Below are positions 1 through 35,496 of a DNA stretch of 35,496 bases, piece by piece (positions within the stretch are counted from its first letter, which is position 1; every line of letters starts with the position of its first letter). The position numbers and the translations under genes are program-made. The stretch is from a virus. The notes below the pieces were generated by a model. That model was not told the origin of the DNA. It did no database searches and saw only the letters and a list, made by a program, of their open reading frames with translations. The stretch spans positions 1 to 35,496 of the IMG/VR virus record IMGVR_UViG_3300035070_000839, one strand, 5' to 3'.

Positions 1-153
1 CACGACCTTATAGTAAAAAGGGCAGCTTACTATACTTTACTTACACGTTCTGACCCACAATTAGCACAAGTATACTTACAAGAGTACAGCTTTGGCTTAC
101 AAAGAATGAGAACCGATTTGCTTAACCGTAAAAATTATATGTTTGCAGTCTAA
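1..153 (+). CDS. C-terminal end of probable head-tail adaptor (tail tubular A-like) protein, partial
   Basis: The gene enters from the left edge. Fifty codons in frame 1 end at TAA 151-153. The visible tail is helical, with the pattern RAAYYTLL, then LAQVYLQEY, then LQRMRTDLL. This resembles the C-terminal helix of podovirus head-tail adaptor (gp11/tail tubular A-like) proteins. The stop overlaps the next start (TAATG), so the two genes are translationally coupled. Its place directly before a tail nozzle-like protein supports the adaptor reading. Only the last 50 residues are visible, so the family call is an inference. Confidence 0.5.
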   Translation, partial: HDLIVKRAAYYTLLTRSDPQLAQVYLQEYSFGLQRMRTDLLNRKNYMFAV

Positions 154-1679
154 TGGCAGATATGTTGAACCCATTTGTAGTTAACTTTAGAGGCGGTTTA
201 GTCTTAAACAAGTCACAGTTTGAGATGGAGCCAGGAGAAGCTATGGAGTTAAGAAACTTTGAACCTGATATTGGCGGTGGGTATAGACGCATTTCAGGTT
301 TTACTAAGTTTAATACAAACGAAATCACATCTGGAAGCACTACAGGTGCCATACTTATGTCTGCTGTATATAAAGATCAAATTATAGCTGCTAGAGGTAC
401 AGAAGTATTTAAAGTACCTACATCTAATGGTTCTGTAACACAAATAGATTCAAGTAGAACTAGTGCAGGTAGATATGATTTTGATACTTACAATATGGAT
501 GGTACAGATAAAATAATATGGGCTGATGGTGCTAACAATGCATCTTCTTACAACGACAGTTCAGTAACAGATATAAATGGCACAGGAGCACCTGCTAACC
601 CTAAGTTTGTAAAAATATTTAGAAACCATGCTTTCTATGCAGGCATGTCTTCTACACCACAAAAAGTAATATTTTCTGCTCCATATGCAGAAGGAGAGTT
701 TAGTGCTGCTAAAGGTGCAGGCTCTATATCTGTAACAGGTAATATAACAGGATTAAAAGTATTTAGGGAACAACTTTACATATTCTGTGATAACGCAATA
801 TTTAGATTGGTAGGAAACAGTATATCAGACTTTCAAATGCAACCAGTTACAACTAATGTAGGATGTATTGCACCACAAAGCATACAAGAGGTAGGCGGTG
901 ACTTAGTATTTTTAGCTGCTGATGGTTTAAGAACAGTTGCAGGTACAGAAAAAATTGGTGACGTAGAATTAGGTGTTATATCTAGACCTATACAAAGAAG
1001 ATTTACAGAATTAAATTATAACACCGTAGCAGATAAAATAAGTTCTGTAGTTATAAAAGCTAAAACACAATATAGAATATTTTTTGCAGATCAAGGTTCT
1101 GAAGCAGACTGTAAAGGAATTATAGCTGTATTTAAAGGTGATAGGTGGGAGTATTCTGATATAAGAGGGATAAAACCTAACTGTGCAGATAGTGGTTATA
1201 TAAGTGATGTAGAAACTACAGTTCATGGTGGTTATGATGGTTATATATACAAACAAGAATCTGGTAGTACTTTTACAAACGCTTCTGATGATACAATAAG
1301 TTTAGAGGCTAGATTTAAATCAGCACACTTAACTATGGGTGACCCTGGTATTAGAAAAAGATTTCATAGGGTAATATTAAACTATAGACCAGAAGGTGAA
1401 CTAACTACTAATTTAGGTTTAGAATATGATTTTGGTTCAACAGATGTACTAAACCCAAACAGTATACCATTTACAGAAGTTGCAGATTTAGCTTTATATG
1501 GTACATCGACATATGGTAGTTCAATATATGGTGGTGCAGAATTTATACTAGTTAGACAACCTATAACAGGTTCAGGATTTGCGGTAGCAGTCCAATTTAC
1601 AGAAAAACAAAATGAAACATCAGCACCTTATTCATTAAGAGGTTTTAGTTTAGAATTTGCAGCAGCAGGTAGGAGATAA
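153..1679 (+). CDS. Tail nozzle / DNA-stabilisation-like structural protein (508 aa)
   Basis: This is a virion protein expected at the tail base, between the adaptor and the fibre. The N-terminus (NFRGGLVLNKSQFEMEPGEA, then RNFEPDIGGGYRRISG) is typical of beta-rich tail proteins found in marine podoviruses. The body alternates short beta strands with Gly/Asp turns, suggesting a propeller-like nozzle. The length (508 aa) is close to P22 gp10-type stabilisation proteins and shorter than T7 gp12. The ATG overlaps the upstream stop, and the fibre gene follows after 3 bp with its ribosome binding site inside this gene's end. No catalytic motif is visible. The role rests on position and general character, not on a specific motif. 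Confidence 0.6.
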   Translation: MADMLNPFVVNFRGGLVLNKSQFEMEPGEAMELRNFEPDIGGGYRRISGFTKFNTNEITSGSTTGAILMSAVYKDQIIAARGTEVFKVPTSNGSVTQIDSSRTSAGRYDFDTYNMDGTDKIIWADGANNASSYNDSSVTDINGTGAPANPKFVKIFRNHAFYAGMSSTPQKVIFSAPYAEGEFSAAKGAGSISVTGNITGLKVFREQLYIFCDNAIFRLVGNSISDFQMQPVTTNVGCIAPQSIQEVGGDLVFLAADGLRTVAGTEKIGDVELGVISRPIQRRFTELNYNTVADKISSVVIKAKTQYRIFFADQGSEADCKGIIAVFKGDRWEYSDIRGIKPNCADSGYISDVETTVHGGYDGYIYKQESGSTFTNASDDTISLEARFKSAHLTMGDPGIRKRFHRVILNYRPEGELTTNLGLEYDFGSTDVLNPNSIPFTEVADLALYGTSTYGSSIYGGAEFILVRQPITGSGFAVAVQFTEKQNETSAPYSLRGFSLEFAAAGRR

Positions 1680-1682
1680 GCA

Positions 1683-4600
1683 ATGGCAGGTTATTCAGCA
1701 AGACAATCGACTTTTACGACAGGGGATACTATTACAGCAGCTCATAGTAACAATGAGTTTAATGCTATATTAGCAGCCTTTCATGTAAGTACAGGTCATA
1801 AACATGATGGTAGCACAGCAGGTGATGGTGGTCCAATATCTACATTATTTAGCAATGCTATTAGTATGGGTACAGGTGCAGATACCGATATAGCTCTTAC
1901 ATTTAATGCCAATACAAATGATGGTGTTATAACATGGATGGAAGATGAAGATTACTTCCAGTTTTCAGATGACTTATTAATTAGTAGTACTGAAAAAATA
2001 CAATTTAGAGATACTGCAATATACATTAACTCTTCTGCTGATGGACAATTAGATTTAGTTGCTGATACAGAGATACAGATAGCTGCTACTACCATTGATA
2101 TAAACGGTAATGTAGATATATCAGGTTCTTTAACTTTAGGTGGAACTGCTATAACGTCTACCGCAACAGAACTAAATATTATGGATGGTGGAACTTCTGC
2201 TACTAGCACTACTGTAGCCGATGCCGATAGAGTAGTATATAATGATGCAGGAACTATGAGACAAGTTGCTGTTACTGACTTAGATACTTATTTTTCTGCT
2301 ACATCAAAAACTTTAACAAACAAAACACTTACAAGTCCTGTATTAAACACAGGCGTTTCAGGTACTGCTGTATTAGACGAAGACAATATGGCTTCCGATT
2401 CTGCTACTCAGTTAGCAACACAACAATCAATTAAAGCATATGTAGATTCTTCTATAACTGCAGAAGATTTAGATATTACTTCTGATAGTGGTACTATAGC
2501 TATTGATTTAGATTCTGAAACACTTACTATTGCAGGCGGTACAGGTTTAACTTCTAGTGCTACTTCTAATACTGTAACTTTAGCAATAGACAGTACTGTA
2601 GCTACACTTACAGGCTCACAGACTTTAACAAACAAAACACTTACTAGTCCAGTTTTAAACACTGGAGTATCTGGTACTGCTGTATTAGATGAAGATAATT
2701 TAGCTTCCAATTCTGCTACTAAGTTAGCTACACAACAATCTATTAAAGCATATGTAGATGGTCAAGTAAGTGGTGTAAGTAGTACATGGACACTTGAAGA
2801 TGATGACGGTACTGAAGTAGGAGTAGCTTCTGGTAAAGAAGTTAAATTTATTGGTTCTGGTATTACAACAAACTGGACAGACACAGATAATGGTACGGAT
2901 GCTGATCCCTATGATATGACATTTACTGTAGATGCCGCACAAACAGGTATTACTTCTATATTAGCTACCGACCTTAAAATTGGTGAAGATAACGAAACTA
3001 AAATAGATTTTGAAACAGCTAACGAAATACATTTTTATGCTAATAACACAGAACAAGTATATTTAGCTGATAATATATTTGGACCACAATCAGATAGTGA
3101 TGTAGATTTAGGTACAACAGGTGTAAGATGGAAAGATGCTTTTGTAGACACCCTTACTACCACAGCTAATATAACTGTAGGTGGTGATCTTACTGTAAAT
3201 GGTACGACAACAACTGTAAATTCTACTACAGTAACTATAGACGATCCTGTCTTTACACTAGGTGGAGATTCAGCCCCAGGTTCTGATGATAACAAAGATA
3301 GAGGTATTGAATTTAGGTGGCACAATGGTTCAGCAGCTAAAGTAGGTTTCTTTGGGTATGATGACAACGCAGCAGCATTTACATTTATACCAGATGCTAC
3401 AAACTCTTCAGAAGTATTTAGCGGTTCTGTAGGTAATGCTATATTTAATAATGTTACAGGTACTTTACAAACTGCTGCACAAACAAATATAACTTCTGTA
3501 GGTGCTTTAGATGGTGGTTCTATTACTTCAGGATTTGGCACTATAGATACAGGCTCTTCTAACATAACAACAACAGGTTTAATATCTGGCGGCTCTTTAG
3601 ATATAGATAATGTATTAATTAATGGAACAACTATAGGTCACACAGATGACACAGACCTAATGACATTATCTAATGGTGGTTTAGTAATAGCAGGAACTTT
3701 AGAAGCTACAGGAAATATAACAGGTACTTTAGCTACAGCAGCACAGACAAATATAACTTCTGTGGGTGCTTTAGATGCAGGTTCTATTACATCTAATTTT
3801 GGTGCTATTAATGTTGGCTCTTCTGCTATTACTACTTCAGGTACAGTTACTGGTGGAACTTTAGCAGGAACACTGTCTACTGCAGCACAAACTAATGTTA
3901 CATCTACAGGAGCACTAGATGGTGGTTCTATTACTGCAGGGTTTGGTGCTATTGATAATGGTACTTCTGGAATTAGAACAAACACGTTTACAGCAGAAAC
4001 TTCTGTTGTACCAGACGCTTCAGGTGGTGCAGATTTAGGTAGTACATCTCTTGAATGGGGTGACTTATATATTGCCGATGATAAGAAAATTTATCTTGGT
4101 TCAGATCAAGATGTAAGCATAGAATATGACGAAGATGGAAATAATACTACAGCAGTTGTAGCTGCAGGGGGTGTAAGTTTTGCACCTCATGGTACAGGTA
4201 CAGGAAATGGTACAGAATTAAGATTCCAAGAGTTAGCAGCTAATGGTGCAAACTATGTAGGCTTTAAAGCTCCAGATTCTATATCATCTAATGAAGTGTG
4301 GGTGTTACCTAATGCAGACGGTACAGACGGTCAGTTCTTAAAAACAGACGGTTCTAATGCTTTAAGTTGGGGTTCAGTAGCTTCTGCAGGAACTACTACA
4401 CTAGTTGCAGATGGTGCTATAAGTAATGGTCAACCTGTAATAATAACTTCTGCAGGTAAAGCAGCTCAAGTTACAGGAAATGCAGTAAGAATAGGTGGTG
4501 TAGGAAGTGAAACAGTTGTATATCCTACAGGTCAGTTTAATGGTACTGTTAATAATTTGAGTTCTATGGTATATGATCCAGACACAGACAGATTTATATT

Positions 4601-6842
4601 TATGACTGCAGATACTGCGGACCAGTCTCAAACAAGCACTTCTACCCATAATCCTATTTCTAAAGTTCTTACAATAGGTGCAGATAAAAGTATATCACAA
4701 GGAACTGCACAAAGAATGAACGCAAATCTTAATGCAAGCCAAGGAGTAGAAGGTAACGGAACTGCAGGTTGTTTTTCTTCAGGTTATTACGACACAGTAG
4801 TTAATAAAGTATATCAATTTGTATATATGGCAGGTTATGGAGCTGCTGAAAAAGGTGCTTATTACACTTATGGCACAGTAACTGGAGGAACTACTAATAC
4901 TATATCTTGGGAAGATATGGTAAGAGTAAGTCCTGATGCATCGACAGGTCCTACTTCAGGAGATGGTGGACATCATTTTGCAGCAGGCACAGTAAATGGT
5001 GTTAGGTATGGTGTTTGGGCACATAAAAATACTTCAAACCAACATGCTAATAATGGTGATGGTTCTGCTCTTATAGGAGAAATGAATACATCATCAGGTT
5101 CTATAACTTGGAATGATACTGCAATAATAATTGATGATTCACAAAATGGTCGTACATTAGGTATGGATGTAACTTTTGATACTAGTGCAGGTAAATTTTT
5201 AATCCAATACACAAAAGGAGAAGAGACTAGCTCAGCTAGAGATATTCATTTAGTAGTAGCAACACCCTCTGGTACAAGTAGTCAATCTACACTTTCTTTA
5301 GGTACTCCAGTTGAATTAATAAATGTAGGAACTTTTGGAGGAAACGGTAGTCAAACTTTCTTACAGTATGATGAAGAACTTCAAAGAACCGTATGTTTCT
5401 TTATGAATGGTGATACTAGCAGAGTAAATGGATGTGTAATTAGTATAAGTGGAACAACACCCACTGCAACTACTCCTTCACAAATAATAAATGAAGATTG
5501 TACTGAAGGAGGAATTTCCGCTACTAAAAACACAGAATTAAGTACATCTAGTAAAGGAATATATGAAGTTATTTGTAAAACTTCACAAAACGAATTATAT
5601 ATGATTAATGTTGAAGTTACAACTTCTGGTGTTAGTTCCTCTAATACTCTAGGAGCTAGAAAATTTGAAATACCTAATTCATCAGATGCAGATGCCGATC
5701 ATTTTGCTCATCATATTGCACACGGAAGTTCTACAAGTACAGACGCTAGTTGTGGTATTTTAACTACTTTTGGAGATGGTAAAGCAACTGCTTCAGATTA
5801 TGTTGCTAGTTGGGGTAATACAGGAGCAAATCAACAATCAAGACCCACAGCTATATTTAGACAATCTGATATAGCATTTAGTACAAACTTAACTACTGAA
5901 AATTACATAGGCATTGCAGATGCTAATTACTCTGACGGTGCTACTGCTACTATACAAATAGCAGGTAGTATAGATGATGCACAAAGTTCTCTTACTATAG
6001 GTCAAATATATTATGTAAAACCTACAGGTGGCTTAGACAGAGTACAAGGACTTCCTAAAGTTGTTGCAGGTGTAGCAACAAGTGCTTCTACATTAGCTAT
6101 TGCAGGTCCACCTACTGATCCTCAACATGATACTAGAATATATATAGGGTCTAGAGACTTTAGAAGAGAAAAAGATAACAGTGGTAATTCTAATAATGCT
6201 ACAACATTTATGATACCTGCAAATATACCTGCGTCAGAAGTAGTTGCCTATGAAATTGAAATACATAATGTTAGTTGTAATTTAACAACTGATAATATAT
6301 ATGTTTATTGCCAACCTTTAGCTTCTGATGGAAGTACAAGTGTGATGAGTAATACTTGGCATGCAGTTAATTCTTATGTTTTAGGCACAAGCTATAGTAG
6401 CACTGCATATGATTTTACTTCGTCTACTGGTATACCTTGTATGCTAGGAGGTAAAAATTATGGTTTATTTAATAATCAAGAAGACTCTGTTCCACAAATA
6501 GATAATACTACTAATGATACTAGCTCAGGATTATACTCTAAATGTATTTACACACAAAGCAACCGATATGCTAGTTGGAACTGGGATGCTACATACAATG
6601 GTGATGGTGGCACTACTGGTGGACTTGTAAGTCTAGATAAAGGTCATGCATCTACTGATGCAGATGCTTCTACTACTGGATATGCACATGGTTTTAAAAT
6701 ATATGCTGCTGATTCTGGGGGATCTGTACAGAGTAATATAAGTTTTACACAAGGAATAGTAAGTGTATACGCCATAGTAAAATCCGATTTAGATAGATCA
6801 GGTGTTTCTGCTACAGGTGGAAACGAAGACTTTGGTGGTTAA
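1683..6842 (+). CDS. Tail fibre / receptor-binding protein (1719 aa)
   Basis: This is a very long tail fibre, the likely host-recognition protein. The N-terminus (residues 1-60) has the pattern of phage fibre anchor domains, including FHVSTGHKHDGSTAGDGG. A long Thr/Ser/Asp/Gly-rich shaft follows and contains two families of internal repeats: one near residues 210-255 and 314-359, and another near residues 593, 681 and 729. From about residue 940 the composition changes and Trp, Tyr, His and Cys become more common (to 1719), consistent with a globular distal part. The start follows AGGAG with 7-nt spacing. It lies 3 bp after the nozzle-like gene. Repeats of this kind are expected of trimeric beta-structured fibres, but trimerisation is inferred. 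Confidence 0.8.
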   Translation: MAGYSARQSTFTTGDTITAAHSNNEFNAILAAFHVSTGHKHDGSTAGDGGPISTLFSNAISMGTGADTDIALTFNANTNDGVITWMEDEDYFQFSDDLLISSTEKIQFRDTAIYINSSADGQLDLVADTEIQIAATTIDINGNVDISGSLTLGGTAITSTATELNIMDGGTSATSTTVADADRVVYNDAGTMRQVAVTDLDTYFSATSKTLTNKTLTSPVLNTGVSGTAVLDEDNMASDSATQLATQQSIKAYVDSSITAEDLDITSDSGTIAIDLDSETLTIAGGTGLTSSATSNTVTLAIDSTVATLTGSQTLTNKTLTSPVLNTGVSGTAVLDEDNLASNSATKLATQQSIKAYVDGQVSGVSSTWTLEDDDGTEVGVASGKEVKFIGSGITTNWTDTDNGTDADPYDMTFTVDAAQTGITSILATDLKIGEDNETKIDFETANEIHFYANNTEQVYLADNIFGPQSDSDVDLGTTGVRWKDAFVDTLTTTANITVGGDLTVNGTTTTVNSTTVTIDDPVFTLGGDSAPGSDDNKDRGIEFRWHNGSAAKVGFFGYDDNAAAFTFIPDATNSSEVFSGSVGNAIFNNVTGTLQTAAQTNITSVGALDGGSITSGFGTIDTGSSNITTTGLISGGSLDIDNVLINGTTIGHTDDTDLMTLSNGGLVIAGTLEATGNITGTLATAAQTNITSVGALDAGSITSNFGAINVGSSAITTSGTVTGGTLAGTLSTAAQTNVTSTGALDGGSITAGFGAIDNGTSGIRTNTFTAETSVVPDASGGADLGSTSLEWGDLYIADDKKIYLGSDQDVSIEYDEDGNNTTAVVAAGGVSFAPHGTGTGNGTELRFQELAANGANYVGFKAPDSISSNEVWVLPNADGTDGQFLKTDGSNALSWGSVASAGTTTLVADGAISNGQPVIITSAGKAAQVTGNAVRIGGVGSETVVYPTGQFNGTVNNLSSMVYDPDTDRFIFMTADTADQSQTSTSTHNPISKVLTIGADKSISQGTAQRMNANLNASQGVEGNGTAGCFSSGYYDTVVNKVYQFVYMAGYGAAEKGAYYTYGTVTGGTTNTISWEDMVRVSPDASTGPTSGDGGHHFAAGTVNGVRYGVWAHKNTSNQHANNGDGSALIGEMNTSSGSITWNDTAIIIDDSQNGRTLGMDVTFDTSAGKFLIQYTKGEETSSARDIHLVVATPSGTSSQSTLSLGTPVELINVGTFGGNGSQTFLQYDEELQRTVCFFMNGDTSRVNGCVISISGTTPTATTPSQIINEDCTEGGISATKNTELSTSSKGIYEVICKTSQNELYMINVEVTTSGVSSSNTLGARKFEIPNSSDADADHFAHHIAHGSSTSTDASCGILTTFGDGKATASDYVASWGNTGANQQSRPTAIFRQSDIAFSTNLTTENYIGIADANYSDGATATIQIAGSIDDAQSSLTIGQIYYVKPTGGLDRVQGLPKVVAGVATSASTLAIAGPPTDPQHDTRIYIGSRDFRREKDNSGNSNNATTFMIPANIPASEVVAYEIEIHNVSCNLTTDNIYVYCQPLASDGSTSVMSNTWHAVNSYVLGTSYSSTAYDFTSSTGIPCMLGGKNYGLFNNQEDSVPQIDNTTNDTSSGLYSKCIYTQSNRYASWNWDATYNGDGGTTGGLVSLDKGHASTDADASTTGYAHGFKIYAADSGGSVQSNISFTQGIVSVYAIVKSDLDRSGVSATGGNEDFGG
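2311..2447 (+). repeat. Fibre shaft repeat A, copy 1 (137 bp)
   Basis: This copy encodes KTLTNKTLTSPVLNTGVSGT and runs on to ATQQSIKAYVD. It recurs 312 bp downstream (2623-2759) with only scattered, mostly synonymous differences, indicating an internal duplication in the tail fibre gene. Confidence 0.85.
2623..2759 (+). repeat. Fibre shaft repeat A, copy 2 (137 bp)
   Basis: Second copy of the 2311-2447 repeat. The protein copies differ at a few positions, for example DNMASDSATQL against DNLASNSATKL. The synonymous drift suggests an old duplication or selection on the protein. Confidence 0.85.
3461..3990 (+). repeat. Fibre shaft repeat B, three copies
   Basis: Three related segments start near 3461, 3725 and 3869. 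They encode TAAQTNITSVGALDGGSIT, TAAQTNITSVGALDAGSIT and TAAQTNVTSTGALDGGSIT, each followed by a Gly/Ser-rich stretch. Start-to-start distances are 264 and 144 bp, so the intervening sequence varies in length. Confidence 0.8.
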
Positions 6843-6863
6843 TAATATAAATAAGGAGAAAAC

Positions 6864-7034
6864 ATGCCTACTAAACCAACAACCGCAACTGTAAACCAAA
6901 AAATTGATGACCATGTTGACGCTTGTTCAACTAGGTATGAAGCAATAGACCGTAGGCTTTACAGAATTGAAGCAATACTTATAGGGGCTAGTGTCTCTGT
7001 AATAGGATTATTAATTAAAATAATTATAGGCTAG
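6864..7034 (+). CDS. Small membrane protein (56 aa), C-terminal TM segment
   Basis: Reading from ATG 6864 gives 56 codons ending at TAG 7032-7034. A strong ribosome binding site (AAGGAG) sits 6 nt upstream. The N-terminal half is polar and helical (NQKIDDHVDACSTRYEAIDR). The C-terminal 20 residues are a hydrophobic helix (IEAILIGASVSVIGLLIKII). This layout resembles XhlA-type small phage membrane proteins. It lies between the fibre and a large virion gene, away from the other small membrane proteins at 20787-21385. The function is not recognised; a lysis or virion-membrane role is speculative. Confidence 0.75.
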   Translation: MPTKPTTATVNQKIDDHVDACSTRYEAIDRRLYRIEAILIGASVSVIGLLIKIIIG

Positions 7035-7045
7035 AGGGAAGAAGG

Positions 7046-9880
7046 ATGCCAAAGAAACCGTTGACAGATAAAGAAATACAAAACAGGCTAGAGGCTTTGG
7101 AAAGAAAAGGCATGCAAGATGGTGGTGAAATAGATGCTTTTGGAAGCACTAAAACATATACTGATATGTTTGGTAGAACTATAGGCAACAAAGATAGGGC
7201 TCAAGTAGATTTATCAAAAACTACACAAACAGCCGCACCAGATGGTACTTTTGTTAGAACATACTTTGATTATGATGGTAATCAAATTGGAGGTAGGGCT
7301 TCTGAAGTTGAAAGTCTAGGTGGAACAGAAACAAAAGAAGGCGAAACTCTTTTAGAAACAGACATAGATAGAACTCCTACATTTGAAAATATAAGTTCTA
7401 CACAAACACAAGATACTAATCCTTTTTCTTCTACTTATTTTCAAAAACAAGATAGAAAAATTGTACACTATGTTATATTTAACCCTGATAGTAAAAACCA
7501 AAAATATTATAGAAAAGAAGCATACGAAGGTGATGCACCTCCTGCAGGATATGTAGCAGGACCTTTTCCAGACGCTGCTTCTGCTACTGCTGCAGCTAAT
7601 GCTCTCATAGAACAATCAAAAAATAATGAAGGTGGGGACTCTGGTGGAGGCTCAGGCGGAGGCTCTGGTGGAGGTAGTGGGGGCAATGCTGATAGTAGAT
7701 TTACTGACGTTACAAACGAAGTAGCTTACCAAGCAGGTCTTACAGGTGTAGACCCTGTATTAAAACCAGGAGAACAAGTTACCCCTATACAACAAAACAT
7801 ACAGGCAGGAGAATTAGAAACTTCTATAGGTGCACAAGTTTCTGGAGATGTCACTGCAGATGCCACACAAATAACTGCAGAACAAATGAAAAAGTTAGAA
7901 GTTCAGGGTTATACTGATCCTTCCTCTGCAAATACTGTAGAAGCTTCAATTAAAGCTAGTGAAGCTGCAAAACAGTTAGCACTATCTGCACAAACAACAA
8001 ATGCACTTACAGGCTCTGCTACTGGTGCAACAGGAACTTTAAGTAATACTGCTATTGCATCATTAGGTCCACAAGTAGACAGTATAGATATTAAAAAAGC
8101 TGAAGGAACTTTTGAAACTCCTGGCTTAGAAGGGGTAACAGCAAGTACCATACCTTCTGCAAACCTTGTACAAACAGATTACAATGTTGCAACTGCTGCT
8201 GCTAAAAGAGAAGTACAGGCAGATGAGTTAGCCACTGCTGCAACTTTAGGACAAAATGTTGCACAAAGTGAAGCTCAAATACAATCAGAGTTAAACAATA
8301 AAGCATTAATGCAAGCTCAACAGACTACTGCTGCAGAAGAAGCAGGACTACCTGCTGTTGCTGCTGAACAGGCTATAGCAGATGTTCCTAAAGAAGCAAC
8401 TGTACAAGGTCAACTAGAAAATTTAATGGGGCAATTTGCAGGCGGTAAGACTCCTGCTTTTGCTGCTGCTGCTATAAGAAATGCAGAAGCTACTATGGCT
8501 GCTAGAGGTTTATCTGCAAGCTCTATGGCAGGTGCTGCAATTATGCAAGCTGCAATGGAAGCGTCTATTCCAGTAGCTGCACAAGATGCACAAATGTTTG
8601 CACAAATTAATCTAACTAATCTATCTAATAAACAACAAGTAGCTTTAGCTAATCAGGCTTCTGCTCAAAACATTGTATTGTCAAATTTAAATAATAGACA
8701 ACAGGCAGCTTTAGCAAATTCTACTAATGCTTTTAAATTACAATCAGATTCTTTGTCTAATATGCAACAAGCCGCTTTAGCAAATGCACAACTAAAAGCT
8801 GCTGTACAAGGACAGGAACTTACTAACAAACAACAAACTAATCTTACTAATGCTGCTAGATATGCTGAGGTAAATGGCATTAATCTAAGCAATGAACAAC
8901 AAACATCTTTAGCAAATAGTGCAGCAAATACTCAAGTAGCTTTAACTAATTTAAGCAATGGACAACAGACAGCTTTAGCAAATGCTCAAGTAGAGGCTGC
9001 TATTAGAGGACAAGAACTTACAAATGGTCAACAAGCTGCAGTAATAAATGCCGCAAGAATAGCAGAAATAAACAATTTAAAATTTACAGAAGAACAGCAA
9101 CGTAATTTAAATGAATCTAAAATAATGGAAAACATGACGTTAACAAACATGGATGCAGAAATGAAAGTAGCACTACAAAATGCTGCAACTTATGCAAATA
9201 TGGATTTAACTAATTTAAATAACAAACAACAAGCTCTTGTACAAAATGCTCAATCTTTTTTACAATTAGATATGGCTAACCTTACAAATAAACAACAAGC
9301 CGAAGTGTTAAAATTTCAAGCTAAAACTCAAGCACTATTTTCAGATCAAGCAGCAGACAATGCTAGACTGCAATTTAATGCACAATCAGAAAATCAAGTA
9401 GAACAGTTTTTTGCACAGCTAGGAGCACAGACTGCACAACAAAATGCAAATAGAGTTAGAGGTATGCTTGAGTTTAATGTTAATGAAGAAAACGCTATTG
9501 CTAAATTTAATTCATCTTTAACTGATGCTAGAGAAAAATTTAACGCTACTATGGTTAAAGAAATTAATCAATCTAATGCAGCTTGGCGTAGGCAATTAAA
9601 TACACAAAACACTGTTGCTCAAAATGAAGCAAACAGAATAAATGCCTTAAATACATTGCAAACTAGCCAAGCAGGTTTAAACAAAATTTGGCAACAATAT
9701 AGAGACGAAGCTAGTTGGTTAGTGCAACAACAATTTAATCAAGATCAGTATGTACATGAATTAGCAAAGATAGCTCTAAGTGGTGATGTAAACAGAGCTT
9801 TATTTAATGCTGAAGTTAAAAATGATGCTTGGTCTGCTATAGGTGGTCGAGTAGCAGATTGGGTATTCGATAAAATATAG
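7046..9880 (+). CDS. Large Ala/Gln/Asn-rich virion protein with 22-residue repeats (944 aa)
   Basis: This is probably a structural or internal virion protein, judged from its size and its place between fibre and other late genes. Residues 1-190 look globular. Residues of about 198-214 form a Gly/Ser linker of repeated GGGS. Residues 215-520 are Ala/Thr/Gln-rich. Residues 527-768 hold eleven tandem 22-residue units of the form (S/T/N)NxQQxxLxNxxxxxxxxxxxL, with exact register and no insertions. The C-terminal 170 residues are helical and richer in aromatics (WRRQLNTQN, WQQYRDEASWL). No enzyme motif is visible. The periodicity suggests a long alpha-helical rod or coiled coil. A GAAGG motif lies directly before the ATG, with GAGGG further upstream. 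Confidence 0.75.
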   Translation: MPKKPLTDKEIQNRLEALERKGMQDGGEIDAFGSTKTYTDMFGRTIGNKDRAQVDLSKTTQTAAPDGTFVRTYFDYDGNQIGGRASEVESLGGTETKEGETLLETDIDRTPTFENISSTQTQDTNPFSSTYFQKQDRKIVHYVIFNPDSKNQKYYRKEAYEGDAPPAGYVAGPFPDAASATAAANALIEQSKNNEGGDSGGGSGGGSGGGSGGNADSRFTDVTNEVAYQAGLTGVDPVLKPGEQVTPIQQNIQAGELETSIGAQVSGDVTADATQITAEQMKKLEVQGYTDPSSANTVEASIKASEAAKQLALSAQTTNALTGSATGATGTLSNTAIASLGPQVDSIDIKKAEGTFETPGLEGVTASTIPSANLVQTDYNVATAAAKREVQADELATAATLGQNVAQSEAQIQSELNNKALMQAQQTTAAEEAGLPAVAAEQAIADVPKEATVQGQLENLMGQFAGGKTPAFAAAAIRNAEATMAARGLSASSMAGAAIMQAAMEASIPVAAQDAQMFAQINLTNLSNKQQVALANQASAQNIVLSNLNNRQQAALANSTNAFKLQSDSLSNMQQAALANAQLKAAVQGQELTNKQQTNLTNAARYAEVNGINLSNEQQTSLANSAANTQVALTNLSNGQQTALANAQVEAAIRGQELTNGQQAAVINAARIAEINNLKFTEEQQRNLNESKIMENMTLTNMDAEMKVALQNAATYANMDLTNLNNKQQALVQNAQSFLQLDMANLTNKQQAEVLKFQAKTQALFSDQAADNARLQFNAQSENQVEQFFAQLGAQTAQQNANRVRGMLEFNVNEENAIAKFNSSLTDAREKFNATMVKEINQSNAAWRRQLNTQNTVAQNEANRINALNTLQTSQAGLNKIWQQYRDEASWLVQQQFNQDQYVHELAKIALSGDVNRALFNAEVKNDAWSAIGGRVADWVFDKI
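8624..9349 (+). repeat. Eleven tandem 66-bp (22-codon) repeats
   Basis: Each unit begins at an Asn-x-Gln-Gln-like core: SNKQQ, NNRQQ, SNMQQ, TNKQQ, SNEQQ, SNGQQ, TNGQQ, TEEQQ, DAEMK, NNKQQ, TNKQQ. The cores are exactly 22 codons apart. Nucleotide divergence is substantial while the protein pattern and length are kept, so the repeat is maintained by selection on the protein. Twenty-two residues equals two hendecads, a period expected for a right-handed helical coil. Confidence 0.9.
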
Positions 9881-9889
9881 GAGGATATT

Positions 9890-10306
9890 ATGGGTTGGTT
9901 TAGTGATTTTAAAGATGAGTATATTGATCCTATAGTGGATAATCCTGTTGGAGAATTTGTAGGAGAAGTTTTACTTGGTGTAGAAAGTGATGATAAACCA
10001 AAAAAAAGTAATGAAGATAAAATAGATGAAATCTATAGTTTTATGGAAGCTCAATTAGAAGAAGACAATAAAATAAGTGCTACAAGAGTTAAAGCATCTG
10101 CAGGAGACACTGCAGTTCCTAAAATAAATTTAAGCAAAGAATTAAGAGCTACAGACTACGCTAACATGCAAGTTCCCTCAGGTCAAAAAGTAGATTTTAA
10201 ACTGTTACAAGAAAATGCAAAAAGACAAAAAAGATTATATTCATTGGAACAATTTTTAATTAGTTCTGACAGATATAATTCTAAATATAAAAGAGAGAAA
10301 GTATAA
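9890..10306 (+). CDS. Hypothetical late protein (138 aa)
   Basis: This small late protein of unknown function begins MGWFSDFKDEYIDPIVDNPV. It has a mostly acidic middle and a basic C-terminal end (QKRLYSLEQFLISSDRYNSK). The start is clear, with AGGAGG 5 nt before the ATG, 9 bp after the upstream stop. The stop overlaps the next ATG as TAATG, so it is coupled to the 202-residue gene. It sits among the presumed virion genes, so a minor structural or chaperone role is plausible. No motif supports anything more specific. Confidence 0.7.
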   Translation: MGWFSDFKDEYIDPIVDNPVGEFVGEVLLGVESDDKPKKSNEDKIDEIYSFMEAQLEEDNKISATRVKASAGDTAVPKINLSKELRATDYANMQVPSGQKVDFKLLQENAKRQKRLYSLEQFLISSDRYNSKYKREKV

Positions 10307-10914
10307 TGCAAACAACACCTCCTATGCCTGAAAAACAGCAAGGTTCTAAAATAGATGCTGAGATTGATCCATTAGCTTTTCCTACGCCTGGACAATCTTT
10401 GACAGATGAACCTGGTCGTGCTAGCTTTGAACAACCACCAAGAGAAAATGATCCAGAAGCTGTTATCGCTGATATAAAAAGATATGTTTCTCAACCAGAG
10501 GTATCTGAAGAATTAGTAGCTCAGATGGCTTCAGGTTTTCCTGTAGAAATTATAGTTAACATGTTTGTTAAAGGCGGTGTAGCTGAAGGAAAATTTTCTG
10601 TAGATGTTGCAGAAATAGTAAAACCTGCATTAGCTATTATGCTTATGGTGATGGGGGTAGAAGCAGGCGTACCTGTAACTCCTTTTGCAGATGGACCTAT
10701 GGAAGAAGAAGAAAACATACAAGATAGAGTAAAAAGAAATATGAATAACCTAGACCCTGAATTAGCTTCTGAAATAAGAGCAGGGGAAGGTGAAGCAAGA
10801 CTAGCCAAACTTGAAGAAGAAATAACTTCTAGAACAGCAGCTAGAGATAAAATAAATTCAATGGAACAACCTGTAGAATCAGATGGTTCATTTTTAGAAA
10901 TGGAAGGAGAATAA
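10306..10914 (+). CDS. Hypothetical late protein (202 aa) with hydrophobic segment
   Basis: Function is not recognised. Residues 1-50 are Pro/Glu-rich and probably disordered. Residues 60-95 are helical. Residues 103-123 (IVKPALAIMLMVMGVEAGVP) form a hydrophobic segment that could cross or enter a membrane. The remainder is acidic and coiled (IQDRVKRNMNNLDPELASEI, then EARLAKLEEEITSRTAARDK). The start overlaps the preceding stop (TAATG). The following gene uses an AAGGAG site inside this gene's 3' end. Context suggests a virion or ejection accessory protein. A membrane-active helix would fit DNA ejection, but that is inference. Confidence 0.65.
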   Translation: MQTTPPMPEKQQGSKIDAEIDPLAFPTPGQSLTDEPGRASFEQPPRENDPEAVIADIKRYVSQPEVSEELVAQMASGFPVEIIVNMFVKGGVAEGKFSVDVAEIVKPALAIMLMVMGVEAGVPVTPFADGPMEEEENIQDRVKRNMNNLDPELASEIRAGEGEARLAKLEEEITSRTAARDKINSMEQPVESDGSFLEMEGE

Positions 10915-10915
10915 A

Positions 10916-13135
10916 ATGAGTGCGTTTTCATTCGCAGGAGGATTTGCTAAAAGACTTGGAGAAAGGCAGGATGCTGAAAGAAAAGCAAAAGCTGCGGCTG
11001 CAGAACAGGAAGCAGAAGATCAAAGATATCTTAAAAGGATTCTTTTATCAAATAAAGGTAAATTGGATGTAGCTGAGGCTAAAATAAAGGCAGACCAAGA
11101 TGCGGCAGAGAAAGAATTAAAAGTAAATGATTTTATAATAGACAACAAAAACTACAATCCTTTTGGAAATGAAGCATTATCTAATACAAATAAAAGTTTT
11201 TTCTTTGCAGGTGGTTTAGAAAAGTTAAGAAATATGACTGATGATGATAAGAAAGTAGTTAATAAACATATAAAAGATAACCCTGATGATCCACAAGTAC
11301 AAAAATTTATGTCTAATGTATCAGGCGGAGGAACTGCATGGTTAGCAGGGAATACTACCGTAACACAAGATGGAAAACAAGTTAGAAAATTAGCATTTGA
11401 GGGAACAGGTATTAATGTTCTTGATGATTTAATAATGAATAGTCTTACTAGTGAAGATTATAGAGCAAGACAAAAAAGATTATCTAAATATAATACCGAG
11501 TTATTTGCCTACTCTACAGACAATGGTCAATCTTACTTTATAAATGCACCAGATAAAATTCCTCAAAATGCAGATCAAGATAGTATATTTAAAATAGATA
11601 AAACTTTTTTTGGAGAGGAAAAGATTGCAGATAGATACCAAGAAGCACTAAGCAAGAATAAAGACGGTTCTGTTCCTAGACTATTATATGAAGGAGCATC
11701 ATTATATAATCTTTTACAAACAGAAGGAGCTAGTTCACAAAAAGTTGCTGAATTGTTTACAGAATTTATAAACCCTAAAAACAATGCTAATTTTAGAATA
11801 TCAAGTTTACCTGAAAACGAATATAAAGATTATGAATTAAAATTTTTAAACGATAATCCTATAGAAGGTAGATGGGTTACAGATGATAGCATGATAGTAG
11901 ACGTTATAGAAGGTTATACTTTAAGAAATTATGATTTTGATGGTAGGTCAGTTGTTAGTGGTCCAGAACCTGTAGATAATGATTTTTTAGAAGGTTTAAG
12001 GTCTTTAAATCAATTTACAGATGCTTTTGGCATATACTCTGCCAGACTTAAAAATATAGATGCTAACATACTTGATCTAAGGGGTGCAGGTGTTCCTTTT
12101 GTTACTCCAGGAACTTACGGTGAAGCTATTCAAAAATGGATACTTGGAGCTATTCCTCAAGGAGAAAATGTCTCTCCTTTATTTAAAAATGCTGCAGATA
12201 ATATTACAGAAATGCTTAAAGGTATGTTAGGTGACGTTCAAAATATAACAGAAGCTGTTATTAGGTATGGTGACAATGATACATTTAGTGCAAGGTCTTA
12301 TTATAGTAAAAGTGGTAATGAAGGTGAGGATAATAAAAGATTAGCTAGGGCAAGAGAGTTAGGTATTAATCTTGACCAAAAATTTACTAGGGCTGAATAT
12401 AATGAGTATGTAGAATCAATAAAAGGCATTAAAGACATTAGAAAAAAAATGTTAGCAGGGCAAGCTTTAAGCCCTCTTGAAAGACGAAAAGCAACTTTAA
12501 TATCTATGGCTTATACCTATGCATCATTTATTCAAGGAGGTAGTGGAGGAACTAGAACTGTTTCTGATGCTGACGTTCTTTTTGCGTTAAGAGCTTTAGG
12601 AGCAGAAAGTTTTGATGCAGGAATAAATACTAATACAATGAATGATATTATAAGAATTTTTGATGATAAGGTAAAAGATATAACAAGAAGAGGTATATCT
12701 AATAATTTTATAACAAAAAATTCAGCTAATCTTTCTAGACCAAAAGAAGTTCAAAATGTAGTAAATAGCATGATTCAAAATGTAGGAGAAAACGACATAC
12801 GCAGTTATACTGCTTACGTTGGTGGTAATGATCTTTATATAGCAGATATACGTTTACAAGATGCTATGATAAGAAACTCTGTAACTTATTCTCAAAGAGA
12901 AGCTGAAGAACAAGTTTGGGAACAGTATTCTACTAATGAAGAGTTACGAAACCAAATAGAAGAAGAGTATACAAACCTAGAAAACCTAGATGCTAATAGT
13001 CCTATTATGATAGATAAAGTACAAAACCTTATAGAAACTTATACAATATTAGCAGGTGCAAGCTCAAGTGCTAGTGAGGAACAAAAAGCAGAATTTAAAG
13101 CTAAAAGAAAAAAATTACTAGATAAATTAAAATAA
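10916..13135 (+). CDS. Probable internal virion/ejection protein (739 aa)
   Basis: A large late protein with an N-terminal Phe/Gly-rich start (MSAFSFAGGFAKRLGERQDA), then a strongly charged Ala/Lys/Glu coiled coil to about residue 75, then a long mixed globular region. No signal peptide or catalytic motif is recognised. Its size and position after the tail genes, just before a 1576-residue protein, parallel the internal-core genes of podoviruses (the gp14-gp16 region of T7). That parallel is positional only. The AAGGAG site lies 6 nt from the ATG. Confidence 0.6.
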   Translation: MSAFSFAGGFAKRLGERQDAERKAKAAAAEQEAEDQRYLKRILLSNKGKLDVAEAKIKADQDAAEKELKVNDFIIDNKNYNPFGNEALSNTNKSFFFAGGLEKLRNMTDDDKKVVNKHIKDNPDDPQVQKFMSNVSGGGTAWLAGNTTVTQDGKQVRKLAFEGTGINVLDDLIMNSLTSEDYRARQKRLSKYNTELFAYSTDNGQSYFINAPDKIPQNADQDSIFKIDKTFFGEEKIADRYQEALSKNKDGSVPRLLYEGASLYNLLQTEGASSQKVAELFTEFINPKNNANFRISSLPENEYKDYELKFLNDNPIEGRWVTDDSMIVDVIEGYTLRNYDFDGRSVVSGPEPVDNDFLEGLRSLNQFTDAFGIYSARLKNIDANILDLRGAGVPFVTPGTYGEAIQKWILGAIPQGENVSPLFKNAADNITEMLKGMLGDVQNITEAVIRYGDNDTFSARSYYSKSGNEGEDNKRLARARELGINLDQKFTRAEYNEYVESIKGIKDIRKKMLAGQALSPLERRKATLISMAYTYASFIQGGSGGTRTVSDADVLFALRALGAESFDAGINTNTMNDIIRIFDDKVKDITRRGISNNFITKNSANLSRPKEVQNVVNSMIQNVGENDIRSYTAYVGGNDLYIADIRLQDAMIRNSVTYSQREAEEQVWEQYSTNEELRNQIEEEYTNLENLDANSPIMIDKVQNLIETYTILAGASSSASEEQKAEFKAKRKKLLDKLK

Positions 13136-13144
13136 GGATAGAAT

Positions 13145-16100
13145 ATGGAAGAGGAAGAAGAAGTAGTATCTGAAGTAGAAACTGTTACAGAAGAAACACC
13201 TGAAGTAGAAACTGTTACAGAAGAAACACCTGAAGTAGAAACTGTTACAGAAGAAAATACATTGCCTAATCAAATAGCAAATATGTTTCGTAAAACAGGT
13301 AAAGATGTTTTAGGTCTTCAAACTAGATTAACTTCAGAACCTGATTTAGTATACGATCCTTTACTTAAAGAAGTAGCTAGACGTAGAGATGGTTTTAATA
13401 AAGAAGGTAGAAAAAGTCCTTTTGCTACTAAGGATGGTGAATTTGATGTTCAAGGAGCTACATTTGATGCTTATGGATCATTAAGTAAAAATCAAAAAGA
13501 AGCTATTAATAGAGATGAAATGTATAGTGTAATAGAAGAAAAACTACAAGACGTAGGTCCTTACTATACTTTTGATTATGATAGAGAAAGCTCAGATAAA
13601 ATCCTTACACCACGTTTTAGAAGTGCGGAAAGAAGTGCGGTAACTGCTGTAGGCGAAGGAGTTAGGGCAGGCGTTAAGGGATTGTTTGAAATAGGTGAAA
13701 TAGGTGTAGGGCTTACTGGTGAGTTTATAGACTTATTTAATACTCCATCTGAAATGGCAAGGTTTTTAGATGATAGAGTAAAATATCAAAATTATCCTAA
13801 AATAGGTTCAAGAGTAGAGCCAGGAGAATATGGAACTGCAAACCTTACCCAAGAAGAAATTAAAAATTTTGGACCTTTAGCACAGTTTACTGTAAAAAGA
13901 AAAATAACAGAAGAAAGTAAAAATAATATGGTAAGTCAAATGTACTTTAATTTACCAGATGATATAAAAGATAGTATAGGCGACATAGATGATTATGAAG
14001 AGATATTAGGTTTAAATAAATTTGGAGGACCTTTATCAGGAGTTGTTGAAGGTATAGGAAAAACTCAAGATGCTTTAGGGGCTGTAGGTTTAGGCGATCA
14101 AATAAGTGTAGAGTTTAATTTACAAGGTAATCTTGATAGGGGTGAAAGAGACGCAGCTAATTTAATTGCAGAATTTGTAACTAGTATGACTGTATTTGAT
14201 GATGTTCCAAAATATTTTCTAGGTAAAAGTTTAAGAGAATCAACAGAAACAGGTATATCAAAAGGTTTAATAAGAGCAGCGGATGGTGGTATTATTGATC
14301 TCGACACATATACATTTAATTACATAAAAGAAAACTTATCAGATGCAAAAGGGTTTGACAGAACTGTTAGTTATTTGCTTGCCCCATTAATTAGGCAAGG
14401 CATGTTAATGGGTTATGAAGGTTCAGGAACTAAAATAACAAAAGCAAGAGCTTTACAATACATTAACAATAATCCTAGTTTAATAAAACCTGTGCTTACA
14501 TATAGTTTTATGGCAGCTACTATGGCTGACTTTATAGAAAATACAGCAAATCAAGAAAGATATGATTTTATGGGTATGGACTTATTTAAATCTTCTACAT
14601 TAGAAGGTAGTCCTATAGCATCAACTCTAGGGACTATAGCAGCATTTATAACTGCTCCTACTACAGCTCATATTTTATGGAATACAAATGCCGCAGGAAG
14701 CTTTTTAGATGTAATGAGAGTGCTTCCTAGAAAACTTTCAGGTAATAACGAAGGTCTTGATAAAATTATTGAGTTCTGGTCAAGCCCTATAGATGACATA
14801 ATAGCAGGAAGAGCAGGTATAAGTTCTGAATATTACGCAAGTTTATCTCCTACCGAAAAGGCTGCTACTGATAAACTACTTAAAGACAAAGCATCTAGAA
14901 ATTTTATAATTAACATGGTAACAGCCATGAGAAGAAACAGAGATGAAAACCCTGAATTGTATAATGCAGGAAGAGCACACTTCTTTGAAATGATAGAACT
15001 GATGGACAACGTAGCAGGTAGGTTACGTGAAATTGTAGACCCTAAGACTGGTAAACCAAAATATCAAGAAGACTTTATAAAGTCTATAACAGAATTAACT
15101 TTTGGTGAAATTTTAGGTATGCCATTAATAAAAGGTTTAGAACAAAATCTTGCTGCAGGAGGAAGTAGTGTAGCATTAAGTCCAGGAGGCAATCCTGCAA
15201 AAGCAATAGTAAATCAAAACGATCAATCTGTAATGTTATCTGCTGCTAAAGATAAATCAACTAGAACAGCTATAGTATTAGATATGATACTAAAAGATAT
15301 AGTTCAATCTGAAGGGTTTGATGCAACTAATGTAGTGAATCAAAACATAATTACTTTAAGAAATTGGGCAAGAACAACTGTAGAAGAAAATGCAAAGAAG
15401 ATTGATGAAAGAAGATATATTGTCGAGGAGCTAACAAAAAATGATAATTCAGGAAATCTTGCAAATGACGTACCAAGAGTCGAAGAAGAAGTAGCAGGAG
15501 GTATGAATAGAGATGATTCTATTAAGTCTTTTAATGGTGAAGAATATATAGAGACTACAAAAGTTGATCCTAGGTTAGCACCTGATGAAAGCACTAATAA
15601 AATATCAAGTACACAAAGATATAATGCAACTGTGGAAACTGAAGGAAACACTAAAACAATTATTAATTATATCTTAGATAGATTAGTTGATACAAAAGCA
15701 GGTTTATATGATGAAGCTTTTACTGTTAACGGAAAAGAATTAATACTTTCTGAAAATAGTTTTCAAGGATTACTTAAAAAATTTAGAGAAGGTGAAAGTC
15801 AAAAAACAGGCGGTGCAGGTACAGATTTAAGACCTAGGCATACATATAGTGCAAGGCTTGATTTTAATAAAGGCAAAAAAATAGAACGTACATTTGATCC
15901 TGTAAATGTAACAGAAGCATTAGAAGGTTTTGATGGTCAAGCAAATGCAGCAATAATAAAATTGAAGATGAAGCTAGAAGATGCAGTAAGTGAAACTCAA
16001 CAAAATAAAATTAATAAAGAAATAAAAAAAATAGAAGCACAAAGAGCTGTAGTTAAAACAAGATTACAAAACAACGATCCTGTTGTAAATAACAGAGAAT

Positions 16101-17875
16101 TAACTAATATATTTAGTGATGAAACTTTTGATTTTTTTGATTATAAATATTTTAAATTTCAAGATATAAACAGAGAAAGAGGTTTACTAGCACAGGCTGT
16201 TTCTAAAAGACAAGCTAAAGATATAAATAAAGTAACAGATTTAGATGCATTTAATTTTATTATGGATAATGTAACAGATTTATTTTCAGAAGTTCCAGAA
16301 AATTTACTTAATGCAAATATCTACTTTAGGGACAACGTTGCACCTGTAATAAAATCTAGGACAGGAAATACATATATACAAAATCAAGGAACAGGTCAAA
16401 GTTTAATGGATGAGAAAGATGTTCTTTTAAATCTTTTGAACGACATGGAAGGTGATGCTTTTGTTAGAATTGTAAATCAAGTAATAAAAGAATCTGAAGT
16501 AGCAGACGTACCATTTCAATTACACAAGTATGTTGATGGTGTAAAGACAGATGAAATTTATGATGCAGACTTAGGAGAATCTATAACAAGAGTTATTTTA
16601 GAAAGACTTGCTATAAAAAATCTACTAGACAAAGGGGATAGTAGTTATAAAAACTTACAAGAAACAATAGAATATATAGAAATGAACACAGACTGGATGC
16701 CACAAGGCACTTATGCTAAAATAGCTGCATTAAAAAATGATGGTCCTAAAACAGAAGTTAAATCAGAATATCAAAAAAGTTTAGAAAAAGTTGAACAACG
16801 TTCAGTAGACAGAGAAGTAGCAAGAGATATGGAAGATTTAAAACAAAGTTTTGAAGGAATAGCACAACCCTCTACAAGCACTCAGCAATTAATACAAGGA
16901 TTACAATTAGAAAAAAGAAATTTAGCAGAGGAAAGTTTAGAAATAAACGAAGAGTTTACCACTATTGCAGATCAAATAAAAAATTTAAAAGGTCCTGAAA
17001 GAGAGGCTGCAAGATTTACTATATATAGAGGTTTATTAGATGAATACTTTGATCTTGATACAGGCGGTATGAAAATGGTACCAGTTACGTTTGGTGGTGA
17101 ACAAATTCAAGTTCCTGCAATATTTGAAGTTATGAAAAAAAATGGAGAGGTAATAGCAGATTTAATTGGACCAAAGGCAGTAGATGATTTAGCTTTCTTA
17201 ACTCAATTCCATACTGCTATGGTAAATTCTGTAGCTAAACCTGTTTTAGATATGTCACAAAGAAGTAGAGGTAAAAATATTTTTAACCCTAGTAGTGTAG
17301 ACCCACTTTCTATACTAAGTGAACAGAGAAGACCTGCAGCTATATTAAATCCTCAAGAACAATTATATTACCGACAGTTTGCTCCAGAAGGAAATAGGGT
17401 AGGTTACTCAGGAGTGTCTCCAGAATCTACTTCACAGGTTTTAGGTTCAAGATTCTATAACATGGCTAGAGGTTTTGTAAGTCCACAGTTTGTTGCTATA
17501 GAATTTTATATTAAATCATTGCCTCAGGGACAAGTAAAATTAATTGAAAACATGTTACAACAAGGACCTGAAGCAGCAGGGGTATTTAAAGATATGTTCT
17601 TTGATGGTAACTATTCTGCAGGTATAGGTGTAAGAAGAAGACTTACAAATATGACATTTGCAGTAGCTATCAATGGAGCAGCAGACCCTATGCAATTTAA
17701 TGAAGAAGATAGTATAATAGACTTCTCTGCGTTCCGTAATAAAGATGGTACTGAACTTTCTCAAGATCAAAAACAACAGCTTGCAGGAGAGTTAATACAA
17801 TACGTTAGCAGCATAAGTGATGAGGAATTAATTGCATTTTTAGAATCAGGAGAAATGCAAAAAGAAGCAGGTTAA
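13145..17875 (+). CDS. Giant late protein, probable internal virion/ejection protein (1576 aa)
   Basis: This is the second longest gene in the window. The N-terminus is very acidic and carries an exact decapeptide repeat EVETVTEETP (two copies plus a diverged third). Then come globular and helical regions. A segment near residues 460-520 is more hydrophobic (FMAATMADFIE, then IASTLGTIAAFITAPTTAHI) and could be membrane-active. Coiled-coil-like charged stretches lie near residues 930-980 and 1200-1300. No lytic transglycosylase or polymerase motif was identified. By size and place as the last of the large late genes it resembles T7 gp16-type ejection proteins, but no sequence signature confirms it. 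The exported-protein gene follows after 19 bp. Confidence 0.6.
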   Translation: MEEEEEVVSEVETVTEETPEVETVTEETPEVETVTEENTLPNQIANMFRKTGKDVLGLQTRLTSEPDLVYDPLLKEVARRRDGFNKEGRKSPFATKDGEFDVQGATFDAYGSLSKNQKEAINRDEMYSVIEEKLQDVGPYYTFDYDRESSDKILTPRFRSAERSAVTAVGEGVRAGVKGLFEIGEIGVGLTGEFIDLFNTPSEMARFLDDRVKYQNYPKIGSRVEPGEYGTANLTQEEIKNFGPLAQFTVKRKITEESKNNMVSQMYFNLPDDIKDSIGDIDDYEEILGLNKFGGPLSGVVEGIGKTQDALGAVGLGDQISVEFNLQGNLDRGERDAANLIAEFVTSMTVFDDVPKYFLGKSLRESTETGISKGLIRAADGGIIDLDTYTFNYIKENLSDAKGFDRTVSYLLAPLIRQGMLMGYEGSGTKITKARALQYINNNPSLIKPVLTYSFMAATMADFIENTANQERYDFMGMDLFKSSTLEGSPIASTLGTIAAFITAPTTAHILWNTNAAGSFLDVMRVLPRKLSGNNEGLDKIIEFWSSPIDDIIAGRAGISSEYYASLSPTEKAATDKLLKDKASRNFIINMVTAMRRNRDENPELYNAGRAHFFEMIELMDNVAGRLREIVDPKTGKPKYQEDFIKSITELTFGEILGMPLIKGLEQNLAAGGSSVALSPGGNPAKAIVNQNDQSVMLSAAKDKSTRTAIVLDMILKDIVQSEGFDATNVVNQNIITLRNWARTTVEENAKKIDERRYIVEELTKNDNSGNLANDVPRVEEEVAGGMNRDDSIKSFNGEEYIETTKVDPRLAPDESTNKISSTQRYNATVETEGNTKTIINYILDRLVDTKAGLYDEAFTVNGKELILSENSFQGLLKKFREGESQKTGGAGTDLRPRHTYSARLDFNKGKKIERTFDPVNVTEALEGFDGQANAAIIKLKMKLEDAVSETQQNKINKEIKKIEAQRAVVKTRLQNNDPVVNNRELTNIFSDETFDFFDYKYFKFQDINRERGLLAQAVSKRQAKDINKVTDLDAFNFIMDNVTDLFSEVPENLLNANIYFRDNVAPVIKSRTGNTYIQNQGTGQSLMDEKDVLLNLLNDMEGDAFVRIVNQVIKESEVADVPFQLHKYVDGVKTDEIYDADLGESITRVILERLAIKNLLDKGDSSYKNLQETIEYIEMNTDWMPQGTYAKIAALKNDGPKTEVKSEYQKSLEKVEQRSVDREVARDMEDLKQSFEGIAQPSTSTQQLIQGLQLEKRNLAEESLEINEEFTTIADQIKNLKGPEREAARFTIYRGLLDEYFDLDTGGMKMVPVTFGGEQIQVPAIFEVMKKNGEVIADLIGPKAVDDLAFLTQFHTAMVNSVAKPVLDMSQRSRGKNIFNPSSVDPLSILSEQRRPAAILNPQEQLYYRQFAPEGNRVGYSGVSPESTSQVLGSRFYNMARGFVSPQFVAIEFYIKSLPQGQVKLIENMLQQGPEAAGVFKDMFFDGNYSAGIGVRRRLTNMTFAVAINGAADPMQFNEEDSIIDFSAFRNKDGTELSQDQKQQLAGELIQYVSSISDEELIAFLESGEMQKEAG
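13172..13261 (+). repeat. 30-bp tandem repeat, three units
   Basis: Two identical units (13172-13201 and 13202-13231) and a third that diverges only in its last bases (13232-13261). They encode EVETVTEETP, EVETVTEETP and EVETVTEENT. Perfect identity of the first two suggests recent slippage, so copy number may vary between strains. Confidence 0.9.
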
Positions 17876-17894
17876 TTAACGATAGGAGATTGTT

Positions 17895-18830
17895 GTGATT
17901 AAAAACCTACGAGAGTATGCTATTATGGGAATAGCATTGATATCTGTTAGTAGCCTCCTACTAGCTGAAGACTCTAACATAACTAATACAACTACAAGCA
18001 CTGTAACTAGTACAAATACAAATAATAATACCAATAATAATACAATCAATAGTACATCAGTTGCAACAAATAATAATAACAATGTAAATACTAGCACCAT
18101 AACTACGACTGCTACAAACAACAATACTACAACTAGTACAAGCAATGTAACATCTGACATTACTCAGACACAAAACGTAACAAACAATACTACTAGTGCT
18201 ATAACTAGTAACTCGACAGCAAGCAATACAAACCTAAATACAAATAACAGCACTAACTTAAACACTAATAATTCTACAAGCACTTCTTCTGTATCTACAG
18301 AAAATATAAACACAAATACAAATCAGAATACCAATATAAATAATAATAATAATACTAGTGTATCTAGAAATGACTCTACACAGAAGGTAACACAAAGAAT
18401 TAAAACTGCTCCTCCCTCCGCTATAGCTCCTTCTATAATGTCATATTCCCAAGACCTATGCACCACAGGAGCTAGTTCAGCAGTCCAGACTCAGTTCTTT
18501 GGTGTATCTACTGGTAGAAGTGTACGAGACGAAAACTGCGAAAGATTGAAAAACTCTAAGGCTCTGTATGACATGGGGATGAAAGTAGCTGCTGTAGCCT
18601 TACTCTGTGAAAATCCTGGCGTGTGGAGATCAATGATGCAAGCAGGCACACCTTGTCCGTATAAAGGCAAAATAGGTGAAGAAGCACGTATTGCTTGGGA
18701 ACAAAACCCAGAAGAAAGACCTGACTGGGAAGACGTAAAAAAAGAACTTGCTACACATGAATTTAAAGCCTACACTAAACCAAAGTTCTGTAAAAAATAT
18801 CCTACACATAAGATATGTACAGACTCTTAA
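17895..18830 (+). CDS. Exported Asn/Thr-rich protein with six-Cys C-terminal domain (311 aa)
   Basis: GTG start with AGGAG 6 nt upstream. Residues 1-25 form a Sec signal peptide: basic MIKNLREY, hydrophobic IMGIALISVSSLLLA, likely cleavage before EDS. Residues of about 28-165 are low-complexity Asn/Thr/Ser. The C-terminal 120 residues form a separate domain with six Cys (in DLCTT, ENCER, LLCEN, TPCPY, KFCKK, KICTD), well suited to periplasmic disulphides. Its core (MGMKVAAVALLCENPGVW, then TPCPYKGKIG) resembles C-terminal domains I recall from marine phage hypothetical proteins. It overlaps the next exported-protein gene by 16 bp, so the two are co-expressed. The molecular role is unknown; a virion-surface or envelope-acting protein are both possible. 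Confidence 0.75.
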   Translation: MIKNLREYAIMGIALISVSSLLLAEDSNITNTTTSTVTSTNTNNNTNNNTINSTSVATNNNNNVNTSTITTTATNNNTTTSTSNVTSDITQTQNVTNNTTSAITSNSTASNTNLNTNNSTNLNTNNSTSTSSVSTENINTNTNQNTNINNNNNTSVSRNDSTQKVTQRIKTAPPSAIAPSIMSYSQDLCTTGASSAVQTQFFGVSTGRSVRDENCERLKNSKALYDMGMKVAAVALLCENPGVWRSMMQAGTPCPYKGKIGEEARIAWEQNPEERPDWEDVKKELATHEFKAYTKPKFCKKYPTHKICTDS

Positions 18831-20785
18831 CATTAATCTTCCTACTGGGTAGTACCGTATATGCAAACACACCTACATTTACTGTAGGCAGTGACCCCCT
18901 TCTTAACATACAAAGCACTGGTACTGCCCTAAACCTCGGTGACGATCAAATGTCTGGGATGAAACCTCTTGGCTTTGACTTTGAGTTTTATGGTTCTACG
19001 TTTGATGATGTAAACATATCTATGAATGGTTTCTTTACCTTCCAAAACAACTTTTCTGTATCTAGAAGTAGAAACTACTTATCGGAAGTTATACCTGCTA
19101 CCTCCTTCAATTACACAGTATACCCCCTTTGGACCGATTTAATCAACAATGGCACACAAAATCCCTACATCAAGACCTTTGGTAATACATCTGATACAGA
19201 TCAATACTTTGTAATTGGATGGTACAATGCAAGAGAGTATAACAACTCTAACAAAAATTCTTTTGAGGCTATCTTATACGAAACAACAAATGTTATAGAG
19301 TTTAGATATGATAAAATAGACATATCAAACCACGACATAACTATAGGCTTGCAAGGTAACAATGAGGCTGTGACTTACCTGAGATACGAAGACACCAACT
19401 CAACAGCTTTCAATAGAACAGACGATTGGTCTTTAACTACAGCACCAGTTATAGATGAATCTTTTACTAACCTATCTTCTGAGTGTTTGGTCGATTCTGA
19501 CTTCAGTCAACTCTGTGATGTTTATGACTTAAGTTTCGATATAGAAGAAGATGACTACTACCTACAGGGCTCAGGAGTTTCTGATGCTATGCTGTTAGGT
19601 TACGATGATGAGGATGATTTTTATGGTTTCAATGATGAAGAGCTTTATACAGGAGCACTCATTTTTTCTACGAGTGATGATGGCAGGAGTGATACTGGTG
19701 ATTTCTACGATGATATTGCTAGCATTGGTTATATGGAATATGATAGCAGGGATGTAGAAGAACATGAAGACACTTTTGATAGTTTCGATATATTTGATTT
19801 TGGGGATTCTACTCTGGATAATAGTACAGAAGGATCATTAACTTTTGTAGATATACTAATACCTTTAGATGAACTACCTGAGGTAAGAGTTACAGAAGAA
19901 GAGTTTGTAGAGTTTGCTCAACATATGGATGAGCACTTTGACTTTGAAGATGAGATAGACAGGGAAGAGTACGAAGAACAGTTTGAAGACTTTGAAGAAG
20001 AGATAGAGGAGAGAGAAGAGCTTGGAGAAACGGAAGAAGAGTTTGAAGAAGAATATGAAGAAGAATTTAAAGAAGAGGAGATTGGTGAAGAACTTACTGA
20101 AGAGTCAGGAGATAGACCTGAACGAAGAACTAGACGTAGGGATGTAGTATCTGTTACAAATTCTGTAGTTAGTAATTCTATAGCTAACAGTTACGGAAAC
20201 AGTAACTCTTCTAGTACATCTAGCACCACATCTTCTGCAGTATCAGGGGGTTCAGGTGGTACATCTATATCTAGTTCGCCTAGCATCTCAGACCAGATAG
20301 CATCTGCACAAGTACAAACAAATAATGTTTTACAATCTATAGAGATATTGCCAGTGCCTACTATGGACAATACACCATCTGTAATGATGGCTGAGGTACA
20401 AGTTACGTCTATGGAAAACCAAATACAAAGTGTTACAAGCACTATGGTTACATCATCTGAAGCAGAACAGATAGCAGAGGAGATAGTAGCCAACAACATA
20501 AGGGCACAGCAAGAGTCATCACAAACACAACAAGAGGAGTCTGGACAATATGATTCGCAAGGACAATCTAATTTAATTGCCTACATGAACTACGTACCCA
20601 ACTTCTCTGACTATACTTCTGCTAACATAACAGATCAAACAAACTGGTATACACCAACTGTGATATACGCAAGTGTAACGCTAGAAGATAATGCAGGGTA
20701 TAGTTTTATGATATCTGATAGTATGAACACCCTACAAAACATGACAGGTGGACAGTCTACAGAATTTTTTATAGATAGGAGATAG
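18815..20785 (+). CDS. Exported nidogen-like-domain protein with acidic coil (656 aa)
   Basis: Residues 1-17 are a signal peptide (MYRLLTLIFLLGSTVYA, cleavage before NTP). Residues of about 20-210 match the nidogen-like (NIDO) beta-sandwich pattern: LGFDFEFYGSTFDDVNISMN, GFFTF, PLWTDL, FVIGWYNA, SFEAILYETTNVIEFRYD, ITIGLQG. An Asp/Tyr-rich stretch follows. Residues of about 370-435 are an extremely acidic Glu/Phe coil. A basic patch (RPERRTRRRD) and a Ser/Gln-rich C-terminal region come last. NIDO domains are usually extracellular and adhesive. The gene starts inside the 3' end of the other exported-protein gene and is followed by holin-like genes. Function in the phage cycle is not established. 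Confidence 0.75.
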   Translation: MYRLLTLIFLLGSTVYANTPTFTVGSDPLLNIQSTGTALNLGDDQMSGMKPLGFDFEFYGSTFDDVNISMNGFFTFQNNFSVSRSRNYLSEVIPATSFNYTVYPLWTDLINNGTQNPYIKTFGNTSDTDQYFVIGWYNAREYNNSNKNSFEAILYETTNVIEFRYDKIDISNHDITIGLQGNNEAVTYLRYEDTNSTAFNRTDDWSLTTAPVIDESFTNLSSECLVDSDFSQLCDVYDLSFDIEEDDYYLQGSGVSDAMLLGYDDEDDFYGFNDEELYTGALIFSTSDDGRSDTGDFYDDIASIGYMEYDSRDVEEHEDTFDSFDIFDFGDSTLDNSTEGSLTFVDILIPLDELPEVRVTEEEFVEFAQHMDEHFDFEDEIDREEYEEQFEDFEEEIEEREELGETEEEFEEEYEEEFKEEEIGEELTEESGDRPERRTRRRDVVSVTNSVVSNSIANSYGNSNSSSTSSTTSSAVSGGSGGTSISSSPSISDQIASAQVQTNNVLQSIEILPVPTMDNTPSVMMAEVQVTSMENQIQSVTSTMVTSSEAEQIAEEIVANNIRAQQESSQTQQEESGQYDSQGQSNLIAYMNYVPNFSDYTSANITDQTNWYTPTVIYASVTLEDNAGYSFMISDSMNTLQNMTGGQSTEFFIDRR

Positions 20786-20786
20786 T

Positions 20787-21029
20787 ATGAGTGAACCAGA
20801 AATAAAGATAGTAGAAGTACCTAAAAAATCATGGTACAATAATGCTGAGGGTTTTGATAAGTGGAGGGTCTTTCCTAGACTTCTGATAAGCCTTTATGGA
20901 TTAATGTTCTATAAAACATCCATGTGGTTTATGACTTTACCAGACCCTACCAATGCACAATCAGCTTTTGTATCTGTGATAGTGGGTGCAGGAGCAGCTT
21001 GGTTCGGTCTTTACGTAGGCAAAAAATAA
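20787..21029 (+). CDS. Holin-like small membrane protein (80 aa)
   Basis: The N-terminal 30 residues are polar and aromatic (SWYNNAEGFDKWRVFPR). Two hydrophobic segments follow, at about residues 31-50 (LLISLYGLMFYKTSMWFMTL) and 58-77 (SAFVSVIVGAGAAWFGLYVG). The W-D-WR-PR pattern before two TM helices is common in marine phage holin-like proteins. It starts 1 bp after the preceding stop, and its own stop overlaps the next gene (TAATG). Position at the end of the late operon suits lysis timing. The holin activity is inferred. Confidence 0.65.
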   Translation: MSEPEIKIVEVPKKSWYNNAEGFDKWRVFPRLLISLYGLMFYKTSMWFMTLPDPTNAQSAFVSVIVGAGAAWFGLYVGKK

Positions 21030-21124
21030 TGTATTTAATAAAAAAATTTATACTGAAAACAGATAGAGTCTTAGGATGGCTTACTTGTTTTTTTATAATA
21101 GCAGGTGTTATTAGACACTGGTAA
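21029..21124 (+). CDS. 31-aa membrane microprotein
   Basis: ATG 21029 overlaps the upstream stop, giving translational coupling. The product is basic at the N-terminus (MYLIKKFILKTDRV) with one TM helix (LGWLTCFFIIAGVI). A longer reading in this frame, from 20924, would overlap the holin-like gene extensively and has no comparable start signal, so the short form is preferred. It may be an accessory to the neighbouring holin-like protein. No family is recognised. Confidence 0.55.
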   Translation: MYLIKKFILKTDRVLGWLTCFFIIAGVIRHW

Positions 21125-21139
21125 ATTAAGGAGGACAAT

Positions 21140-21385
21140 ATGAAAAACATATTACCAAAGCTACAGCAGTACATCACCATAATAGGGGTGATAACTGCAA
21201 TAGGAGGGGGCTTCTACACGTGGGGACAATTTAACTTACGTCTTGACAATATAGAGAAAAGAAAGTTTAAGACTGTTAACATTGCACCTTTAGAAACTAA
21301 AGTAGAAAACCTTGAGAAAAGATTAGATAGAGTTGAAGGTAGAGTTGACAATATTGGTAACAATGACAACCCACTAGCTAACTAG
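21140..21385 (+). CDS. Small membrane protein with coiled coil (81 aa)
   Basis: A strong site (AAGGAGG, 5 nt) precedes the ATG. Residues 10-28 are a TM helix (YITIIGVITAIGGGFYTWG). Residues 45-72 are a heptad-type coil (LETKVENLEKRLDRVEGRVD). The N-in, periplasmic-coil layout resembles i-spanin or hemolysin XhlA-like phage proteins. It is the last gene of the late operon before the convergent junction. Assignment to lysis is by layout and position. Confidence 0.65.
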   Translation: MKNILPKLQQYITIIGVITAIGGGFYTWGQFNLRLDNIEKRKFKTVNIAPLETKVENLEKRLDRVEGRVDNIGNNDNPLAN

Positions 21386-21398
21386 TATTTACATTATA

Positions 21399-21420
21399 AA
21401 TAGTTTTCATCACAACTATT
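21399..21420. promoter_or_regulatory. Perfect 7-bp inverted repeat after late operon
   Basis: AATAGTT and AACTATT flank an 8-base loop, 13 bp past the last late stop and 2 bp before a -35 box. There is no T run after it in either direction. It could be a weak late terminator or 3'-end stabiliser, or an operator for the adjacent promoter. Confidence 0.45.
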
Positions 21421-21422
21421 GA

Positions 21423-21452
21423 TTGGACAAATCTGTATTCTGTGTGTATAAT
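21423..21452 (+). promoter_or_regulatory. Sigma70-like promoter before 21-aa microprotein
   Basis: TTGGAC, an 18-bp spacer and consensus TATAAT. It faces right, toward the 21-residue ORF at 21491 and into the antisense of the leftward operon end. Confidence 0.55.
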
Positions 21453-21490
21453 GAAAGTATCATTAACCTTTCCATGCCTAGGAGTATTTC

Positions 21491-21556
21491 ATGGAAGACA
21501 TTGTGCACATTGCATCATATTTAGTAATAATTATCTGTTTATCACAGGTTCTGTAA
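21491..21556 (+). CDS. 21-aa membrane microprotein
   Basis: The reading frame MEDIVHIASYLVIIICLSQV-L has an AGGAG site with 6-nt spacing, and a sigma70-like promoter lies about 40 bp upstream. The peptide is nearly all one hydrophobic helix after an acidic N-terminus. CCATG (21471-21475) can pair with CATGG at the start codon and fold the ribosome binding site into a loop, suggesting translational control. It sits alone between convergent operons. No family is recognised, and coding at this length cannot be proven from one sequence. Confidence 0.45.
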   Translation: MEDIVHIASYLVIIICLSQVL

Positions 21557-21584
21557 AAAAAAGTTCCTCAGAATCGTTTCTAAG
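21555..21584 (-). terminator. Leftward terminator of replication operon (distal)
   Basis: On the - strand, CTTAGAA pairs with TTCTGAG around ACGA (7 bp including one G-U). Four bases later comes a run of eight T. The plus-strand reading would have a C-A mismatch and no T run, so the orientation is leftward. Confidence 0.6.
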
Positions 21585-21617
21585 ACCCTTTTAACACCTC
21601 CTGAATAGTAGACATCC

Positions 21618-21638
21618 AAAAACAACAACTTTCGTTGT
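21618..21638 (-). terminator. Leftward terminator of replication operon (proximal)
   Basis: On the - strand, ACAAC-GAAA-GTTGT forms a 5-bp stem with a GNRA-type tetraloop, followed by TGTTTTT. It starts 18 bp after the last leftward stop codon (21656). Confidence 0.55.
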
Positions 21639-21655
21639 ATGGGCTTCTATGTGCT

Positions 21656-21922
21656 TTATTTAAGGAATGAGGGTATTTTGTCTTGTAAAAGTTCTATTTC
21701 ACGTTTTAGTTCGTGTAAGAGGTTAGTTAGGGTTAGTGTACCTTCATAAGTATCATTCCAATCATCCATTGCTTGTCTAAAAAGCTTAGGATCAAGAGTT
21801 TGATTCTCTAGATACACTTTCCCATCCTGACTTAACTCTACAGTTAACTGTGCAAGTATAGCTCTATTTTTCTTTTTGGTCTGCAACGGACTGATCCAAT
21901 ACTTTTCTTGTGGTTGGGTCAA
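21656..21922 (-). CDS. Hypothetical protein, last gene of leftward operon (up to 88 aa)
   Basis: The conserved-looking part is NRAILAQLTVELSQDGKVYL, followed by a helical C-terminus ending LLHELKREIELLQDKIPSFL. It is probably a small soluble protein with a terminal coil. The listed start is TTG 21922, which has no clear ribosome binding site and gives a 59-bp overlap with the gene before it. An internal TTG near residue 13 would shorten the overlap, so the start is uncertain. Two T-run hairpins follow the stop. Function is unknown. Confidence 0.55.
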   Translation of the reverse strand: MTQPQEKYWISPLQTKKKNRAILAQLTVELSQDGKVYLENQTLDPKLFRQAMDDWNDTYEGTLTLTNLLHELKREIELLQDKIPSFLK

Positions 21923-22145
21923 CTAAGACATGTTGCATAGCTCGAAGACTATTAAGCATTTCACTTACTTCACCATAGGGTAAGGTTGCTAACTTCTGTA
22001 AGATAGTGTTAGCTAGTTGGTCTTGCATAAGATAGAACCTTACAGGTTTAAAAGCTTCATTCTGGTCTGGTGTATTAGGGTCATCAGCCTGAAATGTGCC
22101 ATCCTCCTTACGTGCTCTTTCTTTTTTTACTTCTTCTTTACTCAT
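21864..22145 (-). CDS. Hypothetical small phage protein (93 aa)
   Basis: The preferred start is ATG 22145, which has AGGAG 6 nt upstream. The in-frame ATG at 22163 lies before that site. The N-terminus is basic and disordered, with RARKEDGTFQADDPNTPDQN, a pattern I associate with small phage proteins that follow replication genes. A helical part follows (LANTILQKLATLPYGEVSEM). The start overlaps the stop of the DUF3310 gene. Function is unknown. Confidence 0.65.
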   Translation of the reverse strand: MSKEEVKKERARKEDGTFQADDPNTPDQNEAFKPVRFYLMQDQLANTILQKLATLPYGEVSEMLNSLRAMQHVLVDPTTRKVLDQSVADQKEK

Positions 22146-22416
22146 CACTAACTCCTTCTTCATCGTGAATAAACAATGCTATAATAGCATAATGTATTAA
22201 TTTAAGCAAGTCTTTTCTTTGATCTTCGTGACTTCCTTTCTTTCCATATCGCTGTGCATACTTAAGCACATTACCGATACAAAAACCTTTACCATACCCT
22301 GAGTCTATAATTACCTCAGTAGCCTGTAAGTTATTTTTAGAATAATGTTGTGTGTAAGTATTTATTATGTACACTAGAATTTGTTTAATTAAATTCTTTT
22401 CATTGTATTTAAACAT
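22138..22416 (-). CDS. DUF3310 (SaV-like) protein (92 aa)
   Basis: The C-terminal half carries the DUF3310 signature: GFCIGNVLKYAQRYGKKGSH, then a DLLKLIHYAII helix. This family is frequent in phage replication regions and is sometimes labelled nucleotide kinase-like, without firm biochemical proof. The preferred start is ATG 22416 (MFKYNEKNL), which overlaps the upstream stop by 8 bp. A TTG at 22437 would add seven residues. It is embedded in the run of overlapping leftward genes after endonuclease I. Confidence 0.75.
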   Translation of the reverse strand: MFKYNEKNLIKQILVYIINTYTQHYSKNNLQATEVIIDSGYGKGFCIGNVLKYAQRYGKKGSHEDQRKDLLKLIHYAIIALFIHDEEGVSDE

Positions 22417-22753
22417 CCTTTTTCCCTGGAAAAGCAATTATATTTTCTCCTTTACCTTCTACTTCTTTTTTTCTTTTTTTATCTAACTCTCTATGTATAG
22501 CATAATTACCTGCTTCCATAACTAAGTCTTGTTGTTCTGTAGCTAAACTCATAAGACCTGAAAATAATATGTACATCTTAGTTGCAGCACCTTCTGTAAC
22601 ATCCCCTGGAAGTTTATCTGCACCTAGTATTTCAAAACCATTATCTTCTGGTCGTAATACAATATATAGATAACCTTCTTTTAAGTCAAGTGAGTCTACA
22701 AGTTTTTTTATTCTATCATCATCTTCAAACGTAATAGTTATATCATCAGTCAT
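22409..22753 (-). CDS. Hypothetical protein (114 aa)
   Basis: The preferred start is ATG 22753 (MTDDITITFEDDDRIKKLVD), with AAGGAG 7 nt upstream. A longer reading from 22819 would lie deep inside endonuclease I. The N-terminal half is acidic and beta-like (LYIVLRPEDNGFEIL). The middle is helical (MYILFSGLMSLATEQQDLVM). The C-terminus is very basic (KKRKKEVEGKGEN), ending in AFPGKK. It overlaps both neighbours by 8 bp. No family is recognised. Confidence 0.65.
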   Translation of the reverse strand: MTDDITITFEDDDRIKKLVDSLDLKEGYLYIVLRPEDNGFEILGADKLPGDVTEGAATKMYILFSGLMSLATEQQDLVMEAGNYAIHRELDKKRKKEVEGKGENIIAFPGKKDV

Positions 22754-23114
22754 CCATCCACTCCTTAGGTATAGTTCCTTGTGCCCAAAGAAAACCATGC
22801 CTATCACACCAATCTGCATATGTAGTTTTTGAACCTTTTAATATTTTATTATCTGCCTGTACAAATATAAACCTTACATCTAAGTCTTGCCATTGTTCTT
22901 TTATCATAAGATGCTTTACTCTATCATTTGTTGTAAGCCTACCTTTAGCCTCAATATAAAAGTCTTTTTCTTTTATGTAAAAGTCTGGGGTGTATGATCT
23001 TATCTTAGGTACATATGTAAAAGTTTTAGGCTCATAATCAAACTTTATTTTTTTCTTACCTAAGTCTGCAGCAACTCTTATCTCAAACTTTGATCTATAA
23101 GGTAATTTCAACAT
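22746..23114 (-). CDS. T7 endonuclease I-like Holliday junction resolvase (122 aa)
   Basis: This enzyme resolves branched DNA and, in T7, also helps degrade host DNA. The PD-(D/E)XK core is visible: E11 in SKFE, D44 in YTPDF, and E55 and K57 in IEAKG. The spacing (33, 11, 2) is close to that of T7 endonuclease I (E20, D55, E65, K67). The C-terminal WCDRHGFLWA is also typical. The length is slightly below the 149 residues of T7 gp3. It overlaps both neighbouring genes, in the middle of the leftward replication operon. Confidence 0.85.
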   Translation of the reverse strand: MLKLPYRSKFEIRVAADLGKKKIKFDYEPKTFTYVPKIRSYTPDFYIKEKDFYIEAKGRLTTNDRVKHLMIKEQWQDLDVRFIFVQADNKILKGSKTTYADWCDRHGFLWAQGTIPKEWMDD

Positions 23115-23481
23115 CTTTAGGACATCCTATATCTAATAATTCTAAAACATTATCTATTATTTCTTTTTCGTAAGGCTCACCGTTATCATAATCTATAGCT
23201 TCGTAGAACTCATTTATCAAAACTATAACTATACCTTTCTGTAAAAGAATGTTACGTACCTTCTCTAGGCTTTGATCTAATTCATTCATACCTCTTGACT
23301 CATCAAAAGGTTTTACAGGAGATAAGCCTACATACAATGGTATACCAAAATCACTATCTCTAAGTATCTTTATTATGTCTGAGCCTTTCTGGTGACTCCA
23401 GTTATCAGGATATAGATAATGTATGTTTTTATTTTCTGTAAAGTCTGCTACAGAAAGATTGTAAGTTTTAAGAATGGGCAT
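23095..23481 (-). CDS. Hypothetical protein (128 aa)
   Basis: It lies between the Cas4-like exonuclease and endonuclease I, overlapping both (14 and 20 bp). Features seen: MPILKTYNLSVADFTENKNI, then an alpha/beta pattern with GIPLYVGLSP and a beta strand GIVIVLINEFYEAIDYDNGE, then a helical C-terminus (IIDNVLELLDIG). No catalytic motif is recognised. The location between two nucleases suggests a DNA-metabolism or nuclease-partner role, but this is inference. Confidence 0.65.
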   Translation of the reverse strand: MPILKTYNLSVADFTENKNIHYLYPDNWSHQKGSDIIKILRDSDFGIPLYVGLSPVKPFDESRGMNELDQSLEKVRNILLQKGIVIVLINEFYEAIDYDNGEPYEKEIIDNVLELLDIGCPKDVEITL

Positions 23482-24337
23482 CTGTAACTACCTTGGTGTA
23501 CCATGCATACGGAGGATTCTTTGCCCTAGATGTTTGCTTAGGTATGTATTTAGCTTTAGACCAACAGTTGTGCCTAAACCCACAGAAACCACATTCTCTA
23601 GGTAAAAGTTTATTACCGTTAGGTTCACCTTTATCTATCTCATCTGTAGGTTTAAATTGTTTCTCTACTCGTTTTGTTTTCTTTAACTTACGTACATTAA
23701 CAGTGGCTGACTCTAAGGCTTCTTTCTTTTCTTGCTCTTGAATGTCTGGAGCTTCACAAACCGTGACCTCACCTGACGATTTATCTACAACAATCCACCC
23801 TCCAAATGGCTTGTCTACACCTTCAGCGTAGGCATAACCTTGGACTACGTACCCAAAAGGATCATCTTCTTTTACCTTAGAGTAGCCACCGAATTTTCCA
23901 AATTTATTTTGGAACGCATATGGACTAGCAGATTTAATATCATATACTTTATCATCTATTATAATATCTAAAGTTCCATTAATATCTGTATCATCTAAAT
24001 TAATTTTTGTTTTCTTTTGTTCGTCTTGCACATCTATTCCAGATGCTTTCATAACTGCTACTAAAGCAGCTTCTACTAAGTCTCCTAGTAAGAAACGCAT
24101 AATTGCATTGTAACCAAACTCTTGTTCAATGCCTAGCTTTTCTGATTGTTGTTGACATAGAGGTTTGCCTAATGCAGACAAACGTAGTTTATGTTCTCTT
24201 GGTTCTCTAGAAAATTGTTTCTCTAGTGCTTGACCACAAGAATCTTTAAACTCTTGAACCAGAGAGGAAGGCATTTCTGCCTCCCCCTTGATCCCTCTCT
24301 TCAAATAATCCTGTATGAGTATTTGAATCGAGTTCAT
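23468..24337 (-). CDS. Cas4/RecB-like PD-(D/E)XK exonuclease with Fe-S cysteines (289 aa)
   Basis: This probable ssDNA or dsDNA exonuclease likely takes the place of T7 gp6. RecB-family motifs seen: D124 in GTLD, D133-I-K135 in VYDIKSA, and the QxxxY helix Q166-Y170 in VVQGYAYAEG. Four Cys (C61, then C249, C252 and C258 in RECGFCGFRHNCW) have the one-plus-three layout of Cas4 and AddB 4Fe-4S clusters. The gene begins directly after the stop of the ssDNA-binding-like gene and overlaps the next gene by 14 bp. Exonuclease function is established for the family. There is no CRISPR system nearby, so the Cas4 resemblance is structural only. Confidence 0.85.
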   Translation of the reverse strand: MNSIQILIQDYLKRGIKGEAEMPSSLVQEFKDSCGQALEKQFSREPREHKLRLSALGKPLCQQQSEKLGIEQEFGYNAIMRFLLGDLVEAALVAVMKASGIDVQDEQKKTKINLDDTDINGTLDIIIDDKVYDIKSASPYAFQNKFGKFGGYSKVKEDDPFGYVVQGYAYAEGVDKPFGGWIVVDKSSGEVTVCEAPDIQEQEKKEALESATVNVRKLKKTKRVEKQFKPTDEIDKGEPNGNKLLPRECGFCGFRHNCWSKAKYIPKQTSRAKNPPYAWYTKVVTDAHS

Positions 24338-25195
24338 TTATGCCTCGACAGCAGCAAGGTCGATAGCATCTTCCACACCTAAGCCACCTTTAGCTTCAGT
24401 GTGCTCACCTGATACACGGAGATTATAGGAATTAATCGAATCAGCAAAGCTCTTTAAAAGTTCTTTGTCTTCTTTCGAGAAATCCACTGTATCAGATATA
24501 GACATGTCACTAGAATAGTAGATAGTCGCACCATTCTTATGACGTACAGATTTCATCTTTGCTACAACATTCCAAGTAAGTAAGTTTTTACTATCTACAT
24601 CTTTAAAAAATTGAGATATAGGAGTATAACTTGCACCCTTACCATAGAATACTACTGGCACATCTGTTACAGGAGCATCTTCACCTGTTGCAGTTTTACC
24701 ATCAGCAATAGTAACTAATCCGTACAATACTTGATTACACTTAACCATAGCAGATGCAGCAGCTTCTGGAGAATCAGTACCTAACTCTTCTATTTCTTTA
24801 CGAGTTAGCTTGCCACACTTATATCCGCCTTCATTATCTGGGAAGACATCATTAAGTTTAGCTTGCTGAGTACTACGAACAGAGTATGCACCCTGCTCAT
24901 TGTCCCATAGGCTGTACATAAACCTTCTCACAAAAACTCTGAAAGTCACATCCTTACCAAAAACTTTTTCTTTAGTGTTTGGGTTGTATAATGCAAAGTG
25001 ACCTCTAGGCAATGTATTACCTGCGTCATCTTCTGGTGAGTGGTTAATTGACAATCTAGCAAACGAATCGCCAGAGGATTGAGATTCCATCCCATCCCTT
25101 TGACCAAGCATATTTGCTAGTTCATCTACAGACAATTTATCCAGATTATCTGGAATTACGAGGTCTGTATTCTCGGTAGTCGCTAGTTGTGTCAT
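24338..25195 (-). CDS. Probable single-stranded DNA-binding protein (285 aa)
   Basis: It occupies the place of the T7 gp2.5 gene, between polymerase and exonuclease, and has its own promoter. Visible features: a charged N-terminus, a beta-rich middle (GHFALYNPNTKEKVFGKDVT FRVFVRRF, split here for length), VPVVFYGKGASYTPISQFF, and a C-terminal tail ending GVEDAIDLAAVEA with scattered acidic residues. The start is clear: AAGGAG lies 6 nt before the ATG. No OB-fold motif can be proven by eye. The product needs to be abundant for such a role, and the dedicated promoter fits that. Alternative: another DNA-binding or recombination mediator. Confidence 0.55.
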   Translation of the reverse strand: MTQLATTENTDLVIPDNLDKLSVDELANMLGQRDGMESQSSGDSFARLSINHSPEDDAGNTLPRGHFALYNPNTKEKVFGKDVTFRVFVRRFMYSLWDNEQGAYSVRSTQQAKLNDVFPDNEGGYKCGKLTRKEIEELGTDSPEAAASAMVKCNQVLYGLVTIADGKTATGEDAPVTDVPVVFYGKGASYTPISQFFKDVDSKNLLTWNVVAKMKSVRHKNGATIYYSSDMSISDTVDFSKEDKELLKSFADSINSYNLRVSGEHTEAKGGLGVEDAIDLAAVEA

Positions 25196-25227
25196 ATATT
25201 ACTCCTTATGAGTTGCACAATCTTATT

Positions 25228-25256
25228 ATTGTACACTAGAACTAAATTAATTGCAA
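25228..25256 (-). promoter_or_regulatory. Sigma70-like promoter for ssDNA-binding-like gene
   Basis: Leftward TTGCAA (25251-25256), 17-bp spacer, TACAAT (25228-25233). It lies in the 64-bp gap between the polymerase stop and the ATG at 25195, the largest gap inside the leftward operon. Confidence 0.6.
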
Positions 25257-25259
25257 GCA

Positions 25260-26831
25260 TTAATTAGAAAAAATTTCTTTAGTGTCTAGCCAGTTGCTTC
25301 CGATTTTAATCTCAATGCCTACAGGCATATCGTACTCAATGCCCCATCTTCTCTTAGCTTGCTGAGGGATGGAGAGCATACATTCTTTGACAATTTCAAT
25401 TACTTGATCTTCTTCATCAGGATGTACATCCACCACTATACTATCATGTACTGTATTACAAAGCAAGGACTTAAGTTTCTTTTTCTTAAACTCCTCGAAG
25501 GTAAGCACTAAAGCAGACGGAAGTAAATCTGCTGTTGCAAACCCCTGTACAGGATAATTCTTTACGCTAGTGCCATGTGTAATGCCTCTAGCTGTTCTCT
25601 TTACATAGGGAAATCTGTATTCCCTACCAGAAGGTAGACTCACAACTTTATACTTCAAAGCCTCTTGAGCTAACCTATCATGCCATTCACCAATTCCAGG
25701 ATATACTTCTGTAAATTGATAATAGTATCTGTGTACATGTTCAGGCAATCCTATACCAGTAGCACCATATAAAGGTGCAAAAGTATGTGCCTTTGCATTT
25801 TGTCTTTCTTCTGACGTAATCTCTTCTTTATCTTTACCAGTTATAATCGTAGCAGTCAAGTTGTGTACATCAACACCACCCTTGACATTTTCGTATACAT
25901 GTTTATCTTTACTTAAGAACCCTGCTACTCTGTACTCTAGCTGTGCGTAATCCCCTTCAAGAATCTTACCCCCTTCAAACCTAGACACAACTGCCCTACG
26001 TACTGGAAATGTTTTACCCCTAGGCATGTTTTGAAAGTTAGGATTCCTAGATGACAGCCTGCCTGTACTTGTAACACACTGCATAAACTGAGGATGTATT
26101 CTATCTGAGTAATCTAAATTTTTTTCTATACCTTCTATAAAAGTTTTTAGGTAAGTCTTAATTGCATTGTATCTAAGGTAGGCTTTTATAAATGTAACTG
26201 CCTCTTCGTTACCTCTCTCGTAATACAAAGACAAAGCATCTGAATCAGTCTTAAATCCTGCACTGCTACATGCTTTTGTATCTAAAGGTACTAACTTAAA
26301 TCCTGCTACCTGTCCTGTAGGTATATATTGTATACCAGTGCCTGAACAAGACTTACAGATATATCTAGCAGTGCCCCAAGAACCGTCTTTTCTTTTCTTA
26401 GCTACTTTGCCATAACCTTTGCAAGGGTTACATCTGGTAGCTTCTGTTCTGTACTGCACTGTAGTGTTGTTTACAACCGACCTCTTAAATTGTGCATCAG
26501 TCATGTAGGCTCTACGTTTTGGTTTTTTTGTATTACCTCTAACTTCGTAGCCTAAGTTAAAAACATTTGTCCAAGTCTTTTTATTATTTACTGCTCTAGA
26601 AAATAATAACTTAGACCTATCATCAGGGCTAGATAAATTTATAGGTGTATCACCCATAACTCTAGACACTTCTTTGTTTAAGAATATACCAAGTTCTTCT
26701 AATTCTTTTGTGTACTCATCTTTAACAAGGTTTAGAGCTTGACGGTCTATCTTGATGCCGTCTCTTTCCATTCCTGCTAAAACTTTTGTTACCTCAAAAG
26801 ACAGGTATAGTGTAGGCTGCAATCTGCTCAA
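25260..26831 (-). CDS. Family-A DNA polymerase, polymerase domain with DnaJ-type zinc finger (523 aa)
   Basis: This is the replicative polymerase. Residues 1-30 match the segment that normally follows the exonuclease domain (VLAGMERDGIKID). Residues 134-164 hold two DnaJ central-domain motifs: CNPCKGYG (C134, C137) and CKSCSGTG (C159, C162). The polymerase core follows: RLSSRNPNFQNMPR near 258-271, motif A GDYAQLEYR (D294), motif B R343-K347-F351-YG356, and motif C VHDS (H462, D463). F351 aligns with E. coli Pol I F762. The listed start is TTG 26831, with AAGGA 7 nt upstream. The exonuclease is in a different frame and overlaps by 38 bp, so the enzyme is either two subunits or made by frameshift. 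The DnaJ insertion is the HMO-2011-type hallmark. Confidence 0.92.
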   Translation of the reverse strand: MSRLQPTLYLSFEVTKVLAGMERDGIKIDRQALNLVKDEYTKELEELGIFLNKEVSRVMGDTPINLSSPDDRSKLLFSRAVNNKKTWTNVFNLGYEVRGNTKKPKRRAYMTDAQFKRSVVNNTTVQYRTEATRCNPCKGYGKVAKKRKDGSWGTARYICKSCSGTGIQYIPTGQVAGFKLVPLDTKACSSAGFKTDSDALSLYYERGNEEAVTFIKAYLRYNAIKTYLKTFIEGIEKNLDYSDRIHPQFMQCVTSTGRLSSRNPNFQNMPRGKTFPVRRAVVSRFEGGKILEGDYAQLEYRVAGFLSKDKHVYENVKGGVDVHNLTATIITGKDKEEITSEERQNAKAHTFAPLYGATGIGLPEHVHRYYYQFTEVYPGIGEWHDRLAQEALKYKVVSLPSGREYRFPYVKRTARGITHGTSVKNYPVQGFATADLLPSALVLTFEEFKKKKLKSLLCNTVHDSIVVDVHPDEEDQVIEIVKECMLSIPQQAKRRWGIEYDMPVGIEIKIGSNWLDTKEIFSN

Positions 26832-27357
26832 TGCTCTTTCCTTCTTGTTTAGACTGACTTACAGCTACTTCATAAGTAGACTGCACATCAGCGATTCCGT
26901 ATTCTTCTACTATGTCTGCAGGTATTATATCAAATCCTATACCTTCTTTCAAGTAGTTTTCTAAAATTTCTTTCTTTTTCTTAGTTGACGTTTTATGCCT
27001 ACGACAACATTCATCCAAGCTAAGAGGTACTTTAACACCCCTAGCCCATACGTAATCAAACACCATAGTATCATATACAGCACCATCATATGTAAAGCCA
27101 GACGCAAACAACCACTGCAAATCAAATTTTATATTGTGACCTAGCAGTACGTCTGCTCTGTCTAGTGCATCTTGTACTATCTTCATGTTGTTTGGTGTAG
27201 GGTCTTTCTTTGAGTGATAGAACCACACATACTGTACAGGGTTATCATCTTCCTTAAAGCCTACAGATACTAGCTGATTACCTCTAGTGTAAGGTGACGG
27301 ATCAGAACCTTTGTCTGTTTTTATAAAGGTAGTTTCTACATCTAATGTTAAAATCAT
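26794..27357 (-). CDS. DNA polymerase 3'-5' exonuclease (DEDD) domain (187 aa)
   Basis: This is the proofreading domain of the family-A polymerase, here as its own ORF. Exo I is D6-x-E8 (LTLDVETT), Exo II is LGHNIKFDLQWL (N75, D79), and Exo III is Y153-x3-D157 (YGIADVQSTYE), so all the catalytic residues are present. The C-terminal end falls where the polymerase domain would begin. The last codons are TTT TGA. The polymerase frame is +1 relative to this one and open across the overlap. The start ATG overlaps the helicase stop by 4 bp (ATGA). Confidence 0.88.
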   Translation of the reverse strand: MILTLDVETTFIKTDKGSDPSPYTRGNQLVSVGFKEDDNPVQYVWFYHSKKDPTPNNMKIVQDALDRADVLLGHNIKFDLQWLFASGFTYDGAVYDTMVFDYVWARGVKVPLSLDECCRRHKTSTKKKKEILENYLKEGIGFDIIPADIVEEYGIADVQSTYEVAVSQSKQEGKSIEQIAAYTIPVF

Positions 27358-28559
27358 TCGTAGTACCTCCCAGTAAGTTTATCTATCTCACATACGACAT
27401 GACCATGCCACCCTGAAATTTTATTTTTTGATACACATAAAAACCTAGTATCATCATCCTCACCAGGATTTTTTCCTATACCTATAATTATATCAGCCTC
27501 ACCTGCCTTGCCAGTCTTAGAACCATCAAGCATAGCGAAGTCTAAAAACTGACGATTGTGTGCATCATAACTTGCCTGAGACACAGCCCACACCATGCAG
27601 TTGTTTCTTTTTGCTATCTCTCTTGCATTTACGTAAAGTTCTTTCAATCTTTCATCACCTCTACTAAACTCACCACCTACCTTTACCTTGTCTAACTGAT
27701 CTACAAACAGCACATCAATTTTATTTAGTTTTGCAAACTGGTCTATCTCTGATATGTCTGAGCCTACAGAATCCATAATAAAAAGTCTATCTTCTATTTC
27801 ATTTTTGTAAACTTCTTTTATAGTTTCTATTTCTTGCATGTAGGTTTCTTTGTGTACATTAAAGTAGGCAGTTAGAACTCTTGACTTCATTCTTTTGGCT
27901 GTCTCTTCATTCATTATGTAACCGACAGTGTTGCCTTTACGTATTGCTTCTGCAGCTAGGAAAGCACAGAAAGATGACTTACCACTTTCAGGTCTAGCAA
28001 AGATAATGCCAAGGTTACCTCGGTATGTACCTGCTACCTCATCAGATAATGTTATTATTGGGAAAGGGAAGTCTGGGTCTGCCTCAAAGTCTTGAAACAA
28101 TTCTTCAACATCTGTCTCTTCCCTTTGCATAGACAGAATACCAGTAGCCGAATCTTGATTTATTATTTGGTCAATCATCATTCGTAGATCACCAAAGTTA
28201 GCTGAGTCGCCATTCCATATATCAATAGCTGTTTCGCCTACTTTCCTTGCCATCTCTCTACGCCAGAACTCTGTAAGGGTATCCATTACAAATTGAGGAT
28301 CACCCTCTATGTCTTCTGGTATATCTTTTATTGCATCTTCTACTAACTCTCTAGTAGAGTCTGGCATAGCAGGATATAAATTTTTGTGTACTATAAAAAG
28401 ATTATCTTTCGATAGATCACCTTCATACTTAGTATGATAATGCATTACTGCATCAAAGATAGTTTTATACTTCTTATCAAACATATCTTTTGTGACAAGG
28501 GCTTTTGCCTTATCAAAGTTTTCTCTACTTAAAAGTAGGGATATTATTTGTGACTCCAT
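27354..28559 (-). CDS. DnaB-type replicative helicase (401 aa)
   Basis: A hexameric 5'-3' fork helicase of the DnaB/T7 gp4B class. Residues 1-110 resemble the DnaB N-terminal helical domain (DMFDKKYKTIFDAVMHYHTK). The RecA-like core has Walker A in FARPESGKSS (K194), the glutamate after YIMNEET, Walker B KIDVLFVDQLD (D287), and a motif-3 region VWAVSQASYD. It ends with a K/R-rich finger region (DGSKTGKAGEADIIIGIG). The primase is a separate gene at 32843-33631, unlike the fused T7 gp4. The ribosome binding site is AGGAG, 5 nt from the ATG, downstream of an internal promoter. Confidence 0.88.
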   Translation of the reverse strand: MESQIISLLLSRENFDKAKALVTKDMFDKKYKTIFDAVMHYHTKYEGDLSKDNLFIVHKNLYPAMPDSTRELVEDAIKDIPEDIEGDPQFVMDTLTEFWRREMARKVGETAIDIWNGDSANFGDLRMMIDQIINQDSATGILSMQREETDVEELFQDFEADPDFPFPIITLSDEVAGTYRGNLGIIFARPESGKSSFCAFLAAEAIRKGNTVGYIMNEETAKRMKSRVLTAYFNVHKETYMQEIETIKEVYKNEIEDRLFIMDSVGSDISEIDQFAKLNKIDVLFVDQLDKVKVGGEFSRGDERLKELYVNAREIAKRNNCMVWAVSQASYDAHNRQFLDFAMLDGSKTGKAGEADIIIGIGKNPGEDDDTRFLCVSKNKISGWHGHVVCEIDKLTGRYYE

Positions 28560-28584
28560 TTTGTTCTCCTAAAAAGGTTAGAGT

Positions 28585-28613
28585 GTTATATTATATTTAT
28601 TTTAATTATGCAA
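28585..28613 (-). promoter_or_regulatory. Sigma70-like promoter for helicase-polymerase genes
   Basis: Leftward TTGCAT (28608-28613), 17-bp spacer, TATAAC (28585-28590). The -35 box overlaps the stop codon region of the upstream oxygenase gene. The helicase ATG is 26 bp below the -10 box. Confidence 0.5.
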
Positions 28614-29346
28614 GTTCAAAACCACCTGCAATATGTCCTTCTTTTGCTTTAGGTATTTCTACTGGTTTTCCATCTTTATCAAATTTTTGTTGGTGCACTT
28701 CTATATTCATACTAAACGATCTTCTTTCACCCTCACTTTTAAAAGGGTATACCATGTGTATGAGGTCGGCAGGAAATACAAAAAAATCACCAACTGTAGG
28801 CTTTACCATTAAAGTATGTTGGTGCATTTTACCAGACGAACCATGTAAAAACTCTATATGCCCATTAGCAGGATAATGATCTTTATAATCTTCTTCCCAC
28901 TCTTCTTGTATATTCTCAGGTAATCTTAGGTAGCCAACGCAAGACATACTACACTCAGTATGTATATGTGCAGGATTATACTCGCCTGCAAATTGTCTAA
29001 CTATCCATGCTGATTTATATTGTATGCCATATCCTGTACCAGGTGCTAAACTTTTAAATGATCTGTTTAAATCAGTATCTAAATACTTACTTATGACATT
29101 GTTAAAAAATTCTGTATGTTTTTCTAACTCATTAGACTCTATTAAAAATTCTTGTTTAAGTTTACCTACAAGATTATTAGAATGGTCTAACTTTTTAATT
29201 TTTTCTTCATTCTTTATAGTTTTGTTAACATACTTATTTAATCTTCTTACTAAGTCCATAGGCATCTTTGCGTACATTATCATAGGTGCAAAAGGAAACA
29301 AAGGAGATATTTGACCTTCAGGTGCTTTTGAAAAATCTGTAGGCAT
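28606..29346 (-). CDS. 2OG-Fe(II) oxygenase-like protein (246 aa)
   Basis: Probably a non-haem iron dioxygenase using 2-oxoglutarate. The double-stranded beta-helix core has AHIHTECSMSCVGYLRL (H127, H129), then GDFFVFPADLIHMVYPF (H197) and RRSFSMNIEV (R208/R209). This follows the pattern of the phage-frequent 2OG-FeII_Oxy_5 type family (H-x-H, distal H, R for 2OG). The substrate is unknown; phage members are often suspected to act on proteins or nucleic acids, without general proof. The start has AAGGAG 6 nt upstream. It is the second of two adjacent oxygenase genes between holin and helicase. Confidence 0.75.
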   Translation of the reverse strand: MPTDFSKAPEGQISPLFPFAPMIMYAKMPMDLVRRLNKYVNKTIKNEEKIKKLDHSNNLVGKLKQEFLIESNELEKHTEFFNNVISKYLDTDLNRSFKSLAPGTGYGIQYKSAWIVRQFAGEYNPAHIHTECSMSCVGYLRLPENIQEEWEEDYKDHYPANGHIEFLHGSSGKMHQHTLMVKPTVGDFFVFPADLIHMVYPFKSEGERRSFSMNIEVHQQKFDKDGKPVEIPKAKEGHIAGGFELA

Positions 29347-29380
29347 TACTTACTCCTTGCTTTTTTTATACTAACCATAA

Positions 29381-30013
29381 TCATTTATCCACTCTATCTT
29401 TAATTGTAAAATTAAAACCTACCATAATTCTATTTTTTTTGCCTGTATATGTCGCTTGATAATGTTGCACATAAGAAGGAAATAAAATTAATTTTCCATC
29501 TTCTGGAATAATTCTAATACTATTTTCAGAATGATGCACTGATATTAAATCATGATAATTACTATACACAGGACTTATAAAAACTGTATGACCTCCACAA
29601 TCTTTATCTCCTGCTTGCAAATAAAAAATTCCACACCAACTGCAATTAGAATGACCATGAGTTTCATGAGAACTATTAGTGCTTCCTATATGATACCAAC
29701 TGTCCGTAAATAAAATTTTATAATCTTCTTCTTCATCTAATAAAATATTTATAGAATATTTAATGCACTCACCTATATATGCTATAGAATTTTGTACAGC
29801 ACTTTCTTTGTCATGAAAAAAATCAAATGTAGATTCTTTTAAATTATGTTTTAACTGAGGAGCTATATTAGATTCAATTCCTTTTGTATTTAAAGATTTT
29901 ATATATTTTTTTAAATCTAAAGCTATGTTTTTATTATTAAATTTAAAAAAAGTTGTTTTAAAAAAATCTGCTTTTACATCTTTTGCTACATGTTCTATAA
30001 AATTTCCAGACAC
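29381..30013 (-). CDS. 2OG-Fe(II) oxygenase-like protein (210 aa)
   Basis: The preferred start is GTG 30013, overlapping the holin stop as TAGTG with AGGAG 6 nt upstream. A longer ATG reading from 30052 lies inside the holin gene. The core motif is SSHETHGHSNCSWCGIFYL (H119, H121), then GKLILFPSYVQHYQA (H184) and KKNRIMVGFNF (R195), the same layout as the neighbouring oxygenase. Overall similarity between the two is low outside these motifs, so they are distant paralogues or independent arrivals. The substrate is unknown. The N-terminal 90 residues are Lys/Phe-rich and helical. Confidence 0.75.
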   Translation of the reverse strand: MSGNFIEHVAKDVKADFFKTTFFKFNNKNIALDLKKYIKSLNTKGIESNIAPQLKHNLKESTFDFFHDKESAVQNSIAYIGECIKYSINILLDEEEDYKILFTDSWYHIGSTNSSHETHGHSNCSWCGIFYLQAGDKDCGGHTVFISPVYSNYHDLISVHHSENSIRIIPEDGKLILFPSYVQHYQATYTGKKNRIMVGFNFTIKDRVDK

Positions 30014-30474
30014 TATTTGCTCCTTGCTTTGAATAAACGATTCCCAAACCAAAAGCTAACTATAGCGGCAAAGATAGTTTGACTTTCCTCATCCCATGCC
30101 TCTAGTATAGCAGGTAATACATCTCTTCCTTCTTGCACTGCCATTATCACGTAGGTGATTTTAACAAATGCAAATATAGCAAAGAAAGCATATGTTATAA
30201 CTGGTCTTACTGAGGCTTGTAAAGCAGATACAAATGTAGATTTGTTTGCTTGTGCCAACGACTCAGCATGTTTGTACAAACCTTTTACTTCTTCTATGTC
30301 TGCTTCTGCATCTAGTTCTTTTAATTTTAGTTTGCTTAGTTCTGATGCGTACTTAGCTTTCGCCTCTAGCATCAAAAGTTCTTGTTTGTTGGCTTGTTTC
30401 TTTTCAAAGAATCCAAGAATACTGGGGAGAAAAGAAGTCCCAAAGCCGAGAACGGAGCCTAATAATGATATCAT
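30013..30474 (-). CDS. 3-TM holin (GTA holin family-like, 153 aa)
   Basis: A membrane protein of the GTA_holin_3TM type. It has an N-terminal hydrophobic segment (ISLLGSVLGFGTSFLPSILG), a charged coil (residues 25-80), then SVRPVITYAFFAIFAFVKIT and a third segment near the C-terminus (IFAAIVSFWFGNRLF). The Arg-Pro before the middle TM helix is typical. It overlaps the ribonucleotide reductase stop by 4 bp and the oxygenase start by 3 bp, so it is co-transcribed with nucleotide-metabolism genes on the early strand. That is unusual for a holin, while holin-like genes also end the late operon. Confidence 0.75.
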   Translation of the reverse strand: MISLLGSVLGFGTSFLPSILGFFEKKQANKQELLMLEAKAKYASELSKLKLKELDAEADIEEVKGLYKHAESLAQANKSTFVSALQASVRPVITYAFFAIFAFVKITYVIMAVQEGRDVLPAILEAWDEESQTIFAAIVSFWFGNRLFKARSK

Positions 30475-32381
30475 GTTATGTCTACAATCTCACAAGCACC
30501 TGCACTGCATGCCAACTCTTGTGTGCCTGTTGTATTGTCCTCTCTTTCGTAGTTTGATAATAATGTCCAATCGACATTTCGTGGCATTTTTTTACTTAAG
30601 GTATCATACTCTTCCTTAGTTATGTCTTGGTATGGTGCCTGTTTGTATGTATGGTCAGAGTGTGGCAGAAATGAAACACCTGCTACATCTTTAAAATTAT
30701 TGTACACCCAAGAACCTACTTCAAACCATTCATCTTCTTTTACAGATATGGTAACTGAGGGTTTATGTTCACACCAATGCTCTTGGTAGTTCTTCCAGTT
30801 TTCTAGTTGAGTAATGGCACTGAGGTCTTCTCTAAGGACTGCCTTGGTAGGAGACTTCATAGGGAATGAAAAGACCACAGTGTTCTCTGGTTGCATAAGG
30901 TCATCCTCATGCGGTATACCTTGGTCAATAAGAAACTGAGATAGTGGGTCTTTTTTGTCACCCCTAACCGTTCTTATGTAATATGCTGAGTGCCTTGCGT
31001 GTATACCAGAAGCAGAGTCTACAAGTTGGGAGACAGTGCCTGATGGTTTAACGCAAGTAATTGCAGTTGATTGTGGTATGCCTAGTTGTTCTGCTAATCC
31101 TAAATTAGTATCTACAGCCTGTTGTCTTAACCTCTTCAGGTCATCTGCCTTTCCTAACTTAGGATTATCTAATATGCCTGTAAGCGAAACACCAAGAAGT
31201 CTTTCTTCTTCTGTATTGTTTTGCCAAACTTTTCGTAGGTACTTAAACTCTGTAAGTGTAGATTGTATTGTGCCAAGTATGGTAGCATCTTCTACTTTCT
31301 TAGCTAACCTTTCAATATCATCATCTGCTCTGACTACAACTTCTGTTAAGTTGCAAAATTGATACGGTCTTAGTATAATCTCAGAGCATGGGTTAGTTCC
31401 AAACTCATGTCCAGAATCTCTTCTGCCATTCTTTTCTGCCTGTCTAACAGAAGCATCTCTACTAAATATGCCTCTTTCACCAGACTTAGAATTGTATAGG
31501 TTTAGCCATTCTCTCATAAAAATGCCTACAGGAGGTGTGTCTTGATAGCATACAGAATTGTTTGCAAGAGCCCTCTGCCCCTCGTCATTCCACCACTCGC
31601 CAGACTTAGCCAATGACATCTCTTGATCCTCAAGGTCAGATAAGCTTATTAGAGCCGATCTTCGTACTCCTCCTACCACTACCACAGAGCCTATCTTACA
31701 CATAATGTCATGGCACTCTATGGACTTTAAACGCCTACCTGCAGATTTCTTAAAAATATCTACAGTAAACTGGAACAAATCGTCAAGAGGGTCTGGACCA
31801 GATGATCTACCGCCAAAAGTTTTTAACCTAGCACCTGCAGGGCGTAGGCGAGACAAGTCCCACTTAGGAATTTGTCCAGAGTATAACAGAGATATTAGTT
31901 CTTTGTAACCTTTAGCCCAACCTTCTTTAGAGTCAGATACTACTACTACAGTGTCAGAGTCATGTAGTGCCTCGTTTACTATAGGTAGTTGTGCTGTGTA
32001 CTTAGTCTCAACAGAGAAACCTACACCTGTGCCACACATAAGTATGTAAAGACATTCGTCAAACGATCTTGGATTGTCAACTGGTAGATAAGAACAGTTG
32101 TAACCTGCAACATTGCATCTTTCTAATGCAACACCTGCTGTCATCAGTGCTCTCATAGAAGGCATGATGTCAAGATTAAGGACTCTGTTTTCTATCCTTT
32201 CTCTTATGCTGTCAGGTAACTCATAATCAAAGTTGTCAAGAAGGTGGTCAGACATAAAATCAAAATATCTTGATACTGTCTCCTCCCATGTCTCTCTTCT
32301 TCCTTCTTCTTCTTTCCACCTAGCGTAACGTGACTGGTGTATAAACTTTTGATAATCTGACGGTAACTCTACTTGTTGCAT
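30471..32381 (-). CDS. Class II (adenosylcobalamin-dependent) ribonucleotide reductase (636 aa)
   Basis: It reduces ribonucleotides to deoxyribonucleotides for phage DNA synthesis and needs vitamin B12. Monomeric class II hallmarks: redox Cys C96 in NCSYL and C343 in FCNLTE, catalytic loop TNPCSEI with thiyl Cys C332 plus N330 and E334, and a C-terminal reducing pair C625/C630 in ACSAGACE. These align with C119, C419, C408 and C731/C736 of the Lactobacillus leichmannii enzyme. The length is about 100 residues below that enzyme. The ATG follows a GGAG site. The phage therefore depends on host cobalamin. Confidence 0.92.
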   Translation of the reverse strand: MQQVELPSDYQKFIHQSRYARWKEEEGRRETWEETVSRYFDFMSDHLLDNFDYELPDSIRERIENRVLNLDIMPSMRALMTAGVALERCNVAGYNCSYLPVDNPRSFDECLYILMCGTGVGFSVETKYTAQLPIVNEALHDSDTVVVVSDSKEGWAKGYKELISLLYSGQIPKWDLSRLRPAGARLKTFGGRSSGPDPLDDLFQFTVDIFKKSAGRRLKSIECHDIMCKIGSVVVVGGVRRSALISLSDLEDQEMSLAKSGEWWNDEGQRALANNSVCYQDTPPVGIFMREWLNLYNSKSGERGIFSRDASVRQAEKNGRRDSGHEFGTNPCSEIILRPYQFCNLTEVVVRADDDIERLAKKVEDATILGTIQSTLTEFKYLRKVWQNNTEEERLLGVSLTGILDNPKLGKADDLKRLRQQAVDTNLGLAEQLGIPQSTAITCVKPSGTVSQLVDSASGIHARHSAYYIRTVRGDKKDPLSQFLIDQGIPHEDDLMQPENTVVFSFPMKSPTKAVLREDLSAITQLENWKNYQEHWCEHKPSVTISVKEDEWFEVGSWVYNNFKDVAGVSFLPHSDHTYKQAPYQDITKEEYDTLSKKMPRNVDWTLLSNYEREDNTTGTQELACSAGACEIVDIT

Positions 32382-32390
32382 TGGTATCTC

Positions 32391-32846
32391 CTAAACCCAT
32401 ATAATTTCCTCAACAGGCACAGAGATATAATCCTCATGTAATCTCGATAACCTATTGAATTTATTGACTACTCTTTGTTTTTTAACAGAGTCTTTTGTCA
32501 TTATACCTGCCTGTGTTCTGTCAGTATTAAACACTACAAAAAAGACATCACCGTCAATTTCTGTGTACCTAAACTTTCTTCTTGGGATATGCATATCACC
32601 CCACTGAAATTTACCAGAACCCCATCCATGTTTTGTTTCTACCTCTACACTGAGATTATGTTTTTCACATAGAAGGTCAATGCCATACGCCTTCGGATTA
32701 TCTTCCAAGACAGGCTCTTCATCTAGCCCTAATATTTCTTTTAATTTTGGTGGTAATAATTTTTTTGCAGACTCTCTTGTTTGAGGATCGTTTGCATTAA
32801 ATAGTTGTCTGTCAAATTTTTTAGTCGGTGCAGTATGCGGTTTCAT
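32391..32846 (-). CDS. Nuclease-like protein, possible PD-(D/E)XK fold (151 aa)
   Basis: Residues 54-72 (YGIDLLCEKHNLSVEVETK) show a D57-x10-E68-V-E70-T-K72 arrangement that fits a PD-(D/E)XK core: a strand with Asp, a hairpin, then (D/E)xK. GKFQWGDMHIPRRKFRY follows and could be a DNA-contacting basic segment. VFFVVFNTDRTQA resembles the next core strand. The gene overlaps the primase stop by 4 bp and precedes ribonucleotide reductase. A role in host DNA degradation or recombination is plausible but unproven. It could also be a non-catalytic relative. Confidence 0.5.
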   Translation of the reverse strand: MKPHTAPTKKFDRQLFNANDPQTRESAKKLLPPKLKEILGLDEEPVLEDNPKAYGIDLLCEKHNLSVEVETKHGWGSGKFQWGDMHIPRRKFRYTEIDGDVFFVVFNTDRTQAGIMTKDSVKKQRVVNKFNRLSRLHEDYISVPVEEIIWV

Positions 32847-33631
32847 ATTAACTCCTGTATTTCTGTTAATTCCATATTCTTAATATCTTTTTCCAGAAAA
32901 ACAAGGGTAGAAGGCACATACAACTTGAGTTGTTTGGTCAGCTCAATAGCTTTTTTGGAGGCATCTCTATCTAATGCTACTACTATTTTACTGTAAGATT
33001 TAAGAGTTGTCAAGTATTCATTTGGAAGATTAGTACCCATCAGTGCAACACCATGATACACCTGCGATACAGCACAGGCAGAGAAACAATCTTCTACTAG
33101 AAATGCTATGTCAGTGTCAGTTTTTGCTTTACAAACAAATGGGTGTCGGCTTCGTGCATAACGAAACCATTTAGGTCTATTGTCATCTTCGTTTAATTTC
33201 CTACCTACAGCGTCAACAGTCTTGCCATCCTTATATACCATAAAGACAACCCTGTCTTGGCGTACATCATATCGTATGTCAGCCCTTGCGTGTTGGTAAG
33301 CCTCATAACTGTTCCGCTTGACCACCATGTCGAGTGCCTTGCAGTCTCTACTTAGGGGCACAAAACTACGTGAGTCAAGGGGAACAGCCTTAGGAGGTAA
33401 TTGTTCATGTCTTGTGAACTTTAATTCTTTTCTGTCAGACACTCTACCCTTCACATTACATGAAGCTGAGAAGCAGTGGTAAAGAATTGTTCCGTTGTTG
33501 TTCATTATAGACAATGTGTTCTTGTGGTTACAGGCAGGACAGTCCATACGTAACGCTACGTCAGAAGGTGGTGGTGCTAATTGTAAAACAATGTCCTGTA
33601 TCATAACATTTATTTCTTTGAATTTACCCAA
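32843..33631 (-). CDS. DNA primase, zinc-binding plus Toprim (262 aa)
   Basis: It makes RNA primers for replication. Zinc-binding domain: C31-PA-C34, then C53 and C58 (YHCFSASC). Toprim catalytic residues: E180 in FLVED, D221-R-D223 in VALDRDAS, then KDIKN near 248-252. The size suits a stand-alone T7 gp4A-like primase; the helicase is encoded separately at 27354-28559. The listed start is TTG 33631. ATG 33604 (MIQDIVLQ), just after the upstream stop at 33610, is an equally reasonable start and keeps all motifs. Confidence 0.88.
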   Translation of the reverse strand: MGKFKEINVMIQDIVLQLAPPPSDVALRMDCPACNHKNTLSIMNNNGTILYHCFSASCNVKGRVSDRKELKFTRHEQLPPKAVPLDSRSFVPLSRDCKALDMVVKRNSYEAYQHARADIRYDVRQDRVVFMVYKDGKTVDAVGRKLNEDDNRPKWFRYARSRHPFVCKAKTDTDIAFLVEDCFSACAVSQVYHGVALMGTNLPNEYLTTLKSYSKIVVALDRDASKKAIELTKQLKLYVPSTLVFLEKDIKNMELTEIQELI

Positions 33632-33780
33632 TCCTTGTGTTCCTCGTAGCTTTTGTCAGCAAGATATTCTTCTAAATCCATTTGTCTTTCGTATTCTTCA
33701 TACCCTACTTCTTCTCTCTTCCTGTCTTGATCTTCTTGCCACAATTCGTCAGAGGATAATCTACCCTTTTTGTCAGCCAT
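33610..33780 (-). CDS. Small charged protein (56 aa)
   Basis: The frame opens at ATG 33780, which overlaps the upstream stop as TAATG, with AAGGAG 8 nt before it. The product is strongly charged (MADKKGRLSSDELWQEDQDR, then GYEEYERQMDLEEYLADKSY), ending in NSKK. It is predicted to be helical and soluble. The stop lies between the two candidate primase starts, implying coupling. No family is recognised; it may be an early regulator or inhibitor. Confidence 0.65.
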   Translation of the reverse strand: MADKKGRLSSDELWQEDQDRKREEVGYEEYERQMDLEEYLADKSYEEHKDWVNSKK

Positions 33781-34073
33781 TAATTTATCTCCTTATCGTC
33801 AATCTTTTTGTCAGTAAATACTGATTTGGTTTGTTTGTCAACAATAAATTTTTCTGTTTCGTCAAGACTGCGTACAAGGATAGGTGTCATCTCACCTACA
33901 TACGAACCTGCAATATTAAATTCAATATAGTCAATAGCTTCTCTTTCTGTCATCCCATCTTCTTTCATCAGGATGTCAAGAATTTTGTCATAGCTATAAA
34001 CAAATACTTCTTCCATGCCACAGCGACCACCTATTCCTATAATGGCGTCATTCAATCTATCCCATGTAATCAT
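33780..34073 (-). CDS. Hypothetical early protein (97 aa)
   Basis: ATG 34073 has GGAG 7 nt upstream. Residues 1-60 look globular (MITWDRLNDAIIGIGGRCGM, then ILDILMKEDGMTEREAIDYI). The C-terminus is charged with repeated Asp-Lys pairs (VDKQ, TDKK, DDKE). The middle (EAIDYIEFNIAGSYVGEMTP) resembles small phage proteins of unknown function. It leads the primase gene set and overlaps the next gene by 3 bp. Confidence 0.65.
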   Translation of the reverse strand: MITWDRLNDAIIGIGGRCGMEEVFVYSYDKILDILMKEDGMTEREAIDYIEFNIAGSYVGEMTPILVRSLDETEKFIVDKQTKSVFTDKKIDDKEIN

Positions 34074-34182
34074 TATCTATCTCCGAAGTTACCTGCAACT
34101 TAATCTTGCCTCGCTTGTTAAATTTAGAGTGCACCAACTGTATGTCAATGCCTACTGTCAGACAGTACAAAGCAAATATCAA
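34057..34182 (-). CDS. Possible 41-aa early membrane peptide
   Basis: An open frame from TTG 34182 gives LIFALYCLTVGIDIQLVHSK as its first residues (Met at the start), then a basic stretch FNKRGKIKL, overlapping the 97-residue gene by 17 bp. It has one hydrophobic helix. The start is weak, with no clear ribosome binding site, and a dyad lies inside it. Coding is plausible by arrangement only. Confidence 0.3.
   Translation of the reverse strand: MIFALYCLTVGIDIQLVHSKFNKRGKIKLQVTSEIDNDYMG
34153..34167. promoter_or_regulatory. Operator-like perfect dyad TACTGTC-A-GACAGTA
   Basis: A 15-bp perfect inverted repeat with 7-bp arms and a single central base, in the leader of the leftward early operon. 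Its core shares TGTCA with the TTTGTCA sites around it. Confidence 0.5.
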
Positions 34183-34225
34183 GTTTGTCAGTATAACTTT
34201 TCAATTTTGTTTGTCAACCATTTTG

Positions 34226-34312
34226 TCAGCCCTTAATTAAAGCAACTATCAGAACTATGGATAATTGTAATATATAATTTATTATCATAAAATTAAATAA
34301 ATTTATTTTCAT
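34226..34312 (-). CDS. 28-aa membrane microprotein, first gene of leftward operon
   Basis: ATG 34312 has GGAGG 5 nt upstream, one of the best ribosome binding sites in the window. The peptide is hydrophobic nearly throughout (MKINLFNFMIINYILQLSIV, then LIVALIKG), a single TM helix. It is the first ORF after the leftward promoter region, so it would be an immediate-early product. No family is recognised. A role in altering the host membrane or excluding other phages is only a possibility. Confidence 0.5.
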   Translation of the reverse strand: MKINLFNFMIINYILQLSIVLIVALIKG

Positions 34313-34322
34313 ACTTTCCTCC

Positions 34323-34350
34323 TTGACATAAAAACGAACACCCTTAAAAT
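34323..34350 (+). promoter_or_regulatory. Rightward sigma70-like promoter over dyad
   Basis: Consensus TTGACA (34323-34328), 16-bp spacer, TAAAAT (34345-34350). The predicted start falls inside the adjacent dyad. Confidence 0.55.
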
Positions 34351-34363
34351 AGACTTTAGTCTA
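34350..34363. promoter_or_regulatory. Operator-like dyad TAGACT-TT-AGTCTA
   Basis: Perfect 6-bp arms around a 2-bp centre. It lies between a rightward -10 box (34345-34350) and a leftward -10 box (34371-34376), so a protein bound here would cover both start sites. Confidence 0.55.
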
Positions 34364-34370
34364 CATAAAA

Positions 34371-34376
34371 ATTATA
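34371..34376 (-). promoter_or_regulatory. Leftward -10 box (TATAAT)
   Basis: Consensus TATAAT on the - strand, placing a start near 34364 for the leftward early operon, about 50 bp before the 28-aa ORF. The matching -35 position is poor. A TTGACT with a long spacer to TATATT lies further upstream as an alternative. Confidence 0.4.
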
Positions 34377-34449
34377 ACAATATTAAGGGAGTATTTAATA
34401 TACTAGTAGTAATCTACTTATAGTCAATAAATAAAAAATAAAATATAAC

Positions 34450-34478
34450 TTGACAATAAGAAAAGTAAGTTTTATAAG
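34450..34478 (+). promoter_or_regulatory. Strong rightward sigma70-like promoter
   Basis: Consensus TTGACA (34450-34455), 17-bp spacer, TATAAG (34473-34478). It is followed by an AT-rich leader with AGGAG at 34502-34506 and the first rightward gene at 34513. Confidence 0.7.
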
Positions 34479-34512
34479 GGTTATAATTAATAATTATAAT
34501 TAGGAGAAAGTG

Positions 34513-34680
34513 ATGACAAAGTTTAATGTAGAATTTGATTTAGATAGAGATGATGATTTAAGAGAAGATGATGAAACTTTTTTTGATACATCACATATTG
34601 AAAGTGAAATTATAAGTTGGTTAGATGATTTAGATTTTAAAGTAAAAAATATTCGTGTACAAGAATGGAAAGATGATTAG
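34513..34680 (+). CDS. Small very acidic early protein (55 aa)
   Basis: It starts MTKFNVEFDLDRDDDLREDD and is strongly acidic, with about 20 Asp/Glu residues. The C-terminal half (SEIISWLDDLDFKVKNIRVQ) ends in EWKDD. AGGAG lies 6 nt before the ATG, and a strong promoter is immediately upstream. It overlaps the next gene by 8 bp. Small acidic early phage proteins often mimic nucleic acid to block host proteins; here that is speculation. No family is recognised. Confidence 0.7.
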   Translation: MTKFNVEFDLDRDDDLREDDETFFDTSHIESEIISWLDDLDFKVKNIRVQEWKDD

Positions 34681-34882
34681 AATAATAAAAAATATTTTAG
34701 GAGTTGACAAAGAAGCCGAAAAAGTTAATGCTAGAGTAAATCGCATTGAGAAGGCATTGACTGAATTAGAATACAAAGTAGCAGACCTTAATGTGATAGT
34801 AACATTTTTAAATGAACTTAGGAGAAATAATAATGAGAATAACGAACAGGCAAAAAGAACTGATAGCCGAAAAAATAGTTAA
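34673..34882 (+). CDS. Small coiled-coil protein (69 aa)
   Basis: The preferred start is ATG 34673, overlapping the previous stop by 8 bp. A GTG at 34655 would add six residues. A basic start (MIRIIKNILGVDKEAEKVNA) is followed by a heptad coil (VNRIEKALTELEYKVADLNV) and a polar Asn-rich tail. It resembles small phage coiled-coil proteins without a known role. The next gene starts inside it. Confidence 0.6.
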   Translation: MIRIIKNILGVDKEAEKVNARVNRIEKALTELEYKVADLNVIVTFLNELRRNNNENNEQAKRTDSRKNS

Positions 34883-35213
34883 AAAAGTTAAAAGTAGTTT
34901 TAAATCAAAATCAGTAGCAAAGCACCCTGCTTTTGTTAAATACAAAAAAGCTAGGGATAAAGCACAGGTTGTGTATGACAAGTATAATGCTTTAAGAGAG
35001 GCATATGGTGATATGAAAGATACCATGAAGGAAGACATTTTTGGCGAAGGTGTGTCGTATATTTATATAGATGACGATACAGGCAAAACTAAAATAACTT
35101 CGTATTATTTAAAAGATAATATTGTAGATGAACTACATCTTATGGAATTGTCTAGCCACGAAAACATAGATGATATTATTAATGAAGTTTCAAAGAAGTT
35201 TGAAGTAAAGTAA
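34833..35213 (+). CDS. Hypothetical basic early protein (126 aa)
   Basis: The preferred start is ATG 34833 (MRITNRQKELIAEKIVKKVK), with TTAGGAG 8 nt upstream. ATG 34812 would lie before that site. The N-terminal half is very Lys-rich and helical, suitable for nucleic-acid or acidic-protein contact. The middle is coil-like (ARDKAQVVYDKYNALREAYG). The C-terminal half has a beta hairpin (VSYIYIDDDTGKTKITSYYL) and an acidic helix. It overlaps the preceding gene by 50 bp. Function is unknown. Confidence 0.65.
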   Translation: MRITNRQKELIAEKIVKKVKSSFKSKSVAKHPAFVKYKKARDKAQVVYDKYNALREAYGDMKDTMKEDIFGEGVSYIYIDDDTGKTKITSYYLKDNIVDELHLMELSSHENIDDIINEVSKKFEVK

Positions 35214-35219
35214 GGAGTT

Positions 35220-35496
35220 AAAAGAATTGACTTGGTTGGGAAAGGCAGTGAAAGTCTGTGGTGTAACCCTTAAACAAAGGAGAAAACCCATTAAAAGTAT
35301 TCCCCAAAAGATTACCTATCAATGCCAAGTTATAAGAATATGGTCTTACTGATGCTAGTCCTAGGCGATTTGTAAGCGTAAGTTGAGTTGAATCGTTGCG
35401 TAGCAAACTCAAGCCAGACAGAGTAGTAGGGGCGATTCAATCTCGTGAGCAAGAGGTTATCAGTCCCCTTCTACTTGCAAGACAGCAGACAAGGTT
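35220..35496 (+). ncRNA. Candidate structured non-coding RNA, runs off window
   Basis: This stretch is visibly richer in G and C than the AT-rich surroundings and has many stems. GAGT/ACTC encloses TTGC-GTA-GCAA (35385-35410). AGTAGTAGGGG (35422-35432) pairs with CCCCTTCTACT (35465-35475) with one mismatch and encloses AATCTC/GAGGTT (35439-35458). CTTAC/GTAAG (35345-35376) encloses CTAG/CTAG. It follows the early rightward genes without an intervening terminator. I could not match it to tRNA, tmRNA, RNase P or a group I intron core. The 3' end is outside the window. Confidence 0.5.

Follow-up and report, generated by a model that had tools for sequence, protein, structure and literature searches.

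The window, meaning the whole stretch of 35,496 nucleotides analysed here (IMG/VR record IMGVR_UViG_3300035070_000839), agreed with Puniceispirillum phage HMO-2011 in its polymerase, helicase, ribonucleotide reductase, and gene order. Two traits of the HMO-2011 type, late-gene synteny and ribonucleotide reductase, were both present. The polymerase matched DNA_pol_A (4.6e-60) and gave a further match to DnaJ_CXXCXGXG (E 7.9e-4, 20.1 bits), which was under the curated cut-off of 32.7. The DNA polymerase was apparently encoded in two overlapping ORFs, 25260–26831 (−) and 26794–27357 (−); the 3'-5' exonuclease domain was separated from the polymerase domain with its putative partial DnaJ region, whereas HMO-2011 has one annotated gene. 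A frameshift, an intron-like split, or a true two-gene form may lie behind this. Two adjoining 2OG-Fe(II) oxygenase genes were found at 28606–29346 and 29381–30052 (−).

The features are listed by position in the window, with strand and basis.

153–1679, +: protein of 508 aa, weak profile match to head closure Hc3 of the P22 gp10 type (phrog_578, 6.4e-9)
7046–9880, +: rod protein ORF, 944 aa (P0001), with relatives in 27 phage records (25 distinct phages)
7046–8392, +: N-terminal region, aa 1–449, variable, Pro/Gly-rich in the family (proline counts; LysM in one relative)
8393–8623, +: conserved helical head domain, aa 450–526, the first anchor (family conservation; helical in AlphaFold2 at low confidence)
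8570–9586, +: rod from anchor P509 to anchor W847, proline-free after P509 (HMM anchors; proline count)
8624–9349, +: eleven 22-residue repeats, aa 527–768 (self-comparison of the translation)
9350–9583, +: C-terminal part of the rod, single QFNA-type hendecads, aa 769–846 (sequence)
9584–9877, +: conserved C-terminus, WRRQ.. WQQYRDEASW .. SAIGG, aa 847–944, with the second anchor at its start
9890–10306, +: small ORF, 138 aa (ORF list)
10306–10914, +: gene D, 202 aa, conserved helical partner (synteny; AlphaFold2)
10916–13135, +: gene E, 739 aa, fast-evolving, in an ejection-type position (synteny)
13145–17875, +: gene F, 1576 aa, largest of the block, in an ejection-type position (synteny)

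The best PHROG of the 508-aa protein was phrog_5107 (2.5e-72), labelled amidase. The 138-aa ORF had no homologue among the relatives' ORFs of at least 120 aa. A gene D homologue was present in 309 of 344 loci and lay no more than 2.5 kb downstream of the rod gene in 305 of 306. The AlphaFold2 model of gene D was helical, with a pLDDT of 85. Foldseek returned no PDB match for this model at E ≤ 0.001 and a single viral match, an unnamed 183-aa protein (2e-7) that is probably an orthologue. A similarity of gene D to designed PPR proteins in the PDB (3.5e-5 over 49 positions) was judged to be a repeat artefact. Sequence searches with genes E and F gave no PDB match. The N-terminus of gene F contained a perfect 30-bp repeat of 2.9 copies (13170–13256, +) coding for EVETVTEETP-type units; in contrast to the rod repeats, its copies do not differ in DNA, so it is probably recent.

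In the relatives, the rod gene was often followed by an extra gene and then by a protein of about 170–210 aa (gene D). Beyond gene D, most relatives encoded proteins of about 300–1000 aa and then of about 1000–1900 aa. The order of this block resembles that of the P22 ejection genes 7-20-16. A peptidoglycan (cell-wall) hydrolase gene was inserted in the block in CRP-603, and CRP-207 had in the same place a LysM with a weak, sub-cut-off GH19 match. From this gene position, the rod protein is a putative virion component; a search of open-licence papers found no virion proteomics covering it. PMC9038755 reports that several core genes of the HMO-2011-type phage group have no known function.

The sequence-only reading had described eleven exact 22-residue repeats at 8624–9349, with a register that never slips over 242 residues although the DNA has diverged. 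Both points were borne out. The repeats occupied aa 527–768 as 11 × 22 residues with no slip in register, and self-identity of the window rod at lag 22 was 0.368, whereas 2000 shuffles gave a maximum of 0.204 (lags 5–44). Pairwise DNA identity of the 11 units averaged 0.49 (range 0.35–0.73), and pairwise protein identity averaged 0.32 (range 0.00–0.73). Parts of the NxQQ core, which that reading gave as recurring every 22 residues, were gone in units 8 and 9. Tandem Repeats Finder output did not include the array. Beyond the 11 units, the helical register went on in steps of 11 residues until about aa 847, as seen from lag 11 towards the C-terminus. The rod is longer than the 22-residue units that stand out in it. 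P509 was the final proline of the window protein, and the 435 residues after it were proline-free. The spacing from P509 to W847 was 338 residues, which equals 8 plus 30 hendecads.

The helical character of the rod was investigated by composition, modelling, and hendecad wheels. Among 165 relatives, proline was found in 0 of 43,855 rod residues and in 4114 of 63,701 residues of the N-terminal regions. The N-terminal region (aa 1–449) is probably disordered or modular. AlphaFold2 predicted helices only for window aa 440–944 (52 sequences), one of them of 113 residues, with a mean pLDDT of 54 and a pTM of 0.20. Because this confidence is low, the model was taken to indicate helix propensity and no fold. 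On the mid-rod hendecad wheel, hydrophobic residues lay on two sides (positions 6 and 9; position 4 with Ala at 0 and 7), with charged positions 1 and 5 opposite. The Gln/Asn stripe proposed from the sequence alone was recovered as an amide-rich stripe at positions 3 and 10 between the hydrophobic sides. In the class with a 162-residue spacing, positions 3 and 10 were charged (28–53%) where other classes show the amide stripe. The mid-rod wheel would fit helix packing on both sides, as in a ring. A harmonic test of a two-faced versus a one-faced helix did not discriminate, with the trimeric control P22 gp26 giving a similar ratio. The sequence suggests a continuous hendecad helix, and the rod probably forms an oligomeric coiled coil.

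A tblastn search with the rod protein matched 27 phage records, representing 25 distinct phages. The matches were HMO-2011, CRP roseophages, HTVC pelagiphages, CHOED, two Aeromonas phages, Slicky01, phiM6, Rhizobium phages, and ctYwJ313, with MQM1 and RHph phages among the homologues. Genome-level examination covered 23 of the 25 distinct named phages (RHph_I3_11 and RHph_N3_19 were left out). The homologues in named phages were annotated as "hypothetical protein", apart from one "huntingtin", an implausible label, and one record with no feature at the place. Scans of IMG/VR raised the relatives to hundreds, in at least 344 loci of HMO-2011-type and related podophages.

The relatives shared the head domain (..QGQL..ARGLxxSSM..PIAxQDAQ; in the window, ATVQGQL..ARGLSASSM..PVAAQDAQ..) and the C-terminal motif (..QSNAxWRRQ..), and they differed in the N-terminus and the number of repeats. 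The CRP-235 homologue carried LysM. A C-terminal S74 domain (Chaperone of endosialidase) was above the curated cut-off in the homologues of CRP-235, CRP-3, CRP-738, and CRP-212, and was detected at E ≤ 0.001 in 5 of 54 scanned relatives. An S74-chaperone-like motif was present in 57 of the 89 members of the 162-residue class and was seen in that class only. GxxxG occurred within the last 60 aa of 76 of the 148 relatives without the S74 motif. Loci L100, L101, L104, and L105 represented a rod-protein subgroup ending in the S74 intramolecular chaperone domain. The head domain was also found in Pseudoalteromonas phage vB_Pun_Y3, in a protein of 519 aa whose gene precedes that of a giant protein; a wider spread of the RGLxSSM domain across podophages was confirmed no further than a few records. 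Loci L349–L352 were apparently identical phage contigs binned under Flavobacteriales TMED123 and Neomarinimicrobiota MED589 MAGs. The MAG titles of these contigs are uninformative on the host, because the bins belong to two different phyla.

The spacing between the two anchors was determined in at least 338 ORFs with both anchors from the 344 loci; the window is one member of this set, which contains redundancy. Anchors were placed by HMM, an earlier regular-expression count having covered 74 of 88 loci and then 237 of 338 ORFs. A non-redundant set of 165 of the 338 ORFs was obtained by reducing sequences with over 50% shared 4-mers, and 163 non-redundant sequences were used for a tree.

Among the 338 relatives listed, the spacing took 26 values between 140 and 866 residues and equalled 8 modulo 11 in 337. 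The N- and C-terminal lengths of the same proteins were spread over all eleven classes modulo 11. The sole out-of-phase rod among those listed was that of locus L050 (spacing 666), which from its sequence appears to have a two-residue deletion. In the non-redundant set, 164 of 165 rods followed 8 modulo 11, with 25 lengths. The quick tree of 163 sequences required at least 42 length changes, one of which shifted the class modulo 11. Contigs from a different collection were used as an out-of-sample set. All 15 loci with both anchors (12 distinct rods) followed the rule, the rods contained zero proline, and one new length, 118, was added; the second anchor was missing in 2 of 17 loci. In total, 27 lengths were obtained, and all but one rod fell in one class. 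Examples were 151 in phiM6, 173 in the CHOED homologue AHK11873.1, 228 in HMO-2011, and 338 in the closest relatives of the window. The rods ranged from 118 to 866 residues across the family, or about 18–130 nm as one helix.

The parity of the hendecad number divided the non-redundant set into 113 and 51 relatives. Since both parities occur, the structural unit is 11 and not 22. On this sequence evidence, the true unit is the 11-residue hendecad, and the periods of 22 and 110 are higher-order sequence repeats. Long 22-based rods had a 110-residue super-repeat (5 × 22), with lag-110 self-identity of 0.40–0.45 in the 558–668 classes, and many length classes were 110 apart (228, 338, 448, 558, 668; 316, 426, 536, 756, 866). 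Long rods with this super-repeat were those of L037–L050 and L231, and a 55-residue half-step was visible in the 866 class.

The long regular helical rod of the sequence-only reading was consistent with the absence of proline, with the phase kept in 337 of the 338 relatives listed, and with the low-confidence prediction of helices only. Its view of the 22-residue period as two hendecads was right about the hendecad basis and needed correction in the unit, 51 of the 165 non-redundant relatives having the other parity. It had also proposed comparing repeat number among relatives, which proved constant in close relatives and variable family-wide. Loss of the 22-residue spacing, which it had named as evidence against itself, did occur in part of the family; the 11-residue phase survived. 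It had considered a periplasm-spanning or ruler-like ejection element possible; a length that varies between 118 and 866 residues (~18–130 nm) does not agree with one fixed periplasm-spanning ruler, and the ruler idea is unsupported in the form given.

The rod encoded by the late-module gene is built of hendecads, stays in phase without a break, and is strongly constrained. The reading of the whole that we tentatively favour is that ejection-module hendecad rods form a parallel oligomer, packed as a DNA-conducting tube or sheath. Each subunit would begin with an N-terminal region that varies, followed by a small helical head, one unbroken hendecad rod, and a helical, often glycine-zipper C-terminus. 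With hendecad geometry of 11 residues per 3 turns, the rods would form a parallel oligomeric coiled coil. Since all subunits have to keep the same phase over the full rod, the length would change by whole hendecads only. Gene context suggests that the protein is part of the ejection module. Lying side by side, the rods could build a straight tube or sheath of helices, with a lining mostly of Gln/Asn/Ser, which may conduct or escort DNA through the cell envelope. The working principle would be the same as that of the phiX174 H tube described in PMC7354561 and, at the EM level, of Sf6 gp12 described in PMC4755594.

The mod-11 rule, the tree, the out-of-sample rods, the zero proline, the AlphaFold2 helices, and the wheel stripes were counted for a tube, as were the ejection-type block position, the CRP-603 hydrolase, the CRP-235 LysM, and the H and gp12 precedents. 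Counted against it were the charged stripe and S74-like motif of the 162-residue class, since the S74 domain is known from trimeric fibres. The non-discriminating harmonic test, the loss of the H hendecad match under a fair null (see below), and the poor AlphaFold2 confidence also weighed against it. In addition, kinship with P22 or phiX174 proteins was not established, the longest rod (~130 nm) exceeds a periplasm, and unequal crossing-over between repeats alone would give whole-unit steps.

The tube has a strong rival, considered possible, in a needle or fibre made of a homotrimeric coiled coil. The rod would then be an external shaft with its N-terminus tailward, and its length would set the reach of the tip. 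The C-terminal S74 domains of the four CRP homologues and of 5 of 54 scanned relatives are consistent with a fibre, and a length of up to about 130 nm is easier to reconcile with an external fibre than with a component inside the particle or the periplasm. The gene order is like P22 5-4-10-26-14-7-20-16, with the rod gene at roughly the place of needle gene 26; however, the profile match to P22 gp26 was not significant (score 1.2, E 0.051). Also counted for a needle or fibre is that trimeric fibres commonly have polar core layers of Gln/Asn. The presence of hydrophobic residues on both of two opposite helix sides argues against it, as one side would be exposed in a simple trimer. S74 is also missing in most members, which often have a glycine-rich tail instead (GxxxG in 76 of 148).

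It is unlikely that the rod remains inside the head or tail as a core or scaffold element, or as something like a tape measure, and plays no part in conducting DNA. Its long regular helix, the virion-module position, and a length fixed within subgroups (338 in the closest relatives of the window) would fit; but the seven RCA phages described in PMC6918029 all have short tails and icosahedral heads, and a short tail leaves nothing obvious to measure. Moreover, judged by eye, rod length had no obvious relation to the lengths of neighbouring products. Neutral repeat turnover, in which the 11- and 22-residue steps come from unequal DNA recombination within a low-complexity spacer of no fixed structure, is very improbable. 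The tandem origin is plain, the 110-residue super-repeats point to block duplication, and AlphaFold2 confidence was low. Unequal recombination between repeats would explain whole-unit steps but leaves the missing small indels and prolines unexplained: one rod was out of phase among the 338 listed, and proline was absent from 43,855 residues, whereas the N-terminal part has free lengths and prolines. The window units kept their register at a DNA identity of just 0.49.

A bolder form of the favoured tube reading, which we regard as rather doubtful, is a hendecad-tube family with up to 866 residues (~130 nm) per subunit. It would be an on-site assembled, length-adjustable DNA conduit of ocean podophages and the dsDNA-phage counterpart of the phiX174 H tube, with a length evolving only by whole helical repeats.

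Annotations call the late proteins of this phage block hypothetical. With hundreds of sequences and 27 lengths, the anchor spacing amounts to an experiment by nature on the phase of a coiled coil, and the length rule indicates that the rod functions as a single unit, in phase over its entire length. The rule is a falsifiable handle on envelope crossing by short-tailed ocean phages with SAR11, SAR116, and Roseobacter hosts. A tube, if true, would be far longer than the phiX174 precedent; a fibre, if true, would be an unusually long hendecad coiled coil. The analysis suggests that an uncharacterised protein of a widespread ocean phage group forms a precisely phased rod or tube, perhaps for DNA passage through the envelope.

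Sequence searches of PHROGs, Pfam, and the PDB with the rod gave nothing convincing, and the open-licence literature yielded no description of a phage hendecad or 22-residue repeat protein of the rod type. The family profile had no significant match to P22 gp26, gp7, gp20, and gp16 or phiX174 H. In this search of seven sequences the hits, that to gp26 included, were at noise level, with E of 0.05 or worse; E was 6.4 for H and 6 for P22 gp20. Pairwise BLAST of the rod against P22 and phiX174 proteins gave E down to 0.001 with composition correction off. A hendecad likeness to phiX174 H was reached by 39 of 20,000 simple shuffles but by 1185 of 20,000 under a fair column-permuted null, and is therefore not claimed.

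The P22 gp26 tail needle is likewise a long coiled coil, with its gene at roughly the same late-operon place. Its coiled coil has heptads, and the rod phase is 11, not 7. It is described as a trimeric needle (PMC3741392). Sf6 gp12 and P22 gp20 also come from podophages, and the late genes are similarly ordered there. According to PMC4755594, Sf6 gp12 assembles in vitro into a decameric tube with a 25 Å channel; the rod of the window family is far longer and proline-free, and P22 gp20 had no profile match. The phiX174 H protein, which acts in DNA delivery, is described in PMC7354561 as a proline-poor hendecad helical rod with an amide-rich stripe and a glycine-rich hydrophobic end. These features are similar to those of the rod family, in which the amide stripe is seen in mid rods and gives way to charged residues in the 162-residue class, and the hendecad helix without proline asked of an H-type tube was present in the rod family. 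H differs in having only three hendecads followed by heptads, a 120-residue tube, and an ssDNA phage as its source, and homology to the rod was not found. The nearest counterparts were HMO-2011 phage1322_25 and the CRP, HTVC, CHOED, MQM1, phiM6, and RHph homologues, which have the same gene block and different rod lengths. Against these systems, the rod protein was rated as a long coiled coil of a phage, unusual in its hendecads and in its quantised length.
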